Shown: piece by piece, positions 1-64,000 of the stretch
Position numbering within the stretch: the stretch's first letter is position 1
Layout of the letters: the number at the start of each line of letters is the position of its first letter
Assembly (NCBI RefSeq): GCF_000147335.1
Contig: NC_014501.1
Span: forward strand, 4,356,001 to 4,420,000
DNA length: 64,000 nt
Source: Gloeothece verrucosa PCC 7822
Lineage (GTDB): Bacteria > Cyanobacteriota > Cyanobacteriia > Cyanobacteriales > Microcystaceae
Direction: 5' to 3'
Program-made: the position numbers and the translations under genes
The notes under the pieces: generated by a model
The model's database searches: none
Seen by the model: the letters and a program-made list of their open reading frames with translations, nothing else
What the model was told of the DNA's origin: nothing

Positions 1-795
1 CAACTGCTTTTGCAACGGGGGGTTAATTCCCTCCTCGGTAAACACCACAGTAGGCACCTTATCGGTTTCCCAAAGATTAGCCTCAAGGGGTAAATTTAAA
101 CTACGACTCATCACCACCCTCAAAGGATTATGGGAAGACACCCCATGAGTAGTTAAATGAGGGTTATCCTGACGTACCGTATTCCCTCCGATAATTACCG
201 CATCACAAGCGGCTCTGAGTTGATGGACGATACGGCGGGAAGCTTCCCCAGTTACCCAAGCACTATGGCCCGAAGTCGCCGCAATTTTACCATCAAGCGT
301 CATTGCATATTTGAGAATTCCAAAAGGTCTTTGATACAAAACCCGATGGATAAAGCCCTCATTTAAGCGGCGGCAAGCCTCTTCTTCTATGCCGGCTACC
401 ACCTCAATACCTGCTTCAGTTAAGCGTTCAATACCCTTTCCAGATACACGAGGGTCCGGATCGATCATGCCCACCATTACCTTAGCAATTCCTGCCTTAA
501 TCAGGGCTTCTGTACAGGGAGGAGTGCGTCCATAATGATTACAAGGTTCTAAATTAATATAGATCGTTGCGCCCTTTGCCTTTTCTGCTGCAACTGATAG
601 GGCAAATACCTCCGCATGAGGCTGCCCCGCACCTGGGTGAAAACCCTCTCCGACGATTTCTTGCTCACGGACAATCACCGCCCCCACCATCGGATTAGGA
701 GACGTTGCCCCAAGGGCCTTACGCGCTAGGGTAATACAGCGTTGCATCATTTCACGATCAAAAGCAGAAGCTTGAAATTCTGATGAGGTGTTCAT
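1..795 (-). CDS. ribD: Riboflavin biosynthesis protein RibD (5' part only)
   Basis: Bifunctional enzyme of riboflavin synthesis: an N-terminal zinc deaminase acting on the diaminohydroxyphosphoribosylaminopyrimidine, then an NADPH-dependent reductase. Translating the minus strand from the ATG at 795 gives 265 codons, running off the window's left edge. The deaminase signature is visible: HAEV, then PCNHYGRTPPC with the two zinc cysteines. An LDGKIAA motif opens the reductase half, where the window cuts the gene. Only the reductase C-terminus is missing. It is divergent from the ammonium transporter gene, with about 280 bp between them. Identification is firm. Confidence 0.95.
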   Translation of the reverse strand, partial: MNTSSEFQASAFDREMMQRCITLARKALGATSPNPMVGAVIVREQEIVGEGFHPGAGQPHAEVFALSVAAEKAKGATIYINLEPCNHYGRTPPCTEALIKAGIAKVMVGMIDPDPRVSGKGIERLTEAGIEVVAGIEEEACRRLNEGFIHRVLYQRPFGILKYAMTLDGKIAATSGHSAWVTGEASRRIVHQLRAACDAVIIGGNTVRQDNPHLTTHGVSSHNPLRVVMSRSLNLPLEANLWETDKVPTVVFTEEGINPPLQKQL

Positions 796-868
796 CTCTG
801 TAAACTGTAAACCATCAACAATAATTTACATAATATTCACAAAACTTTTTCCCTATTCCGACTAAACA

Positions 869-882
869 GTATGATTTGTTAC
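869..882 (+). promoter_or_regulatory. Candidate NtcA binding site upstream of amt
   Basis: The sequence GTATGATTTGTTAC fits the NtcA consensus GTA-N8-TAC exactly. A good -10 hexamer, TATACT, lies at 920-925, 37 bases downstream of the site. Classical NtcA-activated promoters have about 22 bases here, so the geometry is not ideal. Ammonium transporter genes are standard NtcA targets, which supports the call. Binding is inferred only. Confidence 0.45.
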
Positions 883-1073
883 AGAAAAAAGCTTTAAAAA
901 CCATAAAAATCTTGGCGACTATACTATCTCAAGTGACCTTGTAACAAAGCATAGAGTTAACTTGAGGAACGCTTAGACAAAATCTATAATGTTGAGATCT
1001 TAAGACAAAATTTGCTCAGAGGGCAGCCTGTGAACTTTGATGAATCGCCTATATCTTGGTAGAAGCTATATCT

Positions 1074-2645
1074 ATGTCTAGACAAAGCATAACTCAAACA
1101 AAAAAACCCAAAAATAGGAAACAATTGTATCTGTCAGATGGGCCCAAGACGAAAGAGAAAGCGCCTTATCTAGAACCTTTTAAATTCATAGCGAGATTAT
1201 TCTCGCCCTATTGGTTAGCTTGTATTCCTTTATCGGCGATTATAATCGTTGTTTGGCATACGGCTGTAGCGGCTCAAAATAATGTAGAAATTACCGTTCA
1301 AGGGACTTCTGAGGTAGCCAATTTACAAGGTTATCTCAATATGATTTGGGTGTTAATCGCCGCAATTTTAGTCATTTTCATGAATGCTGGTTTCTGTATG
1401 TTAGAAACCGGCTTATGTCGTCAAAAGAATGCCGTTAATATTCTGGCAAAAAACCTGATCGTATTTGCCCTAGCCAGTATTGCCTATTGGATGATCGGCT
1501 ATTCTTTAATGTTTGGTCAAGGTAACCCTTTTATAGGGGCAGGCGGCTGGTTCTTAAGCGGCACGTCAGAAACCTATGGTCTAAAACCCTTTCCAGAGGG
1601 GTTACCCGTTCCTGTTCATTTCCTTTTCCAAGTTGCCTTTGCCGGAACAGCCGCCACCATTGTATCCGGGGCGGTAGCTGAACGGATTAAGTTTGTGGAC
1701 TTTTTGATCTTCAGTTTGGTGCTGACTGGCATTTCTTACCCCATTACCGGACACTGGGCTTGGGGAGGCGGCTGGCTAGGAACGTTAGGATTTAAAGATT
1801 TTGCCGGTTCTACAGTGGTTCACCTGGTGGGAGGCTGTGCGGCTTTAACGGGTGCGGCGATTCTTGGCCCTAGACTGGGAAAATATAATAGTGATGGTCG
1901 CATTAATGCTATGCCGGGGCACAATTTAGGCATTGCGACGTTAGGCTGTTTAATTCTCTGGATAGGCTGGTTTGGCTTTAACCCGGGTTCAGAATTAGCC
2001 GTCAATCAAGCCGTTCCCTACATTGCTGTTACCACAAACCTAGCCGGTGCAGCCGGTGGTATTGCGGCTACGGTAACCTCTTGGTTGAAAGATGGTAAGC
2101 CTGACCTGAGTATGATTATTAATGGTATTCTGGCCGGATTAGTCGCCATTACCGCAGGCTGTAACCTTGTTTCCTACTGGGGAGCAGTAGCCATTGGCAT
2201 CATCGCCGGGATTATCGTTGTCTACGCGGTTTCCTTGTTCGATAACCTTAAAATTGATGACCCAGTGGGTGCTGTTTCTGTTCACTTAGTTAATGGAATT
2301 TGGGGCACTCTGGCCGTAGGAATTTTTGCTGATCCCAATATTCCCATTGCTCCCTCTGAAGGCGCAGTGGCCGGATTATTTCACGGCAATTTTTCCCTGA
2401 TCATTACTCAAATTATTGGGATCGTTTCTGTCGCTGCCTTTACCCTCATCTTAAGCGCTATAGTTTGGATGGCCCTTAAATCTACTTTAGGAATTCGAGT
2501 TGGTCAAGATGAAGAAATGGAAGGTTTAGATGTGGGCGAACACGGCATGGAAGCTTATAGTGGCTTTGTTAAAGAAACTGATTTCCTCATGGGGAGTCCC
2601 TCTGGGGGGATGAGTGGAGAGGTGCGCTCTAGCTCAGAAATTTAA
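1074..2645 (+). CDS. amt: Ammonium transporter (Amt family)
   Basis: Inner-membrane ammonium channel, 523 aa from the ATG at 1074; an in-frame TTG at 1056 would add six residues but looks weaker. After a basic N-terminal stretch of about 45 residues there is a first hydrophobic segment, then the hydrophobic Amt core. Family signatures are present: the [13 protein letters not shown] segment with the first pore histidine, and the [14 protein letters not shown] segment with the second. The C-terminal LGIRV...[16 protein letters not shown] tail is the cytosolic gating and PII-contact region of Amt proteins. The gene stands alone, preceded by a candidate NtcA site. The basic N-terminal extension is longer than in minimal Amt proteins, as in several cyanobacterial homologues. 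Confidence 0.95.
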
Positions 2646-2650
2646 CCTAG

Positions 2651-2680
2651 TGGTGGGCGGAGTTTTTTAATCCGCCTCTG
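2651..2680. terminator. Short hairpin between convergent genes
   Basis: GGCGGA (2656-2661) pairs with TCCGCC (2671-2676) around a T-rich loop, in the 42-bp gap between convergent amt and the histidine kinase gene. It may terminate both transcripts. There is no strong T-run after the stem, so this is tentative. Confidence 0.35.
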
Positions 2681-2687
2681 GCTTCGA

Positions 2688-3812
2688 TTATTCTTCCTTG
2701 AGCGGCAAACAAACCCTAAATAAGCTACCCTGACCTAAGAGAGACTCAACTTCGATCGTTCCTTGATGAGTTTCCACAATTTGACGGGATAGATGCAAAC
2801 CTAAGCCGCTACCGGCACGTCGATGATTTCCTGAGCGAAAACGATTAAAAAGCCTTTTTTGCTCCTCTGGTGAAATGCCAAAACCCGTGTCTTCAACCGT
2901 AAAAACTACCCATTTTTGAGGATAATTGCCACGAAAAGTTATATTATTAAGCCGCACAATGATATAACCTTCGTCAGTAAATTTAATAGCATTTCCGATC
3001 AGATTAGTGAACAATCGATGTAATTCTAAGCGATCACCGGTGACAGTGGTCTTCACATTTTCCTGTAGTTCATACTTCAGTAATAGGCCTTTTTCTTGAG
3101 CCAGAGGCTTTAATTCTTCCATCACTTCTTGAGCTAACTCTTTCAGGTCAACTGCACTAAAACTTAAAATCTTACGATCAGCTTCATAGCGATACACCTC
3201 TAACAAATTGTTCACCAATTCCAACAAATTCCGGTTACTACGAGTCATGGTGATGACCGCCTCTTTCATCTCCTCGGACATTGAGCCAAAAGTCCCATCT
3301 TGAAACAACGTCAGCATTCGATCAGCCGCCACTAAAGGGGTTCTTAAATCATGAGTCAGACGCGAGACAAAATCTTCCCGCATTCTGAGCATTTGTTCCT
3401 GTTTATCTACGCTATGTTTGAGCCGCAGCAGTGAGCGGACTCTAGCCAACAATTCATCTACATCAACCGGTTTACGGATAAAATCATCCGCACCGGCATC
3501 TAACCCTTTCACCGCACTGGGTTGATCGTAAGCGGTAATTAATAAAATCGGAATAAAAGGTAGATTCTCATTAGCTCTTATGCGGCGAGTCACTTCAAAA
3601 CCATCCATTTTAGGCATCATGACATCCAGCAAGATTAACTTGGGTAAACTTTCCTGAATTCGATTGAGAGCCGCTAATCCATCTTGAGCTAAGACCACCT
3701 TCAGCCCTTGTTCTTCTAAAATTGTTTGAATAAGAAATAAGTTATCGGGCGAATCATCAACCACTAAAATTTGATCTTCCTGTTCAGTTTGCTTAACAAA
3801 TGAATAATTCAT
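2688..3812 (-). CDS. Hybrid response regulator-sensor histidine kinase (REC-HisKA-HATPase)
   Basis: A 374-aa soluble signalling protein with an N-terminal receiver (residues about 14-130) fused to a histidine kinase core. The receiver has the acidic pair D19/D20, the phosphoacceptor D63 in LLDVMMP and the KP motif near 114. The kinase shows the H-box SRLTHDLRTPL with H154, the N-box NLIGNAIKF, the G1 box DTGFGI and the GSGLGL G2 box. There is no membrane segment or PAS/GAF sensor, so input presumably arrives by phosphorylation of the receiver from another kinase. This order is common in cyanobacteria. No partner regulator is adjacent and the signal is unknown. Confidence 0.92.
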   Translation of the reverse strand: MNYSFVKQTEQEDQILVVDDSPDNLFLIQTILEEQGLKVVLAQDGLAALNRIQESLPKLILLDVMMPKMDGFEVTRRIRANENLPFIPILLITAYDQPSAVKGLDAGADDFIRKPVDVDELLARVRSLLRLKHSVDKQEQMLRMREDFVSRLTHDLRTPLVAADRMLTLFQDGTFGSMSEEMKEAVITMTRSNRNLLELVNNLLEVYRYEADRKILSFSAVDLKELAQEVMEELKPLAQEKGLLLKYELQENVKTTVTGDRLELHRLFTNLIGNAIKFTDEGYIIVRLNNITFRGNYPQKWVVFTVEDTGFGISPEEQKRLFNRFRSGNHRRAGSGLGLHLSRQIVETHQGTIEVESLLGQGSLFRVCLPLKEE

Positions 3813-4271
3813 GATTCTATATGTATCAATTAAGTATTTTCAACAATAGATTAATAGAGCAAAAACCTATCAAGTTTTGGCAGAAATCGGATTTAAGGTT
3901 AAAGGCTCACCCTGAAATAATTTTAATGAAAATAGGGCCTTGCTAAAAATTTTATCAAACTTATCGTAATTAATATAAGGTTTAACAAACTCCTCTAATC
4001 TAGTCTTATTTTAACAGTTTTTACAGAGCAATAAAATTTAGCCAGAATCTTCAAGGTAGGCAGCTTAGCCTTTTACCTGAGAAACTTGACTTAACCAAGT
4101 TAAAATTAGCAGTCAGTGAGAAAGCCTTGTCAGGGTTACAATTCTAGAGAAATACAATAAGATCAATGGCTTTGACAACCATCTGAGGACAGATCATGCT
4201 ATGGTTAAAAAGCAAACGCACCTGGGTCAACCTAGGAAACAGATGAGGAGTGAAAAGGGTCTCATTAGCAG
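3813..4271. other. Intergenic region, no gene recognised
   Basis: AT-rich 459-bp stretch between the divergent histidine kinase and spoIID-like genes. I see only reading frames of about 20 codons or fewer and no clear RNA structure. It presumably holds both promoters. Confidence 0.5.
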
Positions 4272-5453
4272 ATGATCAGTAAATTGCCTCTACATAAAAT
4301 TGTCAAGGGAATCGGTAATTGGACTGTTCCGATTATCTCAGTCTGTGCCTTTGTGCCGATTGTCATGATTTACTTATCTTCGAGTGAATCCTCCACTGTT
4401 AAATTACCACCGCCTAATCAATTACCTCCTCTGTCGCAAATTCCCTCGCCCACGAAAAAATGGGAACAACCGAGAGAGGAAAGTTCAGCCGCCTCCTCTT
4501 CGGCATTACAACCCCCCACTTTAATACAGAAGTCACCCCAACCGACTCCAGAAAAGATTAAAAAAGCCGAACAACCCAAGGCGAAACCCCCGACAGCAAC
4601 CCCTCCAGAACCCGAAAAAAAGGAAAAACCAAAACCGCCTCAACAAGAATCCTTTTCCTCACAAGCTTCGGCCCAAACGGTAGTTAATCGTCGTGCCAGT
4701 TTACCCCCTGCGCCGCCCAATTATGCCGCGCCCAAATTGGAAATACGAGTGGCTGTGATGACTGATGCGGGTAGTACAAATGTTGGCACTTCTAGCACGG
4801 CCTCAATTGTGGACCGAAACGGAAATGTGCTGAAAACCCTTTCTCCAGGCCAAGGGTTGGGGGTCTATCCTAGCGGTTCTTCTTTAAATATGGGAGATTG
4901 GCAACTGCCTGGGGTAGTATTTATTCAACCTTCTGCGGGCGGATTAGTTTATCTCGGCGATCGCTGGTATCGGGGCAAAATGTTATTAGTGTCTCAGGGA
5001 AGTAGTATTTTAGCGGTGAATTATGTCGATATCGAAGAATATCTCTACAGTGTGGTGGGAAGTGAGATGCACTCCACAGCACCGATGGAGGCTTTAAAAG
5101 CCCAAGCTATTGCGGCACGTTCTTATGCTTTGGTTCATATTATTCGCCCTGCTAGTCCCTGGTTTCATTTAGGGAATACTCAACGTTGGCAGGTTTATAA
5201 AGGGGTGATCAGTGAATATAATACTTCCCAACAAGCGGTCAATGCCACAGCCGGACAAATCCTCAGTTATAAAGGAGGGATCGTTGAGTCTCTTTATGCG
5301 GCTACTGATGATATTGTTGCCAGGGCGCATGGAGGACGGGGAATGAGTCAAATAGGGGCTTATGGGTTAGCCAATGATGGCTATGATCATCAAGAAATCC
5401 TCGGTCATTATTATCCGGGCGTGGGGTTAGCGCGTTTAATTTTACAGCATTGA
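4272..5453 (+). CDS. SpoIID/LytB domain protein, membrane anchored
   Basis: A 393-aa envelope protein. The N-terminus has one hydrophobic anchor (about residues 15-38), followed by a long Pro/Lys/Glu/Ser-rich linker (about 40-150) of the kind that spans peptidoglycan. The C-terminal SpoIID domain begins with the motif EEYLYSVVGSEM, continues with ALKAQAIAARSYAL and ends in GRGMSQIGAYGL. SpoIID is a lytic transglycosylase acting on denuded glycan strands in sporulators; cyanobacterial homologues probably remodel the cell wall, but this is not established. The stop codon at 5451-5453 coincides with the right end of the tnpB element, so the last residues may have been set by that insertion. Confidence 0.88.
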   Translation: MISKLPLHKIVKGIGNWTVPIISVCAFVPIVMIYLSSSESSTVKLPPPNQLPPLSQIPSPTKKWEQPREESSAASSSALQPPTLIQKSPQPTPEKIKKAEQPKAKPPTATPPEPEKKEKPKPPQQESFSSQASAQTVVNRRASLPPAPPNYAAPKLEIRVAVMTDAGSTNVGTSSTASIVDRNGNVLKTLSPGQGLGVYPSGSSLNMGDWQLPGVVFIQPSAGGLVYLGDRWYRGKMLLVSQGSSILAVNYVDIEEYLYSVVGSEMHSTAPMEALKAQAIAARSYALVHIIRPASPWFHLGNTQRWQVYKGVISEYNTSQQAVNATAGQILSYKGGIVESLYAATDDIVARAHGGRGMSQIGAYGLANDGYDHQEILGHYYPGVGLARLILQH

Positions 5454-5660
5454 CATACTCACCCCCATAGAACGGGGGTGATTCTCTCATACTTGCGTGT
5501 CAGAGATTCCTGTTTCAACGAGACAGCTTAAATGTTCAACATCTCTGTTAAACACCCAGAGGCCGGACTCTTGGCAGGCGTTGGGGAGGCAGTGCGGTCT
5601 TGGGGTCTCCCCAAGTAGAGCAACTGCCGTGTCGGTTTGCGTATGTCCTACGCTACCGTT
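5451..5660 (-). ncRNA. Predicted right-end (omega) RNA of TnpB
   Basis: In known TnpB systems the guide RNA is processed from the 3' end of the tnpB transcript: its scaffold overlaps the end of the coding region and it finishes at the element's right end. Here the last 65 codons (after about residue 370) lie beyond the catalytic core and form GC-rich pairable sequence, and the CCCCC/GGGGG hairpin at 5460-5480 closes the element. The guide would be read from flanking DNA at about 5433-5450 (inside the end of the spoIID-like gene). The 5' limit given is approximate and no RNA evidence exists. Confidence 0.4.
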
Positions 5661-6794
5661 GAGATATGCTCCCAAGTATTTCAACCCTTTTTTAAGAATG
5701 TTGATTGCTGCATTATAATCTCTGTCTAAAACAGTTTCACAACTGGGACATTGATGAGTTCGAGTGCTTAAAGTTTTCTCAACCTTCGCACCACAACACG
5801 AGCAATCAACAGTTGTGAAATGTGGAGGTACAGCGATGCACGTTATTTTGTGTACCTTAGCAAAATAGTTGACCCACTGGGTGAACTGATACCAAGAAGC
5901 ATCGCTGATACTCTTTGCCAATTTATGGTTTTTAACCATATTTGACACCTTTAAAGACTCATAGACGACCAGATCATGAGATTGGACTAACGCCAAAGCA
6001 TCCTTGATTGCTTTGTCTTTACGTTGTCTAGATACTTTTAAGTGTAGTTTAGCTACCTTTTTTCTTTGTTTATGGTAGTTATTGGACTGTTTCTTTTTGC
6101 CTTTACAAAAACGCTTAGATAGCTTTCTTTGTGCTTTCTTTAAACGTTTTTCGGATTTTCTTAAATAACGGGGATTTTCTACAGTATTACCGTTACTGTC
6201 GGTATAGAACTCTTTAAGTCCTAAATCTATCCCTGTTATTCTACCCGTGAATTCGTGTTTCTCTTCTCTTGAGTAGTCAATCAAGAATTGACAATAGTAG
6301 CCATCTGCTCGTCTTACTACCCTAACTCGCTTAATTTGCTGTTCCGAGTAATAAACAAGAGTTTTATTGCTGCACCACAGGTCAAATGTGCCGGCTTTAA
6401 ATCCATCAGTAAAAGTAATTTTTCTTCTATCATCAGAAAGTTTATAGCCAGTTACCTTGTATTCAACTGAGCGTGTATGCTTTTTGAATTTAGGAAAACC
6501 TTTCTTTTTAACAGATGAGTTGCGACAGTTGGTATAAAACCTTGATATAGCCTGCCATGCTCTATCTGCACTTGATTGACGTGCTTGAGAGTTTAACTTG
6601 TTTGCCCAAGGCGTTGTCTTGTCTGAAGCTAAAACAGAACAATATTTTTGAAGGTCATTTCTAGTAGTACCTTTATTATCTATCCAATATCTAACGCATT
6701 TATTTCTGATGAATTGTGCTGTTAATATAGCTTCATCAAGTCTAGAGTATTGTTCAGACGTTCCGTTTTTTAGTTTAGCTTCGACAACTAGCAT
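5487..6794 (-). CDS. tnpB: TnpB RNA-guided nuclease (IS605 OrfB family)
   Basis: A 435-aa TnpB, ancestor family of Cas12 nucleases, cutting DNA next to a transposon-associated motif under guidance of an omega RNA. The RuvC catalytic residues appear intact: D190 in GIDLGLKEF, E279 in VVYESL, and D359 in LDRDYNAA. The zinc finger lies between RuvC II and III, with C331/C334 and C349/C352. The N-terminal wedge region is complete and begins MLVVEAKLKN. The C-terminal tail from about 371 is low in recognisable structure because it encodes the RNA scaffold. With no TnpA beside it, its role is probably retention of the element. It seems functional by inspection. Confidence 0.93.
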   Translation of the reverse strand: MLVVEAKLKNGTSEQYSRLDEAILTAQFIRNKCVRYWIDNKGTTRNDLQKYCSVLASDKTTPWANKLNSQARQSSADRAWQAISRFYTNCRNSSVKKKGFPKFKKHTRSVEYKVTGYKLSDDRRKITFTDGFKAGTFDLWCSNKTLVYYSEQQIKRVRVVRRADGYYCQFLIDYSREEKHEFTGRITGIDLGLKEFYTDSNGNTVENPRYLRKSEKRLKKAQRKLSKRFCKGKKKQSNNYHKQRKKVAKLHLKVSRQRKDKAIKDALALVQSHDLVVYESLKVSNMVKNHKLAKSISDASWYQFTQWVNYFAKVHKITCIAVPPHFTTVDCSCCGAKVEKTLSTRTHQCPSCETVLDRDYNAAINILKKGLKYLGAYLNGSVGHTQTDTAVALLGETPRPHCLPNACQESGLWVFNRDVEHLSCLVETGISDTQV

Positions 6795-6952
6795 TTGTTT
6801 ATCCTCGACCTTGGACTATTTTAGTTTAACACAATTTACCCGTTTTTGCTAGAATTAAAACAAAAGCCGCCGATCGGCGGGCGGGGCTTTAAACCCAAAC
6901 TTTCGGTAAAATGTTTACTATGGGTTCATTGATGACTAGCGATTGAGTGAAA

Positions 6953-7405
6953 ATGGTTAATCTTTATGAAAGAGATTTTTATGCTTGGACACAAGAGCAA
7001 GTGGAGTTACTTCGCCATCAACAATGGCAGAAATTGGATTTAGCTAATTTGATAGAGGAGATTGAATCTTTGGGGAGACAACAGCGTCAAGAACTCCGAA
7101 ATCGTCTTAGTATTTTGATGGGACATTTATTGAAGTGGGAATATCAACCTGATAAGCGGAGCCGCAGTTGGTTAGCTACTATTCGGATTCAACGGATTGA
7201 TATAAAAGATTTACTTGAAGATAATCCTAGTTTAAAACCTTTTTTAACTGAGGCGATGGAGAAAGCTTATGGAAAAAGTCGAGAGTTAGCTGTCAGTGAA
7301 ACTAATTTATCTTATCAGACTTTTCCCTTGGAGTGTCCTTATGGTTTTGAACAAATTTTAGATGAGGCGTTTTATCCAGGGGAAACCGATTTTGATTTTG
7401 AGTGA
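6953..7405 (+). CDS. DUF29 family protein
   Basis: A 150-aa soluble protein; ATG at 6953 is chosen over an in-frame GTG at 6947. It matches the cyanobacterial DUF29 family: an N-terminal YERDFYAWTQEQ box, the helical segment LIEEIESLGRQQRQEL, the KWEYQPDKRSRSWLATI stretch and the CPYGFEQILDE end. The family is very abundant and multicopy in cyanobacteria; its function is unknown. It sits just downstream of the left end of the tnpB element and upstream of a toxin-antitoxin remnant. Confidence 0.85.
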   Translation: MVNLYERDFYAWTQEQVELLRHQQWQKLDLANLIEEIESLGRQQRQELRNRLSILMGHLLKWEYQPDKRSRSWLATIRIQRIDIKDLLEDNPSLKPFLTEAMEKAYGKSRELAVSETNLSYQTFPLECPYGFEQILDEAFYPGETDFDFE

Positions 7406-7441
7406 TTGGGTTTTTTGAGATCTACCTCAATGATTTCGTTA

Positions 7442-7497
7442 TAGTGCGTAAGTCCTAATATTGTATTTTTAAAGCAGGTTATTTTTTATTCTCCTAA
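7442..7497. repeat. Direct repeat, copy A
   Basis: Two blocks, TAGTGCGTAAGTCCTAAT (7442-7459) and a 37-bp AT-rich block (7461-7497, beginning TTGTATTTTTAAAGCAGG), recur without change at 8214-8231 and 8259-8295. Copy A lacks a 27-bp spacer found between the blocks in copy B. The two copies bracket the toxin-antitoxin remnant. Confidence 0.85.
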
Positions 7498-7621
7498 TAA
7501 CCCTCCTATATAATTGATTGGTAAAATACTGTTGGAGTAAGTCTTTTCCTGCTTCTCCCATGCGTCGTAATTCTTGCTCTATCTGCTTTATGGCAATCGG
7601 TAAAGGCGCTCGTTTGCCCAT
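7469..7621 (-). CDS. Small basic hypothetical protein (50 aa), possible gene remnant
   Basis: An open frame from ATG 7621 to TAA 7469 encodes 50 residues, starting MGKRAPLPIAIKQIEQELRR and ending in a basic amphipathic stretch (YRRVIRRIKNNLL). An in-frame TAA lies four codons upstream, so the frame cannot extend much further. I do not recognise it. Its last eight codons are inside the direct repeat and recur in copy B at 8259-8295, so the frame may be the tail of an older duplicated gene. No clear ribosome binding site is seen; it may not be expressed. Confidence 0.3.
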   Translation of the reverse strand: MGKRAPLPIAIKQIEQELRRMGEAGKDLLQQYFTNQLYRRVIRRIKNNLL

Positions 7622-7809
7622 TCTCCCATCGGTTTACCGTTTGAAAGGCTACCCCTAATAACTGAGCTTTGATTTAGCCGATATTTCTAGTTTTTAATTT
7701 CATAGATTAGGGCTGACAAAAGATTAAAAGATTGCCATTTAGTTAAGGGTTTTTGAGAGAATAATTAATTTACACTATAATATTCTAAACCATAAACCGA
7801 TAAAAAACT

Positions 7810-8007
7810 ATGTCTAACCTAACCATTCAAATTCCCGACGAAAAACTAGACCAACTAGAAGAACTTGCGAGAGCGCAAGGATTAACTTTAGAGCAACTCT
7901 TGATCGCTAAAATCGACGATTGGTTAACCGAAAATCCACCTGACTTCAATCAAGCTGTCAACTACGTCCTAACTAAAAATACAGAACTTTATAAACGTTT
8001 AGCATGA
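7810..8007 (+). CDS. Small antitoxin-like protein paired with Doc fragment
   Basis: A 65-aa acidic protein beginning MSNLTIQIPDEKLDQLEELA. The short beta strand followed by two helices (ARAQGLTLEQLLIAKIDDWL) resembles ribbon-helix-helix antitoxins. The C-terminal tail, containing PDFNQAVNYVLTKNTELYKRLA, would be the toxin-neutralising segment. Its stop overlaps the Doc-like start by four bases (8004-8007), the usual arrangement of an antitoxin-toxin operon. Since the toxin is truncated, the antitoxin is probably a relic. Assignment rests mainly on size, fold pattern and position. Confidence 0.7.
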   Translation: MSNLTIQIPDEKLDQLEELARAQGLTLEQLLIAKIDDWLTENPPDFNQAVNYVLTKNTELYKRLA

Positions 8008-8195
8008 CTCGTTATCTCACTCAACCTGAAGTTCTTCAGCTTCATGAACTACTCATACAACAATGGGGAGGAATGACCGGACTACGAGATCATGGCGCAT
8101 TAGAATCAGCCCTAGCACAACCTCGAATGACTTTTGGGTCAGAAGATTTATATCCCACCTTTGATTATGGGTTTTATCTTCTCGCCATGTCCTAA
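8004..8195 (+). pseudogene. Truncated Doc (death-on-curing) toxin
   Basis: The first 50 or so residues match the N-terminus of Doc/Fic-family toxins: YLTQPEVLQLHELLIQQWGG, then GLRDHGALESALAQPRMTFG and SEDLYPT. Intact family members are about 120-130 aa and carry an HPFxDGNKR catalytic loop that modifies EF-Tu or related targets. Here the frame turns to unrelated sequence after LYPT and stops at 63 aa, so the active site is absent. The break falls just before repeat copy B (8214-8295), suggesting a deletion linked to that repeat. It should be inactive. Confidence 0.85.
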
Positions 8196-8213
8196 CTTTA
8201 ATGCGTAGTGCTG

Positions 8214-8295
8214 TAGTGCGTAAGTCCTAATCATATCTAATGATAATTGTTAAAAATCTTGTATTTTTAAAGCAGGTTATTTTTTATTCTCCTAA
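8214..8295. repeat. Direct repeat, copy B
   Basis: Second copy of the repeat at 7442-7497. The same 18-bp and 37-bp blocks are present (8214-8231 and 8259-8295), separated by 27 extra bases. It starts 18 bp after the premature stop of the Doc-like gene. Confidence 0.85.
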
Positions 8296-8461
8296 AATTA
8301 TGAAAGTATGAATTAGCAGTCCTTTCGGAAAGCGGCTAATTTAAATTTTACTTATTTGAGTAATCAGCTATTTTTTAATTGATTTTGGTTGACTTGCTAT
8401 CCTCGAATTTATTTTTTGAGCTTGGTTGATTTATTTAATCATTTTTTGAGGATAGTTTGGT

Positions 8462-10528
8462 ATGAATATTAAAAATAATCCCCTAGAAAAAAATAATTTA
8501 GCGAAATATTTGGAAGACATTCTTAATGAAAAACTTCCTAATAAACTTATAGAAGAAAATCAGGGAAATACTGGGCAAAAACTCAATATCAAGGCTTATG
8601 TGTACCCATTTTCCCGAAAAATTAAAATAGATATAAGTTTAAAAAATCAACAGAGCAATCAACAAAGCAATCAACAGAGCAATCAACAGAGCAATCAACA
8701 GAGCAATCAACAGAGTAATCAACAGAGTAATCAACAGAGTAATCAACAGAGTAATCAACAGAGCAATCAACAGAGTAATCAACAGAGTAATCAACAGAGT
8801 AATCAACAGAGTAATCAACAGAGCGATCAAGATAAACGCTTTGCAATCAGAGAAAAGATAGATTTTATTACTTCAAGAACTCGTCTGATTATCATATCTT
8901 TTATTACCTCATATCATCTTGATGAATATGAAACTTTAACAATCCTCATTAAACAAGGAGAAGACCTACTTCATCAATCAACAATCGATTTAAAACCTAA
9001 ACTATATCTTGATTTAAATAACTTTGATAAATTAATTCCAATTTTTAATAAGAAAATAGATGTTCTATTAGAGGAGTATAAAACTCTCAGGCAAGAATTC
9101 TTGAATACAAGTTCTAGTGTAACTAATATTTTTTATTATGGCTTAGGTGGCTTAGGTATTGCATTTGTTGCTATTCAAGGTATTTTAGCTCAAATAAATA
9201 CTATAATAAACTCTAATTCTTTAAATATTGAACAGGTTAATTCTTTGAAATTATTCTTGTTTATTTTATTGGTTTTGTTTGTCCCCTCGATCTGTATCGT
9301 TCTTATTTTTAAATGGCTGTCAAAAATGCGAAGTATTGGTTATATTACTGGTTATATTACTAGATTAGAATTAGAAATTAATCGAGCTTTTAAAAAATTT
9401 GGACTTATAGATAAAAAAGATTTTTTTCAAGATTATGAACTTAATCTAGGGTGGGAAACTGATATCAGAAGAGTTCGTCAGGAGTCTCTAAATTTATATA
9501 TAGTATATGGCAATAAGCATATCTATTCAATGATTCTGTTTTTTGGTTTGGTTGCATTTTTTTCTCAATTTTTAGCTTTATTTATTATTGGATTACAAGA
9601 ATTATTGTATTTGGTATTATTTGTAATTACTTCAATTTTGTATGCTGTAGCTTTAATATGTATTTCAAAAGAACTACAATTTATTGAATCCTCGTATTTT
9701 GCTCTTTTATTTAATGATGTAACTAAATTAAATCATCCAAACAAAAGGATTAAAAACATAAATAACCAAATCGGGTTTTGCTTATATATTTTATATTTGG
9801 GAGTTTTATTGATTTGTTTGGTTTTAAATCAAATTGGAGTATGTAGTGTATTAAATGGAGAGTTAGGCAGAACTCAAATCGCTAAAATTAAACAGGAAAT
9901 AATCGTCAATAAATATCAAGAAAGTATAAATAAAATTATTGTAAAAGAACAAGGAGATACATTACAACAACCAAAATTAAATTTATTAAAAGGCTTAACC
10001 TATTCAGCCTTTAAAGAATTAGAGAGTTTAGATAAAAACTCTTCTTCAATAAACCCACATCTTAAAGTAGGGTTTATTTCAATTCCTTTAAAAGCAGTTT
10101 ACTCTGGAAAAAATGAAGGTAAAAAATCTATTCTGCAATATTTACAAGATTTAAGTTTATTAAATCAATTAGATTTTTCTAATGTCGATTTGCAAAATAT
10201 CCCTTTAAATAACTTAAATTTATCTAAGATTAAACTTTCAGGTGCTAACTTATCAGGTGCTGACTTATCAAATGCTGACTTATCAGGTGCTAACTTATCA
10301 AATGCTAACTTAACTAATGCTGAGGTAAATAATACTAATTTTTATAAAGCTATCCTCGAGAATGTTAAAGGCTTAAAAGTGAACACAGCAAAAAGCCAAG
10401 GTGCTATTTTCTGCGGCGCAAAATTGCCAAATAAAATGCAAAATGAGGATGTAAAAGATGCCAATTGTAAAATTGATAAATTTTTAGGTGTCAAGTCCGA
10501 GGAAAAACTCCTAAAACCCAACACCTAA
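8462..10528 (+). CDS. Membrane protein with Asn-Gln-Gln-Ser repeats and C-terminal pentapeptide repeats
   Basis: A 688-aa protein I cannot assign to a named family. In order: a polar N-terminus (1-61); 15 perfect Asn-Gln-Gln-Ser tetrapeptides (62-121); a soluble helical region; two hydrophobic segments at about 218-245 and 260-285; a further hydrophobic pair at about 350-400; another near 440-460; a second soluble region; and pentapeptide repeats of the A(N/D)LS type near 590-625 (SGANLSGADLSNADLSGANL). Pentapeptide repeats form a right-handed beta helix and often mediate protein contacts. It is a stand-alone gene with codon use much more AT-rich than the dnaK gene beside it, which suggests transfer. 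Function unknown. Confidence 0.8.
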   Translation: MNIKNNPLEKNNLAKYLEDILNEKLPNKLIEENQGNTGQKLNIKAYVYPFSRKIKIDISLKNQQSNQQSNQQSNQQSNQQSNQQSNQQSNQQSNQQSNQQSNQQSNQQSNQQSNQQSNQQSDQDKRFAIREKIDFITSRTRLIIISFITSYHLDEYETLTILIKQGEDLLHQSTIDLKPKLYLDLNNFDKLIPIFNKKIDVLLEEYKTLRQEFLNTSSSVTNIFYYGLGGLGIAFVAIQGILAQINTIINSNSLNIEQVNSLKLFLFILLVLFVPSICIVLIFKWLSKMRSIGYITGYITRLELEINRAFKKFGLIDKKDFFQDYELNLGWETDIRRVRQESLNLYIVYGNKHIYSMILFFGLVAFFSQFLALFIIGLQELLYLVLFVITSILYAVALICISKELQFIESSYFALLFNDVTKLNHPNKRIKNINNQIGFCLYILYLGVLLICLVLNQIGVCSVLNGELGRTQIAKIKQEIIVNKYQESINKIIVKEQGDTLQQPKLNLLKGLTYSAFKELESLDKNSSSINPHLKVGFISIPLKAVYSGKNEGKKSILQYLQDLSLLNQLDFSNVDLQNIPLNNLNLSKIKLSGANLSGADLSNADLSGANLSNANLTNAEVNNTNFYKAILENVKGLKVNTAKSQGAIFCGAKLPNKMQNEDVKDANCKIDKFLGVKSEEKLLKPNT
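8645..8824 (+). repeat. 15-copy 12-bp tandem repeat inside a coding region
   Basis: Fifteen contiguous copies of AATCAACAGAG(C/T), with one variant base in copy 2. Each copy encodes Asn-Gln-Gln-Ser. Copies 6-10 and 11-15 share the same pattern of four T-ending units then one C-ending unit, so a 60-bp block was itself duplicated. Because 12 is a multiple of 3, changes in copy number keep the frame. Confidence 0.97.
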
Positions 10529-10562
10529 AACTTATTTATAGATTATTGCCGCACATTAAAGC

Positions 10563-12485
10563 TTACTTGGTTTCAGAGAATTCAGCATCGATGACATCAT
10601 CACCGCCGCCAGAAGACCCTGTAGAACCACCAGAAGCACCACCATTAGGGCCAGCACCATCACCCGGGGCACCAGTAGCACCCGCTTGTTGATAGATGCT
10701 AGTGCCGATACTGTACAGCACTTGTTGTAACTCAGGCATTAAAGTCTTGATTTGATTATCATCGTCTTTTTGCAGAGCGTCTTTGAGGTCTTTAATTAAC
10801 CCTTCAGCCTTGGTTTTATCAGCCGCAGACACTTTATCCCCGAGTTCTTTAATTTGCTTCTCAGCTTGATAAACTAGAGAATCAGCTTGGTTCTTGCGGT
10901 CAATGCGCTCACGACGTTCTTTGTCAGTCGTCGCATTATTTTCCGCCTCTTTAACCATGCGCTCAACTTCATTTTGTGGCAGAGTAGAAGCCCCAGTAAT
11001 ACTGATCGACTGTTCTTTACCGGTACCCTTATCTTTAGCGGTGACATTGAGAATACCGTTAGCATCAATATCAAAGGTTACTTCAATTTGAGGCACACCG
11101 CGAGGAGCCGGGGGAATTCCATCTAGACGGAAGGTTCCCAAACTCTTGTTATCTCTGGCCATTTCCCGTTCACCCTGTAGAATATGAATTTCTACATTGG
11201 TTTGAGCATCAACCGCAGTGGAGAATACTTCGGATTTTTTGGTGGGAATGGTGGTATTGCGGGGGATAATTTTGGTCATTACGCCGCCGAGGGTTTCTAC
11301 GCCCAAAGACAGAGGAGTTACGTCTAACAGCAGGATGTCTTTAACTTCTCCAGCAAGAACACCGCCTTGAATTGCCGCACCAACCGCTACTACTTCATCA
11401 GGGTTAACGCCTTGGTTCGGTTCTTTCCCGAGGACTTTCTTAACCAACTCTTGGACGGCGGGAATACGGGTAGAACCTCCGACCAAAACCACTTCATTGA
11501 GGGCACTCTTGTCAATTTTGGCATCCCGAATTGCATTTTCAACCGGCACGCGGCAACGATCGATGAGATCCGAGCAAAGTTCTTCAAATTTGGCTCTAGT
11601 CAAGGTGCGGTCTAAATGTTTAGGACCTTCTTGAGTAGCGGTAATGAAGGGGAGGTTAATTTCCGCTTGAGTCACGCTAGACAATTCAATTTTGGCTTTT
11701 TCTGCGGCTTCGGTTAACCGTTGTAAAGCTTGCTTGTCTTGGCGTAGATCAATGCCTTCATCTTTTTTAAATTCTTCAGCCAAAAAGTCTACAATCTTTT
11801 TGTCGAAGTCATCACCGCCGAGGTGAGTATCTCCAGAAGTGGCTAATACTTCAAACACGCCATCACCCACTTCTAGGATAGAAACGTCAAATGTACCGCC
11901 CCCTAAGTCAAATACAAGGATCGTTTCATTACTCTTCTTGTCTAACCCGTAAGCTAAAGCGGCGGCAGTCGGTTCGTTAATGATCCGCTTAACTTCGATA
12001 CCGGCAATTTTTCCTGCGTCTTTGGTAGCTTGACGTTGAGAGTCATTGAAATAGGCAGGAACGGTAATTACTGCTTCGGTAACAGTTTCTCCCAAATATT
12101 TACTTGCATCTTCTACCAGTTTCCGCAACACTTGGGCAGAAATTTCTTCAGGGGCAAATTGCTTTTCTTGTGCCGGACAATCTAATTTAACGTTCCCATT
12201 ACTATCCCGTAAAACTTTATAGGATACTTCGGTAGCTTCAGTAGTCACTTCGTCGAATTTCCGTCCTATGAAGCGTTTGACGGAGTAAAAGGTATTTTGC
12301 GGGTTCATTACCGCTTGACGTTTGGCGATTTGTCCTACTAAGCGATCGCCATTTTTCGCATAAGCTACAACTGAGGGTGTAGTACGAAACCCTTCTGCGT
12401 TAGCAATGACAGTTGGTTTTCCCCCTTCCATTACCGCTACGCAAGAGTTTGTCGTACCTAAGTCTATTCCAACCACTTTACCCAT
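10563..12485 (-). CDS. dnaK: Chaperone DnaK (Hsp70)
   Basis: A full-length 640-aa Hsp70. The nucleotide-binding domain starts [14 protein letters not shown] and contains the phosphate loops [10 protein letters not shown] and [10 protein letters not shown]. The substrate-binding domain follows the [11 protein letters not shown] linker region, and the protein ends in a Gly-rich tail and DDVIDAEF, typical of DnaK. It folds and refolds proteins with DnaJ and GrpE, neither of which is next to it here. Cyanobacteria have several DnaK paralogues; length and tail suggest the main housekeeping type, similar to DnaK2, but I cannot settle that by eye. No CIRCE operator is seen upstream. Confidence 0.97.
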
Positions 12486-12669
12486 AAGATAGCTGCTCCC
12501 ATCTAATTAACTATAAGAACTTTTCAATGATGAACTGTATCAACTGTATGAATGATTTTTATCGCCGCAGATCAGTTACTCATTTATCTATAGTGTGACG
12601 GGAGTCGGCATCTCTTTGGTAGTGTAGTTTTCCGAACCTACAAGGACGGTTTTTGAAGTTAAGTCTCCT

Positions 12670-13167
12670 CTATTCCTGGTCTTTATAAAATAAGACTAAC
12701 GTGGGCAGGGCAAGTCCCAGGGATAGCCCTAGGGTCATCAAAATGGCTTTAGTGGCTGTGGCGAGGGTATTGGCTACTAGAGGTAAAGAGGCTTTTGCCC
12801 CCACAGAAACGATTTGAATTAAACCACTACAAGCCTCAAAAACAAACATTCCTGGAATCATCCCCACCACTGCCCCAAAGGCGATAGCGGCTGAGGGCGC
12901 ATGAAATCTTCGAGAAAAATACATGGTCATTAAACCAACTGTGGTGGAGGCGATCAGGTTGCCCCAGATAATGCCCGGACTGCTTTGAATACAGAGCCAT
13001 CTTGCTCCATGACCCACCATCCCGCACAAAATACAAGCCCATAACATTTTTTTGGGTACATTAAATGATATGGCGAAACCGGCAGCGACTAGGCCAGCAA
13101 AAAAGATATCTTCCGGCAGAGTTAAGGGGGGAATGCTACTGGTTACAGGGATTAAATTATTGGTCAT
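12670..13167 (-). CDS. ThrE-family exporter, small subunit (YjjB/DUF3815-like)
   Basis: A 165-aa membrane protein with four to five hydrophobic segments and the family segment PSAAIAFGAVVGMIPGMF followed by AxxGLIQI. It is the C-terminal half of threonine/serine exporter-type proteins, encoded separately as in YjjB. It lies 35 bp downstream of the large-subunit gene on the same strand, so the two form an operon and probably one transporter for amino acids or dicarboxylates. The actual substrate cannot be inferred. Confidence 0.8.
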   Translation of the reverse strand: MTNNLIPVTSSIPPLTLPEDIFFAGLVAAGFAISFNVPKKMLWACILCGMVGHGARWLCIQSSPGIIWGNLIASTTVGLMTMYFSRRFHAPSAAIAFGAVVGMIPGMFVFEACSGLIQIVSVGAKASLPLVANTLATATKAILMTLGLSLGLALPTLVLFYKDQE

Positions 13168-13202
13168 AGCCGCCGCTAGTAATAGCCCAAAAGTAATGGC
13201 AC

Positions 13203-13946
13203 TTAAGATGACGAGAGACTTAACCCTAGACGGGCGATCCCCACGAGAATATGATTTTCTACTAAGTCTAAAATCCCATTAATTAAATGCACGCCAGGTA
13301 CTAGCATCATTGAGGGTACTAATAAACAAATAGCACTGGTGGTGGTCCAGTTTAGTTGAATGGCTACGCCGCTAATAATACCCCCCGCAAAAGCTACTAT
13401 AAAAGTTATCAGAAAAAGATTAAATTTTCTCGCGGCCAGTTCTTGCCGCACTATTGTCCCAAAGGCTGTTGCCACACCCGTAATCAGACAAGTTTGCCAG
13501 TCTCCTTGAAAAATTCGTGCTAAACTTCCTGCCGCTATGGCTAACATCAAAACTACTAAAAAGCGTGAGTAAGAAGCAGAAATTTTGGCGATTTTTTCTA
13601 ATTCTTCGAGGGCTTGTTCGAGGCTTTTCTGTCCCTGTTTAATTTGCTCGAGCAGACGAAAAATTTGTGTGATCACTGCCATGTTAATACTCATAACAGG
13701 GATAGATTTACTGAATCTTGAAGCAAACTCATTTCCGTTTTTTGTGGTTAGTGTGATGGCTTTATAATCGACAAATAGCCGCGCTTCTAGACGGAATTTA
13801 GCCGCGAGTCCATCAATGGCCCGATAAACTCGTTCGGTAGCGGCGCTGTATTGTACGAGTAATCTCGCCACTAAAAGCATCAGGTGGAATTGTTGGTCTA
13901 AGTATTCAGGTTGATTACCCAGAAGTTGCTCTTGCTCTATGGTCAT
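13203..13946 (-). CDS. ThrE-family exporter, large subunit (YjjP/DUF1212-like)
   Basis: A 247-aa protein: a soluble N-terminal domain (about 1-120) with the ATERVYRAIDGLA and KAITLTTKNGNE segments typical of DUF1212, then four to five membrane helices. In YjjP/YjjB systems the two subunits form an exporter (succinate in Escherichia coli); single-chain homologues export threonine and serine in Corynebacterium. Here the two halves are separate adjacent genes. Confidence in the family is good; the substrate is unknown. Confidence 0.82.
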   Translation of the reverse strand: MTIEQEQLLGNQPEYLDQQFHLMLLVARLLVQYSAATERVYRAIDGLAAKFRLEARLFVDYKAITLTTKNGNEFASRFSKSIPVMSINMAVITQIFRLLEQIKQGQKSLEQALEELEKIAKISASYSRFLVVLMLAIAAGSLARIFQGDWQTCLITGVATAFGTIVRQELAARKFNLFLITFIVAFAGGIISGVAIQLNWTTTSAICLLVPSMMLVPGVHLINGILDLVENHILVGIARLGLSLSSS

Positions 13947-14142
13947 CTTTAAAGATTTTTAATAGTACCTGGCCCAAAGAACTTGTAATCTTAAACTTAT
14001 TATGTGCTAAGGTAAGAGCAGAGAGTAAAAATCGTTGAGTCAGTTTGTTCACAGTATTATCGATGAAACCGTTTGATATTGGCAGGCTAGTCTCCAGAAT
14101 TTTTCATCTCGCTACACAATTATTGGGTTAAGGAGACAATCA

Positions 14143-14451
14143 ATGTCAATTTATGTAGGAAATCTTCCCTTCGAGGTGGAAGAAGACAACCTTAATGAAG
14201 TATTTGCCGAATATGGCAAAGTTAAGCGAGTTTATATGCCTGTTGACCGAGATACCGGCCGTCGTCGCGGCTTTGGCTTTGTAGAAATGGAAACATCCGC
14301 TCAAGAAGATTCTGCTATTACCGCTTTAGATGGCGCAGAATGGATGGGTAAACAACTCAAAGTTAATAAAGCCAGAGAAAGAGAAAACCGCTCCTCATAC
14401 GGTGGTGGTGGTGGTGGTGGAAGAGGAGACAGACGTAATTCCCGCTACTAA
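14143..14451 (+). CDS. rbp: RNA-binding protein with one RRM and Gly-rich tail (Rbp type)
   Basis: A 102-aa protein with one RNA recognition motif: RNP2 as IYVGNL at the N-terminus and RNP1 as RGFGFVEM near residue 45. A short Gly/Arg/Ser tail (residues about 84-102) includes seven consecutive glycines. Cyanobacterial Rbp proteins of this type are often cold-induced and bind mRNA; some help target photosynthetic mRNAs to thylakoids. A good ribosome site (AAGGAG) lies 8 bases upstream of the ATG. The roughly 195-bp leader has no other gene and may hold cold-responsive control. Confidence 0.92.
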   Translation: MSIYVGNLPFEVEEDNLNEVFAEYGKVKRVYMPVDRDTGRRRGFGFVEMETSAQEDSAITALDGAEWMGKQLKVNKARERENRSSYGGGGGGGRGDRRNSRY

Positions 14452-14538
14452 ACACTCTATCAAAGAATTCTAGATAGTTTTTTTCAAGGGCTTCAGGTGT
14501 TTCCCTGTAAGCCTTTAATTGTTCATTGAGGAAATCTT

Positions 14539-14760
14539 GTGTCAAAACGCCGAAATTTAAAAAAAGAAAAAGCTCAACGTAATCAAGCTTATGCTCGTCA
14601 GTTTCGTCGCAAAACCACCCAAACTTCAGGGGGATGGGGACGAAAAAATCGACAACCCCGTAGCGGCAAGCCGGAAGAGTCTACTGATAGCCAAGAAAAA
14701 GACGACAATTATGACAATAGTAAGCGTTTTCCTCTGGGCAACCGCGCTAAAGCGAATTAG
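14539..14760 (+). CDS. Small highly charged hypothetical protein
   Basis: A 73-aa protein starting at GTG 14539 with a GAGG-like ribosome site upstream. It is very basic in its first 50 residues (SKRRNLKKEKAQRNQAYARQ) and acidic/polar afterwards, with no predicted membrane or enzyme motif. It follows the rbp gene by 87 bp on the same strand and may be cotranscribed. Composition suggests RNA or ribosome binding, but this is inference; I do not recognise a family. Confidence 0.6.
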   Translation: MSKRRNLKKEKAQRNQAYARQFRRKTTQTSGGWGRKNRQPRSGKPEESTDSQEKDDNYDNSKRFPLGNRAKAN

Positions 14761-14855
14761 TTACGCTCACAGGGCTTTTTTAGGCACTTAAACGGCTTCA
14801 CCCTTCAGGGAGTGGCTCTAGCGTTGGAGCCATCCCGCGTGCTTTAAGCTAACTC

Positions 14856-14887
14856 TTGCCTGAGTGCCTGAGTGCATGAGTGCCTCT
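14856..14887. repeat. Short 8-bp tandem repeat
   Basis: Four contiguous octamers close to GTGCCTGA (TTGCCTGA, GTGCCTGA, GTGCATGA, GTGCCTCT). They lie immediately past the stop codon of the Ycf29-like regulator gene. No function is evident. Confidence 0.7.
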
Positions 14888-14889
14888 GT

Positions 14890-15585
14890 CTACTTTGTCA
14901 AACCATGCTTAAGGGCAAAACGCACTAACTCGGTGCGGCTATTGGTTCCGGTTTTACTAAACAAGCGGCTAACATATTTTTCCACATTTCTAACGCTAGT
15001 ATCCAAACGGGCAGCAATTTCCTTATTCATTAACCCTTCTGCGACCAAATCTAAAACACTTTGTTCTCGAGGTGTTAACTCAATTTTAATCGGCGGCGGC
15101 GTAGTGGTTAAATTCTCAGTATGGCCCAATTTTTCTTTAATTTCTCGAATATCTTGAGCAATTTCTGCCAATTGTGCCACATCTGCATTGCCTTGGCTAT
15201 TCACTTTTCGGCGTTCTAATAAATTTTTAACAATAGCTTCTAACTCTTCTGGATCAAAAGGTTTAGAAATATAAGCATCACATCCAGCATTGTAACCTTG
15301 AATACGGTCAGAGGTCATGCCCCTAGCCGTTAAAAATACCACTGGAATCGTCTCATAACGCTGATTTTCTCGTAATTTTTTTAAAAATTGATAGCCGTCC
15401 ACTTCTGGCATCATAATATCAGAAATCACTAAATCCGGCGGATTTTTTTGCAAAAAGTCCCAAGCTTGATGGGCATTACTAGCCACCTGCACTTGAAACT
15501 CATCGCCGTACTCTAGATAAGCTTGTACAGACTCTCTGATTCCGGGTTCATCATCCACTAAAAGGATGCTTGCTTGTTTAGACAT
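14890..15585 (-). CDS. NarL/LuxR-type response regulator, Ycf29-like
   Basis: A 231-aa two-component regulator. The receiver occupies residues about 6-125, with acidic residues D11/D12, phosphoacceptor D56 in DLVISDIMMP and a KPFDPEEL motif. A linker of about 35 residues leads to a LuxR-type helix-turn-helix (about 165-228), with LTPREQSVLDLVAEGLMNKE and SVRNVEKYVSRLF. It resembles the Ycf29 regulators kept in red algal plastids and their cyanobacterial relatives, but a specific orthologue cannot be named. No kinase is adjacent. Confidence 0.9.
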   Translation of the reverse strand: MSKQASILLVDDEPGIRESVQAYLEYGDEFQVQVASNAHQAWDFLQKNPPDLVISDIMMPEVDGYQFLKKLRENQRYETIPVVFLTARGMTSDRIQGYNAGCDAYISKPFDPEELEAIVKNLLERRKVNSQGNADVAQLAEIAQDIREIKEKLGHTENLTTTPPPIKIELTPREQSVLDLVAEGLMNKEIAARLDTSVRNVEKYVSRLFSKTGTNSRTELVRFALKHGLTK

Positions 15586-15623
15586 GATTAGCGTGCGAGA
15601 TTCAAGGGTTGTTTATTTTTATT

Positions 15624-16145
15624 CTACTCTTTACAACCGAGACTATCGCGGGTTGATACTCCTGTAATCGAATTAACGCCATCAGCGCGTTCACACATGA
15701 GAGAAATTTGATAAGTATCGATAACGGCTCCAGTAAAATCTGCCCCGGTAATATCGCTATCATAAAAACGGGTACGAGTAGCGATCGCATCGGTTAAAAT
15801 AGCATCCCTTAAGTCAGCAAAATCCAGGGTTACGCGATCCAACAAAGTGCCGGTTAAATTTGCACCCTTTAAATTGGCATTTAATAAAATCCCTTCTGTC
15901 AAAATCGCATAGGACAGATCAGAATTTTCAAAACTTGCCCCTCGCATATCGGCGGCAGCAAACACAGCCCCCCTTAAATTTTTCTCAGAAAAATCCTGAT
16001 TAGCCAATTGGGAATAAGTATAGTTGACTGTATTATCTTGTGCTAGAGCCGGACGGGCATCCCACAGCACCCATAACAAAGCCAAACCGATTACTAACAG
16101 TAACCCAAATCCACGCCACATGAGCGTTTTCAGCATCTTGATCAT
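15624..16145 (-). CDS. Exported pentapeptide-repeat protein
   Basis: A 173-aa protein with an N-terminal signal or anchor segment (about 10-32, ending ARPALAQ, a likely signal-peptidase site) followed by roughly 20 pentapeptide repeats with the A(D/N)L/F pattern. Such proteins form a right-handed quadrilateral beta helix; in cyanobacteria several are in the thylakoid lumen or periplasm. Two late cysteines could make a disulfide. Its start overlaps the stop of the LCP gene by four bases (ATGA), indicating translational coupling. Function unknown. Confidence 0.85.
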
Positions 16146-17641
16146 GGTCTTTTATCTGCACCGGCATTTTGAAGTTGACTATCATCGAGGAGAATTTGTT
16201 TAGCATCTAGCCCAAGACGAAGGGTCAAATCAGAATCTAAATCTCCTGTAGACGATGCTTCTACTCTACCTATCCCTAACAAACTTTTCAACGATTGAGC
16301 GCCCGATAAATCGCCTTTTTGCACGACAATTTCTGAATCTCGTAGCAACTCATTGGAGTCTTGTATCACATAGACATTATGAAAATCTTGTTTCGCTAAA
16401 TAGTCCACCACACGTTGAGTTAACCCCGGATCATCTGAAGCGTTTTGAATGGCAATGCGAAGACGGTTATGAGGACGGGTTGGCGTTTGAGTGGCGACAG
16501 TAGACGACTGCACCCCGAAATATTCTTGCATAACCCGATCACGCTGGTTATGATAAATAATCCAATAGCTTTTATGTTCTTCAAACTCATCTTTTTTGCT
16601 ATAGCGCCCCGGCAACATCACCATTTTGATATCTTCTCGCTTTAATTCCCGTCCAAAATTAGCCAAGGCCAGCATCTCTTCCAAACTCAGGTTAGTATCT
16701 ATATATTGCTGAACAATCTGCATCGCTTGGGGAATGCGGGGAATCATCGCAGGCGTATAGAGACGTTTTTGTAAAGCTTTTAATAACATTTGTTGGCGTT
16801 GAACTCGGCCAATATCTCCATATTGATCAGTCCGAAAACGGGCGAATTGTTCGGCCCCGTCACCATTAAGGGTTTGCCAACCTTCTTGAAGATTAATTTC
16901 TAGCTTTTGGGTGACATCCCGATAAGACATGGGATGAGGCACAAATACCTCGACTCCTCCCACCAAATTCACTAATTCTATAAAGGCATCAGTGGTAACT
17001 CTTACATAGCGATCAATACTGACATCATTTAAGGTTTTACTTACCACTCTCGCCGCTAAAGCCGGCCCGCCATGCACATTAGCATCATTAATTTTGGTAT
17101 AACCCACCCCGGGAATTTCTACGCGGCTATCCCGAGGAATAGACAACATTCGCACAGAATGATCACTCGGATCAAAGCGCAATAATAACATCGTATCGCT
17201 GCGACCTCCAAAAACTTCTGACGAGCCTTTTTTCGCATTGGGAACGCGATCAATTCCCATGACCAAAACATTAACAGGGCGAGAGATGCGATATTGTAAT
17301 AGAGAATCTAAGCCTTGTAGGTTTCCTTGAATGGGGGGTTTGCCGCTCACAAACCCGACTTTTTGCAATAGCGGGGGAAGCTTAACCGATAGAGGACTCA
17401 CTAAAGTCACACTAGCACCTAACATAGCCGAAATAGCCGCCGTCAGGCTAAAGGTTGCTCCCCACAATAAACCCTTATAAAAAGGCGATAAGCTTTTTGT
17501 CGGACGTGGGGGTTTAGAAAAACTGGGATGACCATTTCCAGCAGGGGGTAAACGGGGGTCATCTATCGTATTTTGATGGGGATAGCTTGGGTTTGTCTGT
17601 GCTTTTGCCTTGCGGGAAAATTTTTCTACACTATTTGCCAT
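16142..17641 (-). CDS. LytR-CpsA-Psr (LCP) family cell-wall glycopolymer transferase
   Basis: A 499-aa envelope protein. The cytosolic N-terminus is about 65 residues, then one membrane helix (about 68-92), then the LCP domain with [13 protein letters not shown], the conserved [11 protein letters not shown] segment and [11 protein letters not shown] further domain near the C-terminus ([20 protein letters not shown]) is a LytR_C domain. LCP enzymes attach glycopolymers from undecaprenyl carriers to peptidoglycan or other acceptors. It is first in a two-gene operon with the pentapeptide protein. The exact glycan is unknown. Confidence 0.9.
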
Positions 17642-18172
17642 ACTGACCTCACGACCACTAACTACCCTGCTGAAACTTAGTTATTTGGGTAATCTTCACT
17701 AATCTAGAAGTATAAGAGCCGCGACAAGTTCCTCTAATGCTGAGGTTGACAAAATGTCCCTTTTTTGTCTCAAAACTTTTTGATAATCAGAGCCAAGAAA
17801 TTTTTAGGGTTTAATGACAATCTCTCGATCAATTTACTTAATGTTTTTGCTCCCCGAAAAGACAAAAAATCTTCAGTTAAAATAACTTCATAAATTTTTC
17901 CTTGACTCTTTAGTTTTAATGAGTAAGATAGAGTTAATAGTTTTTGCAACTTATCCTGTTAATCATTAAATATAAGAAGTGACTTAGCTTGAAAACATGA
18001 ATAACGAGCTAATCAATTTCGTCAGTAAAGTATTGCTGTCTGTCAAAAAAAAGAGCTAACAAAAATAACCAGTAACCTGAATCGGGCTGAGGTGAATTGG
18101 GAAAAAAATAACCGAAGTCTATTTTATGCCTGAAAATTTAGCAAGGAGTAACAAAAATGAGTAGGAGGGAAA
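17642..18172. other. Intergenic region, no gene recognised
   Basis: A 531-bp AT-rich gap between the divergent LCP gene and the first patatin-like gene. The longest frames are about 20 codons. Two ribosome-site-like purine tracts (near 18142 and 18162) precede the patatin start. Confidence 0.5.
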
Positions 18173-18634
18173 ATGTTAACAGCATTGAATAAATTTCTCG
18201 GTTGGATGAAGGATAAAAAAATCAGTCTGGTGGTTTGGATTATCCTTTTAATTATTGTTCTGAAAGTTTGGCTAATTCTGCCTCGGGAATTCTGGCAATA
18301 TATATTCTTTATGCGGGTTCCCATTATAGCCAGTCTATCTTTAATCACCTTACCCATAGTAGCGACGACTTTATTGCGCTCTATGCTGAAGAATGTATAC
18401 GTACTTAGGGGAAAATGGCAATTAACCTTTGTCATTATTGGTGCGAACATTGCTGGAATTGCCACAATATTGATTGCCAATACCATATTAATCAATGCGC
18501 CAGATCGTTTTAATCTGACTCATAAATTTGTGATTGAAGATTTGGATACAATATGTATTAGCAATAGTTTTGGCATTACCCACTTGTATTACAGCGACGC
18601 GGCTTTCAATAGAAGAGAGAGAATTAACTGGTAA
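18173..18634 (+). pseudogene. N-terminal membrane part of a frameshifted patatin-like gene
   Basis: This 153-codon frame begins at an ATG preceded by AGGAGG. Its first 120 residues align closely with the N-terminus of the intact neighbour at 20747-23302: FFMRVPIIASLSLITLPI matches FFLRVPILVGLLLVTLPI, and LTFVIIGA is shared. It encodes three hydrophobic segments. At about 18533 homology leaves this frame and continues in the +1 frame (18534 onward). Compared with the neighbour, 14 bp appear to be missing there. After that point the residues here are nonsense and end at 18634. Either the gene is broken or the base sequence has an error. Confidence 0.8.
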
Positions 18635-20453
18635 AGAAGGCTTAGAATCAGTGCTTCTAGGAGGAGGAATCAGTGCTATAGTTTTGTATCTTGTCAGCAT
18701 CACTCGTGAGTGGTTAAGGTCTCAGGTATCCCTTTTACCGATAGTTATCAAGGTGATTGAGGTAGTGAGCAAACATAGAACTGAGGGATATCTCATTAAA
18801 ACACCCGAAGGAATAGAATTAGCTCGAGGTCATCTACCCACTATTGCTTTTGTTTTCGTTGAATTGTTAGTTTACCTAGTGATTTTTTTCCTCTTTGCGC
18901 CGCCCCAAATTCCCCAACCTAATCAAATTAAAAAGGCTCCAAAAAGAAGAGAATCTCCCGCTTTATTATATGTATTACTGATTCTCTCAGTGTTCGCTGT
19001 AACTTTAGGAGCATTATCTTTTTATTTTGATTTCTATCGCATTCCCGTTTTAGTTTTCTTTGTGATAGTTTTTGCCTTTAGCTATTGGTTTTTTGCGGTT
19101 GATCATTATTATCAATTATATCCAGATTCTCTGACTAACAAGAGCGAGTTTCAAGGACTGTGCGATTTTAAAACAGTTCTCGATAAACGTCTGGAATTTC
19201 AAAAGAACGGAAAAACTCTAGTGGTTGTCTGTGCCAGTGGTGGAGGAATTCAAGCCGCCGGTTGGACAGCACAAATTTTAACCGGATTACAATCATTATT
19301 AGGAGAATCATTTAGCAAATCTATCGGCTTAATTAGTTCTGTGTCTGGCGGTTCAGTGGGAGCCATGTATTATTTAGATGGCTGTGAGGATAGCACAGGA
19401 TGCCCTCCTAACAATGAAAAAGAATTAGAAAAGATTTTTTATAGAGCAACCTCAGATAGTTTAGATGCCACAGGATGGGGATTAGCTTATCCGGATTTAT
19501 GGCGTTTAATTAGTATTCCTTGGTTGGCTCCAAAAATGCTGGATCGGGGGACTGCTTTAGAAAGAGATTGGCAACAAGAAATGAAAAATCCCGACCAATT
19601 AACCACTCTAGCAACTTGGCGAACAAAAATCCTTGACGGGAAACTGCCCATTCCTATTTTTAATGCGACGCTGGTGGAAAATGGAAAGCGATTTTTGATT
19701 TCCCCGATGAATTTTAATGACGTTCAGAACAAAAATATTAGAGCTTCTGAAAATATTGTCGCCGATTTTAATTGCCTTTATGGTGACTACGACCTAGCGG
19801 TTACTTCAGGAGCGCGGCTATCAGCCACATTTCCCTATGTGTCACCCATTTGCCGTAACACGCCCGCCAAAAATGTCGACAAAAATTATCATGTCGCCGA
19901 TGGAGGCTATTTTGATAATTCGGGATTTGTGACCATTTTAGAATGGCTCAATAAATGGTTAAACCCGGACAAAAAATTAAACATCAAAAGAGTGATTATA
20001 TTACAGATCAACCCCTTTCCTAAATCTCCCCCAACAGACAGAGTAGAAGGGAGTAAGGGTTGGTTCATGAGTACAATCGGACCCGTTCTGGCGCTGTTGA
20101 AAGTTCGAGACCCCGTTTTAGTACAACGCAATGCAGAGGAAGTGCAAACCTTCAAGAAACGTTGGGAAATAGACAATCCGTCTGTAGAAATTAATTATTA
20201 CCCGATTTTCTTTCCGGTTTTCACACAAGAATCCCAGAAAATTCAAGCAACCCCCTTCTTTAATGAAGGAAAGCGCTATGCGCCCCCCCTTTCTTGGAAA
20301 TTAACCCGAAGAGAAAAAGAGGCTATTCAAAAGGCTTGGGACATTATTAAACAAGACATTTCTCCCAATGATCCCAATGAAGCCATTAAAAAGGTGATTC
20401 AAGACCTTAAAAATAAATGGCAACAAGTCAAACAAGAGCAGCAATGGTCGTAG
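18534..20453 (+). CDS. Patatin-like phospholipase, main part of the frameshifted gene
   Basis: The 639-codon frame would need a TTG start; it is really the continuation of the frame beginning at 18173. It has further membrane segments (about 35-60, 100-120, 140-200 of this frame) and then a complete patatin domain: oxyanion loop ASGGGIQAAG (about 232), nucleophile elbow SGGSVGA with Ser near 273, and catalytic Asp in DGGYFDNSG near 452. Patatin domains are Ser-Asp lipid acyl hydrolases. Over the shared region it is highly similar to its downstream paralogue. Whether it is translated without the N-terminal part is unknown. A strong terminator follows at 20481. Confidence 0.8.
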   Translation: MKIWIQYVLAIVLALPTCITATRLSIEERELTGKEGLESVLLGGGISAIVLYLVSITREWLRSQVSLLPIVIKVIEVVSKHRTEGYLIKTPEGIELARGHLPTIAFVFVELLVYLVIFFLFAPPQIPQPNQIKKAPKRRESPALLYVLLILSVFAVTLGALSFYFDFYRIPVLVFFVIVFAFSYWFFAVDHYYQLYPDSLTNKSEFQGLCDFKTVLDKRLEFQKNGKTLVVVCASGGGIQAAGWTAQILTGLQSLLGESFSKSIGLISSVSGGSVGAMYYLDGCEDSTGCPPNNEKELEKIFYRATSDSLDATGWGLAYPDLWRLISIPWLAPKMLDRGTALERDWQQEMKNPDQLTTLATWRTKILDGKLPIPIFNATLVENGKRFLISPMNFNDVQNKNIRASENIVADFNCLYGDYDLAVTSGARLSATFPYVSPICRNTPAKNVDKNYHVADGGYFDNSGFVTILEWLNKWLNPDKKLNIKRVIILQINPFPKSPPTDRVEGSKGWFMSTIGPVLALLKVRDPVLVQRNAEEVQTFKKRWEIDNPSVEINYYPIFFPVFTQESQKIQATPFFNEGKRYAPPLSWKLTRREKEAIQKAWDIIKQDISPNDPNEAIKKVIQDLKNKWQQVKQEQQWS

Positions 20454-20480
20454 AAATGTAGCTTTGAGCCATTAACTTCT

Positions 20481-20516
20481 GTAGAGACTTGTCTGCCTAG
20501 TCTCTACATTTTTTTT
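20481..20516 (+). terminator. Rho-independent terminator after the first patatin gene
   Basis: Perfect 9-bp stem GTAGAGACT (20481-20489) and AGTCTCTAC (20499-20507), 9-base loop, followed by a run of eight T. It separates the two patatin genes transcriptionally. Confidence 0.92.
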
Positions 20517-20746
20517 GGGGCACTTATCTTTGATTGACTTCTAAAAAGTTCAGTATTTAACCTGACAAAATTGTTACTAATTTACGAACTGTCAAGCTTT
20601 ATTTAATAAAAATAATTTTAAAGTTTACTCTTGGCATTTTTAGTTTGGGAGAGTAATATAAAAAAAGAGTTTTTGTTTGTCTGCAATTTTTGTTAAATGT
20701 TGAGCTTAAAGTTTATAGCTAAAAATAGAACTGAAAGGAGTAAAAA

Positions 20747-23302
20747 ATGTTAATCAATTCAAATAATTTGATTGAGAAAGAGAAAATCCTAACCATGCTC
20801 AAGGTTTTAGCTTGGATGGTAGTGTTAGGTATTACTTTGATAACTTGGGGATCTATACCCAAAGAAGTTTGCCAATATTTCTTTTTTTTGCGGGTTCCAA
20901 TTTTAGTAGGTTTATTGTTGGTAACTCTACCCATCTTATCAATAACTGTTCTTCGCTCGATGCTGAAGAACTTGTTTGTTCTTCGAGGTCAAGGGCAATT
21001 AACTTTTGTCATTATTGGTGCAATTATGACGGGAATGGCAATTGTTTTGACTGCCTATACAATATTACTTAATGCCCAAAAGCGTTTTGGGCTAGAGTAT
21101 CAATTTGATATTTCCGATAATTGGCAGCTCTATATATGGCAATCTGTATTAGCGATTGTTTTAGGAGCGCCAACTTGTATTATAGTGGTGTGGCTCTCTA
21201 CTAGAGAGAAAGAATTGACGGGAAGTCACGATCAAGACTTCAATCAATTAAAAGATGAATTAGCAGATCTTAAAGAAAAATGCAGCAAAATACCAGAAGA
21301 AAATTTAGGAGAAAAAGAAAAAATTAAAAAACAAATTGAAGGAAAAGAAAAAGAATTAGATTACAAAGAAAACGAAATAATTATTAGAAAAGCCAGGAAT
21401 GGAGTTATTCAGGGTTTGTTGATTAGTTTTGGACTTTTGTTTCTGGTAGCGCTGACTCGTGCGTTGTTAATAAAAGAAGTTTTGGATTCCCCTTTAGTTG
21501 TTAACCCTATTCAATTTATTACTCAAGACAGAATTGAGGGATATTTGATTGAAGAATCTGGGAAACCAACTGAGTTAGCGCGAGGTCATCTGTCAACTTT
21601 AGCTTTTGCTTTAGTTGAATTGTTAGTTTACATATTCATTTATTTCAAATTTCAGCCGCCCAAACTTCCCTCTTTGTCGCAGTCAGGAGCTAAACCAAAA
21701 TCAGAAAAAAAAGAGTGTCCTTGTCCAGAAGAAAAGACTAGAAGACGAGAATCTCCGGCCTTACTTTATTTATTGCTTATTCTTGCCGCGTTCGATCTGA
21801 TCTTGGGCGAATTATCTTTTTATTTTGATTACTTTCGCGTTTTTATTTTAGTTGTCTTGGTAATATTTTTTGCCATCAGCTTTTGGTGGTTTGGTGTTGA
21901 TCATTTTTATCAATTACATAAAGATAGCTCGACTCAGGAGGATTGTAAATTTAAAACAGCAGTAAATAACCGTCTTGCACTTCAAACTAACGAAAAAACT
22001 TTAGTTATTGTCTGCGCCAGTGGTGGAGGAATTCAAGCAGCCGGATGGACAGCACAAGTTTTAATAGGATTACACAACTTGCTAGGAGAATCATTTACCA
22101 AATCGATTGGGTTACTTAGTTCCGTTTCTGGGGGTTCAGTGGGATCAATGTATTATCTAGATCGGTTGGAAAACATTGGCTGTATGAGAGAACAGGATAA
22201 GCTTTTCGAGAGCGCAACCTCAGATAGTCTAGATGCAACCGGATGGGGATTAGCCTATCCCGATTTATGGCGTTTGATCGGTGTTCCTTGGCTGGCTGGA
22301 AAAATGCTAGATCGGGGGGTTGCTTTGGAAAGAAACTGGCAACAAGAAATGAAATGCCCAGAAGAGTTAACTACCCTAGCAACTTTACGAAACAAGGTTA
22401 TTCAAGGTGAAATCCCGATCCCTATTTTTAATGCCACTCTGGTAGAAAATGGTAAGCGATTTTTGATTTCGCCCATGAGTTTTAATGATCTCCCAGAAAA
22501 TATGAGTCGAGTTTGTGAGGATATTGTAGAGGATTTTAATAGCCTTTATAAAGGTTATGACATTCCAGTTGTTACAGCAGCGCGACTATCAGCTACTTTT
22601 CCTTATGTATCACCAATTTGCCGTAATACTAAAGAAGAGAACGTAGAGAAAAATTATCATGTCGCTGATGGAGGCTATTTTGATAATTCTGGATTTGTAA
22701 CAATTTTAGAATGGCTCAATAAATGGTTAGAGCAGCAAAGTGATTTAAACCTCAAAAGAGTTATCGTATTACAGATTAACCCCTTTCCTAAATCTCCTGC
22801 AAAAGAAAAAGTTGAAGGTATTGGCGGTTGGTTTATGGCAACAATCGGCCCATTATTAGCACTCTACAAAGTTCGAGACCCCATTTCAGTACAACGCAAT
22901 GCAGAGGAAGTAGAAATTTTGATCAAACGATGGAAAAATCAAAAAGTCGGGGAAGATATTGAAATTGATTATTATCCTATTTTCTTTCCGGCGTATGTTC
23001 CTCCTGAAGAAATTAATGAATCTGATCAATCTAAAGAAGCCAATAGATTAAAAAGTCTTTCTTCTTTATATGAAGGACAGCAGTATAGACCGCCTCTGTC
23101 GTGGAAATTAACTCAAAAAGAAAAACAAGCTATTAAAAATGCTTGGAAAATAATTGTAAACACAGATGAAATTAAGCCTAATGATCCAAATAAAAAAGTT
23201 AAAGAGTTCATTAAAGCACTAAAAGAAAAATGGGAAATAGTGAAACAAGAACAACCCAAATTAGCTGAACTAGACTCTAAGAAAAGTTGCTCTAAAATCT
23301 AA
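20747..23302 (+). CDS. Membrane-anchored patatin-like phospholipase (intact paralogue)
   Basis: An 851-aa protein with a clear start (AAAGGAG upstream of ATG). Order: three or four N-terminal membrane segments (about 15-135); a highly charged, probably coiled-coil insert rich in Lys and Glu (about 160-215) that the first paralogue lacks; more membrane segments (about 220-245, 285-305, 340-390); then the patatin domain with SGGGIQAAG near 424, GGSVG with the nucleophile Ser near 463, and DGGYFDNSG near 640. The catalytic dyad is complete. It probably hydrolyses membrane lipids at the cytoplasmic face; substrate unknown. A terminator on each side suggests its own transcription unit. It arose by tandem duplication with 18173-20453. 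Confidence 0.88.
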   Translation: MLINSNNLIEKEKILTMLKVLAWMVVLGITLITWGSIPKEVCQYFFFLRVPILVGLLLVTLPILSITVLRSMLKNLFVLRGQGQLTFVIIGAIMTGMAIVLTAYTILLNAQKRFGLEYQFDISDNWQLYIWQSVLAIVLGAPTCIIVVWLSTREKELTGSHDQDFNQLKDELADLKEKCSKIPEENLGEKEKIKKQIEGKEKELDYKENEIIIRKARNGVIQGLLISFGLLFLVALTRALLIKEVLDSPLVVNPIQFITQDRIEGYLIEESGKPTELARGHLSTLAFALVELLVYIFIYFKFQPPKLPSLSQSGAKPKSEKKECPCPEEKTRRRESPALLYLLLILAAFDLILGELSFYFDYFRVFILVVLVIFFAISFWWFGVDHFYQLHKDSSTQEDCKFKTAVNNRLALQTNEKTLVIVCASGGGIQAAGWTAQVLIGLHNLLGESFTKSIGLLSSVSGGSVGSMYYLDRLENIGCMREQDKLFESATSDSLDATGWGLAYPDLWRLIGVPWLAGKMLDRGVALERNWQQEMKCPEELTTLATLRNKVIQGEIPIPIFNATLVENGKRFLISPMSFNDLPENMSRVCEDIVEDFNSLYKGYDIPVVTAARLSATFPYVSPICRNTKEENVEKNYHVADGGYFDNSGFVTILEWLNKWLEQQSDLNLKRVIVLQINPFPKSPAKEKVEGIGGWFMATIGPLLALYKVRDPISVQRNAEEVEILIKRWKNQKVGEDIEIDYYPIFFPAYVPPEEINESDQSKEANRLKSLSSLYEGQQYRPPLSWKLTQKEKQAIKNAWKIIVNTDEIKPNDPNKKVKEFIKALKEKWEIVKQEQPKLAELDSKKSCSKI

Positions 23303-23335
23303 GAAAAACTGAAAACTAAAAGAGTTCTGAATACT

Positions 23336-23385
23336 GGGAGATTTGGAGAAAAATGATTTTGTAACTCCATCTCCCCTTTTTTTTT
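23336..23385 (+). terminator. Rho-independent terminator after the second patatin gene
   Basis: GGGAGAT (23336-23342) pairs with ATCTCCC (23369-23375), extended inside by GGAG with CTCC, followed by nine T. Confidence 0.85.
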
Positions 23386-23486
23386 CTCTATACAATACTA
23401 GGGACGAGCCAAAATTCGGATTGCCTGATAGCCGCTTCCAATGACACAATGACGATGATAATACATTAAATCCTATACAAAGCAGT

Positions 23487-24551
23487 ATGAGCAATCACTC
23501 TCTGGTCCCTGTTATTCTCGCTGGTGGTAAAGGCGAGCGCTTTTGGCCTCTAAGTCGCAAACATCGCCCCAAACAGTTTTTATCCCTGGATGGAAGCGGC
23601 AAAAGTCTCCTACAAGCCACCGCAGAACGGCTATTATCTCTCGCTGGCGGCTGGGAAAATCTTTGGGTGATCACCAGTGCATTAATTGCCGATGGAGTCA
23701 GAGAACAACTGCCTCAACTCCCTGAAGCTAACCTATTAGTGGAACCTGAAGGACGAGATACCGCCCCGGCAGTGGCTTGGGCAACTTTAGAAGTCTCTAA
23801 ACGTTATGGGAAAGAAACCGCCATCGGATTTTTTCCGGCCGATCATTGGATCGGCGATCAACAAGGGTTTGAAAAAACCTTAACCGCAGCAACCGAGTTA
23901 GCCTTAACTAAACCGGCCATCGTTACGTTAGGAATTACGCCTAATTATCCTTCTACGGGTTATGGATATATAGAACAAGGACAATTAGATAATAATTATG
24001 AGGGTTTACCGGTTTATCGGGTGAGCCGCTTTACAGAAAAACCCGATCAACAAACGGCAGAATCATTTATTGAAACTGGGCGATATAGTTGGAATAGCGG
24101 TATGTTTATCTTTCGTGCGGGAGTGGTATTAGATGAATTAGAGACTTATGCACCCAATATAATTCATCCTTTATTAGAAAAAGGAATAGCCGCTTATGAG
24201 CAATTAGAAAAGAAAAGTATTGACTATGCTTTAATGGAAAAAACCCAGTTAGCTTATGTGATACCGGCTAACTTTGGTTGGGATGATTTAGGGGACTGGA
24301 ATGCATTAGAAAGGCTTGCCAAAGAAAATCAGAAAAATGTAGCCATTGGACATCATATAGAGCAAGATACCCAAGGAGCAATTATTTATGCCAGCAATCC
24401 GGATGAAGTTGTTGTTACCATTGGGGTAGAGGATGTAGTGATTGTGCGGGATGGCAATGTTACCTTAGTGGTGGACAAAAACCATACTCAGCAAATCAAA
24501 CAAGTTCTCAAATTGCTCCAAGGCGATCCTAAGTTAGAAAAATTGTTATAG
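23487..24551 (+). CDS. manC: Mannose-1-phosphate guanylyltransferase
   Basis: A 354-aa nucleotidyltransferase making GDP-mannose from mannose-1-phosphate and GTP, a donor for surface glycans. The N-terminus has the pyrophosphorylase signature VILAGGKGERFWPLSRKHRP, then FFPADHW (metal-binding Asp) and the sugar-binding segments GYGYIE and FTEKPD. It ends at about 350 residues, so it is the short form without a fused phosphomannose isomerase domain. Its TAG stop is the first triplet of a heptamer repeat array. It could feed the glycan locus at 43-53 kb, but is not linked to it in an operon. Confidence 0.93.
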   Translation: MSNHSLVPVILAGGKGERFWPLSRKHRPKQFLSLDGSGKSLLQATAERLLSLAGGWENLWVITSALIADGVREQLPQLPEANLLVEPEGRDTAPAVAWATLEVSKRYGKETAIGFFPADHWIGDQQGFEKTLTAATELALTKPAIVTLGITPNYPSTGYGYIEQGQLDNNYEGLPVYRVSRFTEKPDQQTAESFIETGRYSWNSGMFIFRAGVVLDELETYAPNIIHPLLEKGIAAYEQLEKKSIDYALMEKTQLAYVIPANFGWDDLGDWNALERLAKENQKNVAIGHHIEQDTQGAIIYASNPDEVVVTIGVEDVVIVRDGNVTLVVDKNHTQQIKQVLKLLQGDPKLEKLL

Positions 24552-24752
24552 TCATTAGTTATTAGTCATTAGTCATTAGTTGTTAGTTGTTAGTCATTAG
24601 TTGTTAGTCATGAGTGACTTTTTGATAATATCCTATGAGCGGCTAATCAATCCATAAGCAATAACTATGTTGTTCATGAAACTAATCGCTAATAACTAAT
24701 AACTAATAACCAATGACTAATGACCAATGACCAATGACCAATGACTAATGAC
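24549..24752. repeat. Two opposed heptamer (STRR) arrays
   Basis: Array 1 (about 24549-24611) consists of TAGTCAT/TAGTTAT/TAGTTGT heptamers. Array 2 (about 24685-24752) has the complementary units ATGACTA, ATGACCA and ATAACTA. These are the short tandemly repeated sequences known from cyanobacteria. Because the arrays are inverted, a transcript through the region could fold into a long imperfect hairpin between manC and the ABC1 kinase gene. Confidence 0.9.
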
Positions 24753-24768
24753 CAATAATTAAATATTT

Positions 24769-26415
24769 ATGTTTTCTTTAACTCAAACCAGTTCACGTCA
24801 ACGAGAAATTATAGAAATTGTCTTCAGCAACGGTTGGGACTATATGCGAGGTTTATTAACCGGCAGAAAAACCGATGAACCTCAAATTCCCCGGCCCGAA
24901 GTATTGCGAAAAATTTTAGTGGAGTTAGGGCCTTTTTACGTCAAATTGGGGCAACTCCTGAGTACCCGTCCAGACTTATTACCGCCTAGTTATATTGAAG
25001 CGCTGACTGCACTACAAGCGAATGTTCCGCCGGTTCCTTGGGATGAAATAGAATTCCTCATCCGTCAACAACTGCAACAACCATTAGAAGACGTTTTTAG
25101 TGAAATTAACCCTGTACCGGTTGCCGCCGGTTCTATTGGTCAAATTCATAAAGCTACTTTAAAAGATGGACGACAAGCGGCTTTAAAAGTCCAGCGTCCA
25201 GGTATTGATAAAATTGTCGCTCAAGATAGCACTTTAATTAAGGCCATTGCCGAGTTAGTCGCTTTAACCGAATTTGGACAAAATTATGATATTGTCAACT
25301 TGGCTGATGAGTTTACCAAAACAGTTAAATCAGAATTAGATTTTAGGCAAGAAGGGCTTTTTACAGAGCAATTAGACCGCAATTTAGCGAAAAGTCCTTG
25401 GTTCGATCCCGAAGAGTTAGTCATTCCTGATATTTACTGGGAAATATCTACAGAAAAATTATTAGCCATAGAGTGGTTAGATGGAACGGCTTTATTACAG
25501 GCAGATATTACGCTTCCGGCTGGTGAAATTGCTCCTCGAACTCGCCGTCAAGCCATTACAACTCTTCTCTTCCGTGCCTTTTTTCAACAGATTTATATTG
25601 ATGGTTTTTTCCATGCCGATCCTCATCCGGGCAATATTTTTTATCTAAAAGATGGGCGAATTGCTTTAATTGATTGCGGCATGGTTGGGCGTTTAGACCC
25701 TCGAACTCAACAGTTATTAACGGAGATGTTATTGGCAATTGTAGATTTAGATGCTCAACGATGCAGTCAATTGACGTTAGAATTATCTGAGGCCGGAGAA
25801 GCGGTGAATTTAGTTCGCTTAAAAAATGATTATGACCGCTTGTTGAGAAAATATTATAATTTAAATCTTTCTGAACTGAATTTTAGTGAAATTTTTTATG
25901 CCATTTTACAGGTCGCTAGGAATAATAAAATTAAATTACCAGGCAATTTAGGATTATATGCTAAGAGTTTAGCCAATTTAGAAGGAGTGGCGAGAAAATT
26001 TAATCCTGATATTAATGTTTTTGAGGAAGTAAAACCGTTAATTACTGATTTATTTCGTCGTCAACTGATAGGGGATAATCCAATACCAACTCTTTTAAGA
26101 ACGGCTTTAGACTTCAAGTCAATTTATTTAAAAACTCCCCGACAATTAGAGGTTTTATTAGAGGGTTTAACTTCAGAAAATTTGCAATGGAACTTGAATT
26201 TAAAAGAATTAAGTTCGGTTCGCCGTAGTATGGATGATTCGGCAAATCGATTATCTTTTAGTGTGGTGGTGGGGTCATTAATTATTGGAGCGGCTATTAT
26301 TTCCAGTGGGGCACAATCTCAACAGTTGTCTTTAATTAGTAATGTTTTATTTGCTGTTGCTAGTTTTTTGGGGTTATGGTTAGTGATTAGTATTTTGCGC
26401 TCTGGGTTAAAATAG
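24769..26415 (+). CDS. ABC1/UbiB (AarF) family atypical kinase
   Basis: A 548-aa protein. The family hallmarks are present: KxGQ motif (KLGQLLSTRPDLLP) near residue 65, an alanine-rich loop AAGSIGQIHKATL, the lysine of ALKVQRPG, the catalytic FHADPHPGNIF, and metal-binding DCGMVGRLD. Two C-terminal hydrophobic segments (about 495-545) anchor it to membrane. UbiB and plastid ABC1K proteins control quinone and prenyl-lipid metabolism; cyanobacterial members are thought to do likewise for plastoquinone or tocopherol, but the reaction is unsettled. It lies downstream of the repeat arrays. Confidence 0.93.
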   Translation: MFSLTQTSSRQREIIEIVFSNGWDYMRGLLTGRKTDEPQIPRPEVLRKILVELGPFYVKLGQLLSTRPDLLPPSYIEALTALQANVPPVPWDEIEFLIRQQLQQPLEDVFSEINPVPVAAGSIGQIHKATLKDGRQAALKVQRPGIDKIVAQDSTLIKAIAELVALTEFGQNYDIVNLADEFTKTVKSELDFRQEGLFTEQLDRNLAKSPWFDPEELVIPDIYWEISTEKLLAIEWLDGTALLQADITLPAGEIAPRTRRQAITTLLFRAFFQQIYIDGFFHADPHPGNIFYLKDGRIALIDCGMVGRLDPRTQQLLTEMLLAIVDLDAQRCSQLTLELSEAGEAVNLVRLKNDYDRLLRKYYNLNLSELNFSEIFYAILQVARNNKIKLPGNLGLYAKSLANLEGVARKFNPDINVFEEVKPLITDLFRRQLIGDNPIPTLLRTALDFKSIYLKTPRQLEVLLEGLTSENLQWNLNLKELSSVRRSMDDSANRLSFSVVVGSLIIGAAIISSGAQSQQLSLISNVLFAVASFLGLWLVISILRSGLK

Positions 26416-26423
26416 AACCTTAA

Positions 26424-27290
26424 TTAACGTTGTGCTAACCAATTGGATAAGCTTGAGAGTTCAGAAAAATCTAATAAAGACTGGGGTGCGGAACGCGTTC
26501 CGCACTCACTTAAATCATCTAAATCTTGGGCTGATAAACTCTTTATTTTTGTCTGTAACTCTGGTGCAATTGTGCCAAACTTACGAGTTAGTAAACGAAT
26601 AATTAAATCTTGCTTTCCTTGCAGAATTCCTTGAGATAAACTTTGTTCTACTCGTTCATTAGCCCAAGGTAATAGATGACCCATATTATCCCACCAGCGC
26701 AACCAATAAGTTGTTAGTTGATTTCTCGTACCATACCATACCCCTAAATATAAATTCATGGTTTCAATCCAATATCGCTCATTTTGATCAGCTTTTTCCA
26801 ATTCATAACGCCCATTTTTAAGAGAATGAACCTCTAATATTCCTTCTTTAGGCTCAAAAATGACATAAATAGGAACTTGTAAAATACGTTCATAAAAATA
26901 CCATTTTCCATAGGGATAAGTAGACTTGGCTGAATATTCGCTTTGCTCTGCATCTGATAAAAATTCCATCACTACAGCAGGAGTATCGCCTTCTAAATAA
27001 GGTGTATAACTGCGACGAATGACACCAGATTCTAGCGGAAAAACCGAGGAGATATAAAACCAGTCAGGAGCTTTGACGACTATTTTACCGTTTATAGTGG
27101 CACAAAGTCCAAAATTAGACCCGATCAGCATTTCAGGAGTGATAAAGCCGCTTAAATCTAGAATTTCTCGTAAAGCGGCGGCTAAAAGCGGCTGATAAAT
27201 ATTTTCCACAGGTTCATCAGGTAAGAGAAAATCTGGGGGCAATTTTTCCCAGGTAATAGTCAATTGAGCGATGGCGCTATTGTAAGTCAT
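26424..27290 (-). CDS. Uma2-family (DUF820) putative endonuclease with DUF4351-like tail
   Basis: A 288-aa protein. The N-terminal part has the PD-(D/E)XK-like Uma2 pattern: VVKAPDWFYISSV, then PAVVMEFLSDAEQ, then KWYFYERILQVPIYVIFEP. The C-terminal 60 residues (GKQDLIIRLLTRKFGTIAPE through SSLSNWLAQR) fit DUF4351. This tail is interrupted near residue 262-270 by CGTRSAPQ, which is encoded by a palindromic repeat (26481-26505) inserted in frame. Uma2 genes are highly multicopy in cyanobacteria with no established function. It is convergent with the ABC1 kinase gene. Confidence 0.83.
   Translation of the reverse strand: MTYNSAIAQLTITWEKLPPDFLLPDEPVENIYQPLLAAALREILDLSGFITPEMLIGSNFGLCATINGKIVVKAPDWFYISSVFPLESGVIRRSYTPYLEGDTPAVVMEFLSDAEQSEYSAKSTYPYGKWYFYERILQVPIYVIFEPKEGILEVHSLKNGRYELEKADQNERYWIETMNLYLGVWYGTRNQLTTYWLRWWDNMGHLLPWANERVEQSLSQGILQGKQDLIIRLLTRKFGTIAPELQTKIKSLSAQDLDDLSECGTRSAPQSLLDFSELSSLSNWLAQR
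26481..26505. repeat. Palindromic element inserted in the Uma2 gene, copy 1
   Basis: CTGGG followed by a perfect 20-bp palindrome (26486-26505) with arms GTGCGGAAC and GTTCCGCAC. The same 25-bp unit, with only the central two bases changed, is at 27602-27626 in the opposite orientation. Here it adds CGTRSAPQ to the Uma2 protein without breaking the frame. Confidence 0.88.
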
Positions 27291-27441
27291 AATTGATGAA
27301 GCAATCAGAAAAATGTTGTATACCTGCTAAAAAATTTGTCTTACCTGAATTATTATTACCGATGAGCAACGTCACAGGCTGAAGTTCAATTGTCGTTAAT
27401 TTATGAGTTCTAAAATTTTTAAGAGTAATTTTTGTAAACAT
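27277..27441 (-). pseudogene. N-terminal remnant of an AAA/SMC-like ATPase
   Basis: From an ATG at 27441 the frame reads FTKITLKNFRTHKLTTIELQ and then PVTLLIGNNNSGKTNFLAGI, which is the start of AAA ATPases of the RecF/SMC-like type with Walker A GNNNSGKTN. It stops after 54 residues, overlapping the start of the Uma2 gene by 14 bases. Intact proteins are 350 residues or more, with Walker B and signature motifs missing here. It is a truncated relic, presumably cut when the Uma2 gene or its flank moved in. Confidence 0.75.
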
Positions 27442-27503
27442 TATGATTAAGGTGGGCAATACCCACCCTGCACACCAATACGTTAATCTTATCAATAAAT
27501 ATC

Positions 27504-28181
27504 TTATTGCACGACCATTGTGCGTAAAGGAGGCCGCCAACACAAATAAGCAAGGGGCCCAAACAAGGGAATTAACGCTATTAACCAGAATAATTGAGAA
27601 TTGTGCGGAACTCGTTCCGCACCCCAGCTAAAATAGCCGCGACGCGCCAAATCATCCGCCAAAATAGTCGGAAATAACACAGCGAACAAACAAAAGGCCA
27701 AACTCATACCATTAATAAAGCGATCACTGCTAAACTGTTGCCAAAATCCTACCCAGTCTCCCCAAACCAAAGCATAAACTAGCAAACCAAGAGTAAAAAG
27801 CAACACACCCACCCCAGTCGCGCGAGAATCTAACAATTCTAAGAACGCATCCTTAGTGCCGCTAAACGTTTGATTCGGGGAACGCAACGCTAAATAAGGC
27901 AACAGTCCAAGGGTACCCGTTGCTATTGCCGCCACAGCAAACGGCCAAAAAGCTATTGGTTGCATCCTCCCATCAAAAAACAACAAGGCACTATAAATGA
28001 ACAACCAAACCCCTATGAGGGAAAATAAAGCAAAAATAACCGGATTAATTTCACCCCATCTGAAAGTTAACAGTTTTTGCAGTAAGGATAAAGTTTCGCG
28101 TCCATGCAATGGAGGAGCAATAAAAACAAGATAGCCAATAAATCCTATCCATAGTGACCACAGGAGCAACTTTTTTAGCAT
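27504..28181 (-). CDS. Conserved membrane protein, function unknown
   Basis: From ATG 28181 the product has 225 aa; an in-frame TTG start at 28214 is possible but less likely. Five to six hydrophobic segments are visible (about 5-25, 45-70, 75-100, 120-145, 165-185, 200-215), so it is an integral membrane protein. I do not recognise a family with certainty. Near the C-terminus the residues GAERVPH come from palindromic repeat copy 2 inserted in frame between YFSW and NSQLFWL. The gene precedes the ATPase remnant on the same strand. Confidence 0.7.
   Translation of the reverse strand: MLKKLLLWSLWIGFIGYLVFIAPPLHGRETLSLLQKLLTFRWGEINPVIFALFSLIGVWLFIYSALLFFDGRMQPIAFWPFAVAAIATGTLGLLPYLALRSPNQTFSGTKDAFLELLDSRATGVGVLLFTLGLLVYALVWGDWVGFWQQFSSDRFINGMSLAFCLFAVLFPTILADDLARRGYFSWGAERVPHNSQLFWLIALIPLFGPLAYLCWRPPLRTMVVQ
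27602..27626. repeat. Palindromic element inserted in a membrane-protein gene, copy 2
   Basis: Arms GTGCGGAAC (27602-27610) and GTTCCGCAC (27613-27621) flank central TC, followed by CCCAG. On the minus strand this matches copy 1 except for the centre. It encodes GAERVPH, in a different reading frame from copy 1. Confidence 0.88.
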
Positions 28182-28428
28182 AATGATCAATTCCAAGCCT
28201 TTTTCATGGGACAATTACTCTCAAATTACGCAATAGAAATATAGACCTCATCTATCGAATGGTTTATCGCCAATTCCGCTTATCTACCCCTCAATGACAA
28301 CAGCATTTCTTACCCTCTAGAGACGTTTAGAGTAAAAAGCCAGATAACCCGAAAAAATTCGAGTTTTTAGGGATAAAACCGAGTTAAAATGAGAATTATT
28401 CTTTAGATAATTACATATTGCTTTAACG

Positions 28429-28914
28429 ATGACATCCGATCAAGACAAAAACACTCCTGATGAGCTTCTTCAAGACATTTTAGCCGGACGGCAGTTTTCC
28501 CTCGCTGATGTAATTGGTAGAGAAGGAGGCGATTTTCTTAAGGGAGAATCACCCGTTCCGAAACTGTTGCAAGCTGTAACCGAAATTAATGTTTTTATTG
28601 CTCAAAATCTTGCTGATTCATCCGGAGCTTTACAAGCGATTTTACAAAATTGGGTTAAAGATGATCAAGCCGGAGTTAGCCGCCATTTAAACTGTCCTTT
28701 GCTGGCTTTGAGGGACCTTTTAGAAACAATTGTTAATAACCCACAATTACTCTATGAATTGGTTAAGCAAGTGGATTTCAAATGGGGTCAAATTTATGAT
28801 GAGCGTCCTCATTTTCAGCTACCGGGACAACCCCCTCATCCCGAGGATGAATATACTCATGAATCCGTCAAAGAAAAACTGAACAATTTACTCGAGTTAG
28901 TCAAAGCTCAATAA
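28429..28914 (+). CDS. Conserved hypothetical protein
   Basis: A 161-aa, largely helical, acidic soluble protein. It begins MTSDQDKNTPDELLQDILAG, contains LADVIGREGGDFLKGE, and ends in LNNLLELVKAQ. No membrane segment, signal peptide or known motif is visible. It is monocistronic, convergent with the DNA glycosylase gene 13 bp away. I do not recognise it and propose no function. Confidence 0.65.
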   Translation: MTSDQDKNTPDELLQDILAGRQFSLADVIGREGGDFLKGESPVPKLLQAVTEINVFIAQNLADSSGALQAILQNWVKDDQAGVSRHLNCPLLALRDLLETIVNNPQLLYELVKQVDFKWGQIYDERPHFQLPGQPPHPEDEYTHESVKEKLNNLLELVKAQ

Positions 28915-28927
28915 GTTTTTTCCCTCT

Positions 28928-29575
28928 TCAAAATTGTATTTTTTCAATGGTATCTGACAAACTGCGCCATAAATACCAAGCCGCTATCGTTCTGTAAGGT
29001 TTCCATTTGTGGCCAATTGCTTCCACAATTTCTGGAGATGGCAACTCAGGAAGTTGATATAAATTCTTGATGGCCATTCGGATTCCTAAATCACCTGACG
29101 GCAAAATATCTAATCGCTGGAGACGAAAAATTAGTAACATTTGTACTGTCCAAGTCCCTATTCCTTTGATTTGAGTTAAGAGTTTAATAATGGTTTCATC
29201 TTCCATTGTTGCTAACTCAGACAGAGGCGGCAGGTACTCTTCTACTGCTCTAGCTAAATTTTTTAAGTAGCCGATTTTATAACGAGAAATGCCGATGCTC
29301 CGTAAATCTTCGTCAGATGTTTGTAAAAGATTTCTCGCGTTTAAAGGGGTTGACTCGTTATAAAGAGATAGAAATCGTTGATAAATTTTATTCGCTACTT
29401 CGGTAGATATTTGTTGAGCCATAATAGCCCAAGCTAGAGCCTCCAACAAGCTAGAATTCGATTTAAATTCTGCTAACTGATAATCTCCTATTTCCGATAT
29501 AATTTGAGCCATAATTATATCTGCTTCTTGAAGATAATATAATGCCTGGTCGTAGTTGATCAGTGATTTAGTCAT
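28928..29575 (-). CDS. DNA-3-methyladenine glycosylase II-like (HhH-GPD)
   Basis: A 215-aa base-excision repair enzyme removing alkylated purines. The helix-hairpin-helix segment (about 131-150, LLTQIKGIGTWTVQMLLIF) is followed by the Pro/Gly-rich loop and catalytic D162 in LPSGDLGIR. The size fits the short AlkA/Mag1-type enzymes without the N-terminal TBP-like domain of Escherichia coli AlkA. There is no iron-sulfur cluster cysteine motif, which argues against endonuclease III or MutY. Confidence 0.9.
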   Translation of the reverse strand: MTKSLINYDQALYYLQEADIIMAQIISEIGDYQLAEFKSNSSLLEALAWAIMAQQISTEVANKIYQRFLSLYNESTPLNARNLLQTSDEDLRSIGISRYKIGYLKNLARAVEEYLPPLSELATMEDETIIKLLTQIKGIGTWTVQMLLIFRLQRLDILPSGDLGIRMAIKNLYQLPELPSPEIVEAIGHKWKPYRTIAAWYLWRSLSDTIEKIQF

Positions 29576-29679
29576 TGATATATTTGATTATATCTATTGC
29601 TGAAAATCGCCAAAAGTATCAATAATATCCTAGCACTCTTGAGAGAAGAAGATAAGGCTGTTTTTTCGCGGGTTATCCC

Positions 29680-30528
29680 CTAAAAATGAGATGAAATTTT
29701 AACTTGAATATCAGCCGGTTTGGCATAATAAGGAGCCGTTAAAACCAATCCGTCTACCCCTGTTGTGGCATATTCAGCAATATTAGCCTCATTAATTCCT
29801 CCTGCCGCTAAAATCATGAGTGTGGGATGAATGGATTTTAGCTTGGGTACGATGTCAGCCAGTTCTTCGGCTTTTAGTTTATCAAACTGAAGACCATCAA
29901 TTTTTGCCTGGGCTAACGGCAACGCCTCAGATAGGGTTGTTACTTCGACTAAAATTTTCTTCTCTTTAACTTTACGTTTTAACTCAGTTAATTGTTTACA
30001 TAATCCTTCAATTCCGCCTAAAAAAATCAGATGTTGCTCAAAAATTAAGATCGTCTCGGAAATTCCTAGGCGGTGAGGATAAGCACCACCAGCTAAAATC
30101 GCTTTAATGGCGATGGGTTTTGTGCCCGGAATCGATTTTCGGGTGGTATAAAGCATAATATCAGGGTTGACTTGTTGCGCTAGTTGCACTAATTGATGGG
30201 TTTTAGTGGCAATTCCGCAGGTATATTCGAGTAAATTCTGTGAACATTTCCAACCTAAATGTAAGCTGGCGGCACTTCCATTAGCGATCAAAAACGTTAC
30301 TCCTTTTTCCGCTTGATACCCTGACGGTAATCTTAAAGATACCTCAGCACCCACTCGTTTGAGAAGATTGGCGGCTTCTTCGGTGCAACAGAGGGTTGTC
30401 TCGTGCCGAGTGGTATAGGTAATCGTAGCACTGAAATCGCCAATGCCTAACGCCTGCGTGGTTAAATCAAAGTAGGGGACATCTTCATTGAGCAGTTGCC
30501 AAAGATACTGATCGCTAATAATATTCAT
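29680..30528 (-). CDS. modD: ModD-like protein (nicotinate-nucleotide pyrophosphorylase family)
   Basis: A 282-aa member of the NadC/ModD fold. The sequence begins IISDQYLWQLLNEDVPYFDL, has the TRKSIPGTKPIAIKAILAGG active-site segment and the C-terminal barrel motif ILAAGGINEANIAEYA. In NadC the equivalent segment reads TRKTxPGLR; the change to SIPGTKPI and the start DVPYFDLTT fit ModD, found in molybdenum transport operons in other bacteria. No molybdate transporter genes are nearby. Its reaction has not been established. Confidence 0.82.
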   Translation of the reverse strand: MNIISDQYLWQLLNEDVPYFDLTTQALGIGDFSATITYTTRHETTLCCTEEAANLLKRVGAEVSLRLPSGYQAEKGVTFLIANGSAASLHLGWKCSQNLLEYTCGIATKTHQLVQLAQQVNPDIMLYTTRKSIPGTKPIAIKAILAGGAYPHRLGISETILIFEQHLIFLGGIEGLCKQLTELKRKVKEKKILVEVTTLSEALPLAQAKIDGLQFDKLKAEELADIVPKLKSIHPTLMILAAGGINEANIAEYATTGVDGLVLTAPYYAKPADIQVKISSHF

Positions 30529-30593
30529 CCGAATTTTGTGCTATCGTTCGATATGTTCAATTATTCTATCCTTTAAACTTTTGCTTTTCAAGA

Positions 30594-31388
30594 ATGAAAA
30601 TCGCTACTTGGAATGTCAATTCTATTCGCATTCGTCAACAGCAAGTGAGCCACTGGTTACAAATGAATCCGGTTGATGTTCTTTGCTTACAAGAAACTAA
30701 AGTCATTGATGCCGATTTTCCTAAAATGCCTTTTGAAGAGTTGGGCTATCATCTCTATATTTCTGGACAACCTTCTTATAATGGTGTGGCTCTTTTGAGT
30801 CGTCAGCCGCTAGAAGATGTCCGCATAGGCTTTACTCAAGTTCTTGGGGTTGATGATGTTTTAGCCGCCACTTTTGACCAACAGAAACGAGTGATTAGCG
30901 GCATTTTTCATGACGTGCGAATTGTGAATCTTTATGTGCCTAATGGAGCGGATTTGTCAAGTGATAAATATGCCTATAAACTCCAGTGGTTAAAAATGCT
31001 ACGAAACTATTTAACACTTTTCAAAGAAAATTATCCTCAAGAATTGTGTGTTTGTGGGGATTTTAATGTGGCTCCTGAAGATAAAGATATTCATAATCCG
31101 AAAGGCAAAGAAACTCATATTATGGCTACTCCTCAAGAAAGAAAAGCTTTGCAAGAAGTGTTAGAGATCGGCTTAAAAGATGCTTTTCGGAAATTTACAG
31201 CCGAAGGCGGCCATTATAGCTGGTGGGATTATCGTTCTGGCGGCTTTCAACGCAATCGAGGTTGGCGAATTGACCATCATTTTTTAACTCCTAAGCTGTA
31301 TGAACAGGCGACCAGTTGTACAATAGATATAGAACCCAGAAAACAAGAAAAACCCAGCGATCATACTCCGGTTATTGTTGAATTTTAA
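30594..31388 (+). CDS. xth: Exodeoxyribonuclease III (AP endonuclease)
   Basis: A 264-aa Mg-dependent DNA repair nuclease that incises at abasic sites. All motifs of the Xth family are visible: start KIATWNVNSIRIR, LCLQETKV (metal-binding Glu), NLYVPNG, CGDFNVAPED (Asp and Asn), GWRIDHHFLT and the final SDHTPVIVEF with the catalytic Asp-His. It lies upstream of, and close to, the DNA methyltransferase gene on the same strand. The two could be cotranscribed. Confidence 0.95.
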   Translation: MKIATWNVNSIRIRQQQVSHWLQMNPVDVLCLQETKVIDADFPKMPFEELGYHLYISGQPSYNGVALLSRQPLEDVRIGFTQVLGVDDVLAATFDQQKRVISGIFHDVRIVNLYVPNGADLSSDKYAYKLQWLKMLRNYLTLFKENYPQELCVCGDFNVAPEDKDIHNPKGKETHIMATPQERKALQEVLEIGLKDAFRKFTAEGGHYSWWDYRSGGFQRNRGWRIDHHFLTPKLYEQATSCTIDIEPRKQEKPSDHTPVIVEF

Positions 31389-31413
31389 CTGGCTTTGTGG
31401 GGACAGTAAGAAA

Positions 31414-32688
31414 ATGATCAGTGCAAAAAAGCGACGACCAATAGCCGTAGATTTATTTGCGGGTGCAGGGGGAATGTCCCTTGGATTTGAACAAGCTGGA
31501 TTTGATGTATTAGCATCGGTAGAAATTGATCCGATTCATTGTGCAACTCATGAGTATAATTTTCCCTTTTCGACGATGATCTGTCGCAGTGTTACCGAAA
31601 TAACCGCTAGAGAAATTAGAAATTTATCCCCTATTGGGACTCAAGATATTGATGTGGTTTTTGGTGGCCCACCTTGCCAAGGATTTTCTCTCATCGGCAA
31701 ACGATTACTTGATGATCCTCGAAATGACCTGATTTACCATTTTCTGCGTTTAGTTTTAGAACTGAATCCTAAATATTTTATTTTAGAAAATGTGCCAGGA
31801 ATGGCACTAGGAAAACATAAAAAACTGATTGAAGAAATTATTAACAAATTTCAAGAGAATAATTATAATGTAGAAGAAAATATCAAAATTTTAAATGCCG
31901 CTCATTACGGTGTACCTCAAAATCGTGAAAGGTTATTTTTGCTAGGAAGTCAAAAAGGATTAGTATTACCCCAATATCCGGAACCAATAACGGCACCTAA
32001 CCCCTTTCAAAATCTCTCTAAAACGCCTACGGTTTGGGAAGCATTACAAGACTTACCCGAAGTTAATCATTATCCAGAATTAGAAACAAGAGATTGGGTA
32101 GCGGCTGAGTGGGGCAACCCGAGTGATTATGCCAGAAAACTGCGGGAAATGGCTCTAGAAAATGATTATTTATATCAACGTCAGTATGATATGAAGGTCT
32201 TAACTTCGAGTTTAAGAACAGAACATACAGCGAAATCTATCGAAAGATTTGCCATGACACCGCCAGGTAAAATAGAACCCATTAGCCGCTTTTATAAATT
32301 ATCTCCTGACGGTTTATGTAATACCCTTCGTGCAGGTACACCGAGTAATCGAGGTGCTTATACCTCTCCTCGTCCGATTCATCCTTTTACCCCTCGCTGC
32401 ATTACAGTTAGAGAAGCGGCTAGACTCCATTCTTATCCTGATTGGTTTAGATTTCATGTCACTAAATGGCATGGTTTCCGACAAATTGGTAATTCTGTCC
32501 CTCCTTTATTAGCTAAAGCCGTCGCACTAGAAATTATGAAAGTTCTTAGGAAAGAAATCAGTAAACCGAGTATAATTATTCCTCTAGGCGAAGAAAAATT
32601 ACTCAGTTTTAATATGTCTAGTGCGGCTGAGTATTACGGGGTAGATCCTAAAGTTGTAGGAACAAGAACCAAGCCATTGAAAATTTAA
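31414..32688 (+). CDS. DNA (cytosine-5) methyltransferase
   Basis: A 424-aa C5-methyltransferase starting at ATG 31414; the frame is open from a TTG at 31375 that overlaps the exonuclease gene. Motif I is DLFAGAGGMSLGF, motif IV GGPPCQGFS with the catalytic Cys88, motif VI ILENVPGM, motif VIII QNRERLFLLG, and motifs IX-X end with RQIGNSVPPLLAKAVA. The variable target-recognition part is about residues 200-320. A roughly 45-residue C-terminal tail is unusual. No restriction endonuclease is adjacent, so it looks like an orphan enzyme. Its target site cannot be read from sequence. Confidence 0.93.
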   Translation: MISAKKRRPIAVDLFAGAGGMSLGFEQAGFDVLASVEIDPIHCATHEYNFPFSTMICRSVTEITAREIRNLSPIGTQDIDVVFGGPPCQGFSLIGKRLLDDPRNDLIYHFLRLVLELNPKYFILENVPGMALGKHKKLIEEIINKFQENNYNVEENIKILNAAHYGVPQNRERLFLLGSQKGLVLPQYPEPITAPNPFQNLSKTPTVWEALQDLPEVNHYPELETRDWVAAEWGNPSDYARKLREMALENDYLYQRQYDMKVLTSSLRTEHTAKSIERFAMTPPGKIEPISRFYKLSPDGLCNTLRAGTPSNRGAYTSPRPIHPFTPRCITVREAARLHSYPDWFRFHVTKWHGFRQIGNSVPPLLAKAVALEIMKVLRKEISKPSIIIPLGEEKLLSFNMSSAAEYYGVDPKVVGTRTKPLKI

Positions 32689-32797
32689 AAATAAGACCCC
32701 ACCCAAGTGCGGCGGAGTTTAAAATAAAGCCAAGTTCCTCTGTGCGCGAAAAGGAAATTTCCTGAAAGCTGGCGGCTGTTTTCTGGCTACCTAGTTA

Positions 32798-33310
32798 TCA
32801 TTGGCTTTTTTCACTAACTTTACCCATTTTACCAGGAAGATAAGGTTTAGGAAGGTCTCCATTTTCATAATAAAGAAGATGATCGGCTGCTAGGCGAAAA
32901 ATATATTTATATCTTGTTGGTTCTTCCTGAGAAACCGTGCCTTCTAAACTTAAAATTTTTCCATCAAAACTCCATTTCCCCTGCCAATATTGCTCCAGGA
33001 TAGTTCTTTCTTGTTCATAAACCCGATGTTTAGCCACATAAACCCCATTAGGACGAAATTCATAGCCATAATAGATAGTAAAATCCGGCGTTTCTTTATA
33101 GCCACGCCAATAGCCCACAATTAAAGCTTGAGTGGGATCAATTTCCCCCATTTCTGCTTTAGGTAAATGTTCTCTCTTGAGTTGTGGATCATAGTGAGTT
33201 ATAGTTTTTTCTTTCGAGAGCAAGGGGTTAGCCCATAGGAGCAATAAAATTCCGTTTAGGGATAAAATCAACATTAACCAGATTGATGTCATATTACTAA
33301 TCATTCTCAA
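32798..33310 (-). CDS. Membrane-anchored hypothetical protein
   Basis: A 170-aa protein with one N-terminal hydrophobic segment (about 8-27, signal or anchor) and a soluble domain rich in beta structure. The domain includes VGYWRGYKE, YEFRPNGVYVA, YWQGKWSFDGKILSLEG and YKYIFRLAADHLLYYENGD. The repeated W-G-x-W-x-x-x-G-x-x-L pattern resembles lipocalin-like or DUF-type beta barrels that report on ligand binding, but I cannot name the family. It stands alone. Confidence 0.65.
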   Translation of the reverse strand: MRMISNMTSIWLMLILSLNGILLLLWANPLLSKEKTITHYDPQLKREHLPKAEMGEIDPTQALIVGYWRGYKETPDFTIYYGYEFRPNGVYVAKHRVYEQERTILEQYWQGKWSFDGKILSLEGTVSQEEPTRYKYIFRLAADHLLYYENGDLPKPYLPGKMGKVSEKSQ

Positions 33311-33551
33311 TAAAAAAAATTCTCAATTTAAGCAGTGTCAACTATAAATCAAATAGTCGTCAATGATTACTATTGCTCCCTTTGAGGAGTTAATAACCGC
33401 TATCTACCTCTTATCAAGGTTAATTGACAATTAAAAACTTGAATCAAGGTCAAATTAGCTATGATTAAAATAGTAGGCGGCTCACAACCTGTGCTATTAT
33501 TATCTACTTAATGAGCCAAGGTTCGCAGTTGTTAGGTTAAATTAAAACATT

Positions 33552-33869
33552 ATGACAGTCAAAAAACAATACAATAGCTTTCAAGAACTTCTCGAGTCTT
33601 CTGACCTACCCGTGTTAGTAGACTTTAACGCTACCTGGTGTGGTCCTTGTAAAATGATGGGGCCAGTTTTAGATCAGGTAAGTGCTTTTTTGAAAAATAG
33701 ACTTCTCATTGTTAAAATTGACACAGATAAGTATCCTGGGTTAGCGTCCCGATATCATATTCATAGCTTACCCACTTTGATCTTATTTAAAAATGGTCAA
33801 CCCGTAGAACGAATGGAAGGAATTTTACAGGCAAAACCTTTAATCCAACATTTACAAACTTTTTTATAA
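33552..33869 (+). CDS. Thioredoxin
   Basis: A 105-aa thioredoxin, a cytosolic disulfide reductase. The active site WCGPCK has cysteines at 30 and 33, preceded by VLVDFNATW; the cis-proline loop is HSLPTLILF. The size is that of a single domain, with no signal peptide. Cyanobacteria have several thioredoxin types (m, x, y and others); this cannot be assigned by eye. It is followed after 7 bp by the VOC gene, so the two are probably cotranscribed. Confidence 0.95.
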   Translation: MTVKKQYNSFQELLESSDLPVLVDFNATWCGPCKMMGPVLDQVSAFLKNRLLIVKIDTDKYPGLASRYHIHSLPTLILFKNGQPVERMEGILQAKPLIQHLQTFL

Positions 33870-33876
33870 TCGAGAC

Positions 33877-34335
33877 ATGAGCGAGCAAAATTTGAACTCT
33901 CTGGCTTTAGGAACTCTACGTCAAGTGCATCATATTGCCTTCAATGTCAAAGATATGAAGGCTTCTAAGCATTTTTATGGAAAAATTCTCGGACTACACG
34001 AATTAACCGGCGAAGAAATCCCTAAAACCCTACTTCAGCTAGTCGCTGAGGGAAAAGTAGCAAATTTTGTCACACCGGATGGAACGGTGATAGATTTATT
34101 TTGGGAACCCGATTTGTTACCGCCTAACCCGGACCCTAAACAGGCCTTTACTCGTGCTAATCATTTAGCCTTTGATATCGATCCTGAATTATTTGAGCAA
34201 GCGGTAGAAGTTTTAAAATGCAATGAAGTAAAAATTGATCATGGTCCTGTCACTCGTCCTACAGGAAGAGGGATTTATTTTTATGATCCAGATGGATTTT
34301 TATTAGAGATTCGTTGTGATCCCATCGAAACGTAA
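33877..34335 (+). CDS. VOC family (glyoxalase/bleomycin resistance fold) protein
   Basis: A 152-aa protein of two paired beta-alpha-beta-beta-beta modules. The first begins VHHIAFNVKDMKASKHFYGK and the second ANHLAFDIDP. The metal-binding pattern fits the first His (HHIAF), the second-module His (NHLAF) and the final FLLEIRCDP Glu. Family members include glyoxalase I, dioxygenases and epimerases; the substrate is not predictable. It is directly downstream of thioredoxin and convergent with the next small gene. Confidence 0.87.
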   Translation: MSEQNLNSLALGTLRQVHHIAFNVKDMKASKHFYGKILGLHELTGEEIPKTLLQLVAEGKVANFVTPDGTVIDLFWEPDLLPPNPDPKQAFTRANHLAFDIDPELFEQAVEVLKCNEVKIDHGPVTRPTGRGIYFYDPDGFLLEIRCDPIET

Positions 34336-34344
34336 AATAAAATT

Positions 34345-34620
34345 TTACGGACGAGAATTGATTTCAATTTGTGTAAGTATAGTAAGCACGCCAATCCATC
34401 CCTGAATAAAAACATAAAGAAACAAACTGCCAAATAGGCTCATAATGATGAGAAAAATACCCATGACTTCAGAAATTAATAAAACCCCACTCAAAGCCAT
34501 AAAACCACTCATAATTAAACCCAAGAGTTGCAGCGTTTCTAATTTATGAATTGTTCTATTGATCTTCATGTGTACTAGATGATGATTAAAATATTTAGAT
34601 TCAGCGGTTGACATATTCAA
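34345..34620 (-). CDS. Small membrane protein, hypothetical
   Basis: A 91-aa protein with two hydrophobic segments (about 30-50 and 50-82, including GVLLISEVMGIFLIIMSLFG). It has a short charged N-terminus and ends VLTILTQIEINSRP. No family is recognised. It is monocistronic on the minus strand. Confidence 0.6.
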   Translation of the reverse strand: MNMSTAESKYFNHHLVHMKINRTIHKLETLQLLGLIMSGFMALSGVLLISEVMGIFLIIMSLFGSLFLYVFIQGWIGVLTILTQIEINSRP

Positions 34621-34756
34621 ATCCTCTAAGGGAATAAAAGAGGTTTATTTGCTTGTGAATCTATTATCCGCAATTTTACTGAGTTAAGTGGTGCGAGAAA
34701 TTACTTAGAAGCGATGATATAGATCACTGAAGTTGATTAATTAACAGAGAAAACCC

Positions 34757-35824
34757 TTGAATTCTAACTCTAGTCCTATCATTCCTGAAAATACTGATGT
34801 TCGCACCTGCCCCATCAACCCTAATCACTGGTATGCTGTTGCCCGTAGTTGCGAAGTTAAGAGGCTTCCTTACAGTATTATCCTCTGGCATCAGGCGATT
34901 GTTCTCTATCGAGATCAAAAAGGTATCATTCACGCGCTAGAAGATCGCTGTCCCCATAGACAGGTTAAACTCAGTCATGGATCTGTTAGCGGCAATGACT
35001 TAGAATGCGCTTATCATGGCTGGCGTTTTAATCGAGAGGGAAAATGTACTTTTGTTCCCTATCTCGCTGAGCATCAAAAGTTACCTTCCTGTCAAATTCG
35101 TTCTTATCCCGTCCTTGAGTTAGATGGGTTTATCTGGTTGTTTCCTGGAGATGAGCAAGCGTTAAAGCAAAAATCTTTACAACCGATGGGAGTCCCTGAA
35201 TGGGATCACCTTAACTATATCGCAACGGTTTCTGTTATTAATTGTCCGGGACATTATTCTTTTTTAATCGAAAACTTAATGGATATGTATCATGGACATT
35301 TACATAATAATTATCAGGCTTGGGCCGCCGCCAAATTACAAAATCTATCAGTTGAGCAAAACCGAATAGATGCTTATTATGAAGCTCAAAGCTATTATCG
35401 TATTGATAAAATTTGGTCAATTTCTCAGCTATTTTTCCCGGCTTTGCGCCGCCTTCATCCGGAACCTTTAACCGTTAGTTATATTTATCCTCATTGGCAA
35501 TCTACTCTCGGACAAGATTTTAAAATTTACTGTCTTTTTTGTCCTGTTCACTCCACTTATACTCGAGCTTATTTAATTCATTTTACTTCCCTGGAAGCTT
35601 TTTGGCGTTTACATAAATTACCGATCAAGTTTCGCCGCTTCCTGAAAAATAGCTTGTTTGGTTCCGCCCAAAAAATCCTTGATGGTTTAGTCGCTCAAGA
35701 TGTAGAAATGATTGCCCAAGAACAAGCGGCTTACCTAGAAAACTCCAGCCGGAAAACTTATGAATTAAATCCCACCATTGCCCAAGTGCAAAAATTCATT
35801 AGAGAGCAAGCGCTCTGCACATAA
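34757..35824 (+). CDS. Rieske [2Fe-2S] ring-hydroxylating oxygenase
   Basis: A 355-aa non-heme iron oxygenase; translation seems to start at TTG 34757, with no ATG before the first conserved strand. The Rieske cluster ligands are C65/H67 (CPHRQ) and C84/H87 (CAYHGW). The mononuclear iron site is ENLMDMYHGHLH with D176, H179 and H183. The C-terminus has no clear membrane helices. It resembles the PaO/CAO-like oxygenases of cyanobacteria, but which pigment or aromatic compound it oxidises is unknown. It stands alone, convergent with phoH. Confidence 0.9.
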   Translation: MNSNSSPIIPENTDVRTCPINPNHWYAVARSCEVKRLPYSIILWHQAIVLYRDQKGIIHALEDRCPHRQVKLSHGSVSGNDLECAYHGWRFNREGKCTFVPYLAEHQKLPSCQIRSYPVLELDGFIWLFPGDEQALKQKSLQPMGVPEWDHLNYIATVSVINCPGHYSFLIENLMDMYHGHLHNNYQAWAAAKLQNLSVEQNRIDAYYEAQSYYRIDKIWSISQLFFPALRRLHPEPLTVSYIYPHWQSTLGQDFKIYCLFCPVHSTYTRAYLIHFTSLEAFWRLHKLPIKFRRFLKNSLFGSAQKILDGLVAQDVEMIAQEQAAYLENSSRKTYELNPTIAQVQKFIREQALCT

Positions 35825-35836
35825 ACCTTTTCTATT

Positions 35837-36796
35837 TTAATTCTTTTCAAATTTCTCGTAAGCTTCGACAATTTTTTGAATCAAAGGATGACGTACCACA
35901 TCAGCTTGAGATAATTGACAAAAAGCAATTCCTTCCACAGATTGTAAGATTTTTCTCGCTACCACTAACCCCGACGTTTGATGCTCTGGTAAATCAATTT
36001 GGGTAATATCTCCAGTCACTACCATTCGAGAACCAAAACCTAAGCGAGTTAATACCATTTTTAATTGAGCGGCTGTAGTATTTTGGGCTTCATCAACGAT
36101 AATAAACGCATTACTTAAAGTTCGTCCCCGCATATAAGCTAAAGGAGCTACTTCGATTTTTCCTCGCTCCATTAAATCCGGAATTTTAGCCGGCTCAATA
36201 AATTCATAAAGCGCATCGTAAAGAGGGCGCAAAAAAGGATTAACTTTCTGTTGTAAATCTCCTGGTAAAAACCCGAGTTTTTCGCCGGCTTCTACTGCCG
36301 GACGGGTTAAAATTAAACGTTCTACGTCATCATTCAGTAACGCTTGTACCGCTAAAACTGCGGCTAAAAAAGTTTTGCCGGTTCCTGCCGGACCCACACA
36401 AAAAGTGATATCGTGAGTTTGAATGGCCTTAATATATTGACGTTGACGAAAAGTTTTAGCCCGAATTAATTCACCTCGTCGAGTTCGAGCCAGCACCGCT
36501 TGCTGTAAGTCTTGATATTCCTCAGTTTGTCCGGTATCAAGCGCATGAAAAGCCGTCATAATATCGGCCGTTTCAATGGTTTTCGCCTCTTGCCAATAGG
36601 GTTTAAGGGAACGCACCACAGACAAAGCGCGTTCCACTGATTTTTCTTGTCCGTAAACCCGTAACTCTTGACCCCGTAATACCAAATTAGCTCCCGTGCG
36701 ACGGCTGATAAATTTGAGGTTTTCCTCTTCTTTACCCACTAAAGCGATCACACTTTCTAGATTTGGGAGTTCTATGGTTTGAGTAGTTTCTGTCAT
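35837..36796 (-). CDS. phoH: PhoH family ATPase
   Basis: A 319-aa cytosolic P-loop ATPase. An N-terminal KH-like region (about 10-90) is followed by the PhoH domain with Walker A GPAGTGKT (near 138), Walker B IIVDEAQNT, and TGDITQIDLPE. PhoH proteins are linked to RNA metabolism and, in some bacteria, phosphate limitation; the biochemical role is not settled. The start ATG sits inside a heptamer repeat array with no conventional ribosome site. Confidence 0.93.
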   Translation of the reverse strand: MTETTQTIELPNLESVIALVGKEEENLKFISRRTGANLVLRGQELRVYGQEKSVERALSVVRSLKPYWQEAKTIETADIMTAFHALDTGQTEEYQDLQQAVLARTRRGELIRAKTFRQRQYIKAIQTHDITFCVGPAGTGKTFLAAVLAVQALLNDDVERLILTRPAVEAGEKLGFLPGDLQQKVNPFLRPLYDALYEFIEPAKIPDLMERGKIEVAPLAYMRGRTLSNAFIIVDEAQNTTAAQLKMVLTRLGFGSRMVVTGDITQIDLPEHQTSGLVVARKILQSVEGIAFCQLSQADVVRHPLIQKIVEAYEKFEKN

Positions 36797-36858
36797 CAGT
36801 TATTAGTCATCAGTTATTAGTCATCAGTCATCAGTCATCAGTCATTAGTCATTAGTCA
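36793..36858. repeat. Heptamer (STRR) array over the phoH start
   Basis: About nine heptamers of TCATCAG/TTATTAG/TCATTAG type, the same family as at 24549-24752. On the minus strand they read as ATGACTG/ATGACTA units, and the last ATG is the phoH start codon. The usual ribosome site position is therefore repeat sequence. Confidence 0.88.
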
Positions 36859-36918
36859 GAGCGTCTTCTCCCTGTTCCTATTGCCTATTGCAAGAATGCC
36901 TGTTTCCTGTTAACTGTT

Positions 36919-37272
36919 TTACTGTGCTTGACTAGCGACTTCTACTACTTTAGCAAAGGCTTGAGGGTCTAGGACAGCTAACTGAGCTAACATTTTTCGG
37001 TTGAGTTGAATGTTGGCTTTTTTGAGTTGTCCAGTGAGTTTACTATAACTCATGCCGTTCTGACGAGCAGAAGCGTTAATTCTGGTAATCCAAAGACGAC
37101 GAAAATCGCGCTTGCGTTTGCGACGATCACGGTAAGCGTTCCGCAGGGCTTTCATTACCTGCTGATTGGCTGTGCGGAAAAGCTTTGAGTGAGAACCTCT
37201 AAAGCCTTTAGCTAATTTCAGCACTTTTTTGCGACGTTTACGAGCAACGTTACCTCGTTTTACTCTTGTCAT
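36919..37272 (-). CDS. rplT: 50S ribosomal protein L20
   Basis: A 117-aa basic ribosomal protein, binding 23S rRNA early in assembly of the large subunit. Recognisable from the start [20 protein letters not shown] and the core [22 protein letters not shown], and from the standard length. It lies 46 bp downstream of rpmI on the same strand, the usual order. infC is not present here. Confidence 0.97.
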
Positions 37273-37318
37273 AAATTTCCCTCTAGAATTTTTTTTAGGT
37301 CAGCTTTCTTTTTTCAAG

Positions 37319-37522
37319 TTACAGATAAGGCAGCATCAGGCGCACTTCTTTGGTGTCTGCCTCACTGACTAAAGAGATTTCAGACAAACGGCGACGCTTA
37401 CGTTCTGAACTTTTGTGCTGTAATAAGTGGTTTTTGTAGGCTTTGCGACGAAAGATCTTTTTCCCGCTACCTGTGGCGCGGAATCTTTTAGCCGCCGCCT
37501 TGCGGGTTTTCAGTTTCGGCAT
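37319..37522 (-). CDS. rpmI: 50S ribosomal protein L35
   Basis: A 67-aa protein with the L35 start [20 protein letters not shown] and the conserved [14 protein letters not shown]-like centre. It is the first gene of the rpmI-rplT operon. In many bacteria this operon is controlled by L20 binding a leader RNA; I could not identify such a leader in the roughly 70 bp upstream. Confidence 0.96.
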
Positions 37523-37593
37523 GGACTCTTATCAAATTCGACACAATTGACTATCATACCACGCTAGAGCTACCTTTTACAAGACTAAAATGG

Positions 37594-38622
37594 CTAGGGA
37601 GTCAAGAGTTTCGCCGTTAATTTTTCTCCATGTCTGTGCTGATGCCAATTCCAAGCATGAGCAATAATATTTTTTAGCTCGTAATATTGGGGTTTCCAGC
37701 CTAAAACGGTTTTCGCTTTGGCACTACTGCCGACTAAAACCGGTGGATCACCGGCACGGCGTTCACATTCTACTACTTTAATGGGTTTGCCGGTAACGAC
37801 CCGGGCGGTTTCGATCACTTCTTTGACAGAGAACCCATTGCCATTGCCCAAATTAAAAGCGTTACTTTCTCCGCCTTCAAGGAGATATTCTAAACCTAAG
37901 ACATGAGCATCGGCTAAATCCACCACATGAATGTAATCTCGAATACAAGTGCCATCCGGGGTAGGATAATCTGTCCCAAACACCGAAATACTCTCTCTTT
38001 GTCCGAGGGCGGCTAAGAGAATTAGGGGAATCAGATGAGTTTCTGGTTGATGGTCTTCTCCGAGTTGTCCACTAGGGTCTGCCCCTGCGGCATTAAAATA
38101 GCGGAAACAGACAGACTTTAACCCGTAAGCGTGATCAAAATCGGCCAAAATTTTCTCCACCATTAACTTCGTGTGACCATAGGGGTTAATGGGATTTTGG
38201 GGATGATCTTCTGTCAGGGGCATAAATTGAGGAACCCCATAAGTCGCACAGGTAGAAGAAAAGACGATTTTTTTGACATTAGCCGCTACCATTGCCTCTA
38301 ATAAGGTGAGGGTTCCCACTACGTTATTGCGGTAATACATCGCAGGGTTAGTCACTGACTCACCGACAAAAATGTAAGCGGCAAAGTGCATCACCGCAGC
38401 AATGGAGTAGCGTTTAAATAGGTCATCGAGTAAAGCGCGATCGCTAATGTCTCCTTGTATTAATTCTACTTGTAAAACTTTTTCTACTAGGTCACGATGT
38501 CCATAGACTAGGTTATCGAGAATGATGACACTATAGCCGGCTTTTTGTAAAGCTTGTACGGCATGAGAGCCTATATAGCCGGCTCCGCCTGTTACTAATA
38601 TCGTTGGTTTAAGTTCACTCAC
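37594..38622 (-). CDS. galE: UDP-glucose 4-epimerase
   Basis: A 342-aa short-chain dehydrogenase-type epimerase interconverting UDP-glucose and UDP-galactose. NAD-binding motif GGAGYIGSHAVQALQ at the N-terminus; catalytic SSTCATYG (Ser/Thr) with YGHTKLMVE (Tyr-Lys); substrate-binding RYFNAAGADP. It supplies precursors for glycolipids and surface polysaccharide. Standard length, with no anomaly seen. Confidence 0.95.
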   Translation of the reverse strand: MSELKPTILVTGGAGYIGSHAVQALQKAGYSVIILDNLVYGHRDLVEKVLQVELIQGDISDRALLDDLFKRYSIAAVMHFAAYIFVGESVTNPAMYYRNNVVGTLTLLEAMVAANVKKIVFSSTCATYGVPQFMPLTEDHPQNPINPYGHTKLMVEKILADFDHAYGLKSVCFRYFNAAGADPSGQLGEDHQPETHLIPLILLAALGQRESISVFGTDYPTPDGTCIRDYIHVVDLADAHVLGLEYLLEGGESNAFNLGNGNGFSVKEVIETARVVTGKPIKVVECERRAGDPPVLVGSSAKAKTVLGWKPQYYELKNIIAHAWNWHQHRHGEKLTAKLLTP

Positions 38623-39094
38623 AATCTTTTCAGTTAACCGATCAGCATGATTTGTTTAGAATTTAACATATCATCATCTACATCAGTAACTTGTTTTGGC
38701 TATAAAGTTTCGGTTGAGCCGCGCCCCGACCTGATGCTCATTTGGCAATCGCGCTTGACTCAAAAAAGAATCCCTGAAAAATCCAGTCTGGCTTGTTTTT
38801 GGGGAGCAACCCCAACTCACTGCTGCTGAAATTTTTGGAGTTATATGATAATATTAGCGAAATATGGCTTTATTACTTGGTAGAGCCTGATCAAGCCAAG
38901 GAAATCATTATTCTGAACGTATATTTGGTTACATTCCAGGAACAGAAATATTTTATAAATCAATCAAGTAAATCAGACAAGATATTAAAGTTAAAGTGGG
39001 ACTAACAAAAAAGCTAGTCCCTTCATCATTTCTTTTGCCTTGAAATCTAATTCTAACCGCACAGGGTTTTAATTTTTCATCGTTCATTAATTGC
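38623..39094. other. Intergenic region with possible gene remnants
   Basis: This 472-bp gap separates galE and the Trypco1-like gene. Two short plus-strand frames (38647-38829, 38793-39005) have no recognisable similarity and no ribosome sites; together they may be remains of a decayed gene. A stable hairpin lies at 38998-39021. Confidence 0.4.
38998..39021 (-). terminator. Probable terminator of the Trypco1-like gene
   Basis: Perfect 7-bp stem GGGACTA (38998-39004) with TAGTCCC (39015-39021). Read on the minus strand, it comes 74 bp after the Trypco1-like stop and is followed by a T-containing but not uniform tract. Confidence 0.55.
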
Positions 39095-39487
39095 TTAATT
39101 TTCCCACTCTAAAGTAATTTTTAGATTAGTTCTACTACAACTTTTGACTAATAAAGTCGTAAGTTTTCCTGAGTTTACTCCAATTTCTAACCCAAATTCT
39201 ACAGTGGCTTTTTTCGGCTTAATCTTGTTAAAGCTGGTGGTCATAGAAGTAGCTATCGCTTCTATAGCATCGGTGACTTCACTAAAATCAAATTCATCCA
39301 CTATATTTACATCTACTTCCTCATTTAGAGGCGTTGCTTCCACCATAATCGTCACTTCATCAGTTATTTTTACCGACACCACCTCTCTATAACCGAGTAT
39401 CTCATCATTATCACTAAGCATTTTTCCTCTTATCTTTTTCCCTGAACAATTAAAAATTAACAATGTACCCTTATGATCATGAGACAT
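39095..39487 (-). CDS. Trypco1 / CU044_2847-like protein
   Basis: A 130-aa soluble protein. The C-terminal half shows the trypsin-co-occurring domain pattern: a helix (DFSEVTDAIEAIATSMTTSF), then a strand KKATVEFGLEIGVNSGKLTT and a final strand NLKITLEW. Trypco domains are known from comparative genomics of bacterial conflict systems, where they sit beside trypsin-like proteases and other effectors. No protease or other effector is adjacent; its neighbours are galE and glmU. Family assignment is by pattern and is moderately sure; function is not established. Confidence 0.65.
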   Translation of the reverse strand: MSHDHKGTLLIFNCSGKKIRGKMLSDNDEILGYREVVSVKITDEVTIMVEATPLNEEVDVNIVDEFDFSEVTDAIEAIATSMTTSFNKIKPKKATVEFGLEIGVNSGKLTTLLVKSCSRTNLKITLEWEN

Positions 39488-39574
39488 TTTTCCTGAGAAA
39501 TTGAGCGATCAAGTCTTAAATATCATCATCAACCCGAATTTTTTGCGAATTTAATCGATGAATGAGTTATAAGT

Positions 39575-40930
39575 CTAATCATCGGTTTTCAGCCGCCAAC
39601 CCTGTACATTTTTCTGACGTTCTCTAGCAATGGCTAAGGCATCATTGGGAACATCTTTATTAATCACAGAGCCTGCCGCTATGGTAACATTTTCTCCTAC
39701 GGTAATTGGTGCTACCAATACACTATTAGCCCCGGTTTTTGTCCCATTACCAATATAAGTGGGATGTTTTTTCACTCCATCATAATTTGCCGTGATGGTT
39801 CCCGCACCCACATTAACACGCTCTCCTAATGTAGCATCCCCCAAGTAGGACAAATGAGCCACATTACTCTTTTCTCCCACTGTACTCTTTTTAATCTCAA
39901 CAAAATTGCCAATGCGGCAAGAGGATTCAATTTTAGCCTCACCCCGTAAATGAGCATAAGGCCCAATGCGACACCCTGATGCTACCTGAGAATCCGTAAT
40001 CACAGAATATAAAACCGTGACATTTTCCCCAATCTGACTATTTTCAATCATACTCCCTGGTCCGATGCGGCTACCCGTTCCGATTACGGTTTGACCTCTT
40101 AAATGGGTTTGGGGTTCAATAATCACATCCGGCTGTATTTCCACCGTGTCATCAATGGTAATACTATCAGGGTCAATCAGCGTTACACCAGCACGCATCC
40201 AATGGTCTTTTATTCTGGTTTGTAAAACATCGTAAGCTGTGGCTAATTGCTTACGGTCATTAATGCCGCTAATTTCTAAATAATCTTCTACATCGATGGC
40301 CATCACCGGCTCAAGATAATGAACCACATCGGTTAAATAATATTCTTGTTGGTCGTTATCGGCTTTCAATTCTGGCAATATTTTCGCTAATTTTTGCCAA
40401 TTAAAACAATAAATTCCCGCGTTTACCCGTTTATTTTGCCGTTGAGCATCGCTACAATCTCTATCCTCTACAATTTGCGTCACCAAATTATGACCATCAC
40501 AGAATACCCGGCCATAACCTTTAGGGTTCGGTAAATGGGCCGTTAAGAGGGTAGCCGCATTTTGATGAGATTTGTGAAACTCGAGAAGGTTTTGCAGGGT
40601 TTCAGGACGGAGTAAGGGGACATCTCCATTTAGCACCAATAGATCGCCGTGAAAATCTTCTAGATGAGGAATCAGTTGTATAATAGCGTGACCGGTGCCT
40701 AACTGTTCTTTTTGCTCAACAAATTCGATGCCACCATCATGTTGTAGAGTTTGTCTAACTTGTTGAGCTTGATATCCGATAATCACTAAACGTCTTTGGG
40801 GTTTAATCAACTCACAACTTGATAGCACACGTTCTACTAGAGAACGTCCACCCAAAGGATGTAAAACCTTGGGGAGATTAGATTTCATGCGAGTACCTCG
40901 TCCCGCCGCTAGAATTGCTACCGCTACCAT
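39575..40930 (-). CDS. glmU: Bifunctional GlcNAc-1-P uridylyltransferase / GlcN-1-P acetyltransferase
   Basis: A 451-aa enzyme making UDP-GlcNAc for peptidoglycan and lipopolysaccharide. N-terminal pyrophosphorylase: [29 protein letters not shown] and the Q-x-G-T-G-H motif in EQLGTGHA. C-terminal left-handed beta helix with hexapeptides from about residue 250, plus the acetyl-CoA and catalytic regions ([34 protein letters not shown]). Standard length. Confidence 0.96.
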
Positions 40931-41057
40931 TGTTTTAATATTCCTCTAAGTTCTCGAACAGGAGTATATCGCGTCTTGCTCTCCTTTGAGTTAAAAATCT
41001 TGAGAAGTTAAAAAGTAGGCAGTAGGGCTTGCTGGCGATGGCCCTTTGGGTTTATCC

Positions 41058-42104
41058 TCAATTGTTAATTACTGGCTCCCGAATGTAGATAAAGTTCGTA
41101 AAGTGATGAACCAGTTCAGGATTACGCCATCCTTTTGCCGCTTCTTCTGTGATAATCTCTATAGCTTCCCGAGGCGTATAGATTTTTTTATGGGGACGCT
41201 CACTGGTTAAAGCGACATAAATATCTAAAATTTGGAAAATTTGAGCTAACCAGGGAATTTCATCGGCCACTAACCCATCTGGATAACCGCTTCCATCCCA
41301 ACGTTCATGATGATGGCGAATGATTGGCAATACCCCGCGACGGTTTGGGAGAGGTTGACAAATTTCTTCGCCAATGAGGACGTGTTGCTGAATAATTTCT
41401 CTTTCTTCTGGGGTTAGCTCGCCTTTTTTGAGCATAATTTCATCAGGAATGCTAACTGTCCCAATATCGTGAAGATAGGCAGCATAGCGCAAATTTTGCA
41501 GCGCCGAGAAGGACAGTTGCAGGTATTGTCCAAAAGAATTGGCTAATGTGGCCAGTCTAGCGCAAGAATTGCCATTATTTGGATAGCGATTTTCGATGGC
41601 TCGAGCAATAGCAAATAAAACCTGTTCAATTTGATCTAAACCTTCATAAAGTCGCTTTTGTTCGATGAGCGATTTCACTCGACTCGAGAGTAGAGAGCGT
41701 TCTATGGGTTTGGTCAGAACATCATCTCCCCCCACTTGGGCGCAACGGCGACGTAATTGATGATCCTCGGCTACAGTCATAAATATAATCGGGATTGCAC
41801 TGGTGCGCTCATCTTGTTTTAGGCACTGACACACCTCAAATCCTTCCATTCCCGGCATCATTACGTCTAATAAAATTAAATCTGGCCGTTTTTTTAAAAC
41901 ATTATCTACAATATTAAAGTTTTCCTCGGTTTCTATCACTTCATATCCATCTAAAGAGAGAAGGTCTTTAACGGCCATGCGGCTATGGGTATGATCATCA
42001 ATAATCAAAATTTTAGCCGGCTCACAATTAACGATTGCATTCATTGCAGAAATATTAATTTGGGTAAGTTTATTAATTGGGAGAAGAAGATCGCTTACTC
42101 TCAT
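41058..42104 (-). CDS. Response regulator with HD-GYP domain (c-di-GMP phosphodiesterase)
   Basis: A 348-aa regulator; another possible start is Met21 (42044), just before the receiver. The receiver (about 30-150) has acidic D36/D37, phosphoacceptor D80 in ILLDVMMPGM and a KPIERSLL segment. The output is an HD-GYP domain with AAYLHDIGTVSIPDEIMLK, the HVLIGEEI histidine, and HHHERWDGSGYPDGL. HD-GYP enzymes hydrolyse cyclic-di-GMP; the metal-binding HD, HH and GYP residues are all present, so it should be active. The regulated process is unknown. Confidence 0.93.
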   Translation of the reverse strand: MRVSDLLLPINKLTQINISAMNAIVNCEPAKILIIDDHTHSRMAVKDLLSLDGYEVIETEENFNIVDNVLKKRPDLILLDVMMPGMEGFEVCQCLKQDERTSAIPIIFMTVAEDHQLRRRCAQVGGDDVLTKPIERSLLSSRVKSLIEQKRLYEGLDQIEQVLFAIARAIENRYPNNGNSCARLATLANSFGQYLQLSFSALQNLRYAAYLHDIGTVSIPDEIMLKKGELTPEEREIIQQHVLIGEEICQPLPNRRGVLPIIRHHHERWDGSGYPDGLVADEIPWLAQIFQILDIYVALTSERPHKKIYTPREAIEIITEEAAKGWRNPELVHHFTNFIYIREPVINN

Positions 42105-42170
42105 GATAGTCTAATCAGATTTAATTATGTTTAATTTGTCAAGTTTTACCAACAGTTATTTCACCTAAAT

Positions 42171-43094
42171 TTAACTTTTTTGAGAGTTGGCCTCAGCCGG
42201 GTTCAAGTCGCGATTTTCTTCTCTTTGCCAGCGTTTCTTCCAATGACTACTCGGTTCTAGTAAGCTGGTTTGTTGTAAATGGGCGCGGCGCGAACAGATA
42301 ACTGCACCCGGATCGCATAATTGAGGGTCTCGATAGGGAATCGCCGCTCGAGTTTGTAAATGTTCTTGTTCTTTTCTAGAGAGAGGATATGCTTCAAGGC
42401 GGCTCAAACTGGCTAGAGTTCCTGGTGCCAGGCGGCCTACTCCTTGAGTTGAGCCAATGTTTAATCCGGCTAAAATTAACGCACTACGTACCGCCGCCGC
42501 GCAAGAGTATGTGGCTAATCTTCCTTGAGGGCTTAAACATTTGCTCACCTTGGCCAAAAATTCCACTGTCCACAGTTGGGGACATTTAGTCGGAGAAAAA
42601 GGATCTAAAAAAATCCCATCGGCTTGAAAGCGGGATTCTTCCACTTGCTGAATGGTGCTTCTAGCATCTCCTATCAATAACTGAGCCGAAAATTGAGGGG
42701 TTTTTACCTGGTGAGTTTCGGCCAGGGTGGTTAATAATTCGGGAATGGGAGTTTTCCAGTCTTTTAGCAGTTGATGAGCGATGGCCTCAGAGGGAACATT
42801 GGCATCCAGTTCTAAAGCGATTAGCTCTACATGGCAATAGGGATTAACGCTCCAGATGGCTGAAAGAGCCGCCGCCGTATTATATCCTAAACCATAGCAA
42901 ATGTCGAGTAATTTCAGAGTATCGCCCTGGGATGCTTTTTGAGTGATTTGGCAGGGTTCAATATACTTCTTTTGAGCTTCTTGTTTAGCTCCCGAGCAAG
43001 AATGAAAGGCTTCATCAAACTCTTGGGAAAAAAAAGTGTAAGAACCATCTGCCGTGAGTTGGGGGAAAAAATGAGGGGACGGTATTGCCGTCAT
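42171..43094 (-). CDS. MnmD-like tRNA U34 methyltransferase
   Basis: A 307-aa protein of the DUF752/MnmC N-terminal family. In MnmC this half is the SAM-dependent methyltransferase for the final step of 5-methylaminomethyl-2-thiouridine in the tRNA wobble position. Here it is a stand-alone gene with the SAM motif LLDICYGLGYNTAAAL, the DPFSPTKCPQLW loop and GRLATYSCAAAVRSAL. The FAD oxidase half of MnmC is absent, as in other cyanobacteria. Assignment is by family; substrate details are inferred. Confidence 0.87.
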   Translation of the reverse strand: MTAIPSPHFFPQLTADGSYTFFSQEFDEAFHSCSGAKQEAQKKYIEPCQITQKASQGDTLKLLDICYGLGYNTAAALSAIWSVNPYCHVELIALELDANVPSEAIAHQLLKDWKTPIPELLTTLAETHQVKTPQFSAQLLIGDARSTIQQVEESRFQADGIFLDPFSPTKCPQLWTVEFLAKVSKCLSPQGRLATYSCAAAVRSALILAGLNIGSTQGVGRLAPGTLASLSRLEAYPLSRKEQEHLQTRAAIPYRDPQLCDPGAVICSRRAHLQQTSLLEPSSHWKKRWQREENRDLNPAEANSQKS

Positions 43095-43236
43095 TAGAGT
43101 CTTTCGGGGTGTAATCCTACTTAATTTAAACCGCGCCTCTTCGCCAAAGCCCTAGTCCTGAGCTTGTCAAGAGCAGAAGGGTCTGTGAAAGGGCCGTGTC
43201 TTCATTCATATTTTAGCTAAGATTGCTCTCAACGCT

Positions 43237-43971
43237 TTAAAATGATGGGAATTTTCCTTTCCACCACTGTTGCCAGTCCACAAAAGCTTTTTCTAACTTT
43301 TGGTGTTCATCTGCTAAATCTTTTTCTAAAAGTAGTTTATAAGGATCATAATCAGTGATGGGAACCGACATAATTGTCCACAAACAGCGTGCATCCAACA
43401 AATCTTGTTGTCCAATGACCCATAAAAAGGTGCGTTGTAGCCCCCACCCATGAGTATAACGATTATTAGTAAACTGTGTTTCTGTTGCTGTGGTTTCTCC
43501 TTTGGGGTTCACACAAGCACTTAGATAAGCTTTATTTTCATGCTCAAACAGTCCATAATAACCGACATTTTTTATATGTTTAGTTTGCAGTTGGATTGAT
43601 GCTACTTCCATATTTCGATAAATAATAATATAACGATTAATGTTTCCTACATATTCGACATAACGGCCTTCCACTTCTAAACTATCTTTGTTATTAGCAT
43701 ATTTATAAAGGTGACCCGGAGCTTCTCCTGTGCCGAATCGACTACTTTCAACTTTATTGAGTTTGGTTGTTTCCTGGAGTTTCCAACCTGACAGGGGCAC
43801 TGTATCTGGAAAAACGAGATCTTTATGTAACGATTTTTTTTCTTGAGCCGGTGAAAGAATTAATTGTAAAAATACGCCGAAAAAACCTATTAAACTTAAG
43901 CTGAGTAAAGCAATGCGAATTTTTGACCATCCCGGCGGGTTCAAGGATAAGTTATGTATTTTATTAATCAT
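43237..43971 (-). CDS. Cyanoexosortase A system-associated protein (EpsI-like)
   Basis: A 244-aa protein with one N-terminal membrane helix (about 18-38) followed by a soluble domain with SGWKLQ, YVEYVGNINRYI and TRYTHGWGLQRTFLW-like segments. It fits the partner proteins encoded beside cyanobacterial exosortases and resembles the EpsI domain. Its start overlaps the end of the exosortase gene by eight bases, indicating an operon and translational coupling. The molecular role of the partner is unknown. Confidence 0.8.
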   Translation of the reverse strand: MINKIHNLSLNPPGWSKIRIALLSLSLIGFFGVFLQLILSPAQEKKSLHKDLVFPDTVPLSGWKLQETTKLNKVESSRFGTGEAPGHLYKYANNKDSLEVEGRYVEYVGNINRYIIIYRNMEVASIQLQTKHIKNVGYYGLFEHENKAYLSACVNPKGETTATETQFTNNRYTHGWGLQRTFLWVIGQQDLLDARCLWTIMSVPITDYDPYKLLLEKDLADEHQKLEKAFVDWQQWWKGKFPSF

Positions 43972-44842
43972 GTTTTTGTTCTCCCTGTAAGACTTCTTTT
44001 AATACGGTTTCTGACTTGTTTTCAGCACTGCTTGGACGAATATAGAAAAACCAGCAAAATAACCCAAAAATAAACACTGAAATTAAAGCAAAAACAAAGC
44101 TTCCATCTTCTCCATGCCAATACTTAAAGCCTTCTTGATCGCCCTCAGCTACCAATAAAGCTAAAATACAAATCCGTAAAGAGTTAATAAAAAATCCCAG
44201 GGTGGGAGCCAAAATTAAACAGATAATTTTATCTTTATTTTTTTGCGGGAAAAGCAGTAAAAAAAGCACGGCAGTAACAAACATTAAAATCGTTATTTCT
44301 AGCCCTGCACAGGCTTCTAATACTTCTACTTTCCCGGTTGGCAAAGTAATAATAACCCCTTCTTGGTGAACATCAAACCCGGCTAACCACAGGTTGAAAC
44401 TAGCCACCTTGGCAGTTAGTAAAGGTAAATCGATTACCTTTAAAATTGCCGTAAATAGGGGATAGAAAGCTAATAAACTTAAAATAAATATTTCTTTCCA
44501 GTATTGATGTAATTGTTTAACGCCTGAAGCCATTAAGCACAAGGCCAGACCAGACAGAAAAGGAGCAACTCCAAAATGATAGCCAGCCGGCGATAAACTT
44601 CTTGCTAACACTATAGCTAACAAAATTATGCCTAGTAAAGAGGAAAAAATCCCGCTTTCTAATTTCAAGTCTTCTCGTTTATCCCAAAGTAAGGAAGCGA
44701 TGGATAACCAGAGTAAAATACTCAGACTGAGTAAATTTTGCTCTCCGCTCCGGTCAAGCAAGGTTAGATGTAATGCCACTACAGCAGCAGCCAGTCCCAG
44801 TAACCAATAGTTAGGCTTTTGTAGTTGTTTAAGCCAATCCAT
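43964..44842 (-). CDS. crtA: Cyanoexosortase A
   Basis: A 292-aa integral membrane protein with about eight hydrophobic segments. Exosortase active-site residues are conserved: C178 in LEACAGLE, R223 in NSLRICILA, and H243 in YWHGEDG. Exosortases process and probably transfer proteins with a C-terminal PEP-CTERM signal, in genomes that also make exopolysaccharide. The symbol crtA is the exosortase family name, unrelated to carotenoid synthesis. No PEP-CTERM substrate is seen in this window. The nearby glycosyltransferase genes fit the usual link with surface glycan. Confidence 0.88.
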   Translation of the reverse strand: MDWLKQLQKPNYWLLGLAAAVVALHLTLLDRSGEQNLLSLSILLWLSIASLLWDKREDLKLESGIFSSLLGIILLAIVLARSLSPAGYHFGVAPFLSGLALCLMASGVKQLHQYWKEIFILSLLAFYPLFTAILKVIDLPLLTAKVASFNLWLAGFDVHQEGVIITLPTGKVEVLEACAGLEITILMFVTAVLFLLLFPQKNKDKIICLILAPTLGFFINSLRICILALLVAEGDQEGFKYWHGEDGSFVFALISVFIFGLFCWFFYIRPSSAENKSETVLKEVLQGEQKHD

Positions 44843-45082
44843 AGTTATTACTCCTAAAAGTTCTGGTTACTACTTTAGCAGTTTCTTGAGCTTTTGGAGA
44901 GCTTTTTTTATCTTTAAGACCAAGGCCAGCGAGTGGCTCTAATTTTTCAAAAACCGAGTGAAGACAAATGTAATCTATAGACAAATAATGTTCAATAAAA
45001 AATTGACCTTAACTTATACAGGAAGTTATACAGGATTCGCTTAATGAGTTAACAGCGATTACTATTAACAGTTAACAACTCC

Positions 45083-46303
45083 TTATTCTTTCTGGGAAGC
45101 AAACAATTGAGCTAATTTTTCAGCCTCCAACAGAATATTATGCTGAAGGGCTACTCGCTCTGCCCCTCTTTTGCCCATCTGCTCTAGTTCACTAACCGGG
45201 CACTGCAAAACCGTCCGCATACTAGCGGCTAAGGCTTCCACCGAGCCAGCAGGCACTAACCATCCTGATTGCCCTGGTTCAATTAATTCAGGGATGCCGG
45301 CAATATAGGTACTAATCACAGGACGGCCTAGAGCTAGACTTTCCATAATGACCACAGGTAATCCTTCGGCAAAACTCGGCAACACCATAGCCCGAGCGGC
45401 TAAAATTTGTTGCTGTACTTGTGCCTGGGTTGCCCACCCCGTAATTTCTATGGTGTCCTGGAGTCCCCGATTAGTGATGAGGGTTTCAATCTCTTCTCTC
45501 ATGGCTCCGTCACCCACTAAAACGAGTTTTAAAGTAAATCCTTCAGCAACCAATTGACTGACTGCTTCTACCAGCAATAATTGTCCTTTCTGTTCACTGA
45601 GGCGACCGACGCAGACAAAACGAGGCTCATCAGGAATGGGTTGCCAGGGTTGGGACAAAAATGTTTTGTCGAGTCCGCAACGGATGACATGAATTTTCGA
45701 CCATTGACTGTACTCACACCACCGGTACAGTTGACTGCGACCAAATAAACTAACGGCAATGACAAAACTGGCCTGTTGGATTTTTTCAGGTAGTCCCATA
45801 CCGCGAACATTATCAAATTCTTCGGGTCCATGAACCGTAAAACTATAGGGCGGTCCTCCCAAAGTGTTGCATAACAGGACAACAGTCGTCGGCTGGGTGC
45901 CGAAGTGGGAGTGAACATGAGAAATATCTAAACGAGAAAACCACTCTAATAAAACACAGGCTTCGGCTAAGTAAATAATATGTCGCACTATCCCATTACC
46001 GCTAAGCCAACCTGCCGCCAGCCAACCGAGCTTTAACGCTAATAAAAGTGCCTCAAACCAACGCTTAGGGCGGGTCAAAGCTACCCTCAATAAAGCACTT
46101 AAAAGCCCGACTGCGCCGGATTTTAAAATAACATTGGTTTTTTTGAGTTCACAGAGGTCTAGTTCATCGACAATTTTGTCGCTACAGTCTCGATGGGAAA
46201 AGCGCGTGATGGAAAGGTTTAGCTCTTCGAGAGCCAGAATTTCCCGGCGGATAAAGCTATGGCTAACAGTGGGATACTGATTGACAATATAAGCAATATT
46301 CAT
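45083..46303 (-). CDS. Glycosyltransferase family 4 (GT4)
   Basis: A 406-aa soluble GT-B enzyme. N-terminal acceptor domain begins NIAYIVNQYPTVSHSFIRRE, a pattern common in exopolysaccharide GT4 enzymes; the C-terminal donor domain carries FVCVGRLSEQKGQ and the E-x7-E motif in PSFAEGLPVVIMESLALGRP. It transfers a nucleotide-activated sugar with retention of configuration. It lies in the glycan locus near the exosortase, but in a separate unit. The sugar is unknown. Confidence 0.9.
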   Translation of the reverse strand: MNIAYIVNQYPTVSHSFIRREILALEELNLSITRFSHRDCSDKIVDELDLCELKKTNVILKSGAVGLLSALLRVALTRPKRWFEALLLALKLGWLAAGWLSGNGIVRHIIYLAEACVLLEWFSRLDISHVHSHFGTQPTTVVLLCNTLGGPPYSFTVHGPEEFDNVRGMGLPEKIQQASFVIAVSLFGRSQLYRWCEYSQWSKIHVIRCGLDKTFLSQPWQPIPDEPRFVCVGRLSEQKGQLLLVEAVSQLVAEGFTLKLVLVGDGAMREEIETLITNRGLQDTIEITGWATQAQVQQQILAARAMVLPSFAEGLPVVIMESLALGRPVISTYIAGIPELIEPGQSGWLVPAGSVEALAASMRTVLQCPVSELEQMGKRGAERVALQHNILLEAEKLAQLFASQKE

Positions 46304-46668
46304 TCTTGGTCTTTTAAAACGCTAAGGGTGATCGCCGAGCCGACAAAGTTGCTCACTTTTGGCAATATAGCTTACTTCGCCTAATATTTAACGATATTTT
46401 TGTTCTTTGTCAAGCCTAAAATTAGCGATTTTTTTTTTCTTGCAGTTTGACGCAATTTTAAGCTATATTTTTAAAGAGATTACCCAAATATTTTAGGTCA
46501 AAATTATTCGGTTGAAAATTTGACAAAGCCTACCCATAAATAGGAGTTTCGCTGGGTGAAAAAAGCTATTAAAACCCTGTTTGAATCTCTGGATTGAGTG
46601 GGATCACTAAAGAGCCAAAGCCTGAGCAAGTGCCAATTAAATAATTTAGTTAAGTCTTCTTGATGTAA
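46304..46668. other. Intergenic region, no gene recognised
   Basis: A 365-bp gap between divergent glycosyltransferase genes. It has an A/T-rich tract around 46428-46440 and no frame worth naming. It presumably holds two promoters. Confidence 0.5.
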
Positions 46669-47868
46669 ATGAAGCTTTTTATTGAAGTTATTACCTATAC
46701 TCTGGCTATCGTGCTTTTAATTCCCAGCCTAGTTTTATTTGTGGAATGCACTATAGCGATACTACTCCCTGCCCCGCTCATCGACAAAATTGAAACCACT
46801 CCTGCGGCAAAAATAGGGGTTTTAGTGCCTGCTCATAATGAAGCATTGGTCATTGCTACCACCTTAGCTTCTCTCATCAATCAAGTTAGCTCTCCTGAAT
46901 CGATTGTTGTTATTGCCGATAATTGTACTGATGAGACAGCCGCTATTGCTGCCCAATTTGGCGTTAAGGTAATTGAGAGAATTGAACCTGAACAACGAGG
47001 TAAAGGATATGCTCTAGATTTTGGTTTACGTTATTTAGCGTTAAATCCTCCTGATGTGGTGGTGATTATAGATGCGGACTGTCAAGTCACTGAGGGCAGC
47101 ATTGAACAATTGGTCAGTATGGCATTAAAAGAACAAAAGCCTATTCAAGCCACTTATGTGATGGAAAAACCTGCGGTTTCGCAACCAAAAGACATTGTTT
47201 CGGCTCTGGCTTTTATTGTCAAAAACCAAGTGAGGACGACGGGATTAGCTGGTATGGGATTACCCTGTCTATTGGCCGGAACCGGTATGGCATTCCCTTG
47301 GTTTGTCATCAATAAAGTTCAATGGGCTAGTGGGAATTTAGTCGAAGATATGCAGCTAGGGATTGATTTAGCACTGGCCGGTTATGCCCCTAGATTTTGT
47401 CGCAGCGCAAAAGTGATCGGCATTCTTCCCCAACAGCAAAAAGCGGCAACAACCCAGAGAACTCGTTGGGAACATGGTCATGTTCAAACCCTACTGACTC
47501 AGGTTCCGCAGTTAGGGATGGCAGCCTTGGCTCAACGGCGTTTTGAATTATTGGCTCTAGCTTTAGAAATTGGTGTCCCTCCTCTTTCTTTATTAGTCAT
47601 GCTTTGGGGTTTAGGGTTAATCATTGCCATCGGTGCCGGCCTTTTCCTAGGGATTTGGCTGCCTCTTGGGATTTTATCCCTAGCTGGCTTGATGATTTTC
47701 ACAGCGATCCTAGGAGGTTGGTTTAAATTTGCGAGTAAAGAACTTCCTGGAACAGCTTTATTAGGTATTCCAGGATATTTACTCTGGAAAATTCCGCTTT
47801 ACGTGGCTTTATTGCTGAAACCTGAGAAAAAATGGGTCAAAACGGAACGGGAATCCCTCAACAGTTAA
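46669..47868 (+). CDS. Membrane glycosyltransferase family 2
   Basis: A 399-aa GT-A enzyme with an N-terminal membrane helix (about 5-30), a catalytic domain (about 45-280) and two to three C-terminal membrane helices. Motifs: VPAHNEALVIATTLASL, DADCQ, ED (NLVEDMQLG), and QRTRWEHGH (the Q-x-x-R-W motif of processive enzymes). This architecture is that of polysaccharide synthases such as those making beta-linked glycans. It points to a role in assembling or extending a surface polymer; the donor is unknown. Confidence 0.88.
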   Translation: MKLFIEVITYTLAIVLLIPSLVLFVECTIAILLPAPLIDKIETTPAAKIGVLVPAHNEALVIATTLASLINQVSSPESIVVIADNCTDETAAIAAQFGVKVIERIEPEQRGKGYALDFGLRYLALNPPDVVVIIDADCQVTEGSIEQLVSMALKEQKPIQATYVMEKPAVSQPKDIVSALAFIVKNQVRTTGLAGMGLPCLLAGTGMAFPWFVINKVQWASGNLVEDMQLGIDLALAGYAPRFCRSAKVIGILPQQQKAATTQRTRWEHGHVQTLLTQVPQLGMAALAQRRFELLALALEIGVPPLSLLVMLWGLGLIIAIGAGLFLGIWLPLGILSLAGLMIFTAILGGWFKFASKELPGTALLGIPGYLLWKIPLYVALLLKPEKKWVKTERESLNS

Positions 47869-47869
47869 G

Positions 47870-48874
47870 CTAATTGGGGGAAAGCTTATATTCAATCAAG
47901 GGATTTTGCTTACCCCGAAACTGATTCAACCAAAATTGGATTTGCCCCTGTAGCTGAGGAAATTTGCCAATGACACAAAATAGGGCATAGACAAAAGCCT
48001 CTTGAAAACTTAATCCCCGTTTTAATTGACTTTGGATAATTCGGTAAGTCAGTAACAGATAAGCCACCAATAAAATTAAACTCCAGCCCTGAGAGAAGGG
48101 GGCTAGACTCAAAGATAATAACGGAATAATTAACCCCCACAGCCAAATACGGCGGCTTTCTTTGAGCCAATGGCACTCAGGGGGTTTTCCGTGTAAATAA
48201 GCCCCTTGTGCGTAAGCATAACCACTACGAATAGTGCGCTTCCACCACTGATGAAAATGCAGCATTTGTGCATCATGAAGCGTCATTTCTGCATCAATAC
48301 GCCAAATTTTCCAGCCCTGTTGGCGGAGACGAACACACAGTTCGGGTTCTTCACCGGCAATGAGTTGAGCATTGTAGCCCCCAACCTGTTTTAAAGCTGA
48401 TACTCGCATCATGGCATCTCCACCACAATACTTAGACTCTCCTACAGGGGTATCCCATTCGAGGTCACACAAGCGATTATAAACAGATTTTTCGGGAAAT
48501 TGTTCGCGACGACGACCACAGACCACCGCGATTTCAGGATGAGCGAGTAATTGTTGATAGGCAACGTTGAGCCAAGTTGGCACCACTTCGCAGTCTCCAT
48601 CAACAAACTGCACAAACTTAATGTTAGGATTAAGCAATAGCAAACGTTCCAAGCCGGTATTTCTAGCTCGGGCGGCGGTAAAGGGGATCGACAAATCCAG
48701 ATTGACCACATCTATAGACAATGAACGTGCGATGTCTTGACTATGATCGGTGGAGCCGGAATCTACATAGACGATTTGACTGGAAAAATCCATTAGCGAT
48801 AAGAAACATCGACGTAACCGTTCTCCTTCATTACGTCCAATGGCTACAATGCCAACATCTGAATTTAAATTCAT
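47870..48874 (-). CDS. Glycosyltransferase family 2
   Basis: From ATG 48874 the product is 334 aa; an upstream start at 48904 would add ten residues. It begins with NSDVGIVAIGRNEGERLRRC and shows YVDSGSTDHS and DGDCEVV (nucleotide-sugar and metal binding), with GEEPELCVRLRQQGWKIWRI as the later acidic motif. One or two C-terminal hydrophobic segments (about 245-285) suggest membrane association. It is convergent with the previous gene, only one base between stop codons. Confidence 0.88.
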   Translation of the reverse strand: MNLNSDVGIVAIGRNEGERLRRCFLSLMDFSSQIVYVDSGSTDHSQDIARSLSIDVVNLDLSIPFTAARARNTGLERLLLLNPNIKFVQFVDGDCEVVPTWLNVAYQQLLAHPEIAVVCGRRREQFPEKSVYNRLCDLEWDTPVGESKYCGGDAMMRVSALKQVGGYNAQLIAGEEPELCVRLRQQGWKIWRIDAEMTLHDAQMLHFHQWWKRTIRSGYAYAQGAYLHGKPPECHWLKESRRIWLWGLIIPLLSLSLAPFSQGWSLILLVAYLLLTYRIIQSQLKRGLSFQEAFVYALFCVIGKFPQLQGQIQFWLNQFRGKQNPLIEYKLSPN

Positions 48875-49131
48875 AAAATCAACTAAAATTTGAGTTGGTA
48901 GCAATACATCGTCAGGATGAGCCGCTAGTCTTTTAGGAACTTATGGGTAGCGAAACTTACCGATTCAACGATCTTAGCATTAAAATCTACCTAGGTGAAA
49001 TCTCAATAAGAGCTTTATTAAAAGCAAAATGGGTAAAACCGTCTCCAAGTTAGTGTACTAATGAAAAGAAAATTAGATTTTTAGGGACTGTATTTAACTA
49101 TCTATAGTTTTTGAGAGATAGAACTCATTAA

Positions 49132-49851
49132 TTAGCAAGCACCGGTTCTGTTGAAGACCACTTGAACCGTTTTGGCGATCAACTGTAAATCATAGAAGAT
49201 TGACCATTTAAGTTGATAGTGAATATCCATTTGCACGATATCTTCAAAGTCTTTGACGGTTGATCGGCCGTTAGCTTGCCATTCTCCGGTAATTCCGGGT
49301 TTAACTTTTAAGCGTTCCCAATGATGGGGTTCGTAGTTTTTGACTTCATCAGGAGTGGGGGGTCGAGTTCCCACTAAACTCATATCCCCGACTAAAACAT
49401 TCCAAAATTGAGGAAATTCATCTAAACTGGTTCGACGTAAAAAGGCTCCTACGCGAGTGATTCTAGGATCATTTTCATTTTTAAAAATATGTCCATTAGC
49501 TTCGTTTTCAATCAGATGTTTCATTTGGTCAGCGCCGACAATCATCGAGCGGAATTTCCAAATCCGGAAAGGACGACCATTGACACCACAACGAATTTGA
49601 TGATAAAGCAATGGACCTGGATCATATATTGCCATCGCTATAGCCACTGGAATAGCAATTATTATCGTTAGTCCTAGACCGAACAAAGCCCCAAGCACAT
49701 CGATAGCGCGTTTAATTTTACAACTTACCGAAGGATGTAGGGGGGCTGAAGGATTTTGGTATATACTATTAAATTGCCCTTGTTGGTATAAAGGTTGTAC
49801 AAAAGGGCTATTAACTGGTTCAGAACAAGACACTTTAGAATAAGCCGTCAT
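49132..49851 (-). CDS. Undecaprenyl-phosphate sugar phosphotransferase (initiating sugar transferase)
   Basis: A 239-aa bacterial sugar transferase. One membrane hairpin (about 50-75) is followed by the conserved catalytic segments: QIRCGVNGRPFRIWKFRSM, then RRTSLDEFPQFWNVLVGDMS, and GTRPPTPDEV with KPGITGEWQANGRS. Enzymes of this family (WcaJ/ExoY/RfbP type) load the first sugar phosphate onto undecaprenyl phosphate, starting a repeat unit. It is the short form without the extra N-terminal membrane domain. It is strong evidence that this locus makes a lipid-linked surface glycan. Confidence 0.92.
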   Translation of the reverse strand: MTAYSKVSCSEPVNSPFVQPLYQQGQFNSIYQNPSAPLHPSVSCKIKRAIDVLGALFGLGLTIIIAIPVAIAMAIYDPGPLLYHQIRCGVNGRPFRIWKFRSMIVGADQMKHLIENEANGHIFKNENDPRITRVGAFLRRTSLDEFPQFWNVLVGDMSLVGTRPPTPDEVKNYEPHHWERLKVKPGITGEWQANGRSTVKDFEDIVQMDIHYQLKWSIFYDLQLIAKTVQVVFNRTGAC

Positions 49852-50073
49852 TACCTAAAGTTTTTATAACTTATGTTTGCTTACAATTACGATGATACAG
49901 GACTGATGTTGGAGCTTAGGTCATCGTAAATGTTAGTCTTTGTATAACTTATGTATATTTTCGGATTTTTAAAATTAAAGGATAGAAACTCTAGAGACAG
50001 GCCATATAATCTAACATAACCAGATCAGGTCTATTAAACGACTCAAGTCAACTTTGTTTGCACCAAAATTTTT

Positions 50074-51057
50074 ATGCTTTCTGAAGTTAAAGAACATCCA
50101 TCTTTATTAGTTGTTATCGTCAATTACCGAACAGGGAAGCTGACCATTGACTGCTTACATTCTCTAGTTGGGGAAATTCAGGCACTACCCAATACTAAAG
50201 TGGTGGTAGTGGACAATAATTCGGGGGATCAATCAGTAGAGCAAATTGAGACAGCGATCAACTCTCAACAATGGCAAGATTGGGTAACTCTCATCCCTTC
50301 GGACTATAATGGAGGATTCGCCTATGGAAACAATCTGGCCATTCGTCCTGCGCTTGCATCGGCCGATAAACCCGATTATATTCTTTTGCTTAATCCAGAT
50401 ACTCAAGTGCGTTCAGATGCCCTAAAATATCTGATCAATTTTATGAATGAGCATCCCCATGTCGGAATTGCAGGGAGTCGTTTAGAAGACCCAGATGGTA
50501 CTCCTCAAAGGTCGGCTTTTCGTTTTCCGACGATTTGGAGCGAGTTAGATTCGGGTTTGCGACTGGGAATCATTTCAAAAATCCTAGGACCTAAAATTAT
50601 TGCGCCTCCGGTTTCTGATAGCACTTGCCAAACAGACTGGATAGCTGGCGCGAGTATGATCATTCGTCGGGAAGTCTTTGAGTCTATTGGTTTGTTAGAT
50701 GAACAATATTTTATGTATTATGAGGAATTGGACTTCTGTTTACAGGCTAATCGTGCTGGTTGGAGTTGTTGGTATGTTCCTGAGAGTCGAGTGGTACATT
50801 TAGTCGGACAAAGTTCAGGCGTGACTCTTACCAAGGAACGCCCTAAACGCCGTCCTAAATATTGGTTCGATTCTCGAAAACGATTTTTTGTCAAAAACTA
50901 TGGCTGGCTATATGCGGTCTTAACTGATATTCTATGGTTAACCGGTTTTTGTTTGTGGAAAATTCGCTCCTTTTTCCAAAGAAAAGCTGATAATGATCCT
51001 CCTTATTTACTACAAGATTTCTTGTTTAATAGCGTTATCTTTAAATTCACAAATTAA
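50074..51057 (+). CDS. Glycosyltransferase family 2 (rhamnosyltransferase-like)
   Basis: A 327-aa GT-A enzyme beginning with LLVVIVNYRTGKLTIDCLHS. It has VVVDNNSGDQS, LLNPDTQV (metal-binding), WIAGASMIIRREVFESIG and the catalytic YEELDFCLQANRAGW. The pattern is typical of GT2 enzymes adding rhamnose or similar deoxysugars. Its stop overlaps the next ATG by one base (51057), coupling it to the acetyltransferase copies downstream. Confidence 0.9.
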   Translation: MLSEVKEHPSLLVVIVNYRTGKLTIDCLHSLVGEIQALPNTKVVVVDNNSGDQSVEQIETAINSQQWQDWVTLIPSDYNGGFAYGNNLAIRPALASADKPDYILLLNPDTQVRSDALKYLINFMNEHPHVGIAGSRLEDPDGTPQRSAFRFPTIWSELDSGLRLGIISKILGPKIIAPPVSDSTCQTDWIAGASMIIRREVFESIGLLDEQYFMYYEELDFCLQANRAGWSCWYVPESRVVHLVGQSSGVTLTKERPKRRPKYWFDSRKRFFVKNYGWLYAVLTDILWLTGFCLWKIRSFFQRKADNDPPYLLQDFLFNSVIFKFTN

Positions 51058-51239
51058 TGATGATTTGCGAAAATTTCCCCACTCACCAACCTTCTCGGTC
51101 TGTTGAAGAATCTTCTTTAAGTTTATGGGAACAAATTAGAGAAGACGGGATGGCTCATGAACCAGATTGGACCAAACCCGGATTTAGAACCGTAGCTGTT
51201 CAACCCTTTGGCCTTTCCCCAGTGAAGATTGTTTTTTAA
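51057..51239 (+). pseudogene. Truncated copy of the serine acetyltransferase-like gene
   Basis: A 60-aa frame. Residues 17 onward, VEESSLSLWEQIREDGMAHE and DWTKPGFRTVAVQPFG, match the N-terminus of the next gene (AEESSLSLWEQIKEDWIAHG, DWTKPGFRAVAVQRFG) with high identity at DNA level too. The match ends near 51225 and a stop follows at 51237. The catalytic left-handed helix is absent, so this is a partial tandem duplicate. It overlaps the glycosyltransferase stop and may still be translated. Confidence 0.8.
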
Positions 51240-51269
51240 AATTGCTATCTTGGAATTGAGAAATTAATT

Positions 51270-51851
51270 ATGATTGCTGAAAATGTTTCCGACCACAATA
51301 AATTTCTGTCTGCTGAAGAATCTTCTTTAAGTTTATGGGAACAAATTAAAGAAGACTGGATTGCTCATGGACGAGATTGGACAAAACCCGGATTTAGAGC
51401 CGTAGCCGTTCAACGCTTTGGCGTTTGGCGAATGAAGATAGAACCGAAGTTTTTAAGGGTGCCTTTTAGTTTTTTTTACCGAACCTTATATCGGTTTGTT
51501 CGTAATGTTTATGGAATTGACTTGCCTTATACGGTTCAGTTAGGCCGCCGCGTCATTATTGAACATGAAAGCTGTATTGTTATACACGGAAACTCTATCA
51601 TTGGCGATGACTGTATTATTCGACAAGGAGTGACTTTAGGAAATCGATATCTTGATAGCCCCCTAGAGGCTCCGAAACTCGGGGCGCGAGTTAATATTGG
51701 GGCGGGAGCAAAAATTTTAGGCAATGTAGTTTTAGGGGATGATGTTAATATTGGTGCAAATGCTGTGGTGTTATCAGATATTCCTGCTGGTCAGACAGCC
51801 GTTGGTATTCCCGCCAAATTGATTAAATCAAAAAAAAGTCAGTTAATCTGA
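51270..51851 (+). CDS. Serine acetyltransferase-like (CysE/EpsC family) acyltransferase
   Basis: A 193-aa hexapeptide-repeat acetyltransferase. N-terminal helical part (to about 85) then left-handed beta helix with EHESCIVIHGNSIIGDDCII, RQGVTLGN, and VNIGAGAKILGNVVLGDDV ending in NIGANAVVLSDIPAGQTAVG. The second half resembles CysE (O-acetylserine synthesis), but short forms in polysaccharide loci often acetylate sugars. Given its place after a glycosyltransferase, sugar acetylation is a real alternative. It is preceded by its own truncated copy. Confidence 0.85.
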   Translation: MIAENVSDHNKFLSAEESSLSLWEQIKEDWIAHGRDWTKPGFRAVAVQRFGVWRMKIEPKFLRVPFSFFYRTLYRFVRNVYGIDLPYTVQLGRRVIIEHESCIVIHGNSIIGDDCIIRQGVTLGNRYLDSPLEAPKLGARVNIGAGAKILGNVVLGDDVNIGANAVVLSDIPAGQTAVGIPAKLIKSKKSQLI

Positions 51852-51982
51852 GTTCGACATAAGCTCAAACCCTGATGCTGTGTTTGAGTAAAACAATCAT
51901 TCCATCCTAAAATTAGCTTAAAAATCGTCTTAACCCGAAATTAGCTTTAATTAAGTTTCATTCAAAATAAGCAAAAAGTTAG

Positions 51983-52033
51983 CAGGGCACTCAAAAAAGG
52001 AAATATCTCTGATCAGTGTGCCCTGTATTTTTA
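51983..52033. terminator. Hairpin terminator between convergent genes
   Basis: CAGGGCAC (51983-51990) pairs perfectly with GTGCCCTG (52018-52025), loop of 27 bases, then TATTTTTAA. It separates the acetyltransferase gene from the convergent sulfotransferase gene. Confidence 0.7.
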
Positions 52034-52040
52034 ATTTGAT

Positions 52041-52997
52041 TTATTGAAGATAATTGATGGCTATGGCATTCATTTTGTACTTGACTTGTTTTTGCCATCC
52101 TTCAATTCTAAGACGACGAGACAAAAAATCAGATAAGAACAAAGGTAGCCCAAAACGTTTGATACGCCATTGGAAACGATACCACCAATCTTGGAGTTTC
52201 AGTTGACGTTCCATCAATGGAGTAACAGTTAATGGAGGAAGTCCGCTTAATTCATAGCCTCTCTCAGTCAGCCGTTTACCAATTTTGCTTTCTACCAAGC
52301 GGATTTGCTGTTTAGATAGTTTAGTTTTCCATTGTTGAACTAAACTCGAATTGGGAGATTTATAAGTGGTTTTTTTAGCATAATCAAGCATTGCTTCATC
52401 ATAGGGAACCCCTATAAATTCACAAATACGAGTCAGAGTAGCGGCGAAATCTTTAATTAAAATTTCATATTTAATCTCTATTTTTCGGTCTTCAGGAATA
52501 CGCTGTTGTAGATTTTCCCAAATTTTTTCTGCCTCTAACCAACGATCAACTCCAGTCCAGACATTGCCGGACCAACCCATTCCTATACAAGAACGGGCCA
52601 CATCTCTGGGATCACGAATAATATGAATGAATCGAGCCTTAGGCCAGATCCATAACAATCGATCAAAATGGTGATGAACTGTAGCACCTACTATAGGTTT
52701 ACCGGCTTGGTTTTTTTTCTGAACTAAAAAACTGTTAACCAGTTCGGGATAGCTTAGGCTACGATCAATCTCATAGCTGGCCTCGGGAAAATATCGCATG
52801 AAGTCTAGAAATTCATAATATTGCTCAAGCTCAGGCCAATCTCCTGAATCTGATACCTGTTCAATAACATAGTCAAATTCTGAATTGAAAGCAATTTGAG
52901 TATGATGATCGAGCATCAGTCTAAGTAGAGTTGTTCCTGATCTTTCTGCACCCACCAAAAAAATAGGACTTTCAATGCAGTTAGCTTTTATATTCAT
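52041..52997 (-). CDS. Sulfotransferase
   Basis: A 318-aa PAPS-dependent sulfotransferase. The 5'-phosphosulfate loop is FLVGAERSGTTLLRLMLDHH, and the 3'-phosphate-binding motif is RFIHIIRDPRDVARSCIGMG. A catalytic His candidate precedes it. The rest fits cytosolic-type bacterial sulfotransferases acting on glycans or small molecules. At the edge of the glycan locus it may sulfate the polymer; cyanobacterial exopolysaccharides are often sulfated. The acceptor is unknown. Confidence 0.88.
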   Translation of the reverse strand: MNIKANCIESPIFLVGAERSGTTLLRLMLDHHTQIAFNSEFDYVIEQVSDSGDWPELEQYYEFLDFMRYFPEASYEIDRSLSYPELVNSFLVQKKNQAGKPIVGATVHHHFDRLLWIWPKARFIHIIRDPRDVARSCIGMGWSGNVWTGVDRWLEAEKIWENLQQRIPEDRKIEIKYEILIKDFAATLTRICEFIGVPYDEAMLDYAKKTTYKSPNSSLVQQWKTKLSKQQIRLVESKIGKRLTERGYELSGLPPLTVTPLMERQLKLQDWWYRFQWRIKRFGLPLFLSDFLSRRLRIEGWQKQVKYKMNAIAINYLQ

Positions 52998-53242
52998 TAG
53001 CGGAATTTAATTAATTAATTAAATGATAATTCACCTTTCAATCAATAAAATCTATCATAGAAGCCAACACTTGTCAACAAAATTATTCTTCTTAAATTAA
53101 AACTTAATAGAGGTTTCTCAAAACACTATAGTGGTTCTCAAAAGAGTAAAGCACAAGGTTTTTCGGTTTGAAAAAATCGGGATAGGGCATAAAAAAAACG
53201 CTATCTTACTTAAAAGAAAGTTTTTTATTCAATAGCCAAATC

Positions 53243-54586
53243 ATGAGCGCGACTAACTGGCCAAGTATTATTTCTGAACTCGCCGAACTAGAAATTATTA
53301 CTGATGCGGTTCAACTCAGTAAACTATCCCTTGATTATTATCATTTTAGCCCGATATTGTCAAAAAAACTGAATAATAAACGAGCCAATCTGGTTGTTCG
53401 TCCAGTTAATGAAGTAGAAGTCTTAAAAATCGCTCAAACTTGTGTAAAATATCAAGTCCCTCTCACCGTGAGAGGCGCAGGCACCGGCAATTATGGACAA
53501 TGTATTCCCCTCGAAGGCGGGGTGGTCCTCGATACCACTAAAATGAATCAAATTCGCTCTCTTGAACCTGGACTCGCTTGTGTCGAAGCTGGGGTTAAAA
53601 TGGCAGCATTTGATAAAAAAGCCAGAGAAATCGGTTGGGAATTACGCATGGCTCCCTCGACATACCGCACAGCAACTATTGGCGGCTTTATCGGTGGGGG
53701 AAGCGCCGGAATGGGGTCAATTACTTATGGACAATTACGTGATCGCGGCAATCTTCAGGCGGTGCGAGTAGTGACGCTAGAGGATGAACCTCGTATTCTT
53801 GAGTTACGAGGCGATGATGTGCAAAAAGTCAATCACGCCTATGGAACGAATGGCATTATTACTGAATTAGAAATTCCCTTGGCTCCCGCTTATCCCTGGG
53901 TAGAACTGATTGTTATTTTCGATCAGTTTATGAGAGCCGCCCGCTTTGGTCAAGCCCTAGGAGATAGCGATGGAATTGTCAAAAAATTGATCACTATTCA
54001 GGCTTGGCCAATTCCTTCCTATTTGACGGCACTGGAAGATTATCTTCCCCAAGGAAAACACGCCGCTTTATTAATGATTTCGCAATATGATTTAGAACCT
54101 TTTCAAAACTTAGTGAAAGAATATGGCGGCGAGATCACTTACCAAAAAACGGCCACTGAAGCCACCAAAGGCAGCAGTTTATTAGAATTTACCTGGAATC
54201 ATACCACGCTTCACGCGCGTAGTATTGACCCTAATCTGACTTATCTCCAAACCTTTTACTTTACCCTAGAACGAGTTGAGCAGATGTATGATTATTTTGG
54301 CGAGGAAGCCATGATTCATTTAGAGTTTTTGCGTGTTGGCGGTAAAGCCATTCCGGCCGGCCTACAATTGATCCGATTTACCACAGAAGAACGATTAAAT
54401 GAAATCATCCGTTATCATGAAGAACAAGGAGCCGGCATTGCTAATCCTCACACTTATATTCTCGAAGATGGCGGCAGAAAAGTTATTGATCCAGAACAAT
54501 TAGCTTTTAAAGAGAAGGTCGATCCTTATGGGTTAATGAATCCCGGTAAAATGCGTGCTTGGTTAGAAAGAGCCGTTTCTGTTTAA
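53243..54586 (+). CDS. FAD-binding oxidoreductase (GlcD/VAO type)
   Basis: A 447-aa flavoprotein. The PCMH-type FAD domain begins NLVVRPVNEVEVLKIAQTCV and has LTVRGAGTGNYGQCIPLEGG and the GGFIGGGSAGMGS loop. The C-terminus has the glycolate-oxidase-like LDDPYGLMNPGK-type motif (KVDPYGLMNPGKM). No substrate-specific residues are diagnostic. It is followed 31 bp later by the TVP38 gene on the same strand. Confidence 0.85.
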   Translation: MSATNWPSIISELAELEIITDAVQLSKLSLDYYHFSPILSKKLNNKRANLVVRPVNEVEVLKIAQTCVKYQVPLTVRGAGTGNYGQCIPLEGGVVLDTTKMNQIRSLEPGLACVEAGVKMAAFDKKAREIGWELRMAPSTYRTATIGGFIGGGSAGMGSITYGQLRDRGNLQAVRVVTLEDEPRILELRGDDVQKVNHAYGTNGIITELEIPLAPAYPWVELIVIFDQFMRAARFGQALGDSDGIVKKLITIQAWPIPSYLTALEDYLPQGKHAALLMISQYDLEPFQNLVKEYGGEITYQKTATEATKGSSLLEFTWNHTTLHARSIDPNLTYLQTFYFTLERVEQMYDYFGEEAMIHLEFLRVGGKAIPAGLQLIRFTTEERLNEIIRYHEEQGAGIANPHTYILEDGGRKVIDPEQLAFKEKVDPYGLMNPGKMRAWLERAVSV

Positions 54587-54617
54587 ATTAATATATTCGA
54601 CCACAGGACTAGCCAGC

Positions 54618-55313
54618 GTGACAAAAGCGAAAACCACTATCATCTTACTGACTCTGATCTGTCTTGCCGCCACAGCGATAGGCATTTACTTATTAGGAGG
54701 TTTAGCACCAGAACAAATACAAGCTTGGCTCAAAAAAATGGGCATTTGGGCACCCATTATTTACATCATTCTTTATACCCTAGGAACGATTTTAATCCTA
54801 CCTTCTACACCCCTTAATTTAAGCGGTGGCGCTTTATTCGGAGTCTGGTGGGGAACATTATGGACCACGCTGGCGGCTATCGTGGCGGCTGTAGTTTCTT
54901 TTGCTTTTACTCGTACCATTGGACGAGATTATATTGCTAACAAGTTAGCCGGACGATGGGAAGCCATTGATGCAGAAATGCGTCAAGGAGGGCTATTTTA
55001 TATGTTCGCTATTCGTTTATTACCGATTATTCCCTATGGCATTGTTAATTTCGCGGCGGGATTAACTTCTATTCGTTTTCGAGATTATTTACTAGGAACC
55101 TCCCTAGGCACTCTGCCGGGTATTCTTCCTTTTGTCATGATGGGAGCCGGTTTACAAGCTCTCAGCAAAGGTAATATTTTTCCTCTCACCCTCGCTTTTA
55201 CCTTAACAGGAATGTTAGTCGGGGTAGCGACTTGGTATCGTCGCCGTCGTCAATTGCCTCCCCAAATTCTTAAGGAAATTCACAAAGAACCTCAGAAAAA
55301 TAAAGATTTATGA
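54618..55313 (+). CDS. TVP38/TMEM64 family (DedA-like) membrane protein
   Basis: A 231-aa membrane protein beginning at GTG 54618. Five to six hydrophobic segments and the family core SGGALFGVWWGTLWTTLAAI, FAFTRTIGRDYI, with FAIRLLPIIPYGIVNFAAGL later. These proteins are related to DedA and yeast Tvp38, and some act as lipid scramblases or transporters. The charged tail after about 200 is cytosolic. Probably cotranscribed with the preceding flavoprotein. Confidence 0.9.
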   Translation: MTKAKTTIILLTLICLAATAIGIYLLGGLAPEQIQAWLKKMGIWAPIIYIILYTLGTILILPSTPLNLSGGALFGVWWGTLWTTLAAIVAAVVSFAFTRTIGRDYIANKLAGRWEAIDAEMRQGGLFYMFAIRLLPIIPYGIVNFAAGLTSIRFRDYLLGTSLGTLPGILPFVMMGAGLQALSKGNIFPLTLAFTLTGMLVGVATWYRRRRQLPPQILKEIHKEPQKNKDL

Positions 55314-55438
55314 TGAGTAATCAATTTTTATAACATTGATTCACAAAAATACTACATTCCTATATAGTTATTAAATGGATACGATCAGCAGACAATTACC
55401 CAGTAGCTTATCTAAGCTAAAAACAAACGAGGTAGATT

Positions 55439-57673
55439 ATGCGTATATTGATGATTCAACCCAACTATCACTCGGGAGGGGCTGAAATAGCCGGAAACTG
55501 GCCGCCGAGTTGGGTTCCTTATGTTGGTGGGGCATTGAAACAAGCCGGATTTGATAATATCCGCTTTGTGGATGCCATGACCAATTACATTCCTGATGAT
55601 GTGTTAGCCGATATTATTGCCAAGAATCAACCCGATGTGGTGTTGGCAACGGCCATTACACCAATGATTTACCAATCTGAGCGCACCCTACAAATAGTTA
55701 AAGAAGTCTGTCCCAACGCCAAGACCATTATGGGGGGCGTTCATCCCACCTATATGTATAATGAGGTTCTCAACGAAGCACCCTGGGTGGATTACATTAT
55801 TCGAGGAGAAGGAGAAGAAATTACCGTCAATTTATTGAGTGCCATCGCCAACGGAACGGATGTAAAAGACCGCCACAACATTCTAGGAATCGCCTTCTGT
55901 GAAAACGGTCAAGTGGTTGCTACTCCCGCTCATCCTCCTATCAAAAATTTGGATACTCTTACCCCAGATTGGACCCTGCTGGACTGGAATAAATATATCT
56001 ATACGCCGCTCAATGTACGGGTAGCTGTGCCCAACTTTGCCCGAGGCTGTCCTTTCCGTTGTCGTTTTTGCTCTCAGTGGAAATTTTGGCGCAAATATCG
56101 CTCCCGCACCCCGAAAAACTTTGTCGATGAAATAGAATATCTGGTTAAAGAACACAACGTCGGCTTTTTCATTTTAGCTGACGAAGAACCCACCATTACT
56201 AAGCCGCGTTTTGTCGCCCTCTGTAAAGAATTAATTGAGCGCAAATTAAATGTTCACTGGGGAATTAATACTCGAGTCACCGATATTCTCAGAGATGAAA
56301 AAGAATTACCCCTCTATCGTCAAGCCGGATTGGTTCACGTCTCTTTAGGCACTGAAGCCGCCGCCCAGTTAAATTTAAATGTATTCCGCAAAGAAACTAC
56401 TATAGAAGATAATAAGCGGGCCGTGCGGCTGTTGCGAGAAAACGGCATCGTAGCCGAAGTTCAGTATATTATGGGGCTAGAAAATGAAACCCTAGAAACC
56501 ATTGAAGAAACCTATCGCATGGCGCGAGATTGGAAGGCGGACATGACCAATTGGAATATGTTCACGCCCTGGCCGTTTTCGGAATTGTTTGAGGATGTAG
56601 GGGATAAGGTGGAAGTGCGGGACTATTCCCACTATAATTTTGTCACGCCGATTATGAAGCCGGATAATATTACCCGGGAACAGTTACTCAAAGGAGTGCT
56701 ACACAATTACGCCCGCTTTTACCTGTGGAAGACTCTAGAATATTGGTTTGAGAAAGACCCTTTTAAGCGTCGTTATTTACTCGGTTGTCTTTGGGCATTT
56801 TTGCAGACGACACTAAATAAACGCTTCTACAACCTCAAGCGAGTCAAACAAAAAGGACTACACACTGAAATTGATTTCGGTTTCGATGAGTCTAAAATTC
56901 TTACCCGCGAACAAATCGCCCAACGTAAGCAAGCTCATCCTGAACTCGGCGCGGATGTAAATTTTGTTGGTACTATTTCAGCTTGTGGTGCGCCGGCTGA
57001 CTTACCTGAAATTCATTTACATCAGCAGAGTGAAACTCACTCGGAAATCCACGTTTTTCTGATTGAAGATGAGGAACAAAAGCGAGTGGGACTACGTCAA
57101 GCGCTGCGCTCACAAACGGGCATAGAAATCTACAGCGAAGCCACTAATGCTGACACGGGGTTGGTATTGTTAACCTCGGTGGCGGGGGGAGATGTGGCCC
57201 TGGTAGACGTGAGTTTACCGGATAAGAGTGGGGTAGAGTTGATTAAAGCGTTTCAGCAAGTTCAGGAAACTTCTGAAAATTCATCGCTAAAACTCTGTAT
57301 GTTGATTGAAACTGATAATGACCATGAAGTGTTGGCGGCCATTGCTGCCGGGGCACAATCATACTGTTTAAAAACCGCCCCCATTGAGCAGCTAGTAGAA
57401 GCCATTCGACTCACCCACGCGGGTCAATTTTACCTTCACCCTCTGATCGCTTCAAAAATTCTCTTGTTGGTGAAAAACTATCAAGGCGAAACGATTTTGA
57501 CGCAAACTGAGTTAGAAGTGCTGAGGTTAATTGCAGAAGGAACTTCATCGGATGAGATGGCGCAACAGCTTGGGATAACCCTGAATATGATTAAAACCCA
57601 TCTGGCCAATATTCTCAACCGACTTTATATTAGTGATTTGATCCAAAAACCTCTCAAAGCACTTGCTGTATAA
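55439..57673 (+). CDS. BchE-like B12-binding radical SAM enzyme fused to a NarL-type response regulator
   Basis: A continuous 744-aa frame. Residues 1-150 are a cobalamin-binding domain (MRILMIQPNYHSGGAE); residues about 195-400 a radical SAM domain with the cluster motif C204-x3-C208-x2-C211 (GCPFRCRFCSQWKFWR); residues 400-490 are the BchE-like C-terminal part. BchE is the oxygen-independent cyclase forming ring E of chlorophyll precursors. After a linker (about 490-535) comes a complete receiver (537-660: E543/D544, phosphoacceptor D590 in ALVDVSLP, K645) and a LuxR-type helix-turn-helix (about 683-740, LTQTELEVLRLIAEGTSSDE). I see no frameshift or stop between the parts. Ordinary homologues end near residue 500. 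The product therefore looks like an enzyme carrying its own regulator. Confidence 0.88.
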   Translation: MRILMIQPNYHSGGAEIAGNWPPSWVPYVGGALKQAGFDNIRFVDAMTNYIPDDVLADIIAKNQPDVVLATAITPMIYQSERTLQIVKEVCPNAKTIMGGVHPTYMYNEVLNEAPWVDYIIRGEGEEITVNLLSAIANGTDVKDRHNILGIAFCENGQVVATPAHPPIKNLDTLTPDWTLLDWNKYIYTPLNVRVAVPNFARGCPFRCRFCSQWKFWRKYRSRTPKNFVDEIEYLVKEHNVGFFILADEEPTITKPRFVALCKELIERKLNVHWGINTRVTDILRDEKELPLYRQAGLVHVSLGTEAAAQLNLNVFRKETTIEDNKRAVRLLRENGIVAEVQYIMGLENETLETIEETYRMARDWKADMTNWNMFTPWPFSELFEDVGDKVEVRDYSHYNFVTPIMKPDNITREQLLKGVLHNYARFYLWKTLEYWFEKDPFKRRYLLGCLWAFLQTTLNKRFYNLKRVKQKGLHTEIDFGFDESKILTREQIAQRKQAHPELGADVNFVGTISACGAPADLPEIHLHQQSETHSEIHVFLIEDEEQKRVGLRQALRSQTGIEIYSEATNADTGLVLLTSVAGGDVALVDVSLPDKSGVELIKAFQQVQETSENSSLKLCMLIETDNDHEVLAAIAAGAQSYCLKTAPIEQLVEAIRLTHAGQFYLHPLIASKILLLVKNYQGETILTQTELEVLRLIAEGTSSDEMAQQLGITLNMIKTHLANILNRLYISDLIQKPLKALAV

Positions 57674-57817
57674 ATAGTTAACATCAGCATCGCGAAAAGG
57701 TTAAAGGGGTTTGGGGTTGGCTTTACGACAGCATCCCTTTCCCCCTTTTCCCATTGTTGATATAATTATTGAAAGTCAAAAAAATCCACAAAAATAACTA
57801 ATAGTTATCAATTGCTA

Positions 57818-59149
57818 ATGCTGACCCCTTTAAGCCCCTCTGAAGCACTATCAATAATCGAGTCAGTAATCAGCCAATCAGAATCTGACGGCGTTTTCGT
57901 TCATATCAATGCCCATGAGTCAGCTTTAAGCCGCTACAGTGAAAACCAGATCAGCCAAAATATCCATAAGAGTAATTTCAATCTCAGCATTACCAGCTAT
58001 TTCGGACAAAGAAGTGCCAGCGTTTCTACCAACGAACTCGATCCTCAAGCCATTACTCAAACCCTGAGACGTTCAGAAACTCTTGCCCGGGTCGTACCAG
58101 AAGATCCCGAATGGGTTCCGTTACTCTCTCCCATTGAGTATGATTCCCGTCTGCCGGCAAACGATCCATACACGGCAGAACTTTCCCCCTTAGAAAGGGG
58201 AGAAAAAGTTAAACAAGTGTGTCAGTGGTGTAGTCAGGCAGGGGTTGAAGGTTCGGGAACCCTCAGCACTGGCACGAAGGTACAAGCGGTAGGCAATTCT
58301 TTGGGTTTGTCTGGGTATAATTGTACGACTGAAGCTAATTTTGGTATTACAGCCCGGGTTGATAGCGGTTCGAGTTGGTCGAGTCATAGTGCCACAGGCA
58401 TTGATTTGATCCCCTTGGAGGGGACCACAGAAACCGTGATTAAACGGGCCCTCTCTTCCCGAAACCCCCAAGAGATTCAACCGGATGTTTATCCGGTGGT
58501 GTTTGAGGCGGCGGCTTTTGCCGAGTTATTATCCTGGGTAATTGGCAATTTAGATGCCCGGGCAGCCGATGAAGGGCGATCATTTATGTCCCGCATAGAC
58601 GAACAAGGAAAAGCGGCAGGAAACCGTTTAGGGGAGGCGCTATTTAGTCCTTTGGTACAGGTTAGTCGAAACCCTGCCCATCCTTTGTTACAAAGCGGCA
58701 CTTTTTTTGAGGATGGTTTGAGTAATCATTATTTAGAGATTATCAAAGATGGAATTGCTGAAAATTTATCCTATAGCCGCTATTGGGCACAGCAGCAGGG
58801 CAAACAGCCCACAGGCGCTTTATTTCCGATGGTAATGGCCGGCTCAAAGCAAAGTTTGTCAGATTTAATTGCTCAGACTGAGCGAGGCATTTTAGTCAGT
58901 CGTGCTTGGTATGTTAGATATGTTAATCCTAGGACTTTAGAAGTAACGGGCATGACCCGAGATGGAACTTTCTGGATAGAAGAGGGAAAAATCGCTTATC
59001 CGATCAAAAATTTGAGGTTTAATCAGTGTTTGCCGGCCATGTTGCGAGATGTGGATGGGGTCTCTTCTGTACAACGCTTTGGTAACCGTGTCGTGCCTGG
59101 GGTTCGGGTCAAGGCGTTTAATTTTAGTAGTGTTACCGATAGTGTATAA
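57818..59149 (+). CDS. TldD/PmbA family protein (PmbA/TldE-like)
   Basis: A 443-aa protein from ATG 57818 (an in-frame TTG at 57812 would add two residues). It follows the TldD/PmbA fold: an N-terminal ENQISQNIH segment, GSGTLSTGTKVQAVGNSLGL, AADEGRSFMSRIDEQGKAAG and the C-terminal NLRFNQCLPAMLRDVDGVSS. I cannot find the HExxxH zinc motif of TldD, so it is the PmbA/TldE-like, non-metal partner. TldD-TldE is a protease that matures peptides such as microcin B17 and degrades antitoxin CcdA. A TldD partner is not in the window. Confidence 0.87.
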   Translation: MLTPLSPSEALSIIESVISQSESDGVFVHINAHESALSRYSENQISQNIHKSNFNLSITSYFGQRSASVSTNELDPQAITQTLRRSETLARVVPEDPEWVPLLSPIEYDSRLPANDPYTAELSPLERGEKVKQVCQWCSQAGVEGSGTLSTGTKVQAVGNSLGLSGYNCTTEANFGITARVDSGSSWSSHSATGIDLIPLEGTTETVIKRALSSRNPQEIQPDVYPVVFEAAAFAELLSWVIGNLDARAADEGRSFMSRIDEQGKAAGNRLGEALFSPLVQVSRNPAHPLLQSGTFFEDGLSNHYLEIIKDGIAENLSYSRYWAQQQGKQPTGALFPMVMAGSKQSLSDLIAQTERGILVSRAWYVRYVNPRTLEVTGMTRDGTFWIEEGKIAYPIKNLRFNQCLPAMLRDVDGVSSVQRFGNRVVPGVRVKAFNFSSVTDSV

Positions 59150-59185
59150 ACTACCCCAGGCCAGCAGAAACAACAGACTCAGATG

Positions 59186-59758
59186 TTACGGCAAAAGACC
59201 AGACGCATCAGGCAAAGCCCAGGTATCTATCCAACCTCGCCGCCCGTTTAGGGTTTCTACATAAACCGAATTATCGGTCCGGGTATCACGAAAAACTCGT
59301 ACTGGTTCACCTCTATGCAATTGTCCCACCAAGGAACCGCCAAAGGGATCTGAACGCAGAGAAGAAACATCACTGAGTTGTTTCCATTGAGTGTAAGAAT
59401 TCAGTTGAACCGATAACCCACTAACAGAGTATGCAGGCGTGAAAGTTCCGAGGCGAATAGATGTATTATAACGTCCACTTTGAAGGTACTGTCCGGGTGC
59501 AGTATCGTTCAAGCTATCAGAAAGCATTAAATTGACTCTGTGGGGAGTTTGTTGCCTTGTAACTTGTGTCGGGTTAACTTCAGGGGGCACTACCTTTTTG
59601 CCACAAATTGAGGACAAGTTGACCACTTCTCCGGTGTGAGTTTTCATAAAACAGTCCGGAAAACTTTGTGCGTTGATGGGTAATACTAAGGCCCCTAAAC
59701 TGAGTAAGCCAATACCACCACTAACAAACCAGCTTATGCCGTTGCAGCGAATCTTCAT
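59186..59758 (-). CDS. Secreted protein with SH3-like domain
   Basis: From ATG 59758 (preceded by AGAGG; an in-frame GTG at 59776 is less likely) the product has 190 aa. A signal peptide (about 5-30, ending LVLPINAQS) is followed by a Cys-containing segment (FPDCFMKTHTGEVVNLSSIC) and a C-terminal bacterial SH3-like part (SLVGQLHRGEPVRVFRDTRT with YVETLNGRRGWIDTWALPD). Bacterial SH3 domains often bind cell wall. Role unknown; it is convergent with the TldD-like gene. Confidence 0.75.
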   Translation of the reverse strand: MKIRCNGISWFVSGGIGLLSLGALVLPINAQSFPDCFMKTHTGEVVNLSSICGKKVVPPEVNPTQVTRQQTPHRVNLMLSDSLNDTAPGQYLQSGRYNTSIRLGTFTPAYSVSGLSVQLNSYTQWKQLSDVSSLRSDPFGGSLVGQLHRGEPVRVFRDTRTDNSVYVETLNGRRGWIDTWALPDASGLLP

Positions 59759-59907
59759 CTTAACCTCTGGGTTCACCGATTATGTGTTCAGCAAGCAATA
59801 TTTAGGTGTAGAACTTTGTTACAGCTAACTTTTTTCGACTTATCTTAAAACTATAATATCAGTTAACTATAGAGTAATTTATGTCATATTAGTAACGGAA
59901 AAAAATT

Positions 59908-60543
59908 TTATTTTGTGTATGGCTGAATGATTAAATTATTGTTTAAGGCGGCTTCTTCAATACCAGCAGTTAATTCGGGATCGTCAAGGCGAATCACTTG
60001 CTCAGGTGGACAAAATAGGGCACTTTTTGCTCGTTCAAAGAGTGCGACCGCTTTCTCATCATTGTGAGCATTATAATAAATAATTCCGTCAACTACAGAA
60101 TAAATAGAGTCTTGCTCATAAAAATAACGTGACCAAGTTTGAGTAAGTTTTCTATCAGCGTCTTTAGCTAATGCCGCGACTGAACCGGCTTTCATTGCTG
60201 CGGACCCTCGCAAATCTAACAGTTTAATAGTCCGAGTTAACTGAACTTGTGCAACACATTGATCTTTAATTTCAATTACCCCAGTATCTCCAAAACATTC
60301 TACTAAACATCCTGATAAAGTAAATGCGGCATAATAAATACCCCGTTCCGAATCATTTTGAGGATTATTTAAAGAACCTCTATGATGATCGAAACGGCTT
60401 ATCGGCCCGTAATAACGAAAAGTAAGTGCTTGTGTTTGATATTTTGTTGGGTCAAAAATTCGGATGATGTAATCGTCTACAGATAGTTCATAAATAATAG
60501 GAGAAGGAGAATTAATCGGAGGAGGTGGAGCAATTTTTACCAA
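59908..60543 (-). CDS. RES-domain toxin (NAD-degrading)
   Basis: A 211-aa RES family toxin. The domain has an Arg in YIIRIFDPTKYQTQALTFRY, then ISRFDHHRG, ERGIYYAAFTLSGCLVECFG and the Ser-rich region LDLRGSAAMKAG. RES toxins deplete NAD by phosphorolysis or hydrolysis and halt growth. Its start overlaps the stop of the antitoxin gene by seven bases, the standard antitoxin-first order. The catalytic Arg, Glu and Ser seem present by pattern, so it may be active. Confidence 0.87.
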   Translation of the reverse strand: MVKIAPPPPINSPSPIIYELSVDDYIIRIFDPTKYQTQALTFRYYGPISRFDHHRGSLNNPQNDSERGIYYAAFTLSGCLVECFGDTGVIEIKDQCVAQVQLTRTIKLLDLRGSAAMKAGSVAALAKDADRKLTQTWSRYFYEQDSIYSVVDGIIYYNAHNDEKAVALFERAKSALFCPPEQVIRLDDPELTAGIEEAALNNNLIIQPYTK

Positions 60544-61148
60544 TCTAATGCTCCTAAACCTTGAGCTTCTTCAATCACTCGTTCTTTTTCTCCCTGTTTT
60601 AGAGCTTCTACTGGAGTTAAGCCACCTAAATAAGGGTTAGGACGAACTAACCAATTAAGCTTAGCAAAATCGGAGACTTGCAAACTTTTAAGGACATCGG
60701 GTAAACTTTCTATTACGCCATCAGGACCTTCTGGATCAAACTGCCAAACCGGAAAACGATATGCTCCGTTATCTTTTATGGCCAGCAGGGTTTGATTTTT
60801 AAGGCGAACGCGCAGCGACACTTCGTGTTCATGAGGAGTTTGACGAGAAGTTCCTAGTAATTCAGCTACTTCAGGTGCGGTTAAAGCATTCTCGAGTAAT
60901 TCTCGCCGACGCTGAAAATATTGCACTAACGTTTTTATATTTAATTGCGTTTTTTCAGTTGCAGTAAAGGTCCGACCGACTAATGCTTTTACTAACTTAT
61001 CTTTTGATGAATTTGATGAAGAAGTCTTTTTCTTCAAACTGTTAGCGAGCTTTTCTAGTTCATCTATTAAAATTTTTTGCTCATCAGGAGTTAAGCTCTT
61101 GATTATATTTAAATATTTGATTTCTTGCGGGTCTAAACTCGCTTGCAT
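60537..61148 (-). CDS. Antitoxin of the RES pair (DUF2384/MbcA-type)
   Basis: A 203-aa antitoxin starting at ATG 61148 behind AGGAGGG. The middle holds a helix-turn-helix (NALTAPEVAELLGTSRQTPH), then KDNGAYRFPVWQFDPEGPDG, and the C-terminus is the toxin-binding DUF2384 type (NPYLGGLTPVEALKQGEKER). A stretch at residues 108-115 (HEVSLRVR) interrupts the usual spacing between SRQTPH and LKNQTLLAI and seems to be an in-frame insertion at 60804-60827. The leader has two direct repeats that may be its operator. Confidence 0.82.
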   Translation of the reverse strand: MQASLDPQEIKYLNIIKSLTPDEQKILIDELEKLANSLKKKTSSSNSSKDKLVKALVGRTFTATEKTQLNIKTLVQYFQRRRELLENALTAPEVAELLGTSRQTPHEHEVSLRVRLKNQTLLAIKDNGAYRFPVWQFDPEGPDGVIESLPDVLKSLQVSDFAKLNWLVRPNPYLGGLTPVEALKQGEKERVIEEAQGLGALDW

Positions 61149-61158
61149 GGCATCCCTC

Positions 61159-61225
61159 CTGTAAGAAATGTCAAGATTACCTTTAATCTAGAAAATTCTG
61201 TAAGAGATGTCAAGTTGCCCTTGAC
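61159..61225. promoter_or_regulatory. Direct-repeat operator candidate upstream of the RES operon
   Basis: CTGTAAGAAATGTCAAGATTACC (61159-61181) and CTGTAAGAGATGTCAAGTTGCCC (61198-61220) are near-identical units 39 bp apart. The first abuts the antitoxin ribosome site. Binding by the antitoxin for autorepression is inferred; the ABC exporter start is only about 75 bp away on the other side, so it may be affected too. Confidence 0.55.
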
Positions 61226-61297
61226 GGGTAATTTTTGTAACATCTGTAGTATAGTAAAAATTACCACCTTTACAAGGGTATAAACCCATCAACCGAT

Positions 61298-63115
61298 ATG
61301 GCCTCCTTTAGAGATATTATCGGATACTATCGATCCTATAGAGCGATTGCCATCTTTAGCATCGCCGCATCCTGTATTTTTGAACTGATTGATTTAGTTG
61401 TACCTTACGTCATTGGACAAAGTTTAAATGTTCTATCCCACCAGCCGCTAGATCGGCCTATCCAAACTTTAATCACTTCTTTTGCCACTCTAACCCAACT
61501 CCGAGAAAGCCAACTCCTCTCATTAGGAGTATTACTCGGGTTAATCTTTATCGTCACAGTGGTTAAAGCACCCGTACAACCTTGGTTAACGCTCTGGTAT
61601 CATTGGCTAATCTCCTTGAAAGCGCGTCAGGAGCATTTGCGGGAGATTGTTGCTAAAATTCTCACTTTACCTTTAGCATTTTACGACGAACACAACCCCG
61701 GACGGATTGCCAACCGAATTAGTCGGGGGGTTGAAAATCACCTTTGGACTTATCCAGAAATCGCCGGACAGTTCATTCCCAAATTAGTGCGGGTGTTGGG
61801 AATATTCTTAGTCATCTGGCTAATTGAATGGCGAATTGCTATTGCCTTTCTTGTCTCCTTTATTATTATTCTCATCTTGTCTCTGAAAAATCTACAGAAG
61901 TTGATTGCTCTAGAGGAAGTGTTAGACAAATACATGGAGAATACCGAAAGTCGGACTTCTGAGATTATTACCAACATTAAAACCGTCAAAGCTTTTGCCA
62001 CCGAAGCCTCGGAATTTAAACGTCAAGTACAACGTTTAAAGCGGCAATACAAATTTGTAGTTTACCGAATTCATCTTGGCTATATCAAATTAGTAATTTG
62101 GCAAAAAACCATTGTTCAAATATCCATTTTTTCCGTTCTTTTATTTACCCTCATAGAAACCGTTAATGGCCATATTTCTCTGGGGCATTTTGTCACCACC
62201 TTAACCGTTTCAAGTATGGCTTATGCCGAACTCGAACCCATTAGCCAAGTCGCCGAAATTTTTTCTCGTCGTTATAGTTCTCTCGCGCGTCTTCATGAGT
62301 TTATGGAGCTTCCCTCGGGAACAGATGCAGGGAGTATAGAGCCTGAATCTATTGCCGCTAATCCCTATAAATTCACGGGGAAGATAGAATTTTCTCATGT
62401 CAGTTTTGGCTATCACTCAAATCGTCTTGTTCTCAAAGACATTAATCTTCTCATACAACCCTATCAAACTGTTGCCTTAGTGGGTCGTTCTGGGTCAGGA
62501 AAATCCACTTTAGTCAAGTTATTATTTCGCTATTTTGAACCTACCAATGGACAAATTTTAATCGATGGAGAAGAGATTCAAAGACTAGACATTGCGGCTT
62601 ATCGGCGGCGACTAGCGATTGTGCATCAAGAGGTAGATGTTTTTAATGGAACAGTATTAGATAATCTCGTTTATGGCAATCCTAGCGTCAGTTTTCAAAA
62701 AGTCGAAGAAGCCTGTAAAATTGCCCGAGTGGATGAATTTATTGATGAGCTACCTCACGGATATTATACCGTTGTTGGGGAGCGGGGAGTACGTTTATCA
62801 GGTGGACAAAGACAACGCTTAGGAATTGCAAGAGCGTTAATTGTTGACCCAGATGTTCTCGTTTTTGATGAAGCAACTTCGAGTTTAGATTATGAATCAG
62901 AACGAGCAATTCAGTTAGCTATGAATTCAATTTTAGGCACTCGAACAACTATTATTATTGCCCACCGATTAAGTACCGTTCGGGAAGCCGATCAGATTGT
63001 CGTATTAGATAATGGACAAATTGTTGAGGTAGGCAATCATCAAGAATTATTGAACCATCAAGGCATTTATCATCGTCTTCACTCGTTACAAGAAACGGGG
63101 GAATTATTGGCTTAA
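61298..63115 (+). CDS. ABC exporter, fused permease and ATPase
   Basis: A 605-aa half-transporter. Six membrane helices lie in residues about 1-320, then the ATPase domain with Walker A VGRSGSGKSTL (near 395), signature LSGGQRQRLGIARA (near 500), Walker B DVLVFDEATSS and the H-loop IIAHRLSTV. It exports lipid, peptide or drug-like substrates as a dimer; which one is unknown. It starts 149 bp from the divergent antitoxin gene. A terminator follows at 63140. Confidence 0.93.
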   Translation: MASFRDIIGYYRSYRAIAIFSIAASCIFELIDLVVPYVIGQSLNVLSHQPLDRPIQTLITSFATLTQLRESQLLSLGVLLGLIFIVTVVKAPVQPWLTLWYHWLISLKARQEHLREIVAKILTLPLAFYDEHNPGRIANRISRGVENHLWTYPEIAGQFIPKLVRVLGIFLVIWLIEWRIAIAFLVSFIIILILSLKNLQKLIALEEVLDKYMENTESRTSEIITNIKTVKAFATEASEFKRQVQRLKRQYKFVVYRIHLGYIKLVIWQKTIVQISIFSVLLFTLIETVNGHISLGHFVTTLTVSSMAYAELEPISQVAEIFSRRYSSLARLHEFMELPSGTDAGSIEPESIAANPYKFTGKIEFSHVSFGYHSNRLVLKDINLLIQPYQTVALVGRSGSGKSTLVKLLFRYFEPTNGQILIDGEEIQRLDIAAYRRRLAIVHQEVDVFNGTVLDNLVYGNPSVSFQKVEEACKIARVDEFIDELPHGYYTVVGERGVRLSGGQRQRLGIARALIVDPDVLVFDEATSSLDYESERAIQLAMNSILGTRTTIIIAHRLSTVREADQIVVLDNGQIVEVGNHQELLNHQGIYHRLHSLQETGELLA

Positions 63116-63139
63116 ATCCATAAAATCTCTGAATTTCAG

Positions 63140-63171
63140 TAGGGACGTTAGTGGCAACGTCTCTATTTTTT
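63140..63171 (+). terminator. Rho-independent terminator after the ABC exporter
   Basis: TAGGGACGTT (63140-63149) pairs with AACGTCTCTA (63156-63165), one G-T wobble, loop of six, then six T. Confidence 0.88.
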
Positions 63172-63289
63172 AGAGGGGTGATCAAAGCTGATGAGTTAGA
63201 TTAACTAAAGATTAATTAAAGGTTAAATGATTTCTTTAGCCAATATAATTGGATTGTGCATCTAATTGCTATCTAGTCATAAGCTTACA

Positions 63290-64000
63290 ATGGTGGTACA
63301 AACTCAAAAATATAATTCTTCTGCACTAAAATTTATTTTTATTTTAGGTTTTGTCAGTTTATGCGCTGATGCAACTTATGAGGGAGCTAGGAGTATTACC
63401 GGTGCATATTTAGGATTTTTAGGCGCATCGGGAACGGTAGTAGGGTTAGTGGCTGGTTTAGGAGAATTAATCGGCTATGGATTGCGCTTAGTAATCGGAT
63501 ATATGAGCGATCGCACGCAAAAATATTGGCTGATTACAACCCTAGGATACTTTATTAATACCGGCGTGGTACCTCTGTTAGCCTTTGCCGGACGTTGGGA
63601 AACCGCAGCCGCACTCATGATCGCAGAAAGAGTCGGTAAAGCCATTCGTACACCCCCTAGAGATGTATTACTCTCTCATGCGGCGATTAATGTGGGTAAA
63701 GGGTTTGGCTTTGGGTTACATGAAGCAATGGATCAAACCGGTGCAGTAATTGGTCCTTTAGCGGTTGCGGGGATGATAGCTTGGGGAAAGGGTTATCAAG
63801 GAGGATTTGCGATTTTAGTTATCCCGGCTGTATTGGGATTGATCGTCGTTTTAGTGGCGCAATTGTTGTATCCCAACCCCCGAGAATTTGAAGAAGAAAC
63901 GGTAAAACAAGAAGGAGAAGGTTTACCCCGGGTTTTCTGGATTTATTTAGGGGCAGTAGCTTTAATTGCGGCAGGATTTGCGGATTTTCCCTTACTGGCT
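63290..64000 (+). CDS. MFS transporter (5' part only)
   Basis: From ATG 63290 the frame stays open to the window's end (237 codons). It has five or six hydrophobic segments already, and the MFS loop motif after helix 2 reads GYMSDRTQKYW. The segment AERVGKAIRTPPRD is typical of a group of MFS proteins conserved across bacteria and archaea. Substrate unknown; the C-terminal half lies outside the window. Confidence 0.85.
   Translation, partial: MVVQTQKYNSSALKFIFILGFVSLCADATYEGARSITGAYLGFLGASGTVVGLVAGLGELIGYGLRLVIGYMSDRTQKYWLITTLGYFINTGVVPLLAFAGRWETAAALMIAERVGKAIRTPPRDVLLSHAAINVGKGFGFGLHEAMDQTGAVIGPLAVAGMIAWGKGYQGGFAILVIPAVLGLIVVLVAQLLYPNPREFEEETVKQEGEGLPRVFWIYLGAVALIAAGFADFPLLA

Follow-up and report, generated by a model that had tools for sequence, protein, structure and literature searches.

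A putative BchE/ChlE cyclase and a response regulator in one reading frame of Gloeothece verrucosa PCC 7822, and the arrangements of its receiver in other cyanobacteria

Enzymes of the BchE/ChlE family (TIGR02026) combine a B12-binding domain with a radical SAM domain that carries a CX3CX2C cluster loop, and the family model ends at 497 positions. NarL/FixJ regulators (VraR, LiaR, DesR) are built of a receiver and a LuxR-type helix–turn–helix (HTH). In the receiver fold, alpha1, beta2 and alpha2 surround the edge strand beta2, away from the alpha4-beta5-alpha5 face that is used by many regulators; alpha1 is the docking site of kinases. Bacterial pseudo-receivers, some of which regulate via protein contacts, have lost key catalytic residues, as has much of the receiver family described here; the receiver of the present gene lacks the switch Thr only and its partner is a biosynthetic enzyme, a case not seen in the available sections of the pseudo-receiver paper (PMC12632262). 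In the accessible part of PMC4500134, transcription accounts for whether cyanobacteria use oxygen-dependent or oxygen-independent tetrapyrrole enzymes: the activator ChlR, a separate protein and not a domain attached to the enzyme as here, controls the chlAII-ho2-hemN low-oxygen cluster. The same text records bchE in 2 of 37 cyanobacterial species, PCC 7822 and PCC 7425. According to the available text of PMC4944227, which cites Yamanashi et al. 2015, a Rhodobacter capsulatus bchE mutant regains BChl a synthesis with the bchE orthologues of two Cyanothece strains. The gene treated below is presumably one of these two orthologues. By title or start of abstract, and with most subscription papers outside the coverage, no paper on a BchE/ChlE-receiver fusion was found.

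Architecture of the gene: in the window (the whole stretch of 64,000 nucleotides that was analysed) a frame of 744 codons runs uninterrupted from the ATG at 55439 to the stop at 57673, both in the ORF list and in the sequence, with no stop or frameshift at residues 485–537 (Table 1). The original prediction had read it as a BchE-type cyclase joined to an intact receiver and a LuxR-type DNA-binding domain. BchE TIGR02026 (NCBIfam) matched residues 2–495 over model positions 1–496 of 497 with 764.1 bits, the curated cut-off being 481.35; the enzyme part is a family member, with a predicted cyclase activity, and the cluster cysteines C204, C208 and C211 were invariant in 39 aligned sequences. The B12-binding and radical SAM domains likewise exceed their Pfam cut-offs. 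Beyond the end of the model the protein has about 250 further residues of linker, receiver and HTH. Response_reg (PF00072, residues 539–657) gave 46.7 bits against a Pfam cut-off of 30.2 and GerE (PF00196, residues 686–734) 41.7 bits against 23.5; the NarL/FixJ layout, receiver then LuxR-type HTH, is thus present, with DNA binding as the predicted property of the latter domain and with a receiver that, compared with NarL/FixJ proteins, is not free-standing and has no switch Thr.

Table 1. Features of the chlE-response regulator fusion gene (positions in the window)
Feature	Position	Strand	Basis
chlE-response regulator fusion gene, 744 aa	55439..57673	+	ORF list and family scans
GAGG, Shine-Dalgarno-like (putative function), ATG 6 nt downstream	55429..55432	+	sequence inspection
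B12-binding domain, residues 14–132	55478..55834	+	PF02310, 75 bits
Radical SAM domain, residues 199–361	56033..56521	+	PF04055, 89.6 bits
Cluster loop CPFRCRFC, residues 204–211; Arg207 is the mark of the receiver-associated clade	56048..56071	+	alignments
Tail with ISACGAP motif and flexible linker, residues 486–536	56894..57046	+	pLDDT; motif common to unfused ChlE
Receiver domain, residues 537–660; E543, D544, D590 and K645 kept, switch Thr lost	57047..57418	+	PF00072 and alignments
alpha1-beta2-alpha2 segment, residues 548–582; best-conserved stretch within the receiver family; putative contact face	57080..57184	+	alignments
Asp590 codon, phospho-acceptor position	57206..57208	+	alignment
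LuxR/GerE-type HTH, residues 685–740; evolves fast	57491..57658	+	PF00196, 41.7 bits

Trivial origins of the joint frame were considered. A sequencing error or frameshift merging two genes is ruled out by the relatives that keep the same frame open, and chance similarity of the C-terminal part by the two Pfam cut-offs, both of which are exceeded. An internal start giving a separate regulator is unlikely: when ATG, GTG and TTG were scanned in frame, codons 471–560 held only GTG 550, within helix 1 of the receiver. The AlphaFold model of the protein had a mean pLDDT of 73.6 and a pTM of 0.59; pLDDT fell below 50 at residues 486–494 and 502–534, the latter being predicted as a disordered tether. 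With this model, Foldseek matched cobalamin/radical SAM enzymes (TsrM, AprD4 and others); the regulator part was matched to VraR, LiaR (5hev) and DesR by sequence as well as by Foldseek. The observation of ChlE, receiver and HTH in one protein is confirmed.

Recurrence: named genome contigs were scanned, and the fractions that follow, taken among the matches listed (80 of 199 relatives), are not population estimates. The receiver was fused in 31 of 66 cyanobacterial ChlE loci; the HTH region was kept in 5 of these 31 and 26 ended after the receiver, L089 among the latter being truncated by its contig; the remaining 35 loci, labelled Nostocales, had no fused receiver. No similar regulator was found in the flank examined of these 35 loci among the matches listed. 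The 14 Chloroflexota/heliobacterial loci (L117–L130) gave 0 fusions, and the statement that there is no fusion outside cyanobacteria rests on these 14. The layout of the window is open in one frame also in L051–L054, L113 and L222, the enzyme part of L222 being identical to that of L113. L051, a metagenome-assembled genome labelled "Nostocaceae cyanobacterium", is fused and contradicts the rule of receiver-less Nostocales; its enzyme falls in the clade of the window (enzyme tree, support 98/96). In alignment A2, 26 of 39 members were fused; Response_reg was found in 26/26 and GerE in 6/26 of them (E 0.01). The one-protein link of a tetrapyrrole enzyme with a response regulator, proposed from a single gene, is real and recurrent and, judged by sequence, the fusion is more general than had been supposed.

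In an even phylum sample of 386 genomes, BchE passed the cut-off in 20. The receiver was fused in 4 of these, part of an adjacent regulator in 1 and unlinked in 1; another 11, from family f18, had none, and the last 3 had a BchE of a divergent type. A class sample (388 genomes, overlapping the phylum sample) contained BchE in 46, of which 5 were counted for the divergent type alone (3 read; G606 and G638 by score only). The remaining 41 had the receiver in 34 and lacked it in six f18 genomes and in G409, absence here meaning a whole-genome search down to E 1e-44 only; among the 34, the receiver of G636 is cut by a contig end and the enzyme part has a frameshift in G450 and G514. The co-occurrence is one-way: the best receiver reached at least 174 bits in 25 of 388 genomes and chlE was present in 25/25; the next 12 rows (at most 163 bits) were free regulators of 240–262 codons, and the family signature was missing in 5/5 of those read. 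The receiver is not required for the cyclase chemistry, because the enzyme occurs without it in 35 of the 66 cyanobacterial loci among the matches listed and in G409.

The divergent BchE (L048–L050; genomes G011, G019 and G123) belongs to the window's own family, passes the TIGR02026 cut-off, has the loop CPHLCNYC and is 33–36% identical to the window's enzyme in two of the three loci. Two BchE matches each were found in G513, G632 and G481.

Four ARRANGEMENTS of the receiver relative to ChlE were found: fused; a full-length regulator gene next to chlE (G028, where three stops separate the two, and G388); an adjacent receiver-only gene (G458, G494); and unlinked (G306, whose ChlE has no receiver and whose 128-aa receiver lies 1.9 Mb away). 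The homologues are not always two separate proteins, as they would be had the original prediction failed; two proteins do occur in these five genomes. The several arrangements in which ChlE and receiver are kept together point to a control or docking module that is dedicated to the enzyme. In the regulator tree, a quick tree with long-branch warnings in which 3 of the 30 rows marked as free duplicate fused or adjacent genes, the fused and adjacent receivers were split from 27 free rows (25 distinct) by a branch with SH-aLRT 100. Direct donation by the most similar free regulators within the same genomes is unsupported, the 27 free rows holding their own side of the tree.

The receiver-associated enzymes formed a clade with support of 96/89, or 100/99 without the G028/G388 pair; the clade of the first value had 92/84 in a larger tree. 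The divergent L048–L050 had a branch length of 10 in the first tree and were excluded, with redundant rows, from both later enzyme trees. In the larger tree unfused members stand inside the receiver-associated clade: G458 and G409 at the base of the receiver-only clade (98/89), G306 next to a Leptolyngbya group (97/97) and G494 in an open fork. A P.MKI-like C-terminal end was found in unfused enzymes of Calothrix, Richelia, some Nostoc, G306, G494 and G409, with a variant in G458; counted with duplicates, it is present in 27 of 56 unfused frames and missing from 29 (Nostocales, G028 and G388), and it precedes the receiver in 0 of 83 fused frames. Because this tail is common to unfused enzymes of several branches, it suggests, together with the enzyme tree, that the ancestral enzyme was unfused and had a partner gene, and that fusion happened at least twice, once in the full-regulator clade and once in the receiver-only clade; there may have been up to four fusions if every tree branch is trusted. 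That just 27 of the 56 unfused frames have the MKI-like end counts against this reading. Fission with a regained tail, instead of repeated fusion, could also have given this distribution.

Eight enzyme positions, among them R207, separate the receiver-bearing from other ChlE (scan to position 445). The cluster loop was CPFRCRFC in 38/38 receiver-associated enzymes, G306 included; Thr or Ser takes the place of Arg207 in the Nostocales and Chloroflexota/heliobacterial forms examined (CPFTCRFC or CPFSCRFC in 46/46 Nostocales rows, CPFTCRFC in 14/14 outgroup rows). In further loci Arg was found in 34/34 (four pairs being the same gene), receiver-less G409 included. Arg207 is no proof of coupling, since it goes back to one change on a single branch. 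A tail motif with a Cys, ISACGAP.DLPE, was noted at 56975–57010 of the window (residues 513–524) and also in Nostocales ChlE tails; its SACG core is present in 46/46 Nostocales and 26/38 receiver-associated rows and occurs twice in L042, L088 and L094–L097.

Conservation of the receiver: free regulators (n = 25) kept D544, D590, T623 and K645 in 25/25 each and E543 in 24/25; fused receivers (n = 34) kept D544 in 16, D590 in 29, T623 in 6 and K645 in 27. The mean pairwise identity of alpha1-beta2-alpha2 (548–582) was 0.75 in the 34 fused against 0.45 in the 25 free receivers, and that of beta4-alpha5 was 0.42 against 0.57, respectively; compared with NarL/FixJ proteins, conservation has moved to alpha1-beta2-alpha2. 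R549, L552, R553, R557, S566–N570, T573, G574, L578 and S580 were invariant in 36/36 rows and in 63/63 of an enlarged set, whose 27 added rows had passed an SEATN letter filter (0 of 33 candidate loci removed by it) and whose rows differ within the first 110 letters, some being near copies. Asp at 590 is missing in 16 of the 63 rows with these positions unaffected, and they are kept even in separate-gene receivers. The segment was picked after the alignment had been seen, and with that post hoc choice a circular-shift test gave 2 of 123 shifts as high (observed shift counted) and a random-set test 0 of 20000. Synonymous sites of the segment are saturated (pS 0.80–0.87, window versus five relatives), so the constraint acts on the protein, and a DNA-level constraint behind the frozen segment is ruled out.

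The segment looks like a contact face, and since receivers encoded by separate or unlinked genes retain it, such contact should function in trans. A homodimerisation module that merely pairs two ChlE molecules might show some of the same conservation: R549, R553 and R557 lie in alpha1, and NarL-type receivers dimerise via alpha1-alpha5 (PMC12632262, available sections). This reading appears improbable, beta4-alpha5 being the least conserved part (0.42) and alpha2 being frozen too; besides, the unlinked receiver of G306 would have to bind ChlE as well before it could hold two enzymes together. That the fusion is neutral and the receiver a drifting passenger is scarcely credible. Its phospho-site and C-terminal half have decayed in several clades and the Nostocales manage without it, but dN/dS of the receiver is 0.07–0.13 in estimable pairs (the others are saturated), the face is invariant despite saturated synonymous change, fusion apparently was repeated, and high-scoring members of the receiver family were seen just in chlE genomes.

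The phosphorylation site bears on a further reading, in which the fusion is a working two-component output: D590 is phosphorylated by a histidine kinase, and either the enzyme or the HTH is then switched by the receiver. The description of the receiver as intact was slightly overstated: E543, D544, D590 and K645 are present, but the switch Thr is missing, the window having I623/E624 at a position where 25/25 free relatives have T623. As neither 623 nor 624 is Thr or Ser, the full site (acidic pair, Asp, Thr/Ser, Lys) is absent. By the residues that define pseudo-receivers the window's receiver lacks Thr only, D590 is lost in 16/63 rows and at least one of the acidic pair, Asp and Lys in 44/63. 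The four residues kept in the window, its GerE score above the cut-off and D590 in 47/63 rows speak for the two-component output, and a conserved alpha1 would also suit a fixed kinase partner. Against it stand the missing Thr, the combination of acidic pair, D590 and K645 in 19 of 63 rows (the window included) and with Thr/Ser at 623 or 624 in just 7, and a face that is the same in the 16 Asp-less rows; it is considered unlikely as a whole, although phosphorylation is possible in the 19 rows that keep the acidic pair, D590 and K645.

The HTH: GerE scores were 41.7 bits for the window, 36.1 for L051, 27.1 for L052 and L054, 18.0 for L053 and 19.6 for L113, the last two being under the Pfam cut-off of 23.5; of the adjacent regulators, that of G028 gave 19.2 bits and that of G388 no match at E 1. 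The window's HTH is the best preserved among eight compared, and DNA binding by it is possible in this strain. HTH identity was 23–61% in 12 of 15 pairs, as against 84–91% for the enzyme part, and 71–95% against 92–97% in the three pairs of L052–L054; relative to NarL/FixJ proteins, the HTH of the relatives is degenerating or missing. A one-protein sensor-regulator, with the ChlE part as sensor of the state of cobalamin, SAM, cluster or oxygen and the HTH as the part that controls genes, would draw on the presence of a possible sensor and a DNA binder in one frame and on the HTH kept in the window, L051–L054 and L113. It is nevertheless quite unlikely, given the 26 of 31 fused loci (among the matches listed, 80 of 199; one contig-cut) that end after the receiver, GerE in 6 of 26 fused A2 members, and the low identity in the 12 pairs together with the two HTHs under the cut-off. 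The HTH changes quickly and most fusions do not have it, so the role they share is not control of transcription; the gene control envisaged in the original prediction is unsupported as a shared role. A better fit is its other suggestion, a receiver that tunes enzyme activity, but Asp phosphorylation as the general signal is at odds with the pattern of conservation.

Genomic context: in the examined flanks of chlE (n = 71 loci) heme oxygenase was found 34 times, HemN 28 times and AcsF 16 times, often in one run; in this respect many chlE genes resemble the ChlR-controlled cluster as given in the accessible part of PMC4500134. The chlE of the window is flanked by a VTT-domain gene and a PmbA/TldD-like gene; the AcsF-heme oxygenase-HemN run of this genome lies at C1:4694035-4697627, and the chlAII-ho2-hemN cluster is ruled out as a neighbour, being about 280 kb distant. 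On another contig of this genome, a 6-kb stretch shows 84% identity over 61% of its length to a plasmid of Gloeothece citriformis PCC 7424. In G611 (L219:5082-8666, minus strand) a frame of 1195 codons comprises HemN, ChlE and receiver, that is, two low-oxygen tetrapyrrole enzymes and a receiver in one possible protein. An FA_desaturase-like gene (L055:6742-7581 and relatives) occurs in the chlE flank of 12 of the 71 loci and adjoins chlE in several. In L120, L124, L126 and L127 a free response regulator, probably generic, lies on the opposite strand about 3 kb from a Roseiflexus-type bchE. Elsewhere in the window, a RES-domain protein (59908–60543, minus strand; PF08808, 45.8 bits) is paired with a gene at 60537–61148 (minus strand; weak Rv2175c_C match under the cut-off), and the two resemble a RES-type toxin-antitoxin pair.

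Taken together, a transcription-factor story is less likely, and a ChlE-dedicated receiver or pseudo-receiver acting by protein contact is favoured. The regulator would have started out as a NarL-like gene of its own, in linkage with chlE, and fusion of the two would have followed on more than one occasion; the receiver would act on ChlE through the alpha1/beta2/alpha2 face, in general not by Asp phosphorylation, and would affect the activity, assembly, choice of partner or location of the enzyme under low oxygen; the HTH kept in the lineage of the window may still bind DNA, as a leftover or in a lineage-specific role. This account as a whole is held with slightly better than even confidence. 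The architecture, its recurrence, the kinship of fused and separate receivers, the one-way co-occurrence and the inverted conservation are observed; the direct contact, the direction of control, the signal, the number of fusions and the irrelevance of phosphorylation are inferred. A bolder form is put forward tentatively and is, on balance, doubtful: nearly all non-Nostocales cyanobacterial-type ChlE (34 of 35 in the class sample have the receiver) would be served, in cis and in trans, by a dedicated pseudo-receiver that arose on the Arg-loop branch, underwent two or more fusions, perhaps four, docks via the beta2 edge and gates the cyclase at falling oxygen.

If the receiver does act on ChlE, it would add a post-translational layer to the choice between oxygen-dependent and oxygen-independent enzymes. 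A two-component fold would then have been turned into an enzyme subunit, and the series fused, adjacent, unlinked and lost would be a clean case of a receiver becoming one.
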